From: Pelodera strongyloides | Taxonomy: Eukaryota > Nematoda > Chromadorea > Rhabditida > Rhabditidae | NCBI GenBank assembly: GCA_036852015.1 | Contig: JAANDG010000675.1 | Coordinates: 1 to 64,000 of the forward strand | Direction: 5' to 3' | Length of the DNA stretch: 64,000 nt | In this document: piece after piece, positions 1-64,000 of the stretch | How the letters are laid out: every line of letters begins with the position of its first letter | Position numbering within the stretch: position 1 is the stretch's first letter | The notes under the pieces: model-generated | The model's database searches: none | What the model saw: only the letters and a program-made list of their open reading frames with translations | Told to the model about the DNA's origin: nothing | Translations under genes and position numbers: made by a program

Positions 1-1286
1 AATCGAACGCGGCTTTATTGAGCCATATATTGCGTTGCGGCGGCCGCGTTGCGTCGCCGCCGCGCGGGCTTTCGAATTGCGCTGAGTCTACTGTAAGTCA
101 GCTTTTCTGCGAAGAACAATCGAGGAGAAGAGGGGTTTTACATTTGCAAACGTCTTGACTGACTTGAAAGAAACGAAACGTCTTGACTGGAGAATTGAAT
201 CAAAGTATTTATTACTCATGGTGATTAAAGTGATTTAATTAAACTGGAATACATATTGCCACTGTTTTTGTTTTCTAGTCGAAAAAAAAAACAGTGGTGA
301 GGTCAGTTTAACATGAAGTATGTCTTGCTGAAGTAGTTTAACATGAAATATGTACATCATTTTGCAGATTTTTTGCCACGGCATTTTGAACCAAAAGACT
401 ATGACGAGATAATTTTCGGCTCACGTACACCTTGACTTGAACATCTGCGAATAACACTGATGCGATACTCTCTGACTGTGATGAGGTAATTTCAGCTCAT
501 TGCTCATGTCATTGTTCTTTAGAAAATAGGAAAAAGTCCGCGATGAGAACACCGCGCCCAAATCCCAAACCCACATAGTGCCTGGCAATATTGACCATGC
601 GTTTGCGACAAGGTATTCAGTAAAGAGTAAACTCATATAAATTATTTATACAACATCACTTCATGCCTACAAAACAAGACGACATAAAATAATCAAGTAA
701 TATAAATTAAAGTAATGATCAAAGACGAGAATACCAGTAACGGTGGACGGAGTTACATGATGACGAAAATTCACAATAGCTCACAAAAGGGGTTGAACAA
801 ACGCACGATAAGGAGACGTACGATTTAGACCCGGGCCCGGTTCCCAAATTTCACACTCCTAACACTTCCTGGTCCACAAAATAAAATTCAGAGAAGCAGG
901 AAAACGGACCGGTATCTGCAAGACTAGTGACCAAAACCGGGCACAGAAACATACAACACACTGCCTACCTAAAAAAACGCTTAGTTCGCAGCATTGGGAT
1001 CGACTCCCCTATTATACTTATTACTTATTCCGGCTTCCACAAAAATCTACGACCGTACACTGAACATTACGCAACTAGATGGCGAAGGCACCAAAGAAAT
1101 ACGGGTACAATCTTAAGTAAATAAAAACAACGGACTCAAGCACGCTAAATATCAGATTTCAATAAATTCGATTAGTTTAACTAGGAAAATGAGTTAATAC
1201 AACCAATACAGTATACTAGGTAGGTCTAAACTAAGTTAGAATTATAGCAGGTGCAACAGAAAAACATCTAAAAAAATATCGTTATC
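1..1286. other. Intergenic, no gene seen
   Basis: The first bases are GC-rich with a CGG/CCG-rich patch, and the rest is ordinary AT-rich sequence. No open frame here has plausible splice sites or a recognisable product. It lies downstream of the pgam-5 stop codon. Confidence 0.5.
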
Positions 1287-4200
1287 TTAGCTGAATGAGA
1301 TCTTTCCCGGTGGCAGATGTCCAATATCTCCCAGACTGCGGATAGAAACCCGACCATTGGGACGAATCACCAACCAGGTAATCGAGCAATTACCCAGGGA
1401 CATACGCAACCAGCCCTCCGGAGGGAACTGCAAAGCCCTGCAATTAACACATTTTGAATCATCTTTCACATTCTCTGCGGAACAGTTCATATGCATCACA
1501 TGAAGTTCAGAATAAAAAAATCAGAATATTACACTGAGCAAGTAGATAACAGCAGGGAATAAATTAAGTCCGCATCTCAAAATTTTGGGGAGGTGATTTA
1601 GACTAATTTGCATATAATGCATTAGAGATCGGGAGGTGATTTAGACTAATTTGTATACAATGCATTAGAGATAGGGAGGTGATTTAGACTAATTTGCATA
1701 CAATGCATTAGAGATAGGGAGGTGATCGTCCGCATTTGGCGGGGTGTTTTATGCCATGGATAACAGACAGGAAGAAAATTCACCCGAAGCTTTTGCCTTC
1801 ACACTCCTTGCCGAACAATTTAATTGGTGTATTTTAGTGGAGGCAACTGCATTATTACGTTGCTCGAGTTCAATTACGAGACTGTTTCGTATAAATATAA
1901 TATAATTAAACTGGCTAAATATAAATGCAAGTACCTGCATACAAAAAACCTGATGACATTAGCATGGCATACAATCACTTCGTACGAGTCCTCCTTCTGT
2001 TTGGGGGAGGCCCTGTGGATGTGGTTGCGGAAAGCTGCCTCGATGCGAGATCCCTCTTGGAAAAACTCCTCGAAGAAACACATTAGATGGTTTCTTACTG
2101 AGCACAGGCAAAGCGATTGCGTATGTCAAGTTATCAAGTTAACAACTCGCAGTTGAGGCTCTTACGAGAAAGAAAAACAATCACAATACTGTATTTATGC
2201 TAAGTACGTACGTGACTCGCATACAATTTGAATCAAATTGAGAGACACAAAAAGAAGCCTTGACAACCAATGTGACATGGCATGGCGAGAATAGCCATCG
2301 TCAACTCGAAAGGAAACAATTAGTCGCAAGTGAACTATTCTGATTTACTAGAGTACTGGGAATAGGAAAAGACCACCCAGAAATCTAAGAGATGTACAAA
2401 ATATGACCTACATTTCTGAATGGTTTCCAGTGAGAAACGGATGGCTCCGGAGGGTACGGGGCTCCTTCTTCCAGCAACGAATCACTTCTACGCGAGAGAT
2501 CAGAAGGAAGCTGAAATACGAAACTATCCTAAAACAAAATCGAAAAATACTTTACTGTGTATTATAAATAACCCTCACTCCTCACTATTTATTTACGCAG
2601 GTGATCGACCACTAATAATAATATTAGCCCGTATGCCCCGTATTCTCGGGTCGACGGAAATGTTCCGTTGGGGAACTCATTCGTATGCAAATTTTTCCCC
2701 CAGGTAGTCTAGATAGTCGAGAAATTTGCATACAAATGAGTTCCCAAACGGAACAGTTCCGTCGACCCGAGAATACGGGCTAATGTTGCCAAAAATCCCT
2801 TCTGGCCCTAGCCCGAAGAGGTCGAGAAATTTGTCATCTGGAACTCGTCGCCTACTGCTCAGGCCCTCTGCGGACATGTCATAAGCAAACAAATCTGTAT
2901 TTTCACCCTTGAATAAAGGTGCACGCTCTTGAAGCGTAAAAAAAACAAATCACCTTTCTCGCAACCGACGACCACGTCTCGCAAAAAAGCATAATTTTGG
3001 AAAAGGCAACGAAAAAATACAACGGTGCTTACCTTTGTCAGTATGATATTCGCCGTCTCCGTAGCACGATTCATTGTTGACATCACCAGATTGGTAAACT
3101 AAAAATGATTTGATTAAATGAAGGCAAGACCTCTCAAGGCTGGTCAGGCCAAAAAAAAATGATTTGTCATGCATAAATGAAATGAAAAGTTGGAAATAAA
3201 AAAGAAACAGGAAACAACAGAATCTATATGTTTAAGAAAAGCATCTATTTTTATCTTATCATATTAACGCACCCCGCACAGTTGGGCGCATAATGTTAAC
3301 TAAGCAACAAGAAAATAAAAAAGGCAAGCACACAAAAGAAGAGAAAGCATGCACAAACAACTCACCTTAATTCCTGAGTTGGCCAGTCTTTCCCCAACTA
3401 GTGCGGCTTGTTCCCGACCTATAAGGCACAGCAAATTCAACTCAGTCAGAGTCAGAATACAAAAGACTGACAGAATTAGAAGGTCAAAACATAAACACTA
3501 TGCCTAAGGCCGTCGGTCAACTACCAGACGACGAAACCATCGATCGACGAAACGACGAAACCATCTTCCAGATTTGTATATTACTTTCGTTTGCAAGATT
3601 AAAAGCAGTAGCAGTACCAACATCGAGATTTCGAGATTAGAACAGTAAGCATGCCAAGCATCAGAAACGTATCACAAATAGTTGGGGAATCAACTCCGGA
3701 TTTCCCGACGAGGTTGATGCCACCATAAGCTCACCATAAGCACATAGCATCACATAATTTACGAGTTACAAACAATAACCAAGACTTACCGAGAGGAGTC
3801 AGAAACTTGTCCTTGGTCTCCATTTGATACTGACCGTGACGGATCAGAATCACATTGCGCGTCGCAGTTGGTTTCACCTAAATGTGAGCAGAATATAAAA
3901 ATATTAAAGATCATTCCATCATCATTTATATTTATCCAACAATATTTTGAATTTTGACACGCAAATGACGCAAAACAAACCGGAAAAACCAATCAAGTCA
4001 AAGCCGGCAGAGAAAGTAATAAAAAGGTAATTCAACTAAAACAGAATCCAAATTAAAAAAAAATTAATGAAGCCAAACCTCTGCCAACATTTCTTTTTGT
4101 TTCTGCTCATTCGCTTCCTCGAGAGTTTTCGGGTCGAGGAGAGTCAAAGGGTCGCGCCTGGAATATTTGTTTTACAAGCACAATTTTAACGTGAATCGGA

Positions 4201-5094
4201 TCGATCAGCAGGAACAGGTGAAGACTTTTGTAACAAGGGCAAACCCCTAGATAACCGCTAGGCGCTAACGCTAAAGCTTCGGTTTCGGAATCCATACAGA
4301 CGACTGAAATCTACTTCTAGTTTCTAGTATATATATACCGACTTGCTGTGCTAGTCTTTGTACTCCGCATTCCATTAGCCACAAATCTATATTTTTATAA
4401 AGTACCATTTTTTCAACATTATTGAACATGAAACAAATCAGGACATCATCAACTTTAGTGTGATGTGTACAGTTCATAAATGCAGCAAGATTGAAAAACT
4501 ATTAGGCTTCACATGGCATATGTGGCAACAAAACAAAACACAGGAAAAACTAACTGATCCCAGTTGAAATCCCATGGAGTGCGAGGAAAGTATTCATCAA
4601 AGTGCATGTTGTGGTGTGACGATTGGTGTCCCGTAGATGAAGCAGAGGAGAAGGCCTCAATCCTTCTAAATATGATATGTATATGCCAATCTCCTATCTT
4701 TACTTGTGAGCGCACTTAAAACTTTGGAAGGATTGGGCCGACCGGGCTAAAAATTCACCCGAAATAAGGGAAGTAGGGAAGGGGTAACTGGGAATGGGAA
4801 TGGTCAATGCTCTGTTCTACAAGCTTCACCCAAACGGAAGCGATTTATTGATTATTCGATTGCTTTTTCTCTTTTCAGTTTCAGGCCTTCAGGGGCACCC
4901 ACAGGCTGTCCAGCTTCGTTGAAGCTTCATCGAAACGGGTAACTGACCAAGCCCAACAGAACAACTTCTGACGGCCTAATTGTAAGTCAATTAATCAGGG
5001 AAACGAACCTCTTGATGGGTAGAGATTCGTCGTTGTAAGCGTGGACGGCAGCTACAATACCACAGACAGGACCAGCGCGGCGGATGAAAAACAT
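1287..5094 (-). CDS. pgam-5: PGAM5 serine/threonine/histidine phosphatase, nine exons
   Basis: Complete gene of 288 residues. The family is an outer or inner mitochondrial membrane phosphatase with a phosphoglycerate-mutase fold, acting in mitochondrial dynamics and stress signalling. Exons from 5' to 3': 5094-5009, 4665-4555, 4157-4079, 3877-3790, 3418-3366, 3098-3033, 2510-2412, 2068-1935, 1437-1287; all phases agree. Visible landmarks are a short hydrophobic N-terminal anchor (about residues 5-20), the WDFNWD oligomerisation motif at 60-65, RHGQY with catalytic His106, REQA at 123-126, RATET, EEGAP (Glu176), VCHAN with His229, and the C-terminal block [10 protein letters not shown]. Length and motif spacing match human PGAM5 (289 residues). 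The start is the first ATG of exon 1, which leads straight into the anchor. The exon 8 acceptor is the unusual TTCGAG, chosen because it keeps phase 0 and the family spacing. Its introns hold several repeats. Confidence 0.95.
1589..1727. repeat. 43-bp tandem repeat in pgam-5 intron 8
   Basis: Three nearly identical units beginning GGGAGGTGATTTAGACTAAT repeat every 43 bp, with a partial fourth. They lie between exons 8 and 9 of pgam-5. Confidence 0.85.
2623..2784. mobile_element. Foldback MITE in pgam-5 intron 6
   Basis: An almost perfect inverted repeat of about 75 bp per arm has ends ATTAGCCCGTAT and ATACGGGCTAAT. The arms meet around a short spacer near 2700. There is no open frame. No clear target duplication was seen, so the superfamily is open. 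Confidence 0.75.
2801..2940 (-). repeat. Dispersed repeat family X, copy A
   Basis: This ~140-bp unit recurs at 38001-38148 and 42311-42452, and its outer end recurs at 16873-16906. It is about 90% alike by eye. It carries CCTAGCCCGAAGA at one side and TTGAATAAAGGTGCACGCTC at the other. On the minus strand all full copies read through the same short peptide. It may be a SINE or a MITE fragment. This copy sits in pgam-5 intron 6, next to the foldback. Confidence 0.75.
3113..3153 (-). repeat. SINE tail fragment
   Basis: This 41-bp stretch (ATTAAATGAAGGCAAGACCT at its start) equals the 3' tail of the tRNA-derived SINE at 7491-8324. It shows that the tail also occurs alone. It lies just upstream of pgam-5 exon 6. 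Confidence 0.75.
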
Positions 5095-5389
5095 CGAGGA
5101 CAAAAACGTTATTATTTCACGCTCAAATTAAAACGAGTTCGCACGAGGAAGAAGAATATTTTGTGAAAAAGGACGAAGGTATGTAATAAAGGACAAATAT
5201 ATTTAGGTGTACGTGTAAATTAGGTCTAAATTAGACTAATTGGACATTATGGGGTTTGCAAGTATGCCACACAGTTGGTAGGAGAGTCAGAGAAGAAAAG
5301 ATGGCAGACATCTAGAGAGTACGAACAAATACAAATGACGAAATTATAGACTACGGAAGTGTACAAATGGCGAAAATTTCGTCGTTTTT

Positions 5390-5925
5390 AGGCCAAAATT
5401 AAAATATGGAAATTTTGCGATTTCGAAATGGTTTTGAAATATTCGCGTAAAATTGGTCTACATTTATATTTATTTTCTGACCACCTGGCTCCCAAGAGAA
5501 AAATGTAAGAAATCTTTTTCTAATAGATGCCATCACACGACTCCCAACGGTTTTTGAGAACTTTTGTACCGCGCAAAAAATATTCATACGTGTTATTTAG
5601 AAAAATATTTATTTAAAAATTTCCGATCAAGCTTTTCATTCTCCGACCACCTGGCTCCCAAGAGAAAAATGTAAGGAATCTTTTTCTAATAGATACCAAC
5701 ACACGGTTCCCAACGGTTTTCGAGAACTTTTGTACCGCGCGAAAAATATTCGTACCGGATATTTGAAAAAATGTTCATTTAAAAATCGCCTATAAAATTT
5801 TTCGTTTTTTGACCAACTGGCTCCATAGAGAAAACCATAAGGAATCTTTTTCTAATACATGTGAACGCACGAATCTCAATGGTTTTCGAAAACTTTTGTA
5901 CCGCACGAAAATTAAAATCGCCGGT
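5390..5925. repeat. 166-bp tandem repeat, three units
   Basis: The marker GACCACCTGGCTCC recurs at about 5479, 5645 and 5811 (the last copy varies), a period of 166 bp. The units share AAAAATGTAAG, CTTTTTCTAATAGAT and CTTTTGTACCGCGC. They diverge by substitution, so the array is not recent. It lies upstream of pgam-5 and has no coding potential. Confidence 0.85.
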
Positions 5926-7481
5926 TGTTACCATAATTGGACTTTTTTAACGTTATTCTAGGATTAAGCTGTTTGCACAGTAGGAGACCACATAAACCCT
6001 TAACGACTAGCCAATTTCGCTACTTATTTACGGTTATAAGAATGTAAATAAGTCTGTCAAATGGTCTCTCACTAAGGCTCTATATTGTATATTTAAGCCA
6101 AAACTTTCCAAACACTCAACTCCGCGACATGTGTTCACTAAGATTGGGTGGTATGCAACAAGATACCCAGCGCAAAATATATCGGCAACGTGGCTCCTTC
6201 TGTAGTTTCGTCACTCAACGCAACGTCAAGTTTGTTTTCAACCTTCAAAGCATACGACATCAAGTACACCTACGACATCGCAGTAACCAACTAGGACGGA
6301 CATGGTGTCGGATGTACCCTCACTAATGCAAGTGTGATGCGTCCTGGTGCCATCCTCTAGTGTCACCGGCCCCAAGGAGGCTGTGTCTATCGCCCTTGTT
6401 GTTGTGTCCTCCTATTCGCCCTTCGAGTGCGAACAGGAAAACACCAAGAATATGGGCACCGTTTGAATGCACCAACACCCCCGACGATGCCGCCATTTAG
6501 TTCCGCTGTGAGACGTTCGCCAAAATATCGGTTATCATTTAAAACATAAACATTCTATCTATACAGCATCATCAACACGGCGAGCGACGACATCTTACGC
6601 TTACCTCTTCAGTTTCGTGCGGAAATATTTTTCTTTAGTACTCAATGTCTCTACAGAACCGGATGAGAGTCTGGAGACGGCAGAACGAGAATAGGACGTT
6701 TTGAAGCGCACGAAAAGGCTAGAACCGTTTGTTCTAGGCTTTCGACATGAAGTCCACAAAGATAGTGAGAATTTATGAGTTTATATAAGAGTTTATTAGT
6801 GGGAGTGGGAATTGATAGTAATGCACAGACAAGAGGAATACACCACGAAGGTTAAGTTAAAGGGATAAGCTCACTAATATTTACATCTCTTTGAATATTT
6901 TTTATTCATAGTATGGCCGAAAATATTCACATCATTACCTTTGCTCCCCGAGGTAGTAGTGCTTGCTCAAAAAGCTGAGTTACCTCGAATTTATAAAACA
7001 ACTGGAGTACCGCAGCCGATAAGTGGGAAAGAGCGTATCTGTGGGAGTGCATCGTCTACTGCTACGGCTACGGAATAACAGCACGTCTAGTTTAATAGGG
7101 CTACGAGAGCCAACGTGCACTCACGGGACCAAAGACGTAGACTACCACACACGGACACGGACGGCTGCGCTACCAAGAATATGCCTCTTTAGGCCGAATA
7201 TATGCTACGGTTAAGGTATTTAACGATGTAGTTAATAAATGTAAGCCGGAATTAGAATATAAATCCTAATCCTACGGTAATTAGGGTAATATATAAGAGA
7301 GTTGTCGTACAGTCACGACAGCGCACATCATTCGGCTATCCGAACAGCATTATCAGGCATCTATTTTGTATGGTAAATATTTGTGTGTGACCTTATCCTG
7401 CGTCGATTTTCGGTCCGTCTTTGCCGTCTTTGCAAGCTTGCCTCATTACCTTCGTGTGTGAGCTTCTCTTCTTCCGTACAA
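5926..7481. other. Intergenic with one possible coding relic
   Basis: Apart from the coding trace entered separately (6128-6471), no gene or repeat was recognised in this stretch. Confidence 0.4.
6128..6471 (+). pseudogene. Possible decayed coding trace
   Basis: From about 6190 a frame reads a normal-looking peptide (KAYDIKYTYDIAVTN), meets a TAG, continues (DGHGV, TLTNASVMRPGAIL), meets a second TAG, and then resumes in another frame (VTGPKEAVSIALVVVSS, FECEQENTKN). Codon use and composition look protein-like, but two stops and a frame change break it. The family was not recognised. It could also be chance. Confidence 0.25.
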
Positions 7482-7569
7482 CCACTATATGATTAAATGA
7501 AGGCAAGACCTCTCAAGGCTGGTCAGGCCAAAGTTTAGTTTGATTGCATGAACGAAAAATTGGGGTATT

Positions 7570-7642
7570 GGACGAGTGGGGGTCGAACCCACGACCTCTG
7601 GATTACCGGTCCAGTATGCTAACCACTACACTACCGCCACCC
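7570..7642 (-). repeat. tRNA-derived SINE head (Thr-like)
   Basis: Read on the minus strand it has an A box (TAGTGTAGTGGTTAGCATA) and a B box (GGTTCGACCCC). The five-base anticodon stem is perfect around a loop whose triplet GGT would be Thr, but position 33 is C rather than U. The acceptor ends do not pair. It is therefore a SINE promoter rather than a working tRNA. Confidence 0.8.
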
Positions 7643-7933
7643 ACACCCAAATTTCGTTCTTGCTAGCGACTTATACGGCTCGCCTGCAACACACAGTGGG
7701 CGCATAGCACCACAACTGCCTGGGGGGTTATAAACCACAATACCAGCTAGGTGTGCATAACCGGAAAGAATTGATTAAATGAAGGCAAGACCTCTCAAGG
7801 CTGGTCAGGCCAAAGTTTAGTTTGATTGCATGAACGAAAAATTGGGGTATTGGACGAGTGTGGGTCGAACCCACGACCCCCACTTTTTGCAGGCGAGCCG
7901 TATAAGTCGCTAGCAAGAACGAAATTTGGGTGT

Positions 7934-8007
7934 GGGTGGCGGTAGTGTAGTGGTTAGCATACTGGACCGGTAATCCAGAGGTCGTGGGTTCGACCCCCAC
8001 TCGTCCA
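7934..8007 (+). repeat. tRNA-derived SINE head, second copy
   Basis: Same sequence as the head at 7570-7642, on the opposite strand. It is followed by the SINE body CCAATACCCCAATTTTTCG and by the tail CTTGAGAGGTCTTGCCTTC ending near 8092. Confidence 0.85.
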
Positions 8008-8215
8008 ATACCCCAATTTTTCGTTCATGCAATCAAACTAAACTTTGGCCTGACCAGCCTTGAGAGGTCTTGCCTTCATTTAATCAATTCTTTCCGGTTA
8101 TGCACACCTAGCTGGTATTGTGGTTTATAACCCCCCAGGCAGTTGTGGTGCTATGCGCCCACTGTGTGTTGCAGGCGAGCCGTATAAGTCGCTAGCAAGA
8201 ACGAAATTTGGGTGT

Positions 8216-8289
8216 GGGTGGCGGTAGTGTAGTGGTTAGCATACTGGACCGGTAATCCAGAGGTCGTGGGTTCGACCCCCACTCGTCCA
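8216..8289 (+). repeat. tRNA-derived SINE head, third copy
   Basis: Identical in its A and B boxes to the copy at 7934. Its body is cut at 8324, directly before the right-hand target duplication, so this copy lacks the tail. Confidence 0.85.
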
Positions 8290-8400
8290 ATACCCCAATT
8301 TTTCGTTCATGCAATCAAACTAAACCACTATATGGCCCATGCCTACCCTAAGAGCTTGTTTCATTTTCTTCAGTATAGTTAAACAGTTTTAAGGAAGACT

Positions 8401-8590
8401 TAAAGGATCGCAGTCACTACAAAATCATCATTTTTCTTTGAGCTTACTTGTATTTAGTAAAGAATAAAGACAAATACTTTACCAAAAGCGAATAATTTGA
8501 ATTCCAACTCAGGGAGTGAACTAGTAAAAAAGTAGTTCTACTTAACTACCGCAGGATCACTATTTTTTTTTAAAATAAAATCACAGGAAC
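8401..8590. mobile_element. Foldback-family fragment
   Basis: It starts TTAAAGGATCGCAGTCACTA, the terminus of the TTAA element at 44878-45290. It also contains a block near 8510-8560 (CTCAGGGAGTGAACTAGTAA) that matches the interior of the element at 57212-57560. The right end is unclear. Confidence 0.5.
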
Positions 8591-8656
8591 TGGGAAACGC
8601 AGAAATTAAACTAAGAATGTGTTGGGAAGAGGATCGTAGACTAATTACGACAGTTA

Positions 8657-8897
8657 TCTTCTTATTATATAAAAGTCTAACTGTAGCCTAATTTGCATAC
8701 CGATGTGCGTTACGAAATGCAAATTTCGTGTTCGGGTATAAAAAGAGTTTCGCAGCTCAATATCGATGTATGCATATGCAATTGTTTCCTATTATGCGAA
8801 TTTCTTATGATACATTTGAAACTTTCTATATAAGTATGCCCATGCTAAACCAATCATATTTCCATGTAAGTCGCCTCAGGCGGCGTGAGCCGGCTGG
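8657..8897 (+). mobile_element. Non-autonomous Helitron, family 1
   Basis: A 241-bp element inserted between A (8656) and T (8898). It starts TCTTCTTATTATATAAAAG. It ends with a small hairpin (GTCGCC-TCA-GGCGGC, 8870-8884) followed by GTGAGCCGG and CTGG. These are the Helitron signatures (5' TC, 3' hairpin plus CTRR, A/T target, no inverted repeats). A second copy lies on the other strand at 41123-41356. Confidence 0.8.
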
Positions 8898-9280
8898 TTA
8901 TCAATAATGTTGTTTTCAGCACAAACATTATTAACAAGAAGCCACGCTCGACTCTGCCACAACAATAGTTGAACCGTATAAATGATATAATTAAAAAATA
9001 GCCGTCCAAAGGAAGTGTAGTAATCCCAAGATTGACAATCGTCCCATGGCAGGCTCAAACGTCCTTAGTCGCCCCATACATAGCGGTGCCCGGGGCCAAC
9101 CGTCACATTGAAGGATTGAAGTATAGCTGTATAGTCGTCGCAACGAAGTAAAATTGGGAATACACTTTGCCTTCATTTCGTAAGTCGATTAAGGTCTTTT
9201 TTAACAACGCCTTGTGCCTCTAAACAATTATTTAGTGATTGTACCGAGTCCTGTCCAGGAAAATCCGGTCACAATAAATG
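8898..9280. other. Intergenic, no gene seen
   Basis: No repeat family or splice-consistent frame was recognised here. Confidence 0.4.
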
Positions 9281-9470
9281 AGTTGAAGGGACAGGCCCAC
9301 AAGAAAAATTGTCCCTCAATTTACTCGCACATAATGTCGGAATTTCAGAAATATTACTGTGAAAACCGCATTTTTTTACACCTAGAACTCGCAGAGGTAT
9401 TCCACGACAAACAGTTCGGAGAGGTATCTTAGTCAAAAATTGGGACGTCGGATTATCGTGCCCCATCCCC
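9281..9470. mobile_element. Foldback MITE arm
   Basis: GGGACAGGCCCAC is followed by a ~170-bp stretch that matches one arm of the foldback at 42807-43252. Shared motifs are TTTCAGAAATATTACTGTG, AAAACCGCAT and TAGAACTCGCAGAG. Only one arm is present. Confidence 0.65.
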
Positions 9471-9604
9471 ATTGTCGCGTAAAATATAGGTTATTTTGCG
9501 CTGTAGAGGGTTTCTCGAACGAATGACTTTGAAATATTTTCCTTTGAAAGAAATGCGCAAAGTACTCTAATGTTGCGCGACGCTGTTCCTAAAGGTTTAA
9601 GATA

Positions 9605-9613
9605 CAATATATA

Positions 9614-9662
<49 letters not shown>
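9605..9662. repeat. (TA)n microsatellite
   Basis: A nearly pure TA run. The Helitron at 9663-10070 begins at its last A, and TA repeats also follow that element, so the element inserted inside the microsatellite. Confidence 0.9.
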
Positions 9663-9665
<3 letters not shown>

Positions 9666-10070
9666 TATTATATAAAGGAGAAGAGTTTGTCACGGGTTTG
9701 TTTTTATGTGCACAACGAAATCCTTTCATAAAGAAAATTATTCGATCGAAAGAGCATACAAAATCTTTGTGGCTGGCGAGATTCGAACCCACATCAGCGC
9801 ACAACCTCTCGATTCACAGTCCAACGCTCTACCGGTTGAGCTATGCTAGCCTATGGATGAAGGATCTTATAGGAGATAGAAGAGCAATTGCAATAGCAAA
9901 TTTGCAAATTTGCATGAAGTCCACAACTATATTATACGTTTCCGCATAAACGTAAATGAACGTCTTTTTTACGTTTGAAGAAATTCCTTTTTTTTTTAAT
10001 AGGGTAACTATCGGCCGAAGGCCGATTCCTCCAGTCGGAGAAGAGCCCGTAGGGCTCTTCGAACGGCTGG
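9663..10070 (+). mobile_element. Non-autonomous Helitron, family 2, with a tRNA-His-like insert
   Basis: A 408-bp element between A (9662) and T (10071). The 5' end is TCTTATTATATAAAGGAG. The 3' end has a perfect 9-bp stem with a 3-base loop (10040-10060, GAAGAGCCC-GTA-GGGCTCTTC), then GAACGG and CTGG. Inside, at about 9768-9848 on the minus strand, is a tRNA-like segment with anticodon-position GTG (His) and the B-box GGTTCGAATCT. A sister copy is at 50642-51084 and a 3' fragment at 50011-50180. It encodes no protein. Confidence 0.85.
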
Positions 10071-10114
10071 TATATATATATTTACTTAGCACTATGTAAC
10101 ATCCCTATTTGACT

Positions 10115-10465
10115 ACTTATCGCGCGATTTGGCGCTGTCCTAATTTTCTCGAAAACTGGGAGTTGTGTTGAGCTAATATTTCTACAGAAATGTTCAAAAT
10201 GGTCAATTCTTGGGCGCTTGCTAGTTTCAAGTTGATCCATAACGCTTGACGTATTGAAAAATAATATTTTTACATCACCATTTTTACTATTTTCCACTAA
10301 AATAAGGATGTGCTTCGCGCTGTCCCAATTTTATCGAAGAATATGAGGTGTATCGAGCTAATTTTTTGCAGAACTGTTCAGAATTGTCTAAGTTTGGGCG
10401 CATGCTAGTTTCAAGTTAATCCATAATGAAGCGTTTCTAAAATATGTATTTTTATAAAGATATTT
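10115..10465. repeat. 185-bp tandem duplication
   Basis: The marker GCGCTGTCC recurs at 10132 and 10317. Both units share TCGAGCTAAT-like text, TTCTACAGAA / TTTGCAGAAC and GCTAGTTTCAAGTT. The copies are clearly diverged. Confidence 0.7.
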
Positions 10466-10469
10466 TTTA

Positions 10470-11413
10470 TTCAAAAATTAAATTTTCCCCACATTTCGTC
10501 CATTGAATTTTCTCGTACTTTTCGCCTGTACTGCCGAAGATTTGCTTGGGCCTACGGACGAACTGTGTCGGGCGTCGAACCCATCCAAAAAAAATCATTT
10601 GCAACTGCGCAACCAACTGAATAATAGCGCAATGTACGGCACTGACAAGTGTCAGGCTGTGATGTAACTTGCGAAGAAATTACGAACGATTTTCGTTCGG
10701 CATACCATAGTTTTGCAATAACCCAAGTTGAGTTATTCCTAGAGTATATGTGAGTGAATTGTGTGAAGACAATTTGGAAAGAATGTTTTCCAACCCTGGT
10801 AGACAGACCATAAGCGATGGTGATGCACGATTGTCGCTCGTCAGGCTCCAGATACACTGAGGAAACTTGGCCGGTGTGCGGCTTACACTGGGCCCAAAAT
10901 GTGTGGGCCGCCACATCTGGGCCCACCCAAAGCCGCAAGGATTTCGTATTGAATGCGTTTTTTTGTCGTGTGACAGTGTTCAGACATGTAACGATGCGAT
11001 GCGTACAATAAGGATAGAGATTAACTTTATTAGTAGTAATGTGAACCAGTCACTGTTGGATCATTGTGAATAAAAATAAAGTAGTATAAAAATAAAGTAG
11101 TATACAATACTAATACATACGCACTGGTTTACAGAAAAACAATGATTTGAAAAATAACAACAGGAGTGGTATCGCACTGCAACATACGCCGACGATGATT
11201 CAGCAGCGAACGAAAAATAAAAACGAATCGGAGTGATTGCTTCTCTAACAAAACAAAAAAATAAACATGCGCTGTAAATGTGTATCTTATACCGAAAAAA
11301 ACTCTTGCAAAGACTTTGTTTTCAATAATCTACCAGAGAAGGTGGTCCAGGACAGGAAAAAAGTGCAACAATCAAGAATAACCGTCTTAGTAAGTAGAAG
11401 TATAGACCAAACA
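10470..11413. other. Intergenic, one unconvincing open frame
   Basis: A 128-codon frame on the minus strand (10938-10552) starts with TTG and has no family signature, no splice sites and a GGGCCC-rich start. It was not called as a gene. Nothing else was recognised. Confidence 0.4.
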
Positions 11414-11417
11414 TTAA

Positions 11418-11580
11418 AGCGAAATGCCAGCCTCTTTGGAAAATTTGCATATGATAAGCAAATCCTATGTATCCTATGCTAATTTTGCGCGATTGCCGTG
11501 GACGATCGCGCAAAATTAGCATAAGATACATAGGATTTGCTTATCATATGCAAATTTTCCAAAGGGGCTAGCATTTCGCT
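11418..11580. mobile_element. TTAA-flanked foldback MITE, family A
   Basis: A 163-bp near-perfect hairpin with terminal repeats AGCGAAATGCCAGC / GCTAGCATTTCGCT. It is flanked on both sides by TTAA (11414-11417 and 11581-11584). The arms share AAAATTTGCATATGATAAGC. The start of another copy closes the window at 63982. Confidence 0.9.
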
Positions 11581-11760
11581 TTAACCTTGGTCTTGGAGAT
11601 AGCATAGAAAGAAATTGAAAAAAAAGCAAGAATATTTTTGATTTCTCGAATCATTCTTCTGATAATCTGATGTGCAAGGTAGACGAGAACTAGACTTGAG
11701 GTAATATCACAAATATAAAACTAAGCAAACAAATAAATAAATAACACAAAAACTATCTAT

Positions 11761-11943
11761 TCACCGACGCGTGATGTAACTCCTGTTTTGGCTTTCTCTA
11801 TGGGGAAAACATATAAAATTCCGAATCTTTAAAGCGGTACGGCTCGTGGCTTCAAAAGTATGCTGGGCAACTGCATATCCATGTATTAGATGCAAAGCAG
11901 TGTGTCCTTCTGTGCCGTAAGGGCGTAAACCACGTGCCACCTC
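11761..11943 (-). other. Possible coding remnant (ankyrin-like)
   Basis: An open frame of 60 codons without ATG reads RGLRPYGTEGHTALHLIHGYA. GHTALHL is typical of an ankyrin repeat. There is only one such repeat and no clear splice sites, so it may be a relic or chance. Confidence 0.2.
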
Positions 11944-12864
11944 TTATAAGCGTCGGTGAATGCAGAATGCACACTAATATGTAGGCCAAAATGCAAACAC
12001 TCGGGACTAAATGTTCAGAAAGTAACATCAAAGTACAGGGATAATTGCACATTGTAATAGAAGAATCAGCTCGGTACATAGAATCTCGTTGCATAAAACA
12101 TGTGTAAATGAACCAAAAAAAAAAACTATTCGTCACATAAAACTCAAATTAATCATTGCATAAAACTTGCACTAATTTTCGGATTCGAAGCTGATCACAG
12201 TAATGTTTAAGAATCAAGGAATACCCATCACCAATTAGTACTATGATATATGAAGAAGGTTAACGTGGTACATAACATTATACATTATACATCGAGTCGG
12301 GAGGAGTGAGATCCACATACCGGTACTTTTCAGTCGAGAACCTGTGCTTCTGAGGCTGGGCCTGGTGCAAGACTTCATAAAGCTGGACCTGTCTTGGATA
12401 TCTAGCCTCTCTTTCTTATGATAATCAGTCTCATAACCTCAAAGTATTGATAATATAATAATAGTGCTCGAAAATCACTCACTCCTCCCTCTCACAACTC
12501 GGCTGATCGATACACTAAAAAAATTTCGATGATCAAATTCTACCTAAAACAACAATAATGCAAAACTAAACTATATTGCACACAACATATTCAAAGACAT
12601 TATTTTATCAAGATCATAGCTTTTCTAAATTCTCTGTTTTTACTTAATAATTGCACTATGAAAATCGATTCCTATTAAAATATACATACAGTGGGGTAAC
12701 GCGTATCTAGAATATAAAAAACTAAAAAAAATTCTCCCTACGCAAGTGGTCGCTAGCTTTGTGACCGATACTAATACACATTCTTTTCTACGAAACTTTC
12801 ACTAACAAGAGCTCAGAATCTACATGAAAGTAATGACGACCTTCGCGGAATCTATTACGTCTTT
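11944..12864. other. Intergenic; one orphan exon-like stretch
   Basis: On the minus strand, about 12412-12324, an acceptor-like GGCTAG, an open stretch (QKHRFSTEKYR in one frame) and a donor-like GTATGT occur in order. It lies downstream of the last nuclear-receptor exon and could be the edge of another gene. No partner exons were found. Confidence 0.25.
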
Positions 12865-15800
12865 TTACATAAAGTTGAACGTATTTGCCGGGTCCGGGGC
12901 CGACTGGGACCCATTATTGTAGAACGTTGTGGGGGTTTGATAGATATTGGTGGGAATATAGGACGTCGAATGGGGTAAGGTCGGGAACTGTGTGGGGAAG
13001 AAATAATTATACTGGGGAGGCACTACCAATGGGGAAGACCTGGGAGGATCCACCACTGGGAGAGGAGCATGAGAAAGGGGAGTCGTCTGCTTCTAAAAAT
13101 GAGCATTTTTTGTGATGTAACTCTGTCTAAAAAAGTCTCACCTAGGTAGCCCTCTTTTTGGTGGTCTTGTTAGAGTGCAGCCTTTGAGGCCCTTTAGCTT
13201 TATTACTTTGTAACGGTAATATTCTGTTGACTGGTTGAAGAGTCAAGAATTATAATTGCTGATACATACCGTAGAGTGATTGCTTCTACTATTTTCTTCT
13301 GATGTTTTGCCAGAAAGAACGTCGGAGAGGTCAGAGGGTAGTATAGGAGATGGGCAGAGAGTCTGAGTACTCACGTCTGTGCGTTCTTTGATGCACGGAG
13401 AAGGCATAATCTGCAAGTGCTGTGGACATTAGCCTCTTTAGCATAAGAATAACTGGATATGCATATGCGACTTACACGGAGAGAATCATCATTGCGGCCT
13501 GTTTTTGAAAAAGTGGACAACTGAATTCTCTGGTCTCCAACCGCGCAGCGCACCTCCAGTCAGGGGCGCTCGACCCTTCTTTTTGCCCCCATACGCGGCT
13601 AGCCGGTGCCCCCCTACGCGGCTGGCAGGTGCCCCCCTGCGCGGTTAACCCTCCACCGCAAAAATAAAAAGACAGACCACATCCGCAAAACAAATGCACC
13701 GAGCAGGAATCGAACCTATGAAATTCACTAATTATGTTCGGAAGCCAGCACCTTAGACCACTCGGCCATAAAGCGCATGTCTAATAATCGAAACGAAACA
13801 TTGGGTGGTGACAGCGGACACGTCGAAATTGTGCGGCTGGGTGCGCGCTTGGCTGGGGGTCCCCTGCGCGGTTGACTGGGGGTGCGCTGCGCGGTTGAGG
13901 CCCGGAGCCCCAGAGGCACCGCGCACCCAGCCGCGTAGTTTGCAAACTACGCGGCTGGCCGGGGCCCCTCTGCGCGGTACGCGGCTGGCTACGCGTGTAC
14001 TCGAATATGCGCGGCTGGCTACGCGTGCACTCCAATTTGCGCGGCTGGTGCGCGGTGTGCTGCGCACCCAGGAACGTAGTTCTTACGTATTTATGGTAAT
14101 TTGGTCGAATTTAGCTCGATTTTGTGTTCATTTGCATATGCTGCATAAGGATGCTGGGCTACTCGATAGGTCTCAAAAACCGGCCGGTATTACGCTTTTA
14201 AATTTTGCACTGTCTTTCGGTTCCTTCTCCATTCGATCAAAAATGATAATAAATGCTTTAAATAATAGCAAGTGATACCTCAGCGGGATTGTCGACAAAC
14301 AATTCCACCAATATGGGATCCACTCCATGGTTTCCAAACATTCGAGCGAATTGCACATTTTCACCGACCAGGGAAGACAATTTCTAGAATTGACGACTTA
14401 TATTCAGGTCAAACATTCCCATTCCCAACAGTTCCCAACAGACAAAACATTCCAAAAATAATTCGCTTTCTGTTTCTATTCTAACAAACAATGGTTGACT
14501 ATCCAAGTACTCTAGTACTAGTAGTCTAGCCTTCCCGAACAAACAAGAAATGCTTCTTATTCTTTTGAAGTGCACTTCGAAGGAGATTTCGTGATGGAAG
14601 TGTAGAAGTCCTCAGTACCCGCTAATCTATATTATAACAATGAACTTACTGCTAAAGGTGGGAGCAACAGCAAAATGTTCCCAAAACGACTTGTCACTGA
14701 AGAGATCGGTTGTTCGGGTTGAATTCGCTCCCTGAATGCAAATACAGGATGCATACAAGATTGATCTGTTCCCTACTGTATGTACAAGCAGTCAATAAAT
14801 ACTATATTTTGAAGTAATAAACATCCGAATGTTGATCACCTTATGATATTAAATAGTGCTGTCTGAACCCTATCACGAACAGAAGATATTTCTTGAGAAG
14901 TCTGCGGGCTCAAGCCGGAAGTTTCTGAAATTATTATTTAAAATGTAGCCAGATTCGCGACACATAAAAAGGACGGTTAAATTCTACATTTGGTTAAAAA
15001 GTACCTAAGGCCTAGGGTCCATAGCTAAGGCACGAAAGGTAAGGTTCTTACCTGAGTCGAGTATAATTAGGGCGGTGAGAGCAACAACTTCGCTTTCTTC
15101 CAATTGAAGTTTCCTCATTGGAGCTACGAGTTCATCCAAAACTCGACCTACCACGTTGTTCGATAACAGACTGAAAAATAGTAGTTCATTACCGAGGTAA
15201 CCTCGTTAGAGAAGTTTGAGTGTCACTTACCAGCTAGGGCTGCAGGTTGAACATTTGTTGCATCATATATCGTAATTGATTTTCTTTGTTGTACATTTTT
15301 CTTTCAAAGGAATTTTAAACTTACTTTGTCTCAAGCAAGTGCCTCGGCGGTTGCCGCGGTAGAACTGATCCATTGCAAACACATAACAAGTCAACATCTG
15401 GGCACTCCTGTTATAAAACATTTCATACAATATATTTTGTTATTCTCTTTCACAAATAACTCGCATCCGACTGAACTGAAATCATAAACAGTACTTGTTT
15501 TTTTATGCTTTGGGCTCGCTATTTTTTTGTATTAATTTGCTCAGGGATTAGAAGTTCATATTCATATTTACCTGTGATGTTCTAGCCGCTTGTGAGAATA
15601 AACAGTAGGAAGCGAACACAGAACGCAGTAACAACACCTAAACTTTTGCAATATTGCAGTAATAATAATAATAATAATAAGAATAATAATAATAATAGTA
15701 ACAAATATAATGTTTGAGCGTGAAAAAGAATGGTGTTTAGATCAAAAAATTTTCATTATTTTTATGAAGTCTACCTTTTCCTGTATGTTTGATGTGTGTA

Positions 15801-18204
15801 GAAGACTGAAGATTCCGTCGACCCAATTTATACAGGCGAAGACGTACCTGAAGAGATGGCAGAATAATAGTAAACAAAAAAGAAGAGGAATACTTACTCT
15901 CAAGATGAAAACTAATAATTGAGCTATTAGAATACCACAAGGAGAAGTCTGGGGGTCTTTTCTGCAAAAAATGTCGCGTTAGATCATTGTTTCCCATTTC
16001 GCTGCGGGGAGCATTTTAACTCCGTAACCATTGTGGCGAGCAAATGGCATCAAGTATCAGCAGAGTGAAAAGGAGTATCTCACCTCCTCATTGCCGCAAC
16101 GAGTTGTTCGACTGTGGCAACTCTTCCCATGCAGTGTGACATCTAAATCGACTTCATTTCAATTTGGGTATGCCTTTGGGCTTAAAGTCCCATCCCTCAA
16201 GCACTGTATTTATTATGGTTGCCCACCACTGAAACTGACTGAAACTATTGTGGCGAGTCCACAAGACTAATTATGCTAATGGATTTGAATGCGACGAAAC
16301 CCTGTATTTGATAAAATGGTAGAGTGTTTACCTCAAATAATTCATTCGAGTAAAGACATTTGTTGAGGAACAGTGTGCCAATATCCATATCTGGGTCCTA
16401 AAGTAGATTATCATAACTATTGTGGGTCACAGTCAGTAGTACGCAGGGATTCCATTGTCCATACTCCATACAAGATCGATGTAAATTTAATGCACCCATG
16501 TTAAATGTGTGCGCAGATTCTGTTTTCCGACTATAAATTTAAAGATTTTCCTAATAATTAATAAAAAGTGAAGCCTTATTCGTACCGGTTTAATCTGCGC
16601 AATTCCTACAGGTAAATTTGTATTGGCCGCTGAATGGCCGGCAGCTCCTCTCTGTTCGATTTCAACAAGGAAAGAGACCAACATGTCCTCATTTGATGTT
16701 CTAAATAAAGAATATAAATACGATATTAGAAAGCTGCCGCAAAAATATGACACTGAATATCCATAAAGATGTGTCATTTTTCTCTGCGGGGACACAATGG
16801 ATTTATGCACACGTAGCCTTCAATAATATCCAACCTTCTCGGCTAATATTATGTCTTAATAAATAAATAAATCTTTTACACTTCAAGAGCGTGCACCTTT
16901 ATTCAAGTCTTATTGTTAGTCAACGTGTCTCTCCCCTCAACCCTCTAGTTTCCCTCTATCTTCCTATGCTCTGCGTGTTGCACAAACATCTTGATACAAT
17001 GAATTAGCATATGTGTTAAATTGTACTCACGGACTGTCAGATCGTGGACTTGGCAGGCTTCCCTCCCTCTTTAACTTCCTCTTTCTCGGGTTTTTCTGTT
17101 TTCCAATAACATCTCGATCAGGACGAATTGCTGAAAAGACACGTTCTATTATATTTATAGGATTAATGATAATCTCATAATTCTGGCTAATTTTCGATTT
17201 AATGGAACAAAAAAGCAAGCATATCCAGAATTAGTACCAAAACATGACAGCGGCTCATTATTTATTGAAAAGGTAAAATGCAATATTTAATGACCAATTG
17301 TCTCACATAGAATTCAAAAAGTCTAATCCTTTATGAGGCCCCAAGCACAAAATGTGGATTCTAAAAATAAGCCTACTCCAAAAAATAGGACAAATTCTAA
17401 GCAAGTCTATCCTACGCCTAAGGCCAACTCCAAGGAACCATGTCAGTTTGTAATCCGAATTCAAAAATTGGGGTGTGAGTTTATTCAATAATGCCTTACC
17501 ATCTGGCTCCATCCCCATCCGAAGACAGCGTTGGAAACGACAGAAACGACACGCATTCCGCTGATCTGAAAAACGAGCACTAGAAACTAGAATTATGACT
17601 TCACAAAGTCTTCTTATTAGAAAATATAAAAAAATGCCAGCCATTCAGTGCGCGTGCTATACATTTTTACTTGTATATAATTTTGGAATACAGCACCCAA
17701 AATGTAGGGAATTTCCTCCTCTTTTCCAATGAAGTAAACATCTCATGCGTATGCAGAAATAGCACAAATAGAATGACAAATAAAGTAAAGGCATACCTTT
17801 ATCGATACTACATTTCTGTGTGTATCGACATGAATACGTCTGTCCAGAGCGGATTGTCCTCCGAAAGAAACCCTTGCACCTGGACACAAAACGATCACAA
17901 TTATTTTTCACGTATGCCCACCAAGTTTTCTAAGTGCCATATCCAAAATACGAGAACATGTCAAGATTTGCCGATTTACTCAATGCATTGTAAACATTTC
18001 TTAAACCATAAGTAGCACTAACAAGCAGCCTCTATACAAGTACTCAATGATGAAAAGCTTCGCAGGAACTATTAACAAACAATATGATATGGAGCCATGA
18101 CAAAAAAATATGTAAACAAACCCATAGCAGGCCATCACTCCATAATGTTTCCCAGCTGACCGGTCCCCACAAACCATACAGTATGACCCGTCATTGAGGT
18201 CCAT
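12865..18204 (-). CDS. HNF4-like nuclear hormone receptor, 14-17 exons
   Basis: Ligand-regulated transcription factor, nuclear. Core exons: 18204-18122, 17879-17797, 17565-17500, 17130-17031, 16700-16610, 16397-16332, 16142-16084, 15847-15775, 15637-15572, 15407-15325, 15170-15052, 14924-14840, 14731-14650, 14383-14258; phases agree and give 393 residues. The zinc fingers use Cys 9/12/26/29 and 45/51/61/64, with P-box CYGCKGFF. The GMEPDAIRPDRD hinge follows. The ligand domain runs about 140-385 with NGSVLPR, VLDELVAPMRKLQLEE, RFGNILLLLPPLA and an AF-2-like DPILVELF. If the donor GAG|GTATCA (14279) is used, phase-0 exons 13410-13375, 13362-13270 and 13092-12865 add a 118-residue Pro/Ser/Thr-rich F domain (505 residues). 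An acceptor at 18232 allows a 9-residue upstream extension or trans-splicing. The subgroup was not assigned. Confidence 0.93.
13500..14070. repeat. GC-rich GCGCGGCTGG arrays around a tRNA-like repeat
   Basis: Short degenerate units built on (T/G)GCGCGGCTGGC or CCCCTACGCGGCTGGC repeat on both sides of a tRNA-like element at 13686-13775. The stretch is far more GC-rich than its surroundings. It fills the intron between the receptor's LBD exon and its F-domain exons. Confidence 0.7.
13686..13775 (-). repeat. tRNA-Leu/Ser-like SINE head
   Basis: On the minus strand it reads ATGGCCGAGTGGTCTAAGG (A box) and later AGGTTCGATTCCTGCTC (B box) with a long middle arm, like a class II tRNA. The acceptor stem is not convincing. 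A related A-box segment lies at 37284-37312, also beside a GC-rich array. Confidence 0.6.
15658..15701. repeat. (AAT)n microsatellite
   Basis: About 14 units of TAA/AAT with one interruption, in an intron of the nuclear receptor. Confidence 0.9.
16873..16906 (+). repeat. Repeat family X, terminal fragment
   Basis: CTTCAAGAGCGTGCACCTTT and ATTCAAG match the outer end of the family X copies at 2801, 38001 and 42311, inverted. It lies in the nuclear-receptor intron between the hinge exon and the next exon. Confidence 0.6.
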
Positions 18205-18231
18205 TCCCGGAGCTTCCCCAGCGGGGAATGG

Positions 18232-20046
18232 CTACAAAAGGGCTACGGTAAGATACAGTATATTCGAAGGAAAACGTGAAACACTACAGTAGAATAGATT
18301 GAAAACGAAGTAATTACATTGTGATAGGCCTTCACAATATCGTGGGTAACAATTCGAAATAAACAGAAATAGAGATAATGACAGAAGGATATTCAGAATT
18401 CAGAAGGATGTTCGAAGGAAATTCAAAGTACCCAAGGACACAGCGGCGAACTTCGTTCATTTTAGCAAATACTGAACAAATTAAATGAAATTCCCGTTTT
18501 TTCCAACAAAACGGTTATTCCACGCGTTAGAGCAGTGTAAAGTATAGTAGCGTGCATAATATGCGCGAATATTTACATTTACACCGCGGATGCTTTCATG
18601 TAAAGATTAGTCTTGAATAGGAGACACACTGCAAAGATATGCATATAGTCTAGTGATTAAGCAGTACACAAACAGCAAAGATTGTAGAATATAGCACATT
18701 TTAGTGGTCAAGGCAACCGGATTGTTGTATTTGACTATTACAAATACTATAAACCACGTTGTACTTTTATGGATCTCAGAAGTTAGGACATGTGCTCAAA
18801 ATAAGCTCCGTATGCAATAATTCGTCTCGTACAAGTCATAATCTCCATCATATTCTCCAAATACCATGCCTTTATTTCGAAATAAATGAATTTGAATTTT
18901 TTTATTTACATATGTGTTTAGTTTTGCTTTACCTGCGACCTGCCGTTGGAAGTAATAGTCATCAAAATAATAGAAAAAAAAGAAGTAAAGGGTGTGAAGC
19001 GCAAGTGATTTATTTATTTATTTATAATCAAGGATAACTGCACACCAATTTAAGTGTCAACTTATTTATATGAACAAAAGTTCAAAGAATCAAGAGCAAA
19101 AACATCCAAAAGAAAAGTGTTGCCCTTTTACAATGTGTGGGGGCTGCAAGAAACATTAGTCTTCTTCTTTCATGTTCCATTCTAATTTTCCCTAACATGT
19201 GACTCCAGTTTTTGTAAAGTACAATATAGTTAATTTTGTGCAACATATAATATAATTTACAAGGGATATAAACTTAAAAAAGTAGATTAAAAAGCAAAAA
19301 ATGGTACAAAATGTCAGTCGTGAGATTAGCGTGCCAGGCACCAATTAACGCTAATGCACCTTAGCTTTTATGTCAGAATTTGTAGGCAGTTTATGCCAAG
19401 TTTATGCAAGGTAAACCTCGAAAAACCAATTTTTAAGTTGAAGTTGCCCACGTTGTATATCAGTTAGTATGTATATAATGTAACTAAGCTTTTCAACTTT
19501 GATGAACTAATAGGTCATCAATAATAGGAACGTTAATTTTTGACTATACATTGGGCTGATACATATCAAGATATTCAACTATAACACTATAAGAATATTT
19601 AAACTCATTAGTAATTGAGTAAAACGTTTAATGCGCAACTTGAGCCAAAGGAGCATATGAAGCTTTCTTCGTAGCTTCGTTGAAAATAAGAATAACAAAG
19701 CAGTAGAAGGGGACAGGGCTTTTGGCGTGGCCCACACCACACATAATTAGCTACCTAGCAAAAAGAATATCATAGAGGAAATAATTATCATTGCCGACGA
19801 TATCAACGTAATTCAATGCCTAATACATCATACAGTTTTTAAGAGGCACAATTCAACTTTAGTACGCAATATGTCTTTTGGAACATTTTGTGCCCAAGTT
19901 GTGTGATTTTCACATACTAAAATACACCAAGTGTACTGACTCTATATGCACTTCGTTCAGAAATTTATACATTTCGCTGCAAATTCGTTATTTCGCGGGG
20001 GCCAATTAAGACAGGTTCTTTTTCAATAATGAAATACAGCTGAAAA
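18232..20046. other. Upstream region of the nuclear receptor, no gene seen
   Basis: AT-rich sequence with no recognisable repeat or splice-consistent frame. If the receptor has an upstream exon, it should lie here. Confidence 0.4.
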
Positions 20047-20149
20047 TTGAAATATTTCCTTTATTTTTGGTTCTTTCTGTGTTTTTTTTTTCGTTTATTT
20101 CCAATTCACGCATGTCGGTACTTGTTTGCTTTTCTCTCACTCACCATCA

Positions 20150-20217
20150 GCAGAATCAGAATTTCCCTCTCTACCCTTCCTCCCTCTCACCCTCTCTGTC
20201 CCCCATCACTCTCTACA

Positions 20218-20255
<38 letters not shown>

Positions 20256-20290
20256 GCTCTCTCTCTCTCCTACCATCCATCTCTCTTCAT
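20150..20290. repeat. (CT)n low-complexity block
   Basis: A pure CT run at about 20221-20250 sits inside a pyrimidine-rich stretch. The long open frames across it only spell Leu/Ser repeats and are artefacts of the microsatellite. Confidence 0.9.
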
Positions 20291-20484
20291 ACAGTACCCG
20301 CGATTCGAAAGCAACAGGATTGGAGAGCAGATTCTATCCAATGACAGTCGATTATCCGCAAAGGGAAATATTTATAACAATTGGCATTGCGGAAAGGACA
20401 GTGGTCATGAAAGAAAAGTTGTATACTGATGAATTCCCATTCAAACTATTTGTGCGTTTAGAATCAAGCATATACATATGATAT

Positions 20485-22616
20485 GATTGCATCACGTTCA
20501 CTCTGTTGTTAAGTCAGAGGATTTAACGGAAGAGTTATGAATGTGCCGAAGCAGCCGGAGTTTTAGAAACACTACTGTGAAAACCGTGCGTCATAGTTCT
20601 AAGCGTTCGCGGGCACACCCTCTCAGATATACCGTGGATGCACACAATTTAGTAAGCAGGTTGGCAAAGAATTTATGAAAAGCTGGCATAATCGTGAATC
20701 TGCAAGTAAATCTATAAAATGATTCTCAGGAAATCCCATGATCTACCGTAGTTACACTGTTACACATAAGTAGGTAGCAGTTTATCAAAGAATTTTAAGT
20801 GCTTAGAATCGTGAAGGTGCATTTCAATAGTTATTGAATCGCTGAAGTATATCTATAAACGTATGGTCACCTTTACTGGCTTTCTCAACTCGTCGTTATT
20901 CCTCGCAATAATATTGTAGTCAATATAGTTGACCATGACCATGGCTTCTTACGGTAGCGCTACTTCTTTTGACCAACGAGTGGCCAACGTGCCGACAAAA
21001 ACAATAAACTGGACGAACGCCCCTATGGAACTTTTATTTTTTCATTATTTTTTTTCCTCAAATACCACACATCTAATTCGAACGGCCGCATTTTTTCTAG
21101 CTGATTATAGTTTATGTATATATATTAGGTGTCATATATACGGCCCTCTCCTTATTCAGCACTATTTCCAGGTCCTCTAACGGCCCCTTGAGGGCGGTTC
21201 TACTTAATAATATGGGCCCGGGGCCCGCACTGGGCGCCTCTGCCTAGCGGTGCCAGGTACTAAAGACACAAACACATAAATATAAGTCGAGATTATAATA
21301 GAAAGGCGTCACTGCAAATTACCGTATATGCTGGGTTGATTATAGAGTTAGAGAAGGGGAACGCTGTTCGAACTCTTGTTTATTATACATATATAACATA
21401 TAAGAATAAGAGAGACAGGCTTTTTATGAAAGAGGAACTTCAGAGGCACCAGGGATTTAGAGGTGGCTTGGGTGAAAAAATAGCTATAAAAATAAACATC
21501 AAAAACCAAAGGGATTGGTAATAGTTCATTAATAATTACTGGACGGATAAAAACACAGCAGGAAGCTATTTAATGACTATGACTATGCAGAAAGAGCCGT
21601 TTCTCTCTACAAAAGATTTAAAAAAAAAATATTCGTAAGCTAGAAGTTCACTTTTTTCGTCTCCAAATAAAATTTGAGCACTGCTTCAGCAAATGTATTT
21701 AGTTTTTTTGAACAGGGAAAAAAACCTGCTCTTTCTATAAAATGGGAGCTACAGTCAATTAAAGTCTTCTGTAAACAAATACTTATAGCGAAAAGTATCT
21801 AAAAGATCAGAGCCAAAGAAGAAGTTTCTGCTGAAGTTGCTGGCCCACAGAAGAGAAAAGCGCAAAAACACTCTTTGTAAACATGTAAACAGTGGGGACC
21901 AAACACACACACACGCGATGTACCGTATCAAAAGTACAGAGTTTTGCTGATTATTGAAAGGTTTCGCAATGATCACCAGGAAATTCAGCAAAATGTTTCT
22001 CTGTGCGCGTGACCGTACAACGGTTAATTAATTCACTCATTCTATTTCAAAGGCTAATTCATACATGCTACAGTACCAAACAATCAAGGGACAATTCAAC
22101 CGATCCAGCTAATGGACAGCGCCGTTCATACTGTATAGTTCCTACTTCCTGCTATGCGCGCCTGGTGGTTGAAAACAGTGGGAGAAACAAGCAGCTAAAT
22201 GTCCAATAGGAAAAATCTAAGAAAAAAAAAACAAAGAAAGGCGGTTAAATTTAGACATATTACTGGATTACGGTATGATTAGCGGATATCTGATACCGTA
22301 CACTCATGCAGACCATAGAAAAAACTGCTATTTCTTTATCTTCGGGGAACTGGATCACTGCAAACTGCTTCAAATCCTTTTTTCTTATTTTGCGCCCTTT
22401 TGTGCAAAACATATCTCTTTCTCTCATTCGCTCTTTTCTGTATTTATGCGTCAACCGTCTCTCAGATATCAACCCTGATCACCCTGAACTTTTCAATAAA
22501 TGAGAATACGGTAAACAATGTTGCCGGAAACTGTCGATACATTGCCTACGCCCGGAAGAGCTTGCTTAACGCTTCGGTGACAGCTTGATGATTTATGTTT
22601 GTGATCATTAATCTCT
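20485..22616. other. Intergenic, no gene seen
   Basis: The only recognised item is a short match near 20550-20620 (ACTACTGTGAAAACCGTGCG) to the foldback family at 42807-43252. A short CA run is at 21903-21912. Confidence 0.4.
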
Positions 22617-22620
22617 TTAA

Positions 22621-22968
22621 AGGAGGAGGCTCACGAGAATGAAGTGCTCAAATAGTTTCCTTTTATCGACAGACGATGGTATTTAATTCCGAAAGACATA
22701 CTTTACAAAGTAAAAGCTTTGAATTGGAAGGAGTAAATCAATATAAAACTATGAAGTCTATAAAAATTTTGGATCGTAGTAAATATTTGATTTCCATAGT
22801 GGGCATGCAAATTTACAAGTCATTTTGCAAGCCGGCGAAAAATTTGAATGCCCACTATGGAAATCAACTATTTACTACGATCCAAAATTTTTATAGACTT
22901 CATAGTCTTATATTGATTTACTCCTTTCAATTAAAAGTCTTTGCTTTGTAAAGCATGTCTTTCGCCAT
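22621..22968. mobile_element. TTAA foldback MITE, family B, right end lost
   Basis: It begins after TTAA (22617-22620) with AGGAGGAGGCTCACGAGAAT. It folds back around a centre near 22825; the arms share TTTGGATCGTAGTAAAT and ATAGTGGGCATGCAAATT. The right arm stops before the outer ~45 bp. The intact sister is at 47384-47777. Confidence 0.85.
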
Positions 22969-23742
22969 AATCATAATCAACTGCACACCACAAACAAAAG
23001 TGAATGACATTATGGAAGAGCCAAGCCTATGTACGAGCAAGTTTGGGAACCTAGATATGTCTTTGCTACGAATAAGTATGGAGTATGGCCTACCAAAAAA
23101 ATTGCAATCAAAATTTTTGCTAGGCCACACTCATTCGTATTTTCACCCATGAGTAAAGGTCTGACGCGACGGCAAGAATTACTGAGTTTGAGCTAAACAC
23201 AACAATTATGCACTATATAGGATCATAGCGATAACGTTTTGGACAAATTAATAGTGTCCATAAGTGAAAAGTATTTGGCTTGATGCCACGAACAAACTGA
23301 AAAATGGGCAGCCCGTCTTCCCTAGGTCTAGTCTGACCCTTTTGGCAAGATCAGTGTCTAGTTATAAGCAGGAAAGACACTTGACTTGAAAACGGGATTT
23401 AAATATCTCGTGGCTCTCTGCAAACTTTTTGGTCTCTCATGTTGCGAGAGAGCCCAATAATGGGAGCAAGCACCCGGGTGTACCGGATTGTACCCAGGGC
23501 TGGGATCAGATAATGGGAGCGGAAGATGAACAATCTCGGGAAAAGATCGACTGAAATTTGAATGCTTAATATCTGAACTATACAAAAGAGCAATATGGAA
23601 TATGCAATCTGATCTTATGTATAGGGATATTTTCTGCTAGGGCTATGTTCCATTCGCGGACGTATAGTGCTCATGGCATGCGATAGTAACAATAAGTACC
23701 ATGCTCTACTGATCCTATGTAAGATAGGATTCATACTTTTTC
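22969..23742. other. Intergenic, no gene seen
   Basis: No gene or repeat family was recognised in this stretch. Confidence 0.35.
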
Positions 23743-24580
23743 AGAAGAAATGTTCTGTTATCAGAATCGAAATTATCCAGTTATTCACATCTTACAATTG
23801 ATAGTGCACGTGCACCCAATGGTGCCACAATGATGCCCATCACCAGAGGGGTGCTAATATTATTCATTACTAATTAGCTCACATTTGTATCACTTCTTCA
23901 TATGGGCAGCACCAACCTGGCCCGCATTCTCGCAGACAAAGCGCAGTTTCTCCGCAACGCGGAAAAATATAGAAAATTGCGTTCGTCAAAGAGATGACAG
24001 TGGAGTTTGGGTGAATTTTCGGTTTTTTTACGGTTGAGAAAAAGAAGCAAAACATTACTATGTCTCTCTTACGCAAAACCCGGCGCACTGAGACGAGATG
24101 GAAAGATGTGACAGATCAGGAACGAAAGTCCTTTGCACCGGCTTCGCAAAATTTAAGCCAATTTATGATCAGGCTAAAGCCAATTTATGATCAGGGCAGA
24201 AGAAATGTTCTGTTATCACACTCGAAATTATCCAGTTATTCACATCTTACAATTAATAGTCGATAGTGCGTGCACGCTATGGTGCCACAATGATGCCCAT
24301 CAACAGAGGGGTGCTAATATTATTCATTACTAATTAGCTCACATTTGTGCAACTTCTTCTGATGGGCAGCATCACCCTGGCCCACATTCTCGCAGACAAC
24401 GCGCAGTTTTTCCACAACGCGGAAAAATATGGAAAATTGCGTTCGTCAAAGAGATGACAGTGGAGTTTGGATGAATTTTCGGTTTTTTTTACGGTTGAGA
24501 AAAAAGGAGCAAAATATTACTATGGTTCTCTCTTACGCGAATCCCGGCGCAGTGAGACAAGACGGAAATATGTGACAGTT
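23743..24580. repeat. 456-bp tandem duplication beside the satellite
   Basis: AGAAGAAATGTTCTGTTATCA begins units at 23743 and 24199. They share CCAGTTATTCACATCTTACA and AAATTGCGTTCGTCAAAGAG. Text near 24130-24180 (AAATTTAAGCCAATTTA) recurs beyond the far end of the satellite at 29745-29765. The duplication and the satellite may therefore belong to one larger element. Confidence 0.8.
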
Positions 24581-25109
24581 CATAAACGACTAGAGCTCGG
24601 CGCGCGCTGCGCGCGCGCCTCGCTCTAGCGATATGGCTTTAGCTGAAGCTTACGATCATCTGCCGATGTCTGTTTTGGAAGATTATGCTCATTTTTTTCG
24701 TTTGAGCGCCGGTTTTGATCACATACGAAATCGACGTCGTTTGTTGTCTAAATTGATTTACTTGTATTCGACTTCATAGCGTCATCTTCAAAAATTATCG
24801 ATTTCTTTATCAAACAAAGTTTTTAAGTTGTTCTTTATTATATCTTTTTCATCTTCGGTTGTCGGTTCGAGTAACACACGAATCAAGACGATGGCGTCAT
24901 CTTTGAAAATTATGGATTTCTTATATCGATCGCGTTCAAATTTTGAAGACTTTCATTGAGATTTGTTTTAAGCGTTAGCTCGGTTATACGGACTTCCGTC
25001 TGCCTTGCTCGCCGCAACGATGTTATAGCTTTGGCTTTGAAGATTATCGATTTTCAGATTAACTATCATGTTTAAGCTTTATCATCTTCGGCTGTTGTTT
25101 CCATTGACA
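24581..25109. other. Satellite-flanking degenerate repeats
   Basis: A CG-rich patch (GCGCGCGCTGCGCGCGCGCC-like, 24600-24618) is followed by sequence rich in ATTATCGATTTC-type words. Those words also dominate the block on the other side of the satellite (28866-29310). Confidence 0.5.
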
Positions 25110-28100
25110 CTGATCGAGAATCTGTGACGCGAACTTCACTTGAGCACTGAAGTCCATTTCCATTGTTATCTTTCAGCTACGGCGAACTTTGCACGTCGAC
25201 CTGCTTTGGACGTCATAGATTCTGAAGCAAAAGCGTGATCGAGAATCTGTCTCTTAAGCGAGCTTCATTTGAACACTGAAGTCCATTTCCATTGTTATCT
25301 TTCAGCTACGGCGAACTTTGCACGTCGACTTACTTTGGACGTCATAGATTCTGAAGCAGAAGCGGGATCGAGAATCTGTCTTTGAAGCGAGCTTCACTTG
25401 AGCACTGAAGTCCATTTCCATTGTTATCTTTCAGCTACGGCGAACTTTGCACGTTGACTTACTTTGGACGTCATAGATTCTGAAGCAGAAGCGTAATCGA
25501 GAATCTGTCTGTGACGCGAGCTTCACTTGAGCACTGAAGTCCATTTCCATTGTTATCTTTCAGCTACGGCGAACTTTGCACGTCGACTTACTTTGGACGT
25601 CATGCCTGAAGCACAAGCATGACGAGAATCTGTCTCTGACGCGAGCTTCACTTGAGCATGAAGTCCATTTCCAGTTATCTTCAGCTACGGCGAACTTTGC
25701 ACGTCGACTTACTTTGGACGTCATAGATTCTGAAGCAGAAGCGTGATCGAGAATCTGTCTCTTAAGCGAGCTTCACTTACGCACTGAAGTCCATTTCCAT
25801 TGTTATCTTTCAGGTACGGCGAACTTTGCACGTCGACTTACTTTGAACGTCATAGATCTGAAGCAGAAGCGTGATCGAGAATCTGTCTCTGAAGCGAGCT
25901 TCACTTGAAGTCCACCATTGTTAGGCGGCGAACTTTCACGTCGACTGTTTATCTTTCAGCTACGGTGACTTTGCACGTCGACTTACTTGACGTCGTAGTT
26001 TCTGAAGCAGAAGCGTGATCGACAATCTGTCTCTAAGCGAGCTTCACTTATGCACTGAAGTCCATTTCACTGTTATCTTACGGCGAACTTTGCACGTCGA
26101 CTTGTTTTTGACGTCATAGATTCTGAAGCAGAAGCGTGATCGAGAATCTGTCTCTTAAGCGAGCTTCACTTACGCACTGAAGTCCATTTCCATTGTTATC
26201 TTTCAGCTACGGCGAACTTTGCACGACGACTTAGTTTTATCTTTCAGCTACGGCGAACTTTGCACGTCGACTTACTTTGGACGTCATAGCTTCTGAAGCA
26301 CAAGCATGATCGAGAATCTGTCTCTGACGCGAGCTTCACTTGAGCACTGAAGTCCATTTCCATTGTTATCTTTCAGCTACGGCGAACTTTGCACGTCGAC
26401 TTACTTTGGACGTCATAGATTCTGAAGCAGAAGCGTGATCGAGAATCTGTCTCTTAAGCGAGCTTCACTTACGCACTGAAGTCCATTTCCATTGTTATCT
26501 TTCAGCTACGGCGAACTTTGCACGTCGACTTACTTTGGACGTCATAGATTCTGAAGCAGAAGCGTGATCGAGAATCTGTCTCTTAAGCGAGCTTCACTTA
26601 CGCACTGAAGTCCATTTCCATTGTTATCTTTCAGCTACGGCGAACTTTGCACGTCGACTTAGTTTTATCTGTCAGCTACGGCGAACTTTGCACGTCGACT
26701 TACTTTGGACGTCGTAGTTTCTGAAGCACAAGCGTGATCGAGAATCTGTCTCTTAAGCGAGCTTCACTTACGCACTGAAGTCCATTTCCATTGTTATCTT
26801 TCAGCTACGGCGAACTTTGCACGTCGACTTACTTTGGACGTCATAGATTCTGAAGCAGAAGCGTGATCGAGAATCTGTCTCTTAAGCGAGCTTCACTTAC
26901 GCACTGAAGTCCATTTCCATTGTTATCTTTCAGCTACGGCGAACTTTGCACGTCGACTTAGTTTTATCTTTCAGCTACGGCGAACTTTGCACGTCGACTT
27001 ACTTTGGACGTCGTAATTTCTGAAGCACAAGCGTGATCGAGAATCTGTCTCTGACGCGAGCTTCACTTGAGCACTGAAGTCCATTTCCATTGTTATATTT
27101 TTTTTTTGAGCTACGGTGAAATTGACGTCACAGATTCTGAAGCAGAAGCGTGAACGAGAATCTGTCTCTGAAGCTAGCTTCACTTGAGCACTGAAGTCCA
27201 TTTCCATTGTTATCTTTCAGCTACGGCGAACTTTGCACGTCGACTTACTTTGGACGTCATAGCTTCTGAAGCACAAGCGTGATCGATAATCTGTCTCTGA
27301 CGCGAGCTTCACTTGAGCACTGAAGTCCATTTCCATTGTTATCTTTCAGCTACTTCGAACTTTGCACGTCGACTTAGTTTTGACGTCATAGATTCTGAAG
27401 CAGAAGCGTGATCGAGAATCTGTCTCTGAAGCGAGCTTCACTTGAGCACTGAAGTCCATTTCCATTGTTATCTTTCAGCTACGGCGAACTTTGCACGTCG
27501 ACTTAGTTTTGACGTCACAGATTCTGAAGCAGAAACGTGATCGATAAGCTGTTTCTGACGCGAGCTTCACTTGAGCACTGAAGTCCATTTCCATTGTTAT
27601 CTTTCAGCTACGGCGAACTTTGCACGTCGAATTAGTTTTGACGTCACAGATTCTGAAGCAGAAGCATGATCGAGAATCTGTTTCTGACGCAAGCTTCACT
27701 TGAGCACTGAAGTCCATTTCCATTGTTATTTTTCAGCTACGGCGAAAATTGTACGACGACTTAGTTTTGACGTCACAGATTCTGAATCCGAAGCACAGTC
27801 GACAATTTGTCTCTGATGCGTGCTTCGCTTCAGAATTGGATTCGACTTGCATCGTACTTTTGAGCTACGGTGAAATTGACGTCACAGATTCTGAAGCAGA
27901 AGCGTGGTCGAGAATCTGTCTCTGAAGCGAGCTTCACTTGAACGCTGAAGTCCATTTCCATTGTTATCTTTCAGCTACGGCGAACTTTGCACGTCGACTT
28001 ACTTTGGACGTCATAGCTTCTGAAGCACAAGCGTGATCGAGAATCTGTCTCTGACGCGAGCTTCACTTGAGCACTGAAGTCCATTTCCATTGTTATCTTT

Positions 28101-28865
28101 CAGCTACGACGAACTTTGCACGTCGAATTAGTTTTGACGTCACAGATTCTGAAACAGAAGCATGATCGAGAATCTGTTTCTGACGCAAGCTTCACTTGAG
28201 CACTGAAGTCCATTTCCATTGTTATTTTTCAGCTACGGCGAAATTTGTACGACGACTTAGTTTTGACGTCACAGATTCTGAATCCGAGGCACAGTCGACA
28301 ATTTGTCTCTGATTCGTGCTTCGCTTCAGAATTGGATTCGACTTGCATCGTACTTTTGAGCTACGGTGAAATTGACGTCACAGATTCTGAAGCAGAAGCG
28401 TGGTCGAGAATCTGTCTCTGAAGCGAGCTTCACTTGAACGCTGAAGTCCATTTCCATTGTTATCTTTCAGCTACGGCGAACTTTGCACGTCGACTTATTT
28501 TTGGTCATAGCTTCTGACGCACAAGCGTGATCGAGAATCTGTCTCTGACGCGAGCTTCACTTGAGCACTGAAGTCCATTTCCATTGTTATCTTTCAGCTA
28601 CGACGAACTTTGCACGTCGAATTAGTTTTGACGTCACAGATTCTGAAACAGAAGCATGATCGAGAATCTGTTTCTGACGCAAGCTTCACTTGAGCACTGA
28701 AGTCCATTTCCATTGTTATTTTTCAGCTACGGCGAAATTTGTACGACGACTTAGTTTTGACGTCACAGATTCTGAATCCGAGGCACAGTCGACAATTTGT
28801 CTCTGATTCGTGCTTCGCTTCAGAATTGGATTCGACTTGCATCGTACTTTTGAGCTACGGTGAAA
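25110..28865. repeat. 3.7-kb satellite array, ~129-bp unit
   Basis: About 29 units repeat with a usual period of 129 bp (markers GATCGAGAATCTGTCTCT, GCTTCACTTGAGCACTGAAG, ATCTTTCAGCTACGGCGAAC, TTTGCACGTCGACTTACTTT). Some units carry an extra ~43-bp piece repeating ATCTTTCAGCTACGGCGAAC. From about 27100 on, larger blocks of several units repeat almost exactly (for example near 27740-28220 and 28220-28720). This indicates higher-order homogenisation. Each unit opens a 41-codon minus-strand frame that ends in TGA, so the array is not coding. Confidence 0.92.
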
Positions 28866-29310
28866 ATGGCACCCCTTTTTTTCTATTTCTATGTATTATC
28901 GATCGATATCGATTTCTTGAATTTCATTATTCTACTTATCTTTCGAAGCTGAGCAATATCGATCAGAGGGCTCGAGTCTCTATCTCGACTCCTAAGCCGA
29001 GTTTTGACTCTCTTTTGGCGATTTCTATGGATTATCGATCGCTATTGATTTTTTCAACCTGATCATTCAACTTCTCTTTCGAAGTTGAGCAATATTGATT
29101 AGAGGGCTCGAGTCTCTATCTCTGTTCCTAAGCCGTGTTTTGGCTCTGTTTTTGCAATTTATATGGATTATCGATCGATATTGATTTTTTCAATTTCGCT
29201 ATACAACTTATCTTTCGAAGTTGAGCAATATTGATCAGAGGGCCCGAGTCTCTATCTCTACTCCTAAGGCGATTTTTGGCTCTCGGAAAAATTATCGATT
29301 GATTATTGAT
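28866..29310. repeat. ~135-bp ATCGAT-rich tandem repeat
   Basis: Three to four units carry ATTATCGATCGATAT, CTTATCTTTCGAAG, TGAGCAATAT and GAGGGC(T/C)CGAGTCTCTAT. They follow the 129-bp satellite directly. They are more diverged than it. Confidence 0.85.
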
Positions 29311-31776
29311 TTTTTTCTGTGCCAAAATTCTTCGTTCTCCAGATGGAGTACGTTAGCCAGGGTCCCAGGTCAGAAGCTCTCCATGAATTTTTCGATGTCT
29401 GTTGACGATTTCACTATGTTCTGAGAGGGTCCTTAAGTTCAGTTGGCAATTTGCCAAAATTTAGATTATCGATTTATCGATTTTTGATTTGATCAAAATT
29501 CGATTCACATAAAGTTATTATGTTTAGGGGTCTAAGCTTCAACTTTTATTTTTTAATCATCATATATCGATTATCTGATAAGCAATCGATAATCGGAAAA
29601 AAGCTAATTCTTAATTTTCGCTAAGGACCCTAAGGCCGAAGACCCAAGTCCTTAGCTCTACTGCTAACCAACGATCTGAAACGTGACAGACAGAACTCGT
29701 CTATATTACTACACAATGCAGAAAGATCTGTGCACCGGTCTTCACAAAATTTAAGCCAATTTACGAGCAGGTTAATTTGTGTCTCCGATGAAAACGTCAT
29801 GTTTTTGGTTTTTGAGTTTTCTACGCTTATACATAGAATCTTTACTATCACAAGGGGTATATTTACACTCAATTAGTTCAAATTAAAATCAAGTGGGATA
29901 AAAAGTACCACTTTTTGAATGGAAAGGAAAATACAATGTTCCAGCATTCGACCTCCAAATACTTAGTTTTTTTTATGAATGCACGTGCGTGGGGGACACA
30001 AAGTAAACATAAGAATGTTGTATCTAGAATGGTTTATTGATATTTTCACACTTTCAATCTTTTTCTTGCATGATAAGTTAGCATTCTAAAGGGCAACTGA
30101 ATACCTCATTCGGTGCTAGAATTCGATTACAAACTTCTAAACATGCAAATTACATGCAAATTAGGCAAATCTCAGAATCACATAATCGCATGCGCACAAC
30201 TTTTATAATAAACGTTACTGCCTAACAAAACCTGACAAAGATTAGGTCTTAAATCAGAAACCACAAGTTTAATTCTAAAAAATCCATCAGTTGAAAGAGT
30301 CAGGAAGTAGTAGAAGAGGTGAAAAAAGTCCCAATAAATAATGAATAGAAATGGCACAATGGAGATAGGCTGTGCAAGAATTTCTAGCGGAATTGTTAAC
30401 CATTCTTCATACAAATGATGTCAATAAGCAAAGTTCATAATGTTTCAAAAAGGCCGAAACCAGGAAGCGCACTTTTTTTCTTTTTTTCTGTCGTCATGGT
30501 ATTAAAAGGGAAACGTGCTAAGCGTAAGTGTTTTCTTAATTATTATGTTGAAAGGTTTCGTTGTTTCTGAGATTTTGAGAGCAAGAAGGACTTATTCTTA
30601 GAAGTTCGTTGGAGACAAGGAAGCTCTAACAATTATATTGTGCAAGTATTTTTAGCGGTAAAACAACAACTACCAACAATGAGTGTTGAGTCAAACATGC
30701 AAATAATGAGTCACATAAACACCTGGTAAAAAAGTAGATAATCATGCAGGTTGTAGAAATGTTGAGCATACAAAATAGCTGATACAGATTATCGATCTAC
30801 TTATCTTTGTACACATTGTTCGCTTCTGGAATGGAGGCTTGTTTTCTTTAAAGATAACACCTTATCATGACAAACCTACATAGAGCAGGCAGCAGGCACC
30901 ATACAGAAAGCATATACACACAAAAGAAAAATACATATGAACATAGGGTTAATAAGTGTCGCAAAATTATACTAGACAATATACTAAATCCACACTACTG
31001 TGGCACACAGAGTCTTGCTTTTCATTCTTGTTTTCCTTATTTCAAATATGAACAAAGTCGAAAAGCCAAAAACTTTGCTGTACATGTGCATATGATGAGA
31101 AAATTCGTTATATCTCTGGTAATTATAATATAATTTATAATTTATCAAAAAATTGAGTTCCAACAATAATTGTTCGAGCAATACGGCGCCCTTATGTTAT
31201 TTATGAACGCTTCGAAAGTGAAACATAAACATTTGTGCCACAATCAAAAAAAAGCTTCGCCCAACCATTGCAAAATTGAACTTTTGGACTCGCAACATTT
31301 AATAACCCCTCCACCAGGAAACATTTTTTGAAAGAACCAATTATTCTTTCTTATCTTCTATTTAACCTAAATTTCATTGTTTTTTTTGTGCGACTACAAT
31401 AGGCTGGCACACAACTTTCCAAATATAGTTATTATCCCTTTGGCCTTTGACATTATTAAATTAATCCGTATAATCATTATTTAAAACTGAATCTCGTTTT
31501 TATTGCGTTCCAGAAGCAAGATTAACACAAAAACTTGCACACGAAATGAAATTAAAGAGGCTGAATTGGTGGAAAATTGGCAGAAATTACATTTGAAATG
31601 AGAAATTTCGCCGCTAATGCTATATGAGTTTGTGACATGAATTAACAAGACAATGTGATTTTGAAAAGTTTTGAAAACCATGTGGAGCGTCAAATCCAAG
31701 CGGACTATCATGCTCCTCATTCTTATTAGCTGCATTTATGTTCTATGTAAATTTGAGGTGCACGCATAATGCAGTA
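29311..31776. other. Intergenic, no gene seen
   Basis: AT-rich. A match to the 24.1-kb region is at about 29690-29770. Apart from that, no repeat family or gene structure was recognised. Confidence 0.4.
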
Positions 31777-32007
31777 CCAGACGGCTATCGCCGCCTGAGG
31801 CGATTTTCAATTTTACGATGCAGAAGCAGTGAACACACTTGTGTGAAATGTTTGCAACGTATCTTTAAAAATCACGAAATAAGGTTCGATTTCGCTTGCT
31901 CAACACTGGGCTCCGATTCTCCTTTTATAGCCTCTTAGATATTCTTTTTTTTGTTTCGTTCACAGAAAAAAAAGACCTAGTAAACTCCTCTCATTTATGT
32001 AATAAGA
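31777..32007 (-). mobile_element. Non-autonomous Helitron, family 3, short copy
   Basis: On the minus strand the 3' end reads CGCCTCAGGCGGCGATAGCC then GTCTGG, next to a T/A target. The far end GTAATAAGA|T corresponds to the 5' TC terminus. The 231-bp copy shares its 3' hairpin with the element at 50236-50631. The 5' end is decayed. Confidence 0.65.
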
Positions 32008-32149
32008 TCGTATCGTTGGGTAATTACACTAGAACAAGGATAAGATGATTAATTAGAAATTAACCCAGATTCGAACACCGAATATGTTTAGTGAATTACC
32101 GAGCAAGTTTATTGAAACCTGGCAGCTTACGAACATAATGTAGTTATGA

Positions 32150-32420
32150 GAAAATGTAAGAGAGAGAGAAAAAGAGAGGGAGAGAGAGAGAGGAAGAGAG
32201 AGAAAAAGAGAGAGAGAGAGAGAGAGAAAGACAGAATGAAAGCAAGGCATAGAAAGTGATGAAAAGAGAGGAAATGGAAGAGCTAAAGAAGCAGCTGAAA
32301 GATATATGATGCGTGAATAGATTTGGAAATGGTCGGGAGGAGGTAGAAACAGCGAGAGAGTGGTTCTCCCTATGATAGAAACGAGAGAGACAGAGAGGAA
32401 ACAATTAGAAAAAGCAGCAT
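32150..32420. repeat. (GA)n-rich block
   Basis: Dense AGAG repeats at 32155-32235 grade into purine-rich sequence. The Ser/Leu-rich minus-strand frames across it are artefacts. Confidence 0.85.
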
Positions 32421-33787
32421 GCGAGAGATGGAAACTAGAAAAGAGGATCGAGAGTAACGAGGGGAACCGCATTCTTTTTTTCTCTCTCACGTGGAGAGCG
32501 GTCGATGGTTGCTCTTGATGTAGGACGCTCTGTCAGACCAAAGTGTTCTTTGTGCTTTCTCTGAGTCTTCGCCCTCTCTACGTTCTGCTCCTTCTCTCTG
32601 TCTCTCGTAACCATTAAAGTGATGCCCTCTCGTTGCAAAGTGGACGGCAATGTTGCGGACAAAATGTGAAAAAGAAGAAGTGAAGAAAAGTGAGAATCTG
32701 AGTGAGGAATGTGGGGAGCAGTGGGGACGAAACATCAGGTAATACATTTGTCGTCGCTGAATTGGAGCAGTGTTTCAGCAAGTACGCTGCAATATGCGCC
32801 ACGGTTGCACCACTCCTGCGCCATGAGACCGCCACTAGTGAGAACAATACGAGCCTACCGTAAAGAAGGACTTTGGAAGAAACCAAGGGAGAAATTGAAA
32901 AACAATAACAATTTACTGGACATTTGAACTTCAAAACAGTGCACGAAACCATCGAGCGCGGCGGCGTTCCCTTCCAGTAAGAATCGCGAATATATGCGCC
33001 ATTCAGATTGAATATGTTGTGTATGCGATGCGGTTGCGCCAAAATGCGCACCAGCTGCGCGGCAATAGCACCACATGTGCGCAGTCTGTAAATGTACACA
33101 AATGGTGAACCATCCGCGCTTCTGCCAGCCTTTCAGTGCACGACGATGCATAATAGCATAATCGTCTGGTAGTGGCAAATCATTTTACTATGCAGTCTCT
33201 TCCGGCAAATGTGCAACACTCCGTTTTAGCCGAGTCGAACTCTAAAGCTAAGGTAAAGATTCTCCATAACTATATGCATTTCCCTAGGCTAGCATGTTTA
33301 ACCATGTTAATCCGAATTGCCGGATTAACATGACATTCGCCTCTCGCCGTGTACAAATACTCAAATGCGCGGCGAAAATCTGTCTCGTATTCATTTCTTT
33401 GTGAATCTCAATGTTCACCGCTCTTTTGATGCCGCTAATTGAATGAAAGTTTACATAGCACGGGAGAGCAAAAGATGAAACCGCAGGCAGAGGTACCGGG
33501 AAAAGGTAGAAGGACAACAGTGTCACGACTAAGGGGGAATAGACAGAGAGAAAGAGAGAGAGAATTAGAGAGTAGAGAGATATAGATAAGATACAGATAC
33601 ACTGTTTCGTGACAAAATTATACTTCTGAAGTAGAGCCGCTGGTGTACTTCGGTCGCTCCTCTCTCCCCTGTGGAGACCAATCGGAAGAACTTGACCGAA
33701 GAGCCAGTAGGCTGGGAGTCTTCTGGCAACGGCAGACATCTCGAAGAACCTGTACAAGGCTCTTCAGCTCTCATTGCAATCCAGACG
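32421..33787. other. Repeat-like intergenic sequence, no gene called
   Basis: Two long minus-strand frames (33099-32614 and 33757-33284) lack any family signature and start with non-ATG codons. A GCGCC/GGCGC-rich patch near 32950-33080 inflates them. Short GA blocks recur at 33540-33580. Confidence 0.4.
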
Positions 33788-33910
33788 CCATATTCATCAG
33801 TCCCATTTCCTTTGGGAAATAGTCCCTGGGGACAGAAAATAGCATTCTAATGTGAGAGACGCAGAGAAAAAGAGGGAAATTCCACATGGGGAATTGAGTG
33901 GTGAATATGG
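33788..33910. mobile_element. Short foldback MITE, CCATATTCA family
   Basis: A 123-bp element with inverted ends CCATATTCATCA / TGGTGAATATGG and interior GTCCCTGGGGACAGAAAATA. A sister copy is at 38944-39067. Confidence 0.8.
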
Positions 33911-36710
33911 TCTCAGATCAGACTCACGCCGTCAAAACCTGGGCAAACACAGTCAGGATCGACCGTAGAGAGTTGGCTGCAGCAAAATTAAGAAACGCAA
34001 ATGACTACCACCAAAAAATCCTGACCAGGGCAGCATGGACGCTGCGCACCTGATGACAAACTGCTGCGGCTACGGGGGATAACCATACTCTCAATGTAAA
34101 CATTGATTCCGTACGCATAGATAGCATATTGTTATGTCCCGCCCTCCCTGTCTGCGAAAACGGCCTGATCTTACGCTCCTTTTCGGTCTCGGTCAGAAAC
34201 TCACTCAGACTATTTGCTCATTCCGCGCTATCGAATGAACTCCGACAGTTTACATAGCGTGACTGCACGACAGATCAAAAGATGCAACTTGAGAACATAG
34301 GTAGATGGAAAAATTACTAGGTCTACACAAGAGAGAGAGAGGATTTATAGAGATAGAGACAGGTAGAAGAGTGCGAAGAAAAAACAAGAGAGAGAATAGA
34401 GAATAGAGAAGAGTAGAGAAGACAGATTGTGATAAGGATAGAATAGAGAAGCGAGATCGAGAGAGAGAGTTGTTAGATGGTTAAAGACGGTAGACGACCA
34501 GAGAAAATGACCAGATCGCTGTGTAGAGAGAATAGATGGAGGAAGTTCTCCCTCCTAACATTTTACTTCAATATCTTTTCATGTTGAGTGCCCCCATTTT
34601 TTAGGCGAAAAACACTGAGTACCCCCGGAACTCGGAACTATTTATTCGCTGCAATGTTCTCACTGGGTAAAATGTCCAAATAATGTCCTAGCAATAAAAA
34701 TTAGCCATGTACTGATGTACTTACGTAAACACAGACAAAATGGAACAAATATCACTTATACTTAGTGTGCTCACTACAAATTCTCAATTTTTTTCCGTGT
34801 TATTCATAGGACAGTAGAAGGTAACGAAAACAATGCCGGTTTAAGTTAGCAGAATGGATTTCTTACTGAAATGATTAAAATGACCAATTTTTGGTCTTGC
34901 TATGCAACGGTACATACACATTCCAATTACGAGAAAGACACTCTAAATTGTGACTGTCCGCTTAGCCAAAACAGTGTCCGGACCCGTCGCTGACTTCTAA
35001 AAATACATATAAACTATTCCTCTCAGCTTCCTACGGTAGCGTAACAAGCTCAAAACCCATTTCAGATAATACCGAGGTCGATGTTGAAAAAAATTCGGTT
35101 GCATGCGTTAACTTCCTTTACCAAACAAATAACATCGCATTCTTAGTTGCGATACTTCCGTGTCATGCGAATAACGATCAAAGTATGCAGTTTGGTGCGT
35201 GTGTCTGTACCCACAATTCTACTAATCTATGACGCGTGGATCACACCTTTTGCTGCAGAGACTCTGCTAGAACCGGTATTTTTTTGGTCATTACTTTTAA
35301 TGATTATATTTTTATAGTCAAAATGGTTTTTTGATCGTTTGCACGCAAGAGAAGGTCGAAATGTTGACACAAAAAGAGAGGCTGTATTCGAAAAAAAAGG
35401 CAAGTAATGGTTAAAATAAAACGAAACTACGGTGGAATGCATACAGCGACATTCATTTGTTGATTGGTGAGGCCAACACGCTAGTTATAGGGGATGCAAA
35501 GAATAGGCGCGCTTCACTTTGAAATACATAATGGAAAGCAGCAATTAGAACGATGACGCATATATCAAACTGCTGAATGAATGAGTAAGCGACGCCGTAC
35601 ACTATTAACAAAAACGTTTTTTTTTGGTTTGGAGAAACTTTCAGCATCGAAAACATAGTACGAGCTCTACCTGATTACAAATAAAGACTACAATTACCGC
35701 GAAGTGATAGTTTTCAAAAATGGTAAATCAGCGACTGACTGAGGAATGCCGAGAGTACGGAGATTCAGAAGCTGAGAGATATTGAAGTAGAGCAAGGCAT
35801 AGAGAGAGTGAGTGATACAGAGAGAAGGCTAGGGAGAGAGAGCTTGGGAGAGAAGAAAAGAGAGAGAGGTGGTACAATGTTCTTTGCGCGCATTCTCTGA
35901 CCGAGGCGCTGTTCAAACAAGTCCGCTCAATATGGAACAAGATCGCAAAGAAGCAATTTCATTGGTGCGCGGGGACTCGCATATTTAGAAGCGGGGGTTT
36001 CCCACAACTCGGTGTCATAACTTAGAAGCAAATTATTAGTGTAACTATTTTTAGGGAAGTCCCAGCTTTCAAACTGACGCAGAATCCAAGGTTATCTATT
36101 TATCAGTCAGCTTTCCCACAATATAAATGTATAAAAAAGAAGAAATCGATGCAAAGAGTTATTATTCTCACTTATTCAGGGAAGATTTATCAGGTTTTTT
36201 TTTGAATCACTATACTCTAGAAATTCGCCGCTTTAAAAAAAACTGAAAGTGGATATCTATGGTCGGAGAGTCGAGGTAGTATAATTGCCCTGCCTAATAG
36301 CCATTCTGCACAATGATGTTCCCATGTGTAAACTGTAAGCTCGTATTCGTCGAGGAACAAATTCGTGGTGGAAACTGGAAAAAAAGGCTCTCTGATGTAA
36401 CCCAAATTATGGTAGCGTTATCGCGCTAACAAAGGATATAGAACTGGAATATTATGGTAAAATAGCAAAATTTTGTTTTTCTCGTGAGCCTGACCCTATA
36501 AAGGGTCGCAGTCACTATAAAGTCCTCATTTTTGTTAAATTGTCAATAAATAGGAATCCGGGCAATGCATTTATGGTTTATCCTTATTCCCCATTCTTCT
36601 GTAAACCGGTATCTCCGTATCTCTCAGTTCTAGTTATTTGTTATTTCTGTCCCTGTGTTACTTTTTCTGTAACTTGAAGATGGGACAGTTTTTTTTCTGT
36701 AATGTTCCTA
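33911..36710. other. Intergenic with GA-rich blocks
   Basis: Purine-rich blocks lie at 34330-34480 and 35790-35870. A single terminus of the TTAA family (AAGGGTCGCAGTCACTAT) is at 36497-36515. No gene was seen. Confidence 0.4.
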
Positions 36711-36870
36711 TACTCAGGTCCACGATCGCACGAGCACGGCGCGGTAACCCCTAACCGCGCGTATACTTTCTCGGAATCGCATCGGATGCGGATAGCCGTA
36801 ACAGCATCGGGCGGGTAGCCATAAGTCCCACCCCCGGTACGGTACCCTCCGCCTTATGGGGTTACCATGT
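36711..36870. repeat. GC-rich TAACC repeat block
   Basis: Units such as GCGCGGTAACCCC, CCTAACCGCGCG and GCGGATAGCCGTAAC repeat irregularly. They are related to the more regular array at 37362-37605. Confidence 0.5.
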
Positions 36871-37283
36871 ATGCCAAAAACGGTGTGTTGAAGTATCAAT
36901 GGCAAAATAGTGCGTCAATCTACCGCAAATTGAATTAATTTTGAATACACCTTTGAAATTTATCCGTATTATAGAAAATCCGCAGTTCTATTAAACAAAA
37001 ACAAGGCGGGAAAAATGGTCACGTGGCTACCGGCCGCAAAAATTTTCTGTAATTATTCTCGTGCAGTAATACGGTAATTTTTTTTCTATACTTCGGCCAT
37101 ACATGGAAGGAAACCCCATAAAAGTTTATGCCATAATTAAAAATGTATGCACCCAAATGATGTAATGAATATGAATGATGTAAGTGAATATATGAAGGCA
37201 ATGATGTATATTATAAGCACAATACTGAAGCACTTGGGTGGACTCCAATCCTGCCGACTTGATTGGACAACTTATATGGTACA

Positions 37284-37312
37284 GTGCCTTAGACCACTCG
37301 GCCATAGCGCGC
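37284..37312 (-). repeat. tRNA-like A-box segment
   Basis: On the minus strand it reads GCGCTATGGCCGAGTGGTCT, as in the tRNA-like element at 13686-13775. A weak B-box-like GGATTGGAGTCC follows at 37241-37252. Confidence 0.45.
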
Positions 37313-37361
37313 ATGGGACCCAGATGCAAAAACTCGAAAAGGCCCACTGCTTCAGAAAACA

Positions 37362-37605
37362 GTAACCGCGCAGCGCGGGTAGACTTAACCGCACAGGACG
37401 GTACAGGTAACCGCACAGGGCGGGTACAGGTAACCGCACAGGGCGGGTACAGGTAACCGCACAGGGCGGGTACAGGTAACCGCACAGGGCGGGTAGCAGT
37501 AACCGCATAGCGCGGGTAGCCGTAACCGCATACCGCGGGCGGGTAGCAGTAACCGCATAGCGCGGGTAGCTGCAACCTGTAACCGCGTCGCGCGGTTGCC
37601 ATTTC
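37362..37605. repeat. GC-rich tandem repeat, 22-bp unit
   Basis: About ten units of GGTAACCGCACAGGGCGGGTACA and the variant AGTAACCGCATAGCGCGGGT. The Tyr/Pro/Val-rich minus-strand frame across it is an artefact of the repeat. Further degenerate units continue to about 37770. Confidence 0.85.
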
Positions 37606-38000
37606 CTCAACACTTGGCATTAATCACAATCCTCGTTAGCTTAGGGGTAACCGCAGCGTGCGCGTAGCAATAATGCGTCACCGCGGCAGGCGGATGGCGA
37701 ATAATAAGTGCACCGCGCGGGTAGCAGCGCGCGCTTATTTTTTTTTTGGTGTCTAGCCGTAACCGTTCCGGGCATGTAGTAAGAACGATAATTGAATAAC
37801 CTTTGTGTCATTTCCATAAATAAACTTCTTGAGTGTTCTCTTGTATTATTCGTTAGTTTCCTTCACACCTGTTCCCAAACTTAGAAAGACAATGTTTGGA
37901 TACTGTAAGCTAAATCATACATTGTGTTGACGTTTATCGGCTCAAAATTAGTTCATAAGCTACGCCCATAAACCAGGCGAGGGAATCATGGGCGATCCCT

Positions 38001-38148
38001 CCTGGCCCTAGCCCGAAGACGTCGAGCAATTTTTCATCTGGAACTCGTCGCCTACTGCTCAGGACCTCTGCGGAACATGTCATAAGCAAACCTTGAAATT
38101 GTACTTTGAACTCCCTTGAATAAAGGTGCACGCTCTTGAAGCATAAAA
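38001..38148 (-). repeat. Dispersed repeat family X, copy B
   Basis: Matches copies A (2801) and C (42311), including CCTAGCCCGAAGACGTCGAG and TTGAATAAAGGTGCACGCTC. Confidence 0.8.
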
Positions 38149-38329
38149 CAAATTTTAAATTTTAAAATAAACAACTAACAATACATCTGTTTTTATCAAT
38201 CATTTTTATCAATCACAATCCTTTTCATGGAAACAAAATTTTCACCAATGGAGCGAGGAGAGGACACAAAAAATATGTTATAGTTTGAACATCGGATTGC
38301 TAAAAGATCACCATTTGTCCACAATTATC

Positions 38330-38450
38330 TGATCTCTCTCTCACCGTCTCTCTCTCTCTCCATCTCTCTCTCTAACTATCGCGTCTCTTCGATCGCCCTC
38401 ACTCTCGCTCGCACGTCATCTCTCATTCTCGCACTCTCTCACGTTATCCT
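38330..38450. repeat. (CT)n-rich block
   Basis: A pyrimidine-rich stretch with TCTCTCTC runs and ATCTCTC/ACTCTCGC variants. No coding potential. Confidence 0.8.
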
Positions 38451-38943
38451 TTTTCGATCTTGATCATTAAAAGCTGGTCTTGGATGTAGGATGGAAATGC
38501 TTTTGGATAGAAACCGATCCGTTGCATATTTCTTGGGAGCGAAAATCATGTCATGTGACACAAATGGTCGCCGAATGAAAAAAGATTCCAACTTGATACT
38601 CTGGACTGTGGGCGAATAGCAGGGACGATGGAGAAATAGATTGGCTCAATATTGGGATATTATTGTAGATCCCGTATTTTTGTCTTATTTTTTTAGTATA
38701 AATATGCTCCGAAGAGTCATATACTATCATATTGTGAGCGAAATGCGACTTCACAAGTAAGCGATCATGTGTGTCAATAGTGACTTCACTTTCCAAAATG
38801 TACCTTGACTTTACAGCAAGGAAATATATATAGTTGTACAATCATTTGAGCGAACTCACTGAGAATAGCACTCGCTAGTTTTTGGATATCTTTTCCCAAC
38901 ACAAGTGTTATTCGTCGAGCTCCAGATCCAAAATGATCTGAGG

Positions 38944-39067
38944 CCATATTCACCACTCCGATTCCCTCGGGGAAATATTCCCTGGGGACAGAAAATAGCA
39001 TTCAAATGTGAGAGACGCAGAGAAAAAGACGGGGAATTCCCCATGGGGAATTGAATGGTGAATATGG
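38944..39067. mobile_element. Short foldback MITE, CCATATTCA family, second copy
   Basis: A 124-bp element with ends CCATATTCACCACTC / GAATGGTGAATATGG. The interior closely matches 33788-33910 (GACAGAAAATAGCATTC, TGAGAGACGCAGAG). Confidence 0.85.
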
Positions 39068-41122
39068 CCTCTGGTCATCCATCATTCGCTAAATCCTCTC
39101 ACTCATTGTCAGATCGGTTAACAAACGTGTTCCCTTTTTTGACTTGATACCTATTTGGCAAAAAAAGCTTCGGTTTTTCGGAGGGACTGACTTTTTTTGG
39201 AAGGTGGGCCATTTGAACAAAACAGTACAAGATAGTCGAGAAGGACTGATTGAAAGTTACTGCCATATGATTTCTGACTATAAGTATTTATGTATGCTCT
39301 CAAAAAACTGCCGCTTTATGTTGGTGTAGAATGGGCTAGCCTGCCGCTAGACATTCTAACTTGAAGCAGCCTCCAGGAATTGTGAATATCCATTTTACAT
39401 TTGACTGTTTTGCAAAATGAGTTTTGCATGAACGCTCTTCAGTGTCCCCATTAGTTTTTAAAAATACAAAACTGATAAGATGTAGAAATGAAAGTGTCAA
39501 CTACAAGAATTAGCGTAAAGGTATAAGAAACTGAACTATTTAGGCGCACTCTCGTAAACCGCACTGCATGAAACATAAAATACAGTTATTGCGGAAAAAG
39601 AGAGATATCGTAGCCGAGAAGGAAGTCATACGTTTCTCTGGCTACATACATCCAAAACCCAATCAGAAAAGCAGGTTTTCATAATTCAACTCGCATTCGT
39701 CTGCATAAAATGATAAAGTTACACCATCGTTGTTCCGTCGTGTGCCTGACCCCCTATCTAGGTGGTTGCGTGTTTGCGGTCAAATATACAAGGCATAAGG
39801 CCCGTTGGTTGAAATATAATAAATATGTTACGTGCAAGAACTTTTGGTTGAACGTGTAGAGACTGAATCTATAATAAGGCTACGAAGAAAATCCATCATA
39901 TGACCGGGAAAATCAAGCCTGCTCACTGTTTAGAATTCTGCGCGAACACCTCTTGTCAGAGTGCAGCAATATCGAATCCGTGTGTAGAATCCGTGTGGGA
40001 TGGACCGCACGGTTCAGGTTACCCCCGAGTCTGGGGCCCCACGCGGAGCTCACTTATCTGTCGAACAGGGGCTAGTTCATAGCAAACCTTCACCGTACAA
40101 CATGGAACGAGTGAACCAGTTATACTATTCTTGTCACAAATTTGGTTTCAAAGCTTGAAAAAATGTAGCAGGACAGATCAAAAGAAGTACTGCGCAGGGT
40201 TTACAGTTTATCAGAGTATTTAGCATTTCTGAACGCTTTATGTTTCTGCACACCTCTACAGTGAAGAAAATAAGCAGTAGGGATTGGATTAACTTATGTT
40301 TGGATTGACGTCCTTCTACAATCGTCCACATTCAATATGTTAAACCTAAGTCTAAGTGTCCATTTCACTCAAAGGGAGATTAAAACAAGATATATATTTC
40401 CTGATTTCTCGTCGTAAAAGTATTTCAGTACGTATACAAAACTTTTTCTTCGGTAAACCAAGGTTCGAAAAGTTACTTTAAAAATCAAGCAATATAAAAA
40501 GTTATTCGACAAAGCATCTTAAAAGAGTGGTTTCCATAGCGTGCTTGTTTTTAGGGTGGGTTTATATAGTGATGTTGCCCTTTTATCATATAGGAGAAAC
40601 GGAGAAACCAACTAAATAAATAAATAACTAATAATAAGCTGCGAAGGATGAATAGAATTGAGGACGACGTGATCAAAACGAACTGTGAAAATGAAGATAT
40701 GAAAATGAGATGGGGCGTGCACCTTTTCAGTTCTCGGCTACAGTATCTGGTGTTGAAAAGTGCAGAGTGATTGTGAGAAGTGCGGATGAATTATTCTTTT
40801 TTATAACGTTATTTCCATGTCGCGTTTTTCTCCTGTCTGTGACCCATATTAATATTAGGTGTTATCAAATTCACAAATCGAAGGCACATGCCCACGTATC
40901 AAAATTTTTCCCTATTTTCCCCAAAATTTTCTTTTTTTCTCAGATAAATCTGCCAGATTAATAACCGTTTTGCCATTATATGCGAAATTGGGGAAGATAT
41001 TCATGAAAGTAGATCCACACCTAGTTACCGTACTCAGAACATAAGGATTCCGGGTTTCTGGATTCGCAATGGGTTGAAAACCAAAACATATATGATAACA
41101 TTGATTAAGTCAGTATCAAGAA
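39068..41122. other. Intergenic, no gene seen
   Basis: No repeat family or coding structure was recognised in this AT-rich stretch. Confidence 0.4.
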
Positions 41123-41356
41123 CCAGTCGGCTCACGCCGCCCAAGGCGACTTACATGGAAATATGATTGGTTTAGCATGGGCATACTTATATAAAAAGTT
41201 TCAAACGTATCATAAGAAATTCACTTAATAGGAAACAATTGCATATGCATAGATATTGAGCTGCGAAACTCTTTTTATACCCGAACAGGAAATTTGCATT
41301 TCGTACCGCACATCGGTATGCAAATTAGGCTACAGTTACTCTTTTATATATCAAGA
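41123..41356 (-). mobile_element. Non-autonomous Helitron, family 1, second copy
   Basis: The reverse complement of the element at 8657-8897. It opens A|CCAGTCGGCTCACGCC (3' end on the minus strand with hairpin GTCGCC...GGGCGGC) and ends near CTTTTATATATCAAGA. The two copies share CTTTTTATACCCGAACA and TTTGCATTTCGTA. Confidence 0.75.
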
Positions 41357-41790
41357 ATAATTTCACTATGAAACACATTGTATGTTAAAGGGACAGGCCC
41401 ATCAAAGTAAACCTATATTTACGATACGTTCATAATGACTATCAAGCATTTTTATTACAATATACACAACTCAGACTCAGAAAATTCGATTTTTATTCAA
41501 GTCGACATCTTATGCTATTGGTAAGAATGGAAATATATACGTAATCTAAGAACATGTTTTACATCATGGCCTCGTAACTTATTGATCTTATTTGTGAGTA
41601 AGGAATTGGTAGGTACTGAATTAAATATATTGCGACTGAGTACGGTAACTCAATGAGGATCAAGAGAAGTGTTATACGAATAATTTAAACATATTTGCAA
41701 ATTATGAAAAGCATCTTCGTAGCCTGTCGTCCGCCATATTTGTCAATGCACTTAAAAGGAATATGTAGACTAGACCCTTTGTGGAGTTAA

Positions 41791-42230
41791 GCTGGACGGG
41801 CCCATCAAAATAAACCTATAGTTGCATGTTTTTATATTTGTAAAAGGGGGTTTATTATAATATATGTACACTAAGTGTTCGGCTAGACTTTATCCCGCTG
41901 AAATTTTTCGGTGTCGATAAACTCAAAAGTATACCGAAGAAGACAACAATTGCAACCCTTATTTCCTTACCGCGTCTCCCGAGATACCTCGCTCTGATTG
42001 GGACCCGGGAGACTATCTGTCCATATAGCCACATTCCCCCGGGACACGCGACAAGAAAATAGGGTGCAATTGTTTGTCTTCTACGGTATACTTTTGAGTT
42101 TATCGACACCGAAAAATTTCAGCGGGATAAAGTCTAGCCGAAACTTAGTGTACATATATTATAATAAACCCCCTTTATACAAATTGTAAAAACATGCAAA
42201 ATATGGGTTTATTTTGATGGGCCCGTCCCT
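41791..42230. mobile_element. TTAA foldback MITE, family C
   Basis: A 440-bp element with TTAA at 41787-41790 and 42231-42234. The ends read GCTGGACGGGCCCATC and GATGGGCCCGTCCCT. Arms of about 190 bp share AGTCTAGCCGAA/TTCGGCTAGACT and TTTATCGACACCGAAAAATT. A short spacer is near 42000. Confidence 0.9.
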
Positions 42231-42310
42231 TTAAGCTGTATTGATAGAATGCGTGTTCCCCATTGAGGAAACAATAACAAAAGCGGTCAAAAGTTCCCCG
42301 GTTAAAGTTC

Positions 42311-42452
42311 CTGGGCCCTAGCCCGAAGACGTCGAGCAATTTGTCATCTGGAACTCGTCGCTTACTGCTCAGGACCTCTGCGGAACATGTCATAAGCAAA
42401 CATTGGATCTGTATTTTCACCCTTAAATAAAGGTGCACCCTCTTGAAGCCTA
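42311..42452 (-). repeat. Dispersed repeat family X, copy C
   Basis: Matches copies A and B across the full unit. It ends where the large TTAA foldback at 42447 begins. Confidence 0.8.
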
Positions 42453-43495
42453 AAAGAATTTAAAGCGAATATGTATGCAGTCAAAATTCGCAAAAAAACA
42501 CGTTGGCGTTTTCATACCAGACATGCATTAATATGTAAATTCGAATTTGCATGCGGCATGTCCTGCATATTGAATCTTGATATTTGCCGATATCCGCATG
42601 CAAAGTTGAAATTTGCTCCACTGACACTGGCGGGTAAGCCATGGTTTCAGTTAACGCGTTTACTATGGAAAAGGTGAACTTTGAAAATCATTTTCTTTTA
42701 ACTGGGAAACGTTTGACAATTTGTTTGTTGTTTCCTTAATGGGGAACCCGCATTCTATTAACACAGCTTAACTTCAAAAAGGGCCTACATATTCCCTTTA
42801 AGTTAAAGGGAGAGGCCCACGATAAAAATTTTTCCTCACTTTGCTTGTACAATGTGTCCGGAATTTCAGAAATATTACTGTGAAAACCGCATTGCTTGAA
42901 GCCTAGAACTCGCAGAGTTATTCACCGGCAAACGGTTCGGCCAGGTACCGTAGTCAGCAAGTCAAAATTAGTTTTTACTGTTTATATCCGTTCATTTGCA
43001 TTCTTTCTCTAAATAATAATGGTCAAACGAATAAAGATCATTCCTACGATTATAAAGAGGTGTTTCCAATACAGTAAAGCCCAAAAGCGCAAAAATTAAT
43101 TCTGACTACACCTGGCCGAACTGTTTGCCGGGAAATAACTCTGCGAGTTCTAGGCGTAAAGAAATGCGGGTTTCGCCGTAATATTTCTGAAATTCTGGAC
43201 ATTTTGTGCAAATAAATTGAGGAAAACATTTTTCTCGTGGGCCTCTCAAGAAAATGATTTACAAAGTTCGCCTTTTCGATAGTAAACGAGTCGCTCAGAC
43301 CAAATCTCAGGCGCAATGGAGCACACTTCAACTTATGCATCAGATATCGGCAAATAGCAAGACGCAAAATGCAGGGCATGCAAATTCAAATTTACATATT
43401 CAGTCGCCTGTTTAAATGCATATCTGGAATGGAAACGCTAGTTTCGTGCTTGTCTTGCGGATTTTGTCTGTATACATATTAACATATTCACTTTA
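42447..43495. mobile_element. Large foldback with a second foldback nested inside
   Basis: The outer ends (TTTAAAGCGAATATGTATGC / ATATTCACTTTAAA) and their inner arms (CATGCAAATTCAAATTTACA type) are inverted copies. A second foldback at about 42807-43252 lies in the middle. It starts AGGGAGAGGCCCACG after TTAA (42803-42806), and its arms share CAGAAATATTACTGTG and CTCGCAGAGTTATT. The inner element probably inserted into the outer one. Confidence 0.75.
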
Positions 43496-44035
43496 AATTA
43501 TCGTGGAAATCCCATGCTATGTTCTTCATTTGTAGTTTAGCGAAATCATAATCCCATGTTTCCTCCCAAACTAGCGGGAAACGTGGGATTCCGTTCTCAT
43601 TGAGAGCGCTAAGCAGGGGCCTTGCCGCTAACACAAGGCCTTGCCTAATATTTATTGCGGGACATGATTGGCTATATCTGGCAATCATTGCAAAATGCAT
43701 ATGCAGGGCATGCAAATTCGAATTTACATATTCAGTCGCCTGTTTAAATTGCTGGTGTGGAAACGCTAGTTTCGTGCTGATTTGCGGATTTGTTGTATAC
43801 ATATTAACATATTACTTTAAATTATCGTGGAAATCCCTGCTAGTCTATTTGTAGTTTATGCGAAATCATAATCCCATGTTTCTCAAATTGCGGGAAACGG
43901 GATTCCGTTTTTGAGCGCTAAGCAGGGGCCTTGCCGCTAACACAAGGCCTTGCCTAATATTTAATTGCGGGACATGATTGGCTAATCTGTCAGGAAACAT
44001 GCGTATTTTCTTATTGCGCGGGATTGGGTGCTAGC
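43371..44035. repeat. 332-bp tandem duplication
   Basis: GCAGGGCATGCAAATTC begins copies at 43371 and 43703. Both run through AACGCTAGTTTCGTGCT and GGGGCCTTGCCGCTAACACA. The first copy overlaps the right end of the large foldback, so the duplication came after that insertion. The second copy has several short deletions. Confidence 0.85.
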
Positions 44036-44877
44036 CTGCCAGGAAACGCGGGATTTATTTTTGTTTCGCGAGAAACGTGCAGCAGAAGTAGAAGAACAGA
44101 GTACAGAGCACCGCATGGCATAAGTATACGGGTACCTCCAAATTTAGCTCTAATTTGCGAAAAAAGCTCTTTTTGAAAAAAGCAACCATCCTACCAACTC
44201 GGGGATGGCCAAAAACCTAGAGACAAAAAATTTCAGCAAACAATATGGTTCAGTTAAATTAGGGTACAAAGCCCCATAAGCGCCGCGTCATAAGTATTGA
44301 GTCAGGGGCCAAATATGTGTTTCTACTTTCTACTAGCTTTGGAGGAAATCTAGTGCAACCACTATATCAAAATGCCCACAAACCCAAACAGGATGATTTG
44401 CAGCATAAGTTATTTTTTTAAAATTAATTTTAATTACGCCATATTGTAAGTAAAAAAATGAAATTCGGTGTTCGCACAAACCAACCACAATATCTAGTAA
44501 ATTTTTTCATGACGAGAATTTCTGTAAAAAAATAATAATTTTAGGCCTACTCCGAAGGACGTTACGGCGTCTTGAAGTTAGGCAAAAGTTTAGTTGAAAG
44601 AGTGCGTTAGATTTTGGTTGAGCAAGTTTTTTCCCCTCAGATTGTGAGGTTTGGTTCCTTGATTTCTTGATCTTTATCTGATGACTGATCATTGGCAACG
44701 ATCCTGAGAAACATTTCTTCGTCGAGTTCATGCAGTTCAAGGGAAAAGATGTTTCAAGAGAAAAGATGATTAGTAAACGGGTAATTTCTTTCCCTGTGTA
44801 TCCATCTGGTCGGTTTCCTGATATAAACCAATAAACCCCCTGTTCTTTGGCCATCTATGTTGCCGATGATTGTTTAA
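44036..44877. other. Intergenic, no gene seen
   Basis: No gene or repeat family was recognised. A 115-codon minus-strand frame (44854-44507) has no family signature. Confidence 0.35.
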
Positions 44878-45290
44878 AGGATCGCAGTCACTTCAAATTC
44901 GTATTTTTACTTCAATTATCCATAAACATAAAAAGGTACATAGAAAAATACATTTACTGTGTCAATTTACTGAAAATTTAACCCAGGGAAAGAAATCCCC
45001 TCGGTTGTGTTTTGATAAGGTACAGTATGACAACGACAACTGAGACAGTAGAGCAGACACTTTCCCTCTTCCCCGGTTTTTCTTTGTTTTGTCATCATTG
45101 GCAACCGGCCAAGTCCCACTGCGATTTAGAAAACACCCCATTTTGTCTAAAATCAAAACTCAACCGAAGGGATTTCTTTCCCTGTGATAAAAGCTCCGTA
45201 AATCGGTATTGGAAAGGTATTTTTCTAGGTATCTTTTTATATTTATTGAAAATTGAAGTAAAAAGGCGAAATTGAAGTGACTGCGATCCT
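44878..45290. mobile_element. TTAA foldback MITE, family D
   Basis: A 413-bp element with TTAA at 44874-44877 and 45291-45294. The ends are AGGATCGCAGTCACTTC and GAAGTGACTGCGATCCT. The arms share AAGAAATCCC/GGGATTTCTT and ATTTTCAATT. Single ends of this family lie at 8401 and 36497. Confidence 0.9.
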
Positions 45291-46470
45291 TTAAGTTTGC
45301 CTTTGTACAATCAAGCTAATGCATAAAAGCAATGTGATTTTCCAGTGAACCCATCCCTTTAAAGGGTGATTTTGTAGTGAACCCATCCCTTGCTCAAGAT
45401 TGCTCAAGATCTTTGTGAACTGGAAGAACTCGTTGCGTTCCTTTATATCTTGATTTGTACACCAAACAGCACATCTCGGGCTGTCTATTTCTGTAAAACG
45501 TGATCTTTAGAAACGACTGTCAAGGTTAGGGTGTATCCTGAAAAGAAAATCGTTTAAAAGGCCGCTCAAAGTGGACACGCTATCTTTAGCATGGGAAGAT
45601 AGGAAAATCACACGAAACCCCCACGAATTTGGTTTTGTTTGAAAAATGATTTCGTGAAAGACATACTGAACTCGCTTTTGGCCGAGTTCATTTTGTTTCA
45701 GCATCCTGAACTCTGAACGACCGCTTAACTGTTACATATTTGTGATGATGTACACAATATATGCATGTGTTCTTTGGAAAAGGATTTATATTTGTCAGTG
45801 GTTAACCATTTTCAAATTAGTTTCTCGGGTGATGTTGATAGTGCATATAAAAAAAAATTACGTCTGTTGATGGAGAAGTTCATCAATTAAACACGTTCCG
45901 AACAAAAAAATCAGACATGTAAATTTATTCAACGTTTGGCGTGATGGATACATTTCATCGGTCTTTGGACCATTGGTTTGTTGATTGGTGTTGTTGTTGA
46001 TCTATTTTGTCGAAATAAGAAACTGCGTACTTCCGGAAGCATTATCAGCACAACGACCCTAAAAACATTGAAATTTATGTTACTTAATGAAGTCGATACT
46101 CAGTTTAGGACATTTGAGCACATTTTGTGCTTGGAAACGTCATGAAACGTAAGCCATAACCACTGCGGCTCGCCGTTTCAACTCTTAAACCAGAATTAAT
46201 GGAATCTTTTTTCATAAAACCTAGAAATTGTCTAAGCATGGTTAGGGTCTCTGATGATTAAACGCGTCCTGCACCTGCACAATTTGAGGCGCTGTGCCTT
46301 GTGTGCGAATCGGCCGTGTCCATGTCTCTTCAATAACGTATAGTTTTAGGTTTACAGTTAGCGCTGTTTTGTCGCGTCAAATTAGTGAAAAGCAGTAGGC
46401 AGGCTCACGATTTTGAAGGTGAGCAAATTCGGGTTTCATAATTGCGAATTCAGCTGCACAATACATATAG

Positions 46471-46755
46471 TTGTACTCTCGTGAACCCGAATATTATGTC
46501 TTTATTAAACCTGTGACTAACTCACCCATCAATCGTGTGTACCAGTTCCCAGATAAGTGTGTAGGCCACAAAATAATTGTATGGGCAATTTGGTCACAAG
46601 CAATCACCGAATTATTCACTGATCTGAAGGCCTTCATTCGAGAAGAACTCAAGGAATCATTCCGCCGTACTCGAGTGACTGAAATAAATTGCGATATATG
46701 CGACGTGGATTTTAAACAGCGGCGACGGACTCTAGCCTCTACGGGCTCTGGATAA
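46471..46755 (+). CDS. Possible single exon, unknown product
   Basis: An open frame of 94 codons with mixed, protein-like composition, including LKAFIREELKESFRRTR and a CDIC pair. There is no ATG at the start. ATATAG and AATTCAG lie just upstream as weak acceptors, and it ends in TAA. It may be a terminal exon, a transposon remnant or chance. No family was recognised. Confidence 0.25.
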   Translation: MYSREPEYYVFIKPVTNSPINRVYQFPDKCVGHKIIVWAIWSQAITELFTDLKAFIREELKESFRRTRVTEINCDICDVDFKQRRRTLASTGSG

Positions 46756-46788
46756 CTGCAGTTGACCGCTACAACACGAAAATCAAAT

Positions 46789-46940
46789 GGTGCGCGGCGA
46801 AAAGATGAGATGCGCCTACATCTCGCCGCGCACCCCGTTTATTCCTCGCCAGAATGCTGCCAGGTTCTTGCGAGTGCACAGAACACAATTTCGAGAAAAC
46901 CTGACTAGATAGAATTAAATCGCCAGTTTCGCCGCGCACC
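46789..46940. mobile_element. Short element with GGTGCGCGGCGA ends
   Basis: Inverted termini GGTGCGCGGCGA / TCGCCGCGCACC bound 152 bp, and another inverted copy of the terminus lies at 46822-46836. It resembles a small MITE. The target duplication is unclear. Confidence 0.5.
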
Positions 46941-47383
46941 ACCCGTGTTTCGTCATGAGTATATTGTATATGATAAATAACATATGTCATATGCCATATG
47001 TCATACTATCAACAGAAATTATAAAAAAGGTACAATTCGAGGTGAACCTATCCCTTTAAGCTCCTCATCTTTTTGTCCAGTTCCCCACCATAATCTAGTT
47101 CCCACCAACAAGTCCCAATTCTTCTTTCGAAATTGTCCGTAATCAATTTTATTGCTCACCAGTGTCCCGGGGAATTTGATAAAACTTATGATTGCGCCAT
47201 TCTTTCAACAAATAATGGAATAATGGCGCCACTTCTTTAATAGCATATAAGCTGGGCATAGTGTCAACTCCTTCACTCTTTTATAATCCTTTATCATTCT
47301 TAGCCTTAGCGGCAATGGGTTGACAATCGTTACTTTTATTTTTCTTCCTCAATCTCGCTTACGCGCTAACATATTCTTGTTAA

Positions 47384-47777
47384 AGGAGGAGGCTCACGAG
47401 AATGAAGTGCTCAAATAGTTTCCTTTTATCGAAAGGTAATGGTATTAAATTCCGAAATGCATGCTTTACAAAGCAAAAACTTTTAATTGGAAGGAGTGAC
47501 TCAATATAAAGCTATGAATTCTATTAATCTTTTGGATCGTAGTAAATAGTTGATTTACATAGTGGGCATGCAAATTTACAAGTCATTTTACAAGCCAGCA
47601 CAAAATTTGCGTGCCCACTATGGAAATCAACTATTTACTACGATCCAAAATTTTTATAGAACTCAAAGTTTTATATTGATTTACTCTAGAAGCTCTAGAT
47701 GTATTTCGAAATTTAATACCATCATCTTTCGATAAAAGGAAACAATTTGAGCACTTCATTCTCGTGAGCCTCCTCCT
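47384..47777. mobile_element. TTAA foldback MITE, family B, complete
   Basis: A 394-bp near-perfect palindrome between TTAA (47380-47383) and TTAA (47778-47781). The ends are AGGAGGAGGCTCACGAGAAT and ATTCTCGTGAGCCTCCTCCT. The centre is near 47590. The truncated sister copy is at 22621-22968. Confidence 0.92.
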
Positions 47778-47837
47778 TTAATGTTCCCTCCATTACAAGG
47801 AACCCCAATTTTTTTACCCTAATCTAAACAGATGCGG

Positions 47838-48236
47838 TCAAGCAGGTCAGGCCCATTTCATGTAACCCCTGTTTTTGATGACTCTACCTGATTCTCGGTT
47901 TCAAATATGGGAATATAAATTTTTCCAATTCTCAGACGCAACATTTCCGCGGTTACCAGCAATTTACCATGCCCAGTCGTACCCAACAATCTGTCGCAGT
48001 TGTCGCGCCCCTTCGCGCTGATTGGTCTATATGCGATTTTGTGCGAGGCAATTGCATTGTTGGCCAATCAGCGCGAATGGGCGTACAACTGCGGCAGATT
48101 GTTGGGTATGACTGGCCATGGTAAATTGCTGGTAACTGCGGAAATGTTGAAAAAAATTGCAAAAAATTGAATCCTACAATATTTGAGACGGAGAATCAGA
48201 TCAAAAATAGGGGTTACCTAAAAAGTGCCTGTCCCC
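47838..48236. mobile_element. TTAA-type foldback element, family E
   Basis: Arms share GTAACCCCT(G/A)TTTTTGAT, TTACCAGCAATTTACCATG and CAACAATCTG(T/C)CGCAGTTGT. The right end is CTGTCCCC before TTAA (48237-48240). The left end has decayed. Confidence 0.75.
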
Positions 48237-48333
48237 TTAAATTACATTTTTCGTCTCGCAGTTCAATCTCAAAATTATCTCGACCCCCATATTTCCATGC
48301 TATTCCGAGATGGGATTCCGATAAGGAACAGTT

Positions 48334-49208
48334 CAGTTAATATACCACCTCATTGTCAGTTAATATACCACCTCATTGTCAGTTAATATACCACCTCATT
48401 GTCAGTTAATATACCACCTCATTGTCAGTTAATATACCACCTCATTGTCAGTTAATATACCACCTCATTGTCAGTTATTATACCACCTCATTGTCAGTTA
48501 ATATACCACCTCATTGTCAGTTAATATACCACCTCATTGTCAGTTAATATACCACCTCATTGTCAGTTATTATACCACCTCATTGTCAGTTAATATACCA
48601 CCTCATTGTCAGTTAATATACCACCTCATTGTCAGTTAATATACCACCTCATTGTCAGTTAATATACCACCTCATTGTCAGTTAATATACCACCTCATTG
48701 TCAGTTAATATACCACCTCATTTTCAGTTAATATACCACCTCTTTGTCAGTTATTATACCACCTAATTGTCAGTTAATATACCACCTCATTGTCAGTTAA
48801 TATACCACCTCATTGTCAGTTATATACCACCTCATTGTCAGTTATTATACCACCTCATTGTCAGTTATATACCACCTCATTGTCAGTTAATATACCACCT
48901 CATTGTCAGTTAATATACCACCTCATTGTCAGTTAATATACCACCTCATTGTCAGTTATTATACCACCTCATTGTCAGTTAATATACCACCTCATTGTCA
49001 GTTATTATACCACCTCATTGTCAGTTAATATACCACCTCATTGTCAGTTAATATACCACCTCATTGTCAGTTAATATACCACCTCATTGTCAGTTAATAT
49101 ACCACCTCATTGTCAGTTATTATACCACCTCATTGTCAGTTAATATACCACCTCATTGTCAGTTAATATACCACCTCATTGTCAGTTAATATACCACCTC
49201 ATTGTCAG
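48334..49208. repeat. 23-bp minisatellite ending at a coding exon
   Basis: About 38 head-to-tail units of TTAATATACCACCTCATTGTCAG with few variants (TTATTATACC, TTATATACC). Every unit ends TTGTCAG, which matches a nematode 3' splice site (pyrimidine-rich, then CAG). The last unit's CAG is followed at once by the ATG of the gene at 49209. Confidence 0.95.
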
Positions 49209-49705
49209 ATGTCTGCGTGTGGTATGTTCTGTCCTGGAAAGAATCACATCGCGAATGATTACAACAAAGATGTCTTTGTATTCATTGACAGAGATCGCAC
49301 TGTCGTCACCCAGAAATCCGTTTCGTTCCAACAGAAGGTCAAGGAATTAAGCATCTCGTTCAGTGGTTCAGGTATGTATGAAAGTGACGCTCTTCTGTTA
49401 GTTGCAAATTTGCAAATGTGCGTTTTAAAATAAATTGTATTTTAGAGTCGGCGGAAATTGTGCACATCGCCAACTCGTGTGGATTCACGCCAATTGCACC
49501 GAGGGAGTATCTTTTGTTTCAACCAAACCACGGAAAACCTAAATATGTGACCATCTTCTCCGCGGAGGCATACAAGTATCGTTCACAAGACCTGGCTGGA
49601 GACGTCTGCAGTTGTTTTCCGATCGGCTGCAACGACAGCCTCATTGTCAAAGCGAATAAACACGTGACCCTGTCTGAAATGGGCAACATATGGACGCCAC
49701 GCTAA
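49209..49705 (+). CDS. Small two-exon gene, unknown function
   Basis: Exon 1 is 49209-49371 and exon 2 is 49446-49705. The donor G|GTATGT and acceptor TTTTAG are good and the phases agree, giving 140 residues. The start is the ATG directly after TTGTCAG, the position of a trans-splice or cis-splice acceptor. The protein begins MSACGMFCPG, continues with charged/hydrophobic alternation (DVFVFIDRDRTVV), has several Cys (CSCFPIGC) and ends GNIWTPR. No signal peptide or membrane segment is obvious, and the family was not recognised. A possible AATAAA-type signal is near 49963. The coding frame is uninterrupted and composition differs from the AT-rich flanks. Confidence 0.7.
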
Positions 49706-50010
49706 AAGCATAAAGTTTTTTTAACGTTGTTAAACGAACAGTGTTAGTGAAATTACACACCAAGAAGTGTTAAATTGAAAAGTATATTATTTAACTTTTT
49801 ATTTCCTGTAGAATACTGTCTCTGCTCAACATGTTTTCCTTCTTTTCCTAGGTACCTTGTGTCCTTCGCTAAACATTGCTTTCTGAACTTTAGAGCCATA
49901 CAATGTTGTTTGTTAGAATAACAACCCTACAATGGATTTTCTCTCGCTGAAATGACTTTCCGAATAAAATAATTGATTATTTTTTTAATATGTATATATA
50001 TATAAAATTT

Positions 50011-50176
50011 GTATGGTAGCATTATTCGAGTGGAGATCCAAACTGATTATTTTACGTGAACATCTTACAATGTAAGTGTATATCTTGTAATGTAGTGGCA
50101 CAGAGGAGAAAGATACGAGAGTTAATGTTTTACATTGTAGCAATCGGCCAAAGGCCTGTTCCTCCTCTTCGAACGG

Positions 50177-50180
<4 letters not shown>
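50011..50180 (+). mobile_element. Helitron family 2, 3' fragment
   Basis: Shares GGAGATCCAAACTGATTA and AGAGGAGAAAGA-type text with 50900-50970. It ends ATCGGCCAAAGGCC...GAACGG then CTGA before T. The 5' part is missing or decayed. Confidence 0.65.

Positions 50181-50235
<55 letters not shown>
50181..50235. repeat. (TA)n microsatellite
   Basis: A TA run interrupted once. It is bounded on the left by the Helitron fragment ending at 50180 and on the right by the Helitron starting at 50236. Confidence 0.9.
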
Positions 50236-50631
50236 CCAGACGGCTGCGGCCGCCTGAGGCGACCTTCTAGTACATTTTTATTTCATACATACGTGAAACG
50301 TGGATTCAAAAGTGATTCAAAAAATTAGCATAGGCTAAAATCCTCGCTTTATTGCTTCTTTTGTTGCTCTAGATTTGCATTTTCTTTGTATTTTAATCGA
50401 AGTACTTTGAGCGCCGCGGACGCGCCCGAACGATATACCACACACATTCCGTATATGCAGCCTTTTTTGGACTTTTGTGAGAGGGGCGCTCGGGATGTGA
50501 GATGGCTCAGTGCATGGGAACATGAACTACTGAACCAATCCTACTTCCTGAGCGTAACGCACATCATCCAAACACACAATCAATCAAACAAACAAACAAA
50601 CAAACAAAGCTCCCAACTTTATATAATAAGA
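50236..50631 (-). mobile_element. Non-autonomous Helitron, family 3
   Basis: A 396-bp element between A (50235) and T (50632). On the minus strand it begins TCTTATTATATAAAGTTGGG and ends with hairpin GTCGCCTCAGGCGGCCGC plus AGCCGT and CTGG. It contains a CAAA microsatellite at 50583-50608. No protein is encoded. Confidence 0.75.
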
Positions 50632-50641
50632 TATATATATA

Positions 50642-51084
50642 TCTTCTTATTATATAAAGGAGAAGAGTTTGTCACGGGTTTGTTTTTATGTGCACAACGT
50701 AATCCCTTCATAAAGAAAAATTCTTCGATCGGAAGAGCATACAAAATCTTTATCGCTGGCGAGATTCGAACCCACAGCAGCGCACAACCTCTCGATTCAC
50801 AGTCCAACGCTCTACCGGTTGAGCTATGCTAGCTTATCACAAGAGTAACAATCTGCTCTACATAGAGCCCTTCAGTGGCAAATTTGCATGCTAGCATTAG
50901 ACGACTGGAGATCCAAACTGATTAGGATACGTTTCCGCAATCAGAATGTAAGTGGCACGGAAGAGAAAGAGACGAGAGTCAACTTTTTACGTTTTAGCAA
51001 TTCTTTTTTTAAATAGGGAAACAATCGGCCGAAGGCCGATTCCTCCAGTCGGAGAAGAGCCCGTAGGGCTCTTCGAACGGCTGG
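50642..51084 (+). mobile_element. Non-autonomous Helitron, family 2, second copy
   Basis: A 443-bp element starting TCTTCTTATTATATAAAGG and ending GAAGAGCCCGTAGGGCTCTTC, GAACGG, CTGG before T (51085). The tRNA-His-like segment is at about 50755-50829 on the minus strand. Close to the copy at 9663-10070. Its 5' end faces that of the element at 50236-50631 across ten bases of TA. Confidence 0.85.
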
Positions 51085-51351
51085 TATATATATAAAGACA
51101 GAAGTGTGTACAATACATAATTCAATCACAAGCTATTTTCTTCCTCGAAATCAGGCGTGCAGTTTTTTTTACTTTTGGATATGCACTGCTGATTGATGGT
51201 GAACACAGCTTTGTTCATACGTAATTTCTCTTTCCTAATTGTTTAAATTGTTTTGTAAAAGGAAGCGTAAAATCCGTTTCTGCCGTCGCCTCCGCAGTTG
51301 CTACGTATTTGCGAAATTATTGAAACGCTGTTTGTCGTGTATTGTTGACTG

Positions 51352-52014
51352 ATGAAATTAGCATACACGGTGAGTTCATTGGTGAAGAGAATAGACATCG
51401 AAAATATTCATTGCAGTTGGACGTGCTCGAGGGGTAGGTGCTTCACATTTTTTTTTTTATATGGTCTTACAATAAGAACCGTAGTTCTCTTGTTGAAATG
51501 TTCTTTCACTCAAGCGAATGAGCTATTCACTTGGACGATTTCATTTGATGGTTCATATCTAGCTGCAATATTTTCAGATTAGCCAGCAATTCATCCTGGA
51601 CTTCCGGAGTGGCGGCTTATTTTCAATTCAAGGAGGAACAGTAGAAAGGTACGTTGCTTATTCACTGATAGCATGGTGTTTCTTACAGAACGCTAGCAGT
51701 GTGAAATCTTCAGCAAAGTGAATCGCGCGAGCACGTTTATAAAAATCTAAAAAAATTTTTAACTGACTTTTCAACAAGATAAGCAGCTTTTTCATATTTG
51801 AAGCTTTGCCCCTTACTTGTTCTTTAGACGGAGTAGCACCCAAAACGTGATAAGCGAAACTGACCTCCCTCCTAATGAGACATCAAGCTTGACCGTGTAT
51901 CTAAACTTTGCGATTATCTATCCTGATATTATTGCAGTGCTTCTTAGAAATCGGCGGTTGAACAACAAATGGATTTGTCGAGAAGGCAAGGAACTGCGAA
52001 CTCATCTGGAGTGA
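51352..52014 (+). CDS. Small three-exon gene, unknown function
   Basis: Proposed exons are 51352-51369 (MKLAYT), 51578-51648 and 51828-52014. Donors are GTGAGT, GTACGT and acceptors TTTTCAG, TTCTTTAG; the phases agree and give 91 residues ending KELRTHLE. Features seen are FILDFRSGG, an Asn/Pro/Ser-rich segment with NETS, and YLNFAIIYPDIIAVLL, which may be a membrane-associated stretch. An alternative model uses a small exon at 51416 and ends earlier. No family was recognised. Confidence 0.4.
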
Positions 52015-52071
52015 TGCTCCAATCCATACTTCATACATACCAGAGGATACGTAAGTTCCCACAGGTAGGTT

Positions 52072-52535
52072 TCACACAAAACGGAAGCGATGACTCTCAA
52101 ATGCAAATGGACACAGCCCGGACGGGAAGTCGGCTTTGGTTGGGTATTCTAGTGAAAGTTGGCCTTCTCGAAGGGCCCGGGTCTCGGAGGTAGGTTCTGA
52201 TTGCAAAAGGCTAAAGGTGTTGGCCCAACCTGGACGCGGGTTGGTAGTGGAGTACCGGGCCAGTCCGTGGGTGGCCTCAGGCATGGAATATGGCAGGTGG
52301 GATGTGACTAGGTCTGAGGAGGTGTGAAGGACTGGAACCGATCCGTGGAATGGAGACTGCGAGGACACTTTCTGAGGACTCCTTTTAACAAAGGCCTTCT
52401 GGGCACACGGTCGGTTTCTTATATTAGTAACCCCGCCACAAGCTCTAAAATTGTGGTGTGGTAGTATAGAGTGTTAATGAAGATTTCATGCAACCAAGGA
52501 CTTTTAGACACAGGATAGGATTTAGCATGAATGCC
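52072..52535. repeat. Diverged duplicate of 56158-56680
   Basis: Shared landmarks in the same order are ACAAAACGGAAGC(G/A)ATGACT, ACACAGCCC, GATTGCAAAAG / ATAATTGCAAAAG, GATTTCAT(G/C)CAACCAA and ACATGAATGCC / GCATGAATGCC. The two copies are well diverged. A protein-coding or retroelement origin could not be shown. Confidence 0.5.
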
Positions 52536-54711
52536 TTTTCTTGTACATATATATATAGCTCTCTTATTTCTTTCTGACCCACTCGTGTACATACCTATTC
52601 ACACTCACACATGCTTTTGACCTGGACTCATGAAAGTTTCGCACACAAAGCTAATTGCTCTATTGCAGTGTTTTATACACGATTAGTCTTCTGATATCAT
52701 CAATTGGTAATGCCAATGTATGTCAAAATGAAAGCGATGTATCTGTCAATAAACTTGATAAAGCAACTGTAATATGTTTGTAGTGCGACTTTCAAATAAA
52801 TCTTTATTTTCCAAGTGTATCATTTGTTTGTTTTTATAAAAAACCGTCGAGAACAAAACACAATAGTATGTAAAACAATGACAAACTGTTTGCACAAATC
52901 CACCGTCGTTTTGTGATTTTATTGCGGATCTATGCCTCCAGTTGTTTCTCATGTCAATAAAGAAAGCACATTTTCATGTCAATTCATAAGTATGCATATA
53001 GCGAACAGGACCCACACAAGTTACGGATAAAGGCTTCCATAAATTCTATATATGGACACTTCATATAGCAACCCAAAAAAGCAATATTTGAAGGAGAATC
53101 TGAGCACATAGACATACGTGAAACACTTCAAATCAATCCACCGCGGTTTAAAAAAAAACTAACCCGTTATAACGGATTTTTTTTTAAACCGCGGCAACCT
53201 ATCTTTCTTAAACCGTGGCGATCTTTTTGTGAGGCCGCGGCAACCTTTTCTTCTTAATAGCGTCAACTTTTTTTTACCGCACCCTCAGTTTACATACACG
53301 GATACCTTGTTCATCGCGAGTTCATCGCGATAACCCGGTTTTCCGCGTGGGCACCTTTGTCTTACAACATTATTAATATGGTACATTTCAAACAATATTC
53401 TCGGTACGACCCGTTCCAGCATTGCTTTCTACCCTGGTAGCCTGACGCATAGGTAACACTTCAAACAATAAAATAACTTCCCAATAAATCCACTCTTTCG
53501 GTCTTGGCAAACATTCACCGCAACAACTATACTTTTTGGGTCCGCATATTCTTTACAATGTTTTATTTTACCAGTTCCGTCACATTTTACAGTGACAACT
53601 TGTTTACCGCGGTGTGAGAATATTTCAAAGAACCTCCCGGTGCCGAATCATTATTTTTCACGACACTGCACCTTTCAACTCATTTTTTATGTAATTGTAT
53701 CGAGACAGTGTTCAAAGAAGCTCCCAAAGTTCCATCCATTTCGGTTTATTTTACCGGTGCAGCCCATTTTTCACCCCGACTACTATTTTACCGTAATGCG
53801 AAAGACCATTACGCCATAACGTAATACCGTAGCCGGTCATTTCTGCTCACACACAACATGACAACAACATGTGGGCCGTGATGACAATATGCATATTATG
53901 AAAAGTACAGTATACTTACCTGTTCTTCGACAATGACCGTTATGTGTACTTTGTGGTCAATGTCTCGAAAGAAGCTAACAAAAATGTAACAAGGTAACAA
54001 AAAAGCGGCACAATGCTTAAAATTGAGATCCTGGAGCAGTGGTGACTGGTGACTATTTGAAGTTTTGTCTGATCATCTTTGTAGACATTTTCCCCACGTG
54101 GAGGACCTGAATGTAAGTAACGCTGATATAAATATAAATATTTTATGTCGGGATATAGACGGATTTTTCATAGAATAAATTGCGCTACACCTTTGGAGCA
54201 AAACAGCAAATATGTGTGCAAGAATATTTGACAAAAGTGTTTCATTTTTTGATATGGGTATAACACTTTGGGATGTTATTTATTCGATAGCGATAGCCAA
54301 TCCAAAAGGTTAACTAAAGTTAATGGTGCAGTTCCTCAGAACGATGTAATAACATGTGCCTATGGCAGAAATGGTTGAACACGCATCAGACCTTTACGAA
54401 AATCAGGACAATAATCGCTTCACGAACCAAATAAACAAAAAAGGATGAACAACATCAACGCACTGGAATATGATTGGATGTCTCGGATGTTTTTTGGATG
54501 TTCTTGGTGTCTTGGATGTCACTGGATGTTTTGGATGTCAGAAATGTTTCTGGATGTCACAAACGTTTTTGGATGTTTTAGATGTCTTAAGCAGTAAGAC
54601 TTATTAATACTAAATAAATAAATTATCGATCTGTTATTTTTTTGGGAAATCCATGCTTTAATTGAACCGTTTAAATTGCTTCTTCATTAATTAAAAACTT
54701 GAAGAAACAGA
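52536..54711. other. Intergenic with small inverted and short repeats
   Basis: Inverted CCGCGGTTTAAAAAAAA / TTTTTTTTTAAACCGCGG pairs lie at 53140-53190. A TGGATGT-rich run is at 54475-54590. No gene was seen. Confidence 0.45.
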
Positions 54712-54784
54712 GCCCGGCTAGCTCAGTCGGTAGAGCACCAGACTCTTAATCTGGTTGTCGCGGGTTGGAGCCCCGCATCGGGCT
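54712..54784 (+). tRNA. tRNA-Lys (CUU)
   Basis: The 73-nt cloverleaf has D arm GCTCAGTCGGTAGAGC, a perfect anticodon stem CCAGA/TCTGG around CTCTTAA (anticodon CTT) and T stem GCGGG/CCCGC. Two oddities appear. The last acceptor pair is C-A, and the T loop reads TTGGAGC where the conserved form is TTCGAGC. The loop change removes the B-box C, so it may be a weak or decaying copy. Confidence 0.8.
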
Positions 54785-55110
54785 GACATTTTGCCAGGTA
54801 ATTGATTACCTTGTTTGTTTGCAATCCTTATTTCTTCTTGATTGATCTTCGCAACATTTTCTTCGTATCTGGAAGCCGAATACCAAGAAGTGCACGGGGT
54901 CAACTGGAAGACTAGGAAATACATACAGCTATTTATATCGTCTACGGTCAGATAAACATAATATTGTTATGCATTTCGGATTCTTTTCGAGTGCCTACAA
55001 GTTTATCGATCTAACTTGAATAATATAGATGGATAAGTCTAGGAAAAAGACCTAATTATGTCAAGATTTCTCAATAAGAACCAGCGGAAAATAAATGAAA
55101 AATTATGTGA

Positions 55111-55350
55111 CGCATTGCCTGCCTATGTATTCTGTCTTCTGTCAACATAAGTGTGGAAAACACTGTCTATGTCGACCACGCCACTTTCCTCCGTGTTGCC
55201 AACGTTCGAAATGTCGGAGTGAATTCTTTCCCCAAGAACGATTACGACGGACTGAAAAAGCAAGGTATTACTCAAAGATTGTTACAGAAACACACACATC
55301 GATTTATAACTGACAATGAAATATCCACATTAAAAACATACGTTTGGTGA
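55111..55350 (+). other. Possible exon or coding relic
   Basis: An open stretch of about 80 codons without ATG reads NTVYVDHATFLRVANVRNV and FPKNDYDGLKKQ, with a donor-like G|GTATTA at about 55264. Composition is protein-like. No convincing acceptor or partner exon was found. Confidence 0.3.
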
Positions 55351-55407
55351 ACTTTAATAGTAATATAAAATGCTTGATATACTTGAGAAAATTACTATAG
55401 TTGATAC

Positions 55408-55848
55408 TAGAGTGGGGCCAAAACGGGTTGAGCGATTCACATGAGTGACTCAACACGCGCGGTTCACGGGTCAACCCGGGTCACACGTGAACCACCTAGG
55501 CGATTCAACAAGAGAGTGACTCATGAGTCAACCCGGGGTGAGTGACCCACGTGAATCATTTCCAATTTACGGATCTTTCGTCAAGTAAATGTAATTAAAT
55601 ATAATTGTAAACGGTAGAGGATAATTATTCTCGTATAGAACATTCTAAATGTTACCGAGAAGTTTAAGTTAACATAGGTAACCCGTCCGTTTTTCTTTTT
55701 GATTTGCGGCTCTGACCCGGAGTCGCCTCTTTTTCGCAAGGCCGGGCCGGGTCAACCCCAACCCGCCTTTTCACAAAAGGGCGGTTCAACTCACTGACTC
55801 GCCTCTTTGTGAGCGGTTCACCGCTCAACCCGTTTTGACCCCACTCTA
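55408..55848. mobile_element. hAT-like MITE with perfect 8-bp target duplication
   Basis: A 441-bp element flanked by GTTGATAC at 55400-55407 and 55849-55856. Terminal inverted repeats are TAGAGTGGGGCCAAAACGGG and the reverse of TAGAGTGGGGTCAAAACGGG. The 8-bp duplication and TAG start fit the hAT superfamily. The subterminal region is rich in GGGTCAACCC / CACGTGAA words. No transposase is encoded. Confidence 0.9.
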
Positions 55849-56157
55849 GTTGATACCTATTAGCCTATGACAAAAAAATGTTACACAAAAAAATTCCTTC
55901 TGCCGAACGTACTTTATCAACATAGCTGTTTTATTTTATGTCATCTGCATCGAATGTGTAGTTTTCTCAGGAATTGACGTCGCTCTTCGCAGCTGTTTTT
56001 CGCCTACTAGTAGTCGATAGTTCACATTCTAGAATGAAAAAATTATTGTGTTCAACGATTTCCTTTAAAAATGACTTCATCTTTTTGGTTGACAAAGAAT
56101 CTAAATCCCTGAAAAAGCTGAAACATCATTATAAATAAGTCATAAATAAATAAGAAA

Positions 56158-56680
56158 AACAAAACGGAAGCAATGACTCTTTTATACCCGCTGAAAATGT
56201 ATTGATTAAATGAACACAGCCCTTTAGGGTTATCGATCTGAAATTGAATAAAACTCGTGAAAACAGGTCACTCTCCGGGTGGGTCTCAAAGATAAACCAT
56301 AATTGCAAAAGACTTGGTGGTGACCCAACCCTTATTCAAATCAGTATTGAAATGGTGGGCTCAGCCCGAAGACAGTCTCACACACAGTCCACATTGGGAG
56401 AGTTGTGTGTAGAGGTCAGTGCTCCAAACCTTCACCTCACCGCTTCCAAGAGCCCGCTCAGCACAACGATTGTGATTGCATTCTCATAATACGGCAATCA
56501 ACAAAAGTCACTTGGTGAAGAGCCTCCTCTCTCGGCCTCTACGCACTTGTCGATATCTTACATTAGGAACGTGTGGTAACATAACAGAGAAAATGATGAT
56601 TTCATCCAACCAACGCCTTCGTATTATATCAAGAATTAAACGAAGACGCAGAATTGGACGTAACATGAATGCCTAGGGTG
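56158..56680. repeat. Diverged duplicate of 52072-52535
   Basis: See the partner copy. This one ends with GAAGACGCAGAATTGGACGT and ACATGAATGCC. Neither copy keeps a continuous frame. Confidence 0.5.
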
Positions 56681-57211
56681 CCTCCATCCATCCACATTTA
56701 TAAATGCACCTTCAGATTTGTAAGTACAATAATAAATCAAGCCTCCTCCTCCATTTTTTTTGTAAAAGGTTAACACAAGGGTTTAATGTGTGTACCTCCG
56801 TCGATTCAACGTTTGCAAATTATATGACACATATCTCGTTACTTATAGATTTGACACAACGTTTAGAACCGACGGGCGTGCCACCAGTGGCTATCAAAGA
56901 GTGTTGCAAGAGGAAAAGAAAAGAGGAACAATTAATTTGAAGTGTGCAGACTTCAAAGAGGTACAATTCAAGTAAGTTGGATGTCACAAGAGGGAGAGAG
57001 AGAGTGTGAGAACGATGAAAGATAAACTATTGAGCTACACGAAGATGAGAGAGTATGATAAAGATCTCTAGAAAGATAGAAGAGACGTCGACGAACATCC
57101 GTCCGAGAAGACCTGAAAGAGAACAGTTAAGTAAACTAAGAAATCTGGTGTGACTGCACCTGAATAAAATTAAAAAAAAATGCCAATAAAGAATTGTAAA
57201 AGCTTTCTTAA
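56681..57211. other. Intergenic, possible coding relic
   Basis: A stretch at about 56790-56975 reads TFRTDGRATSGYQRVLQEEK in one frame but has no splice partners. A short GA run is at 56990-57010. Confidence 0.3.
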
Positions 57212-57560
57212 AGGGTCAACCCCACTTCAGGTAACCTCTATGTTTGATGAAAAATACTCTACTAAAGCCAATTTATTTGAAATCTCACCCAGGGAGTAAA
57301 CTACTAGAGAAGCGGGGTTACTAGTCTACCGTGGGATCGCGAAACGTATCGGGATACCCGCAAAAATTATACATTAAAAAAGTTTATATGCAGGAATTAT
57401 ATATGCAAAAAAGTTTATATGCAGATATTTGCCGAAATAATTTACATACTCTTGACTGGGAAGTTTCAAATAATTTGGTTTTGGTAAAGTATTTTTCTCT
57501 TCTTTCCTATATTCAATTATACACAAAGAAAAATGACGAATTCGAAGTGAGTGCCTTCCT
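57212..57560. mobile_element. TTAA-flanked element, loose family D/E relative
   Basis: TTAA occurs at 57208-57211 and 57561-57564. The ends AGGGTCAACCCCACTTC and GAAGTGAGTGCCTTCCT pair only in part. The interior CCCAGGGAGTAAACTACTAG matches 8510-8560. Confidence 0.5.
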
Positions 57561-57923
57561 TTAATAACCTATACTTCGGAATTGGACAACACAGATTCTA
57601 TGAAAACGCCTCCAGCTAGCGGTTTACAGTGCTCGGCTAATTGCCTTGGTTCGATGCCTTTCCGCTTACCTAACACATGCGCATTATTACCGTTTTGCTG
57701 TATTAAAGGGATAGGTTCACTAGGAATTGCATCTTTCGGTATAGCCTATGCTGGTCACAATAGGAAAATTACAGTAAACTGCCTTTGCAGTAATAACACA
57801 ACGCTCTCTACACCTCTAGCCCTGTCACACTTATTTTTTGACTATGTATTTATACGCGCAACTTTATGGTGTAAAAAATTATTATTATTATTATGCATGT
57901 AATTGGACTCACATCTCCGGGTG

Positions 57924-60682
57924 TCAAGACAACTTTCCTCCGAGCAGGGCGACATCCATGAGGAACCTAAACACTAAATAATATAAGACAGCCTTGATCA
58001 AACAGACTAATTTAGACAACATGCGATGAGCACGGCCAACTACACTTCTGTACATTTGAGAGCTCACCGCCGATCCAGTGAAGATCCCTTGTGGGCGCCC
58101 GCCACGGCGTCTTCAGTCGGCGGCGCCTACAATAACTGTCAAATAAGGTATACTTTTAGTGCAAAATATCCAAGCTACGTCTTCTAATATGGTTGAATTG
58201 GAGTTTGTTATTAAGAATTCGAAGTATAGTTATGTAATGATTATAACTCACCGCCGCTGTCAGGCGAAACTTGTTGTGTGTTGAGTATTTGGGTGCCTTG
58301 TGCGCGGCGCCCCCTCCCTCCCACCCGCACGCCGCCTCGACCTCTTGTGTTGAGTTGATCGCCCACATCTAGAAATCCAATGATAAGTTAAGTTTCATCG
58401 AAGAAACTGAAGTAAGGATCAGTAAACATAAGCCAGAAATAGTTTTTCACTCACTTCTCCAGGCGGTTCAACCTTGTGGGCGGTGCCCCCTCCCTCCCAC
58501 CCGCACGCGCCTTGACTTCTTGTGTTGAGTTGACCGCCCACATCTAGAAATCCAATGATATGTTAAGTTTCATCGAATAGAAACTGAAGTAACGATAAGT
58601 AAACGTAAACATAAGCCAGAAATAGTTTTTCACTCACTTCACCAGGCGGTTCAACCTTGTGGGCGGCGCCCCCTCCCTCCCACCCGCACGCCGCCTCGAC
58701 TTTTGTGTTGAGTTGACCGCCCACATCTAGAAATCCAATGATAAGTTAAGTTTCATCGAATAGAAACTGAAGTAAGGATCAGTAAACATGAGCCAGAAAT
58801 AGTATTTCACTCACTTCTCCAGGCGGTTCAACCTTGTGGGCGGCGCCCCCTCCCTCCCACCCACACGCCGCCTCGACCTCTTGTGTTGAGTTGATCGCCC
58901 ACATCTAGAAATCCAATGATAAGTTAAGTTTCATCGAAGAAACTGAAGTAAGGATCAGTAAACATAAGCCAGAAATAGTTTTTCACTCACTTCTCCAGGC
59001 GGTTCAACCTTGTGGGCGGCGCCCCCTCCCTCCCACCCGCACGCCGCCTCGACTTCTTGTGTCGAGTTGACCGCCCACATCTAGAAATCCAATGATAAGT
59101 TAAGTTTCATCGAATAGAAACTGAAGTAAGGATCAGTAAACGTAAACATAAGCCAGAAATAGTATTTTACTCACTTCACCAGGCGGTTCAAACTTGTGGG
59201 CGGCGCCCCCTCCCTCCCACCCGCACGCCGCCTCGACTTTTGTGTTGAGTTGACCGCCCACATCTAGAAATCCAATGATAAGTTAAGTTTCGTAAAACAG
59301 AAACTGAAGTAAGGGTCAGTAAACATAAGCCAAAAATAGTTTTTCACTCACTTCTCCGGGCGGTTCAATCTTGTGGGCGGCGCCCCCCTCCCTCCCACCC
59401 GCACGCCGCCTCGACTTTTGTGTCGAGTTGACCGCCCACATCTAGAAATCCAATGATAAGTTAAGTTTCATCGAATAGAAACTGAAGCAAGGATCAGTAC
59501 ACATAAGCCAGAAATAGTATTTCACTCACTTCTCCAGGCGGTTCAAACTTGTGGACGGCGCCCCCTCCCTCCCATCCCGCACGCCGCCTCGCTTCTTGTG
59601 TCGAGTTGACCGCCCACATCTAGAAATCCAATGATAGGTTAAAGTGAATTAGCGGTCGGTCTCAACGAAAAATACAAAAAGAGGAGGAGTAAACAACTGT
59701 GCGTTGAGCACCGTTTTTAAAGCGTTGGTTTTTGAACTTTTACTAGCCAAATTCAAAATATTTTGTCAACATTTCGTCATTTGGATGCTGCGGACTGTGT
59801 GATCATTTGAAAAGGCCATCCCTCGATTTTTCCAGGGCCGTGCTAGTATTAAAATCGGCAAATCGCTGGATTTGAATTTTCCCATACAAAATCGCAAAAA
59901 ATGGTTGTTTGAGAACATTTTTATGCAAGATGCACTTATTTGTTTGTGTTTTTATGTTTATTTTCGTTTATAACTTTTTCCAAACTATTTTTGGTGAAAA
60001 AACCCCAAACTGGGTGGTATTTCGCTTTGTTTCATGAAGTAAGGATCAGTAAACGTAAACATAAGCCAGAAATAGTATTTCACTCACTTCTCCAGACGGT
60101 TCAAACTCGTGGGCGGCGCCCCCTCCCTCCCACCCGCACGCCGCCTCGACTTCTTGTATTGAGTTGACCGCCCACATCTAGAAATCCAATGATAAGTTAA
60201 GTTTCATCGAATAGAAACTGAAGTAAGGATCAGTAAACGTAAACATAAGCCAGAAATAGTATTTCACTCACTTCTCCAGACGGTTCAAACTTGTGGGCGG
60301 CGCCCCCTCCCTCCCACCCGCGCGCCCCGCCGCCTTCTTGTGTTGAGTTGACCGCCCACATCTAGAAATCCAATGATAAGTTAAGTTTCATCGAATAGAA
60401 ACTGAAGTAAGGATCAGTAAACGTAAACATAAGCCAGAAATAGTATTTCACTCACTTCTCCAGACGGTTCAAACTTGTGGGCGGCGCCCCCTCGCTCCCA
60501 CCCGCACGCCGCCTCGGCTTCTTGCATGGCTGACTCTGCGCTGGCGTGCGGTCATTTAAGTCAAAAAGCACGCGTGCGGTCCTCCATGCGGCTGGCGTGC
60601 TTTTTTCGGACGCGGACCGACCGGTCACGCGTGCCGCCGTTTTCGCACTGACCGTGCATTTTCCAAATGCACTACTGATCAT
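57924..60682 (-). CDS. Multi-exon gene with a tandem array of ~90-nt exons
   Basis: From 5' to 3' the exons are: 60682-60456 (from ATG 60682; a second ATG at 60527 opens the other frame), then 60361-60272, 60177-60088, 59619-59530, 59441-59352, 59263-59175, 59080-58991, 58904-58815, 58726-58638, 58543-58455, the variant 58368-58252, then 58126-58068 and 57966-57924. Each repeated exon sits between TTTCTAG and GTGAGTG (one GTGAGTA), with introns of 86-94 nt except one of 468 nt. Frame A repeats MWAVNSTQEVEAACGWEGGG. Frame B, entered from ATG 60682, repeats CGRSTQHKKSRRRAGGREG and meets TGA in each 89-nt copy (59263, 58726, 58543). Frame A with all exons stops in the 58726 copy. Alternative splicing would be needed for a long product. 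The family was not recognised. Confidence 0.6.
58068..60527 (-). repeat. Exon-intron tandem repeat, ~180-bp unit
   Basis: Eleven units, counting the partial first and variant last, each hold an exon (GC-rich, GGGTGGGAGGGAGGGGGCGCC) and an intron (AT-rich, ATTTCTGGCTTATGTTTACT). Introns are conserved nearly as well as exons, so the whole unit duplicated. A unique 390-bp piece (about 59641-60034) interrupts one intron. Confidence 0.92.
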
Positions 60683-60851
60683 AGTTGAATGAAACTTCAA
60701 ATTTTTTTTTACAGCGCTTAATTTTTGTATTGTTACTTATATTGTGTCTGGTTTGTAGTTATTTGTGCGTATGTATTTTTGTTAATAAAAAGAGGAACAT
60801 ACATAGAAATGCTTAAACAGGTGAAATGAATGCGTAGTGTGGTCAGCTGGA
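60683..60851. promoter_or_regulatory. Divergent promoter region
   Basis: Only 169 bp separate the frame-B ATG of the minus-strand array gene (60682) and the ATG of the plus-strand gene (60852). The stretch contains a T run (60702-60711) and TTGTTAATAAAAAGAGG. No TATA box was assigned. A shared bidirectional promoter is inferred from spacing alone. Confidence 0.4.
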
Positions 60852-63800
60852 ATGAAAAGATTTTTGGATCAGGCAGGCGACGAAACCTACAACCCCAAAA
60901 CTTTGAAAGGTAAGTATATTGAAATATTTTTCTCTAAGACATGGTTAATAACACTCGTTTCAGTAACCCTTCTGTGATAGAGCAACAATTAACGTTAAAA
61001 ATCGTGTTGATATTGAGGTGCTGCAGAATGATTAGGAATAAACTGTTGAACGCCTACACTAACGTGTAGAACCTTATAATGATTTATTTATAACATATAT
61101 GAATGCTGTATTCGGCGTACACCCTTAACACATTTGTTCATTTCCTGTTCATCATTTTATCAGATTGTATGCTATTTTCCCAACATTTTGCAACAAGAGA
61201 TTAGTCTGTGGGATATTATTTTTAAAGATAATAATGGTTAGTATGGGAATTGAAAAGTTATTGTTGATGCATTTTTATAGGCTTACAAACGTTATTGCAG
61301 AGCTCCTTAGCGTAAGAAAGCCAGTTAATAGTGATGTTGCTTGCCGAAACAAAAATGACGGTTCTGCGTCAACATTTCATGGAGGTTCTGGTGAGCAGTC
61401 ATTTTATTAAACAGAAACGAATGGTGGGTGTATCGCCAATGAATGTAGTTGCGATTTAGCTTTTTTGATCTATTTTGTATTTGTTTGTAATGTATCGAAT
61501 AGTATTGACAAGTTTAGGGTTCCCACTATCCAATACAAGTCAAAGTGGTGTATGTTCTGCGGCAACATTTCATGGAGGTTCTGGTGAGCAGTTAGTCGAA
61601 ATTTGGTATTATGAAGACATTAAAATTTATATTAAATATACACGTTTCGTTGTTAGAAAGGCGATAGGCCCAAGCCGTTTTTTTCACGTTATGTATTTTA
61701 CGGCTAAGGGCTGTTTAGTTTATGGAAGTATATAAAATGTAAATTGGACCGAAATAACTAAAAAGGTATCACGGAGATGAAATTAATTATATTGCTCCTA
61801 GGGATGATTAGGCACATCTGCAAATGATTCGTGTATGCGCTTTCCGCGCAATTTATAATGGTATTTTAGACAATTACGCGGATTTCGAAGAAAACGGGTG
61901 TGATACACAGGAAGAAAATCGTTCAGTGCGCGGTAAGAGAAAGAGTATTCACTACGAATATTAAGGAAATTAGGAAATATTGTGTGCTCTGTGTAATTAA
62001 TGGAGTTGGTTGCGATATTGAGGGGGTATTGGGATGTGTAGCTCTAAATGGGTGAAAACCACAGAGCGCACCAGAAACATCTGCTTCTAAATAAAGGCAG
62101 TTAGATAGTTAGGACAGGTCAGTTAGAAGCGGCCTTGAACATGTAAGAGACGCTGGTGCAAATTAAAGTACCTTATTGTTGTACTTATGCTGTAAAAATG
62201 ATAATATCACTGTAAAAATAAGTTCATGTTATTTAGAAGTGGCACCCTCCCTATCAAGACTTTTGCAAGAACTGGAGCCGCAAGCAAAAAGTCCGTGGTC
62301 AGCATTCGACAGTCTTTCTGACGACTTAATTTTGTTCACAATTAAGGTATGTTATTTTGGTGGCATGAGATTTCAAAGATTATATTGTGATTATGTTATG
62401 GGATAAAATAACTGCGGTGTTGTATAAAACAGTAACGTCACTGTGCGGGGTTGTATTAAACAGTAACCTCACGCACTACTACCTATATGCATTTTAGTGT
62501 CTACAGTTCGGGTGGAGCAAGAGACAAATAGAAGAGATTATAGAAATATCAGCGCTTGTCAGGAAGGGAAATCAGAAGATTTTCGCAAGCGATGTGTTTA
62601 GATTAAAGGAAGACCTAGGAAAGGTATGTGTTGAATAACTTCTTTGGATTAATTTTTTTTTACGGATTGTTCGATGGCGTAACTTAAATAGATGGAACAA
62701 AACTGTCGTGTTTCTTAGAAGGGTTTCCTTGTTCCTGTTCTAAATAGTCTTTGTTTGACAGGGTTGTGGTATCGAACAATCTATATATTGTGGAGACTGT
62801 CACTGGAAGCTTTGTAGTGATCGTTCACCATGTATCAACAAGGACTGTTCATCTCGAGGGTTAGTTATTAGCTGCTGACATTATTTAGGGGACAGTGATG
62901 TACCCTAGAAATTCAAAGAAATACAAGAAAAAACATGAACTTGAGCCAAACCTAAACCTTGTATCATAAAAATATATTGCATACTTTAAGTGAAACATTT
63001 AGGTCAGCAAAATTACGAGACGGTGCAATAAGGAATATTGAAATTCACATGCCTGATTTGGAAGCATACGTGAAGGAAGTTCTGCAGAACAATATAGAGG
63101 TAATTTATGTTTCGATTACTGTATCTATTTATGTTTTGTTTATTTGTTGCTTTCTGCTTTGTCTAATGAGTTGGCGAGCATTTTGCGTTTCATGGTTAGC
63201 TGGTTAGCTCGTAGACTAATTTTTTTAGGATGTTCTATCCACACATGAACAATTGCACATGGGAGAGTGTGGTTTGGCGGATGTTTCCTCTTCGGCGTTT
63301 GCACAAGGCCAAGTGGAAACATGGGAAATGTTCCAGCGACGGCATTTGGTAATTCCGATACTGCTAAATACGGATGGAGGAAATTTACCCGGCAACTCAA
63401 GGTTTATATCTATTTAGATATATTTCATTCATATTTCTCGTTTTTAAAGTTATTATTACCAGTAACCGTACCTATTTAAGCTGTAAGCTGTAACTAGTTT
63501 GTTACTTATTCGTTCAGTTTCGTTCATTTTGGTCTAGTGCTCAGTTTCGATAGTTCTATTGCACGTTTTCAATAAGATGTTGTGATTGTGATTGTGATAA
63601 GATCGTTGCTATGTTGTGATTCACTTTAGGTCGGGTTCGGGTATAGTACCGCCGAAGAAACGTGCACCCACACCTCATCCGTCCGGGCAGTTTTCTCAAA
63701 ATGGTATCTTAGATCTTTCATAGGCTTCTTTTATGGCTTGTTATGGAACAACCTAAATTATATGTGCTAGGGTTCCGCTCAGCTGGAAGAACTAGAGTGT

Positions 63801-63930
63801 TTTCTTTCCAGCGTCTGCTAATCCTACTCAACACAGTCAAACCGAGGAAATGACAGCAAATTGTGAACTGGGAAAACATCTAGTTCGGATTTCTCTCGCG
63901 CGAAACCTGACTTCCGAAGAAGAAATACTG
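60852..63930 (+). CDS. Multi-exon gene, 5' part, unknown function
   Basis: Eleven exons fit in phase: 60852-60909, 61301-61390, 61518-61583, 61870-61932, 62237-62346, 62498-62623, 62762-62859, 63003-63099, 63229-63401, 63630-63703 and 63812-63930, which makes 358 codons and continues past the window. Donors are GT(A/G)AGT-like and acceptors end TTTAG or CAG. Residues 1-19 are MKRFLDQAGDETYNPKTLK. Exons 2 and 3 end with copies of (S/A)TFHGGSG. A leucine-rich segment (SLSRLLQELEPQ, SDDLILFTIK) and a basic segment follow. A Cys cluster (CGIEQSIYCGDCHWKLC, then CINKDC) looks like a zinc-binding site. IPILLNTDGG near the exon 9 end faintly recalls the first Asp motif of some TNP2-like transposases. 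That link is weak; it could be a domesticated transposon protein or something unrelated. Confidence 0.72.
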
Positions 63931-63981
63931 GTAAATTGGTTCTTCTGCAGATTCACTTCATCAGTAATTTATCTATTTTAA

Positions 63982-64000
63982 AGCGAAATGCCAGCTCCTT
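63982..64000. mobile_element. TTAA foldback MITE, family A, cut by window end
   Basis: After TTAA (63978-63981) the sequence AGCGAAATGCCAGCTCCTT repeats the start of the element at 11418-11580. It lies in the intron after exon 11 of the plus-strand gene. Confidence 0.75.

What the first reader, a model, noticed from the sequence alone, without database searches (positions are those of the whole stretch)
58252..60527. Tandem array of intact ~90-nt exons with their introns
Seen directly: the minus strand carries about ten consecutive copies of one exon, and every copy keeps the TTTCTAG acceptor and a GTGAGT(G/A) donor. Six of the nine standard copies are exactly 90 nt and the variant last copy is 117 nt. 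Such an array can make proteins with different numbers of a 30-residue repeat by exon skipping. The repeat matched no domain I recognise, so it may be a new variable-repeat gene.
Basis: seen in the sequence. Interest (0 to 1): 0.9.

Follow-up and report, generated by a model that had tools for sequence, protein, structure and literature searches.

The report
Nematode array of G-quadruplex RNA exons
In a roundworm genome, about a dozen near-identical units, most with intact splice signals and a sequence predicted to fold into a G-quadruplex, sit side by side; they likely form exons of a spliced non-coding RNA rather than of a repeat protein, but no transcript has been seen.

Summary
Minus strand 60,361-58,252 carries ten complete 89-90-nt (last: 117-nt) exon-like segments, all with TTTCTAG acceptor and GTGAGT donor, plus a donor-only first copy. 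The array is larger: copies lie at C675:67.2 and 70.3 kb, diverged kin at 71.9-72.3 kb, and two transposons split a once continuous array. Searches found the unit nowhere else in the 160-Mb nematode assembly. The protein reading is weak: three of nine standard copies are 89 nt, no frame is open through all ten, 69 of 511 exon subsets are open, dN/dS is ~0.9 in young and old copies, exons diverge as fast as introns, no homologue was found. Minus-strand splice signals are better kept than other sites (p 0.04). Upstream lie further frame-less exon-like units. Nine of ten complete exons carry GGGTGGGAGGGAGGGG, found 11 times in the assembly, all in this array. Best reading: a fast-evolving spliced non-coding RNA locus with an amplified G-quadruplex exon. 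Main rival: a decaying local repeat; a dispersed satellite on the same contig shows exon-like signals too. RNA evidence is missing.

The parts
60455..60524 (-). Truncated first copy in the window: 3' part of an exon with donor; its 5' part lies at C675:67001-66981 beyond an inserted transposon
   Evidence: the unit resumes here at position 22; the other flank at C675:66981 ends at position 23
60272..60361 (-). exon-like copy, 90 nt, acceptor TTTCTAG, donor GTGAGT
60088..60177 (-). exon-like copy, 90 nt; its following intron is interrupted
59643..60034 (.). about 390 bp of unrelated sequence inside the intron of the 60177 copy
   Evidence: array alignment stops at 60035 and resumes at 59642
59530..59619 (-). 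exon-like copy, 90 nt, -1 and +1 indels relative to consensus
59352..59441 (-). exon-like copy, 90 nt, -1 and +1 indels
59175..59263 (-). exon-like copy, 89 nt
58991..59080 (-). exon-like copy, 90 nt
58815..58904 (-). exon-like copy, 90 nt
58638..58726 (-). exon-like copy, 89 nt
58455..58543 (-). exon-like copy, 89 nt
58252..58368 (-). last exon-like copy, 117 nt, 3' part replaced by other sequence
58068..58126 (-). possible next exon (59 nt, acceptor ATTGTAG, donor GTGAGC) holding a GGGCGCCCACAAGG stretch like the array unit
   Evidence: consensus match only
57913..57966 (-). possible further exon (54 nt, acceptor TGTTTAG, donor GTGAGT)
   Evidence: consensus match only
60525..64000 (.). window part of a ~6.46-kb inverted-repeat transposon (about C675:60525-66981) inserted in an exon copy; both ends are multi-copy; inside is a plus-strand spliced-gene candidate

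Best explanation
Ten complete and three broken or chimeric copies of one exon-like segment, each complete copy with an intact acceptor and donor on the minus strand, form a single-locus array that is likely the amplified exon of a spliced non-coding RNA, not of a protein. Shown: the copies, the intact minus-strand splice signals, loss of frame, no match found elsewhere in the assembly, a four-run G motif in 12 of 13 copies, and older related exon-like units upstream. Inferred: that the strand is transcribed and the sites are used; that unequal crossing-over amplified a 178-bp exon+intron unit (the last three units repeat the previous three at ~537-bp spacing); and that the mature RNA would carry a variable number of G-rich modules, set by splicing and by array length, which would act as a repeated protein-binding or retention module much as exon repeats do in the mammalian lncRNA Firre.
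For: Minus-strand splice positions: 1 change in 149 sites against 67 in 1961 other sites, one-sided Fisher p 0.04 (13 array rows, 11 acceptors and 12 donors; copies are related, so p is optimistic). In the nine copies, minus acceptor and donor are intact in 9 of 9; of the best plus-strand alternatives, the acceptor AG is lost in 1 of 9 and the donor GT in 1 of 9, with a weakened donor in one more and one cut off by the insertion. Old kin at ~72% identity keep valid but different signals (TATTCAG, TATTTAG against TTTCTAG; GTAAGT against GTGAGT) while exon and intron have drifted. In the upstream A/B units, 8 of 8 core AG/GT columns are invariant in four copies against 166 of 273 gapless columns. 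Exon-like pairs on the minus strand: 13 and 9 per 2.5 kb at C675:70-75 kb, against 0-4 in all other bins of either strand except 6 in the array and 11 in a satellite (recalled splice weights, pairs not independent). No frame. Single locus. Motif GGGTGGGAGGGAGGGG: 11 in the assembly, all in the array; 14 of 16 four-run G motifs of the 75-kb contig are in the array or its kin, all 14 on the minus strand.
Against: No transcript evidence of any kind. Exons are no better conserved than introns in the array or, for exon A, in the A/B units, so no constraint on the RNA sequence itself is seen. Two transposons, about 3.0 and 6.5 kb, sit inside exon copies, which a transcript of the whole array must splice across. 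A 129-bp array on the same contig has 13 exon-like pairs in about 28 units yet is a dispersed satellite, so such signals alone prove little. The A/B splice sites were picked because they look like splice sites. Of 12 exons folded, 11 have z above -2. Other AG dinucleotides of the A/B set are often kept too (8 of 15-18).
Confidence: 0.48

Rival explanations
1. A non-functional local tandem repeat: a fragment of a dead or dying spliced gene was amplified by unequal crossing-over, and the splice signals are fossils that are too young to have decayed.
For: Exon and intron diverge alike, 3.6% and 3.1% off consensus; exons broken by transposons; frameshifts; a dispersed satellite on the same contig also shows exon-like pairs.
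Against: Splice positions changed less than the rest; minus sites kept in 9 of 9 copies while some plus-strand alternatives are lost; valid variants of the sites persist in kin at ~72% identity; the unit was not found elsewhere.
Confidence: 0.32
2. A variable-repeat protein gene: exons of 30 codons, used in varying number by exon skipping.
For: Six of nine standard copies are 90 nt, two of them through offset indels that restore length; both complete older kin exons are 87 nt; a 293-codon path exists if the 89-nt copies are skipped, running through the last exon.
Against: No frame through all ten, 69 of 511 subsets open; dN/dS ~0.93 among copies and 0.86-1.17 against and among the older kin in the matching register; one of the two kin exons has a stop in that register; exon not more conserved than intron; no homologue or domain above cut-off. 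The 293-codon path compares with 48-253 codons in 24 other stretches and 469 for the gene candidate inside the transposon.
Confidence: 0.15
3. A host for intronic small RNAs: the exons are by-products and the repeated intron carries a snoRNA or a mirtron.
For: Tandem non-coding exon+intron units are the layout of snoRNA host clusters (recalled, no call).
Against: No Rfam match at E up to 1 in window 57,800-60,700 or in L010; seven array introns fold about as well as shuffles, z from +0.03 to -1.67, with no end-to-end hairpin.
Confidence: 0.05

Closest known systems
Firre lncRNA and its repeating RNA domain (RRD), PMC4820808
   Same: A repeat largely confined to one locus and lying in many exons of one gene (RRD in 7 of 13 human and 11 of 23 mouse exons, per passages read), in a non-coding RNA locus, with fast divergence.
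   Different: Firre is transcribed and RRD is a tested nuclear-retention signal; here no transcript is known, the host is a nematode, the unit is a head-to-tail 178-bp exon+intron with a G-rich run, and no sequence relation was tested or is claimed.
Tandemly duplicated coding exons (repeat-protein genes; recalled)
   Same: Exon+intron unit amplified in tandem, mostly 90 nt.
   Different: Frame not kept in three of nine copies, no purifying selection on the peptide seen.
snoRNA host gene clusters such as SNORD115/116 (recalled)
   Same: Tandem non-coding exon+intron units.
   Different: No Rfam small RNA found in the array or upstream.
Satellite DNA (such as the 129-bp satellite at 25.1-28.8 kb)
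   Same: Head-to-tail units, similar among neighbours.
   Different: The satellite is on many contigs; the array unit was found only on C675.

Membership tests
Long non-coding RNA gene | Transcribed, more than 200 nt | not testable with these tools
   no RNA data available here
Long non-coding RNA gene | No conserved reading frame | tested here: met
   a 293-codon path by skipping exons remains possible
Long non-coding RNA gene | Splice signals kept by selection | tested here: inconclusive
   1/149 against 67/1961, p 0.04; strand contrast; control satellite shows such signals too
Firre-type local-repeat lncRNA | Repeat found many times in one locus and rarely elsewhere | tested here: met
Firre-type local-repeat lncRNA | Repeat lies in exons of the mature RNA and retains it in the nucleus | not testable with these tools
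   exon status rests on splice signals only
Variable-repeat protein gene with exon array | Frame preserved across copies | tested here: not met
   3 of 9 standard copies 89 nt; no frame open through all ten
Variable-repeat protein gene with exon array | Purifying selection on the peptide | tested here: not met
   dN/dS ~0.93 on 13 changes in 5 of 13 copies; 0.86-1.17 with older kin, 9-19 changes per pair; exon divergence not below intron
Variable-repeat protein gene with exon array | Homologous protein or domain | tested here: not met
   two sub-cut-off Pfam matches at E 0.028 and 0.066 not counted
Dispersed satellite | Unit present at other loci | tested here: not met
snoRNA or mirtron host | Intron carries a recognisable small RNA | tested here: not met

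The most novel reading that the evidence does not exclude
A nematode-lineage non-coding RNA whose dose of G-quadruplex modules is set twice: in the genome by unequal crossing-over of a 178-bp exon+intron unit, and in each transcript by how many of the dozen interchangeable exons are spliced in; it would be the only carrier of this exact G-rich motif in the assembly and an invertebrate counterpart, by independent origin, of exon-repeat lncRNAs such as Firre.
Probability: 0.2. Interest if true: 0.7.

Novelty: new variant of a known kind. Interest (0 to 1): 0.4.

Why it matters
If transcribed, the locus shows how an RNA can gain a repeated module by exon amplification without a protein frame, and it offers a natural series (a dozen near-identical exons with nearly identical sites) for studying exon choice. 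The concentration of one G-quadruplex-type motif at a single place in 160 Mb makes function of that motif directly testable by deleting one locus. It also gives a caution: splice-like signals in a tandem array are not proof of exons, since a dispersed satellite on the same contig shows them too.

Tried and rejected
Protein homology of the joined array peptide (924 candidates, none at E<=1) and of a hand-joined product of the plus-strand gene candidate inside the transposon (1103 candidates, none at E<=0.001; one PDB match at E 0.21, not meaningful). Pfam on six peptides: only the nuclear-receptor fragment passed its cut-off. Mirtron idea: seven introns do not fold as end-to-end hairpins. Rfam: nothing at E up to 1 in 57,800-60,700 or L010. 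A 9-bp stem joining TGTGGGCGG and CCGCCCACA in the exon was considered; it is broken in some copies (GGGCGATC in 58904 and 58368, CCGCGCACA in 58368), and folding z is -2.5 in one of five array exons and -0.9 to 0 in the other four, so no conserved fold is claimed. A compensatory hairpin between two upstream exons (C675:74.4 and 70.7 kb: CTTCCAC..GTGGAAG and TTCCGCA..TGCGGAA, both in the folds) was noted, but two sequences are too few. Plus-strand splicing: alternative sites exist but are lost or weakened in some copies. Papers: eight searches listed no description of a non-coding tandem exon array in a nematode; this covers only the open library, these terms, and the rows shown (10 of 1,658). 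Of the papers, only passages of PMC4820808 were read; the rest were seen as search listings.

Limits: species not named by any search. Nematode is inferred from the SL1 leader (recognised by recall) in tandem loci, with a 5S-like sequence (also by recall) nearby; the SL1 matches, 40-48 bits, were below Rfam's cut-off of 75. No relatives' genomes were available, so conservation across species could not be tested. Contig C675 ends at 75,061, so the 5' end of the locus may be missing. Genome searches skip very common words and score a limited number of candidates (all 5 and all 3; 40 of 2008).

Full report
Setting. The window is bases 1-64,000 of contig C675 (75,061 bp) in an assembly of 159.9 Mb and 1,171 contigs. 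The organism is a nematode by inference: loci of the same assembly carry the 22-nt SL1 leader with a 5S-like sequence nearby, both recognised by recall (SL1 model scores 40-48 bits, below the Rfam cut-off of 75). The window also holds a fragment of a C4 zinc-finger nuclear receptor.

The observation. One search lists ten complete copies on the minus strand with lengths 90, 90, 90, 90, 89, 90, 90, 89, 89 and 117 nt. All ten have TTTCTAG in front and GTGAGT behind. An eleventh, at the 5' end (60524-60455), has only its 3' part. TRF reports the main block as a 178-bp repeat with 91% matches. The last three units repeat the previous three at a spacing of about 537 bp (59263/58726, 59080/58543, 58904/58368; coordinates), which fits duplication of a three-unit block by unequal crossing-over (inference).

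The array is bigger than the window shows. Searching the assembly with the unit found 15 matches, all on C675: besides the window copies, C675:67176-66981, 70298-70144 and a 72%-identical match at 72,119-71,942. A pattern search allowing three mismatches found 36 matches: 12 with 0-1 mismatch, all on C675, and 24 with three mismatches elsewhere, 16 of them one recurring word; the reversed control pattern gave 3. A 2.15-kb upstream query also matched only C675. Self-alignment shows that the unit breaks off at position 3 at C675:70144 and resumes at position 2 at 67179, and breaks off at position 23 at 66981 and resumes at position 22 at 60524. So the array was continuous, and two insertions with 2-bp target duplications (TG and CA; read) split it. 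The first insert (about 67,180-70,143) has many relatives, one 97% identical on C545. The second (about 60,525-66,981) has multi-copy ends that face each other as 79% identical inverted repeats. On six other contigs (C38, C45, C418, C793, C815, C1015) matches to the two ends span about 1.75-2.3 kb, on C370 about 5.3 kb, and here 6.5 kb. Its interior holds a plus-strand gene candidate; no second copy of that part was seen, but only 40 of 2008 candidates were scored.

Is it coding? Joined in order, the ten exons are open in none of three frames. Of the 511 subsets that keep order, hold at least one of the first nine and end in the last exon, 63 are open in frame 0, 6 in frame 2 and none in frame 1; 69 in any frame. 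In five indel-free copies, 13 distinct changes give 10 nonsynonymous and 3 synonymous in frame 0, dN/dS about 0.93, with codon positions hit 5, 4, 4. Exon sites differ from consensus at 40 of 1100, intron sites at 27 of 861. The two complete older kin exons are 87 nt each; against the array they have a 1-nt and a 2-nt gap, so net length stays divisible by three while the register shifts in between. In the 61-nt gap-free core, read in the register of array frame 0, dN/dS is 1.17 between the two kin and 0.88 and 0.86 against the array (9, 19 and 15 changes), and one kin has a stop in that register. No homologue was found. A simple path search gives 293 codons through the array by leaving out the 89-nt copies, and 277 upstream, against 48-253 in 24 other 4.9-kb stretches and 469 for the gene candidate in the transposon. 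The protein reading is therefore weak but not closed.

Is it spliced? Four facts favour it. First, the 13 splice positions show 1 change in 149 sites (TTTCTAG to TTTATAG in the 70-kb copy) against 67 in 1961 elsewhere, p 0.04 (13 rows, the 20-nt fragment at 67,001 left out, and the acceptor of 59619 and the donor of the last copy, both intact, not in the count). Second, the strand contrast: for nine copies, minus sites are intact in all, while the best plus-strand acceptor loses its AG in one copy, the donor its GT in one, a donor is weakened in another and one is cut off by the insert. Third, kin at ~72% identity keep valid but different sites: TATTCAG and TATTTAG for TTTCTAG, GTAAGT for GTGAGT. 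Fourth, the 5 kb upstream are dense in minus-strand exon-like pairs (13 and 9 per 2.5 kb, with splice weights that I set from recall and pairs that overlap and include tandem copies), among them an older tandem A/B set of four copies in which all eight core AG/GT columns are invariant against 166 of 273 gapless columns, while exons of 80-92 nt differ by indels that do not respect a frame and stops close all frames in three of four joined copies.

What speaks against. A 129-bp array at 25.1-28.8 kb shows 13 TTCAG...GTAAGT pairs (11 of them 71 nt apart) in about 28 units and yet is a satellite with at least 381 matches on many contigs. So exon-like signals in an array can be chance, and conservation over ~5% divergence is weak evidence. 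The A/B sites were chosen because they look like sites, and other AG dinucleotides there are kept in 8 of 15-18 cases (other GT: 4 of 17-18). Exons are not more conserved than introns in the array or for exon A. Transposons sit in two exon copies.

The G-rich core. All ten complete exons hold a four-run G motif; nine hold exactly GGGTGGGAGGGAGGGG, and 59619 has GGGATGGGAGGGAGGGGG. With the 67- and 70-kb copies, 12 of 13 array copies have one; the copy at 60524 does not (GAGCGAGG). On the contig, 14 of 16 such motifs lie in the array or its kin, all 14 on the minus strand. In the whole assembly the 16-mer occurs 11 times, all in this array. That such runs fold into a stable parallel G-quadruplex is established knowledge (recalled), not tested here.

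Mechanism. I commit to a spliced non-coding RNA locus in which one exon+intron unit with a G-quadruplex-type core was amplified by unequal crossing-over. The transcript would carry a variable number of the module, by exon choice and by array length, and the module would serve as a repeated binding or retention site. Copies, sites, frame loss and locus specificity are shown; transcription, use of the sites, folding and function are inferred. The closest known design is Firre, where a local repeat lies in 7 of 13 human exons and acts as a nuclear-retention signal (PMC4820808, passages). This works like that at most; membership is not claimed.

Verdict. Observation confirmed, protein interpretation unlikely (0.15), non-coding exon array the best reading at 0.48, decayed local repeat at 0.32, small-RNA host at 0.05.

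Noticed in passing
window 25121-28865: 129-bp tandem satellite, dispersed on many contigs (at least 381 matches), with 13 TTCAG...GTAAGT pairs on the minus strand in about 28 units, 11 of them 71 nt apart.
   Followed up: yes
C675:60525-66981 (window 60525-64000 and L009): Inverted-repeat transposon ~6.46 kb long, while matches to its two ends span 1.75-2.3 kb on six other contigs; inside is a plus-strand multi-exon gene candidate (469-codon path) with no second copy among the candidates scored, a possible gene capture.
   Followed up: partly
C675:67180-70143 (L009/L010): Transposon of about 3.0 kb with ends CTCTGTTCCT / CTATGTTCCT and many relatives, one 97% identical on C545; inserted 3 nt into an array exon.
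   Followed up: partly
C675:70700-72900 (L010): Older tandem set of paired exon-like units (A and B), exons 61-95% identical between copies, found only here, no shared frame.
   Followed up: partly
window 63977-64000 into L009 (C675:63977-64149): 173-bp near-perfect palindrome (94%), matched at 94-98% identity on some 30 other contigs, a probable miniature element.
   Followed up: no
window 48333-49208: 38 copies of a 23-bp minisatellite, 97% match.
   Followed up: no
window 17303-17644, minus: Fragment of a C4 zinc-finger nuclear receptor (Pfam zf-C4, E 3e-05).
   Followed up: no
window 7568-8290: Three tRNA matches with identical score (48 bits) within 0.7 kb, one inverted, likely a recent local duplication.
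   Followed up: no
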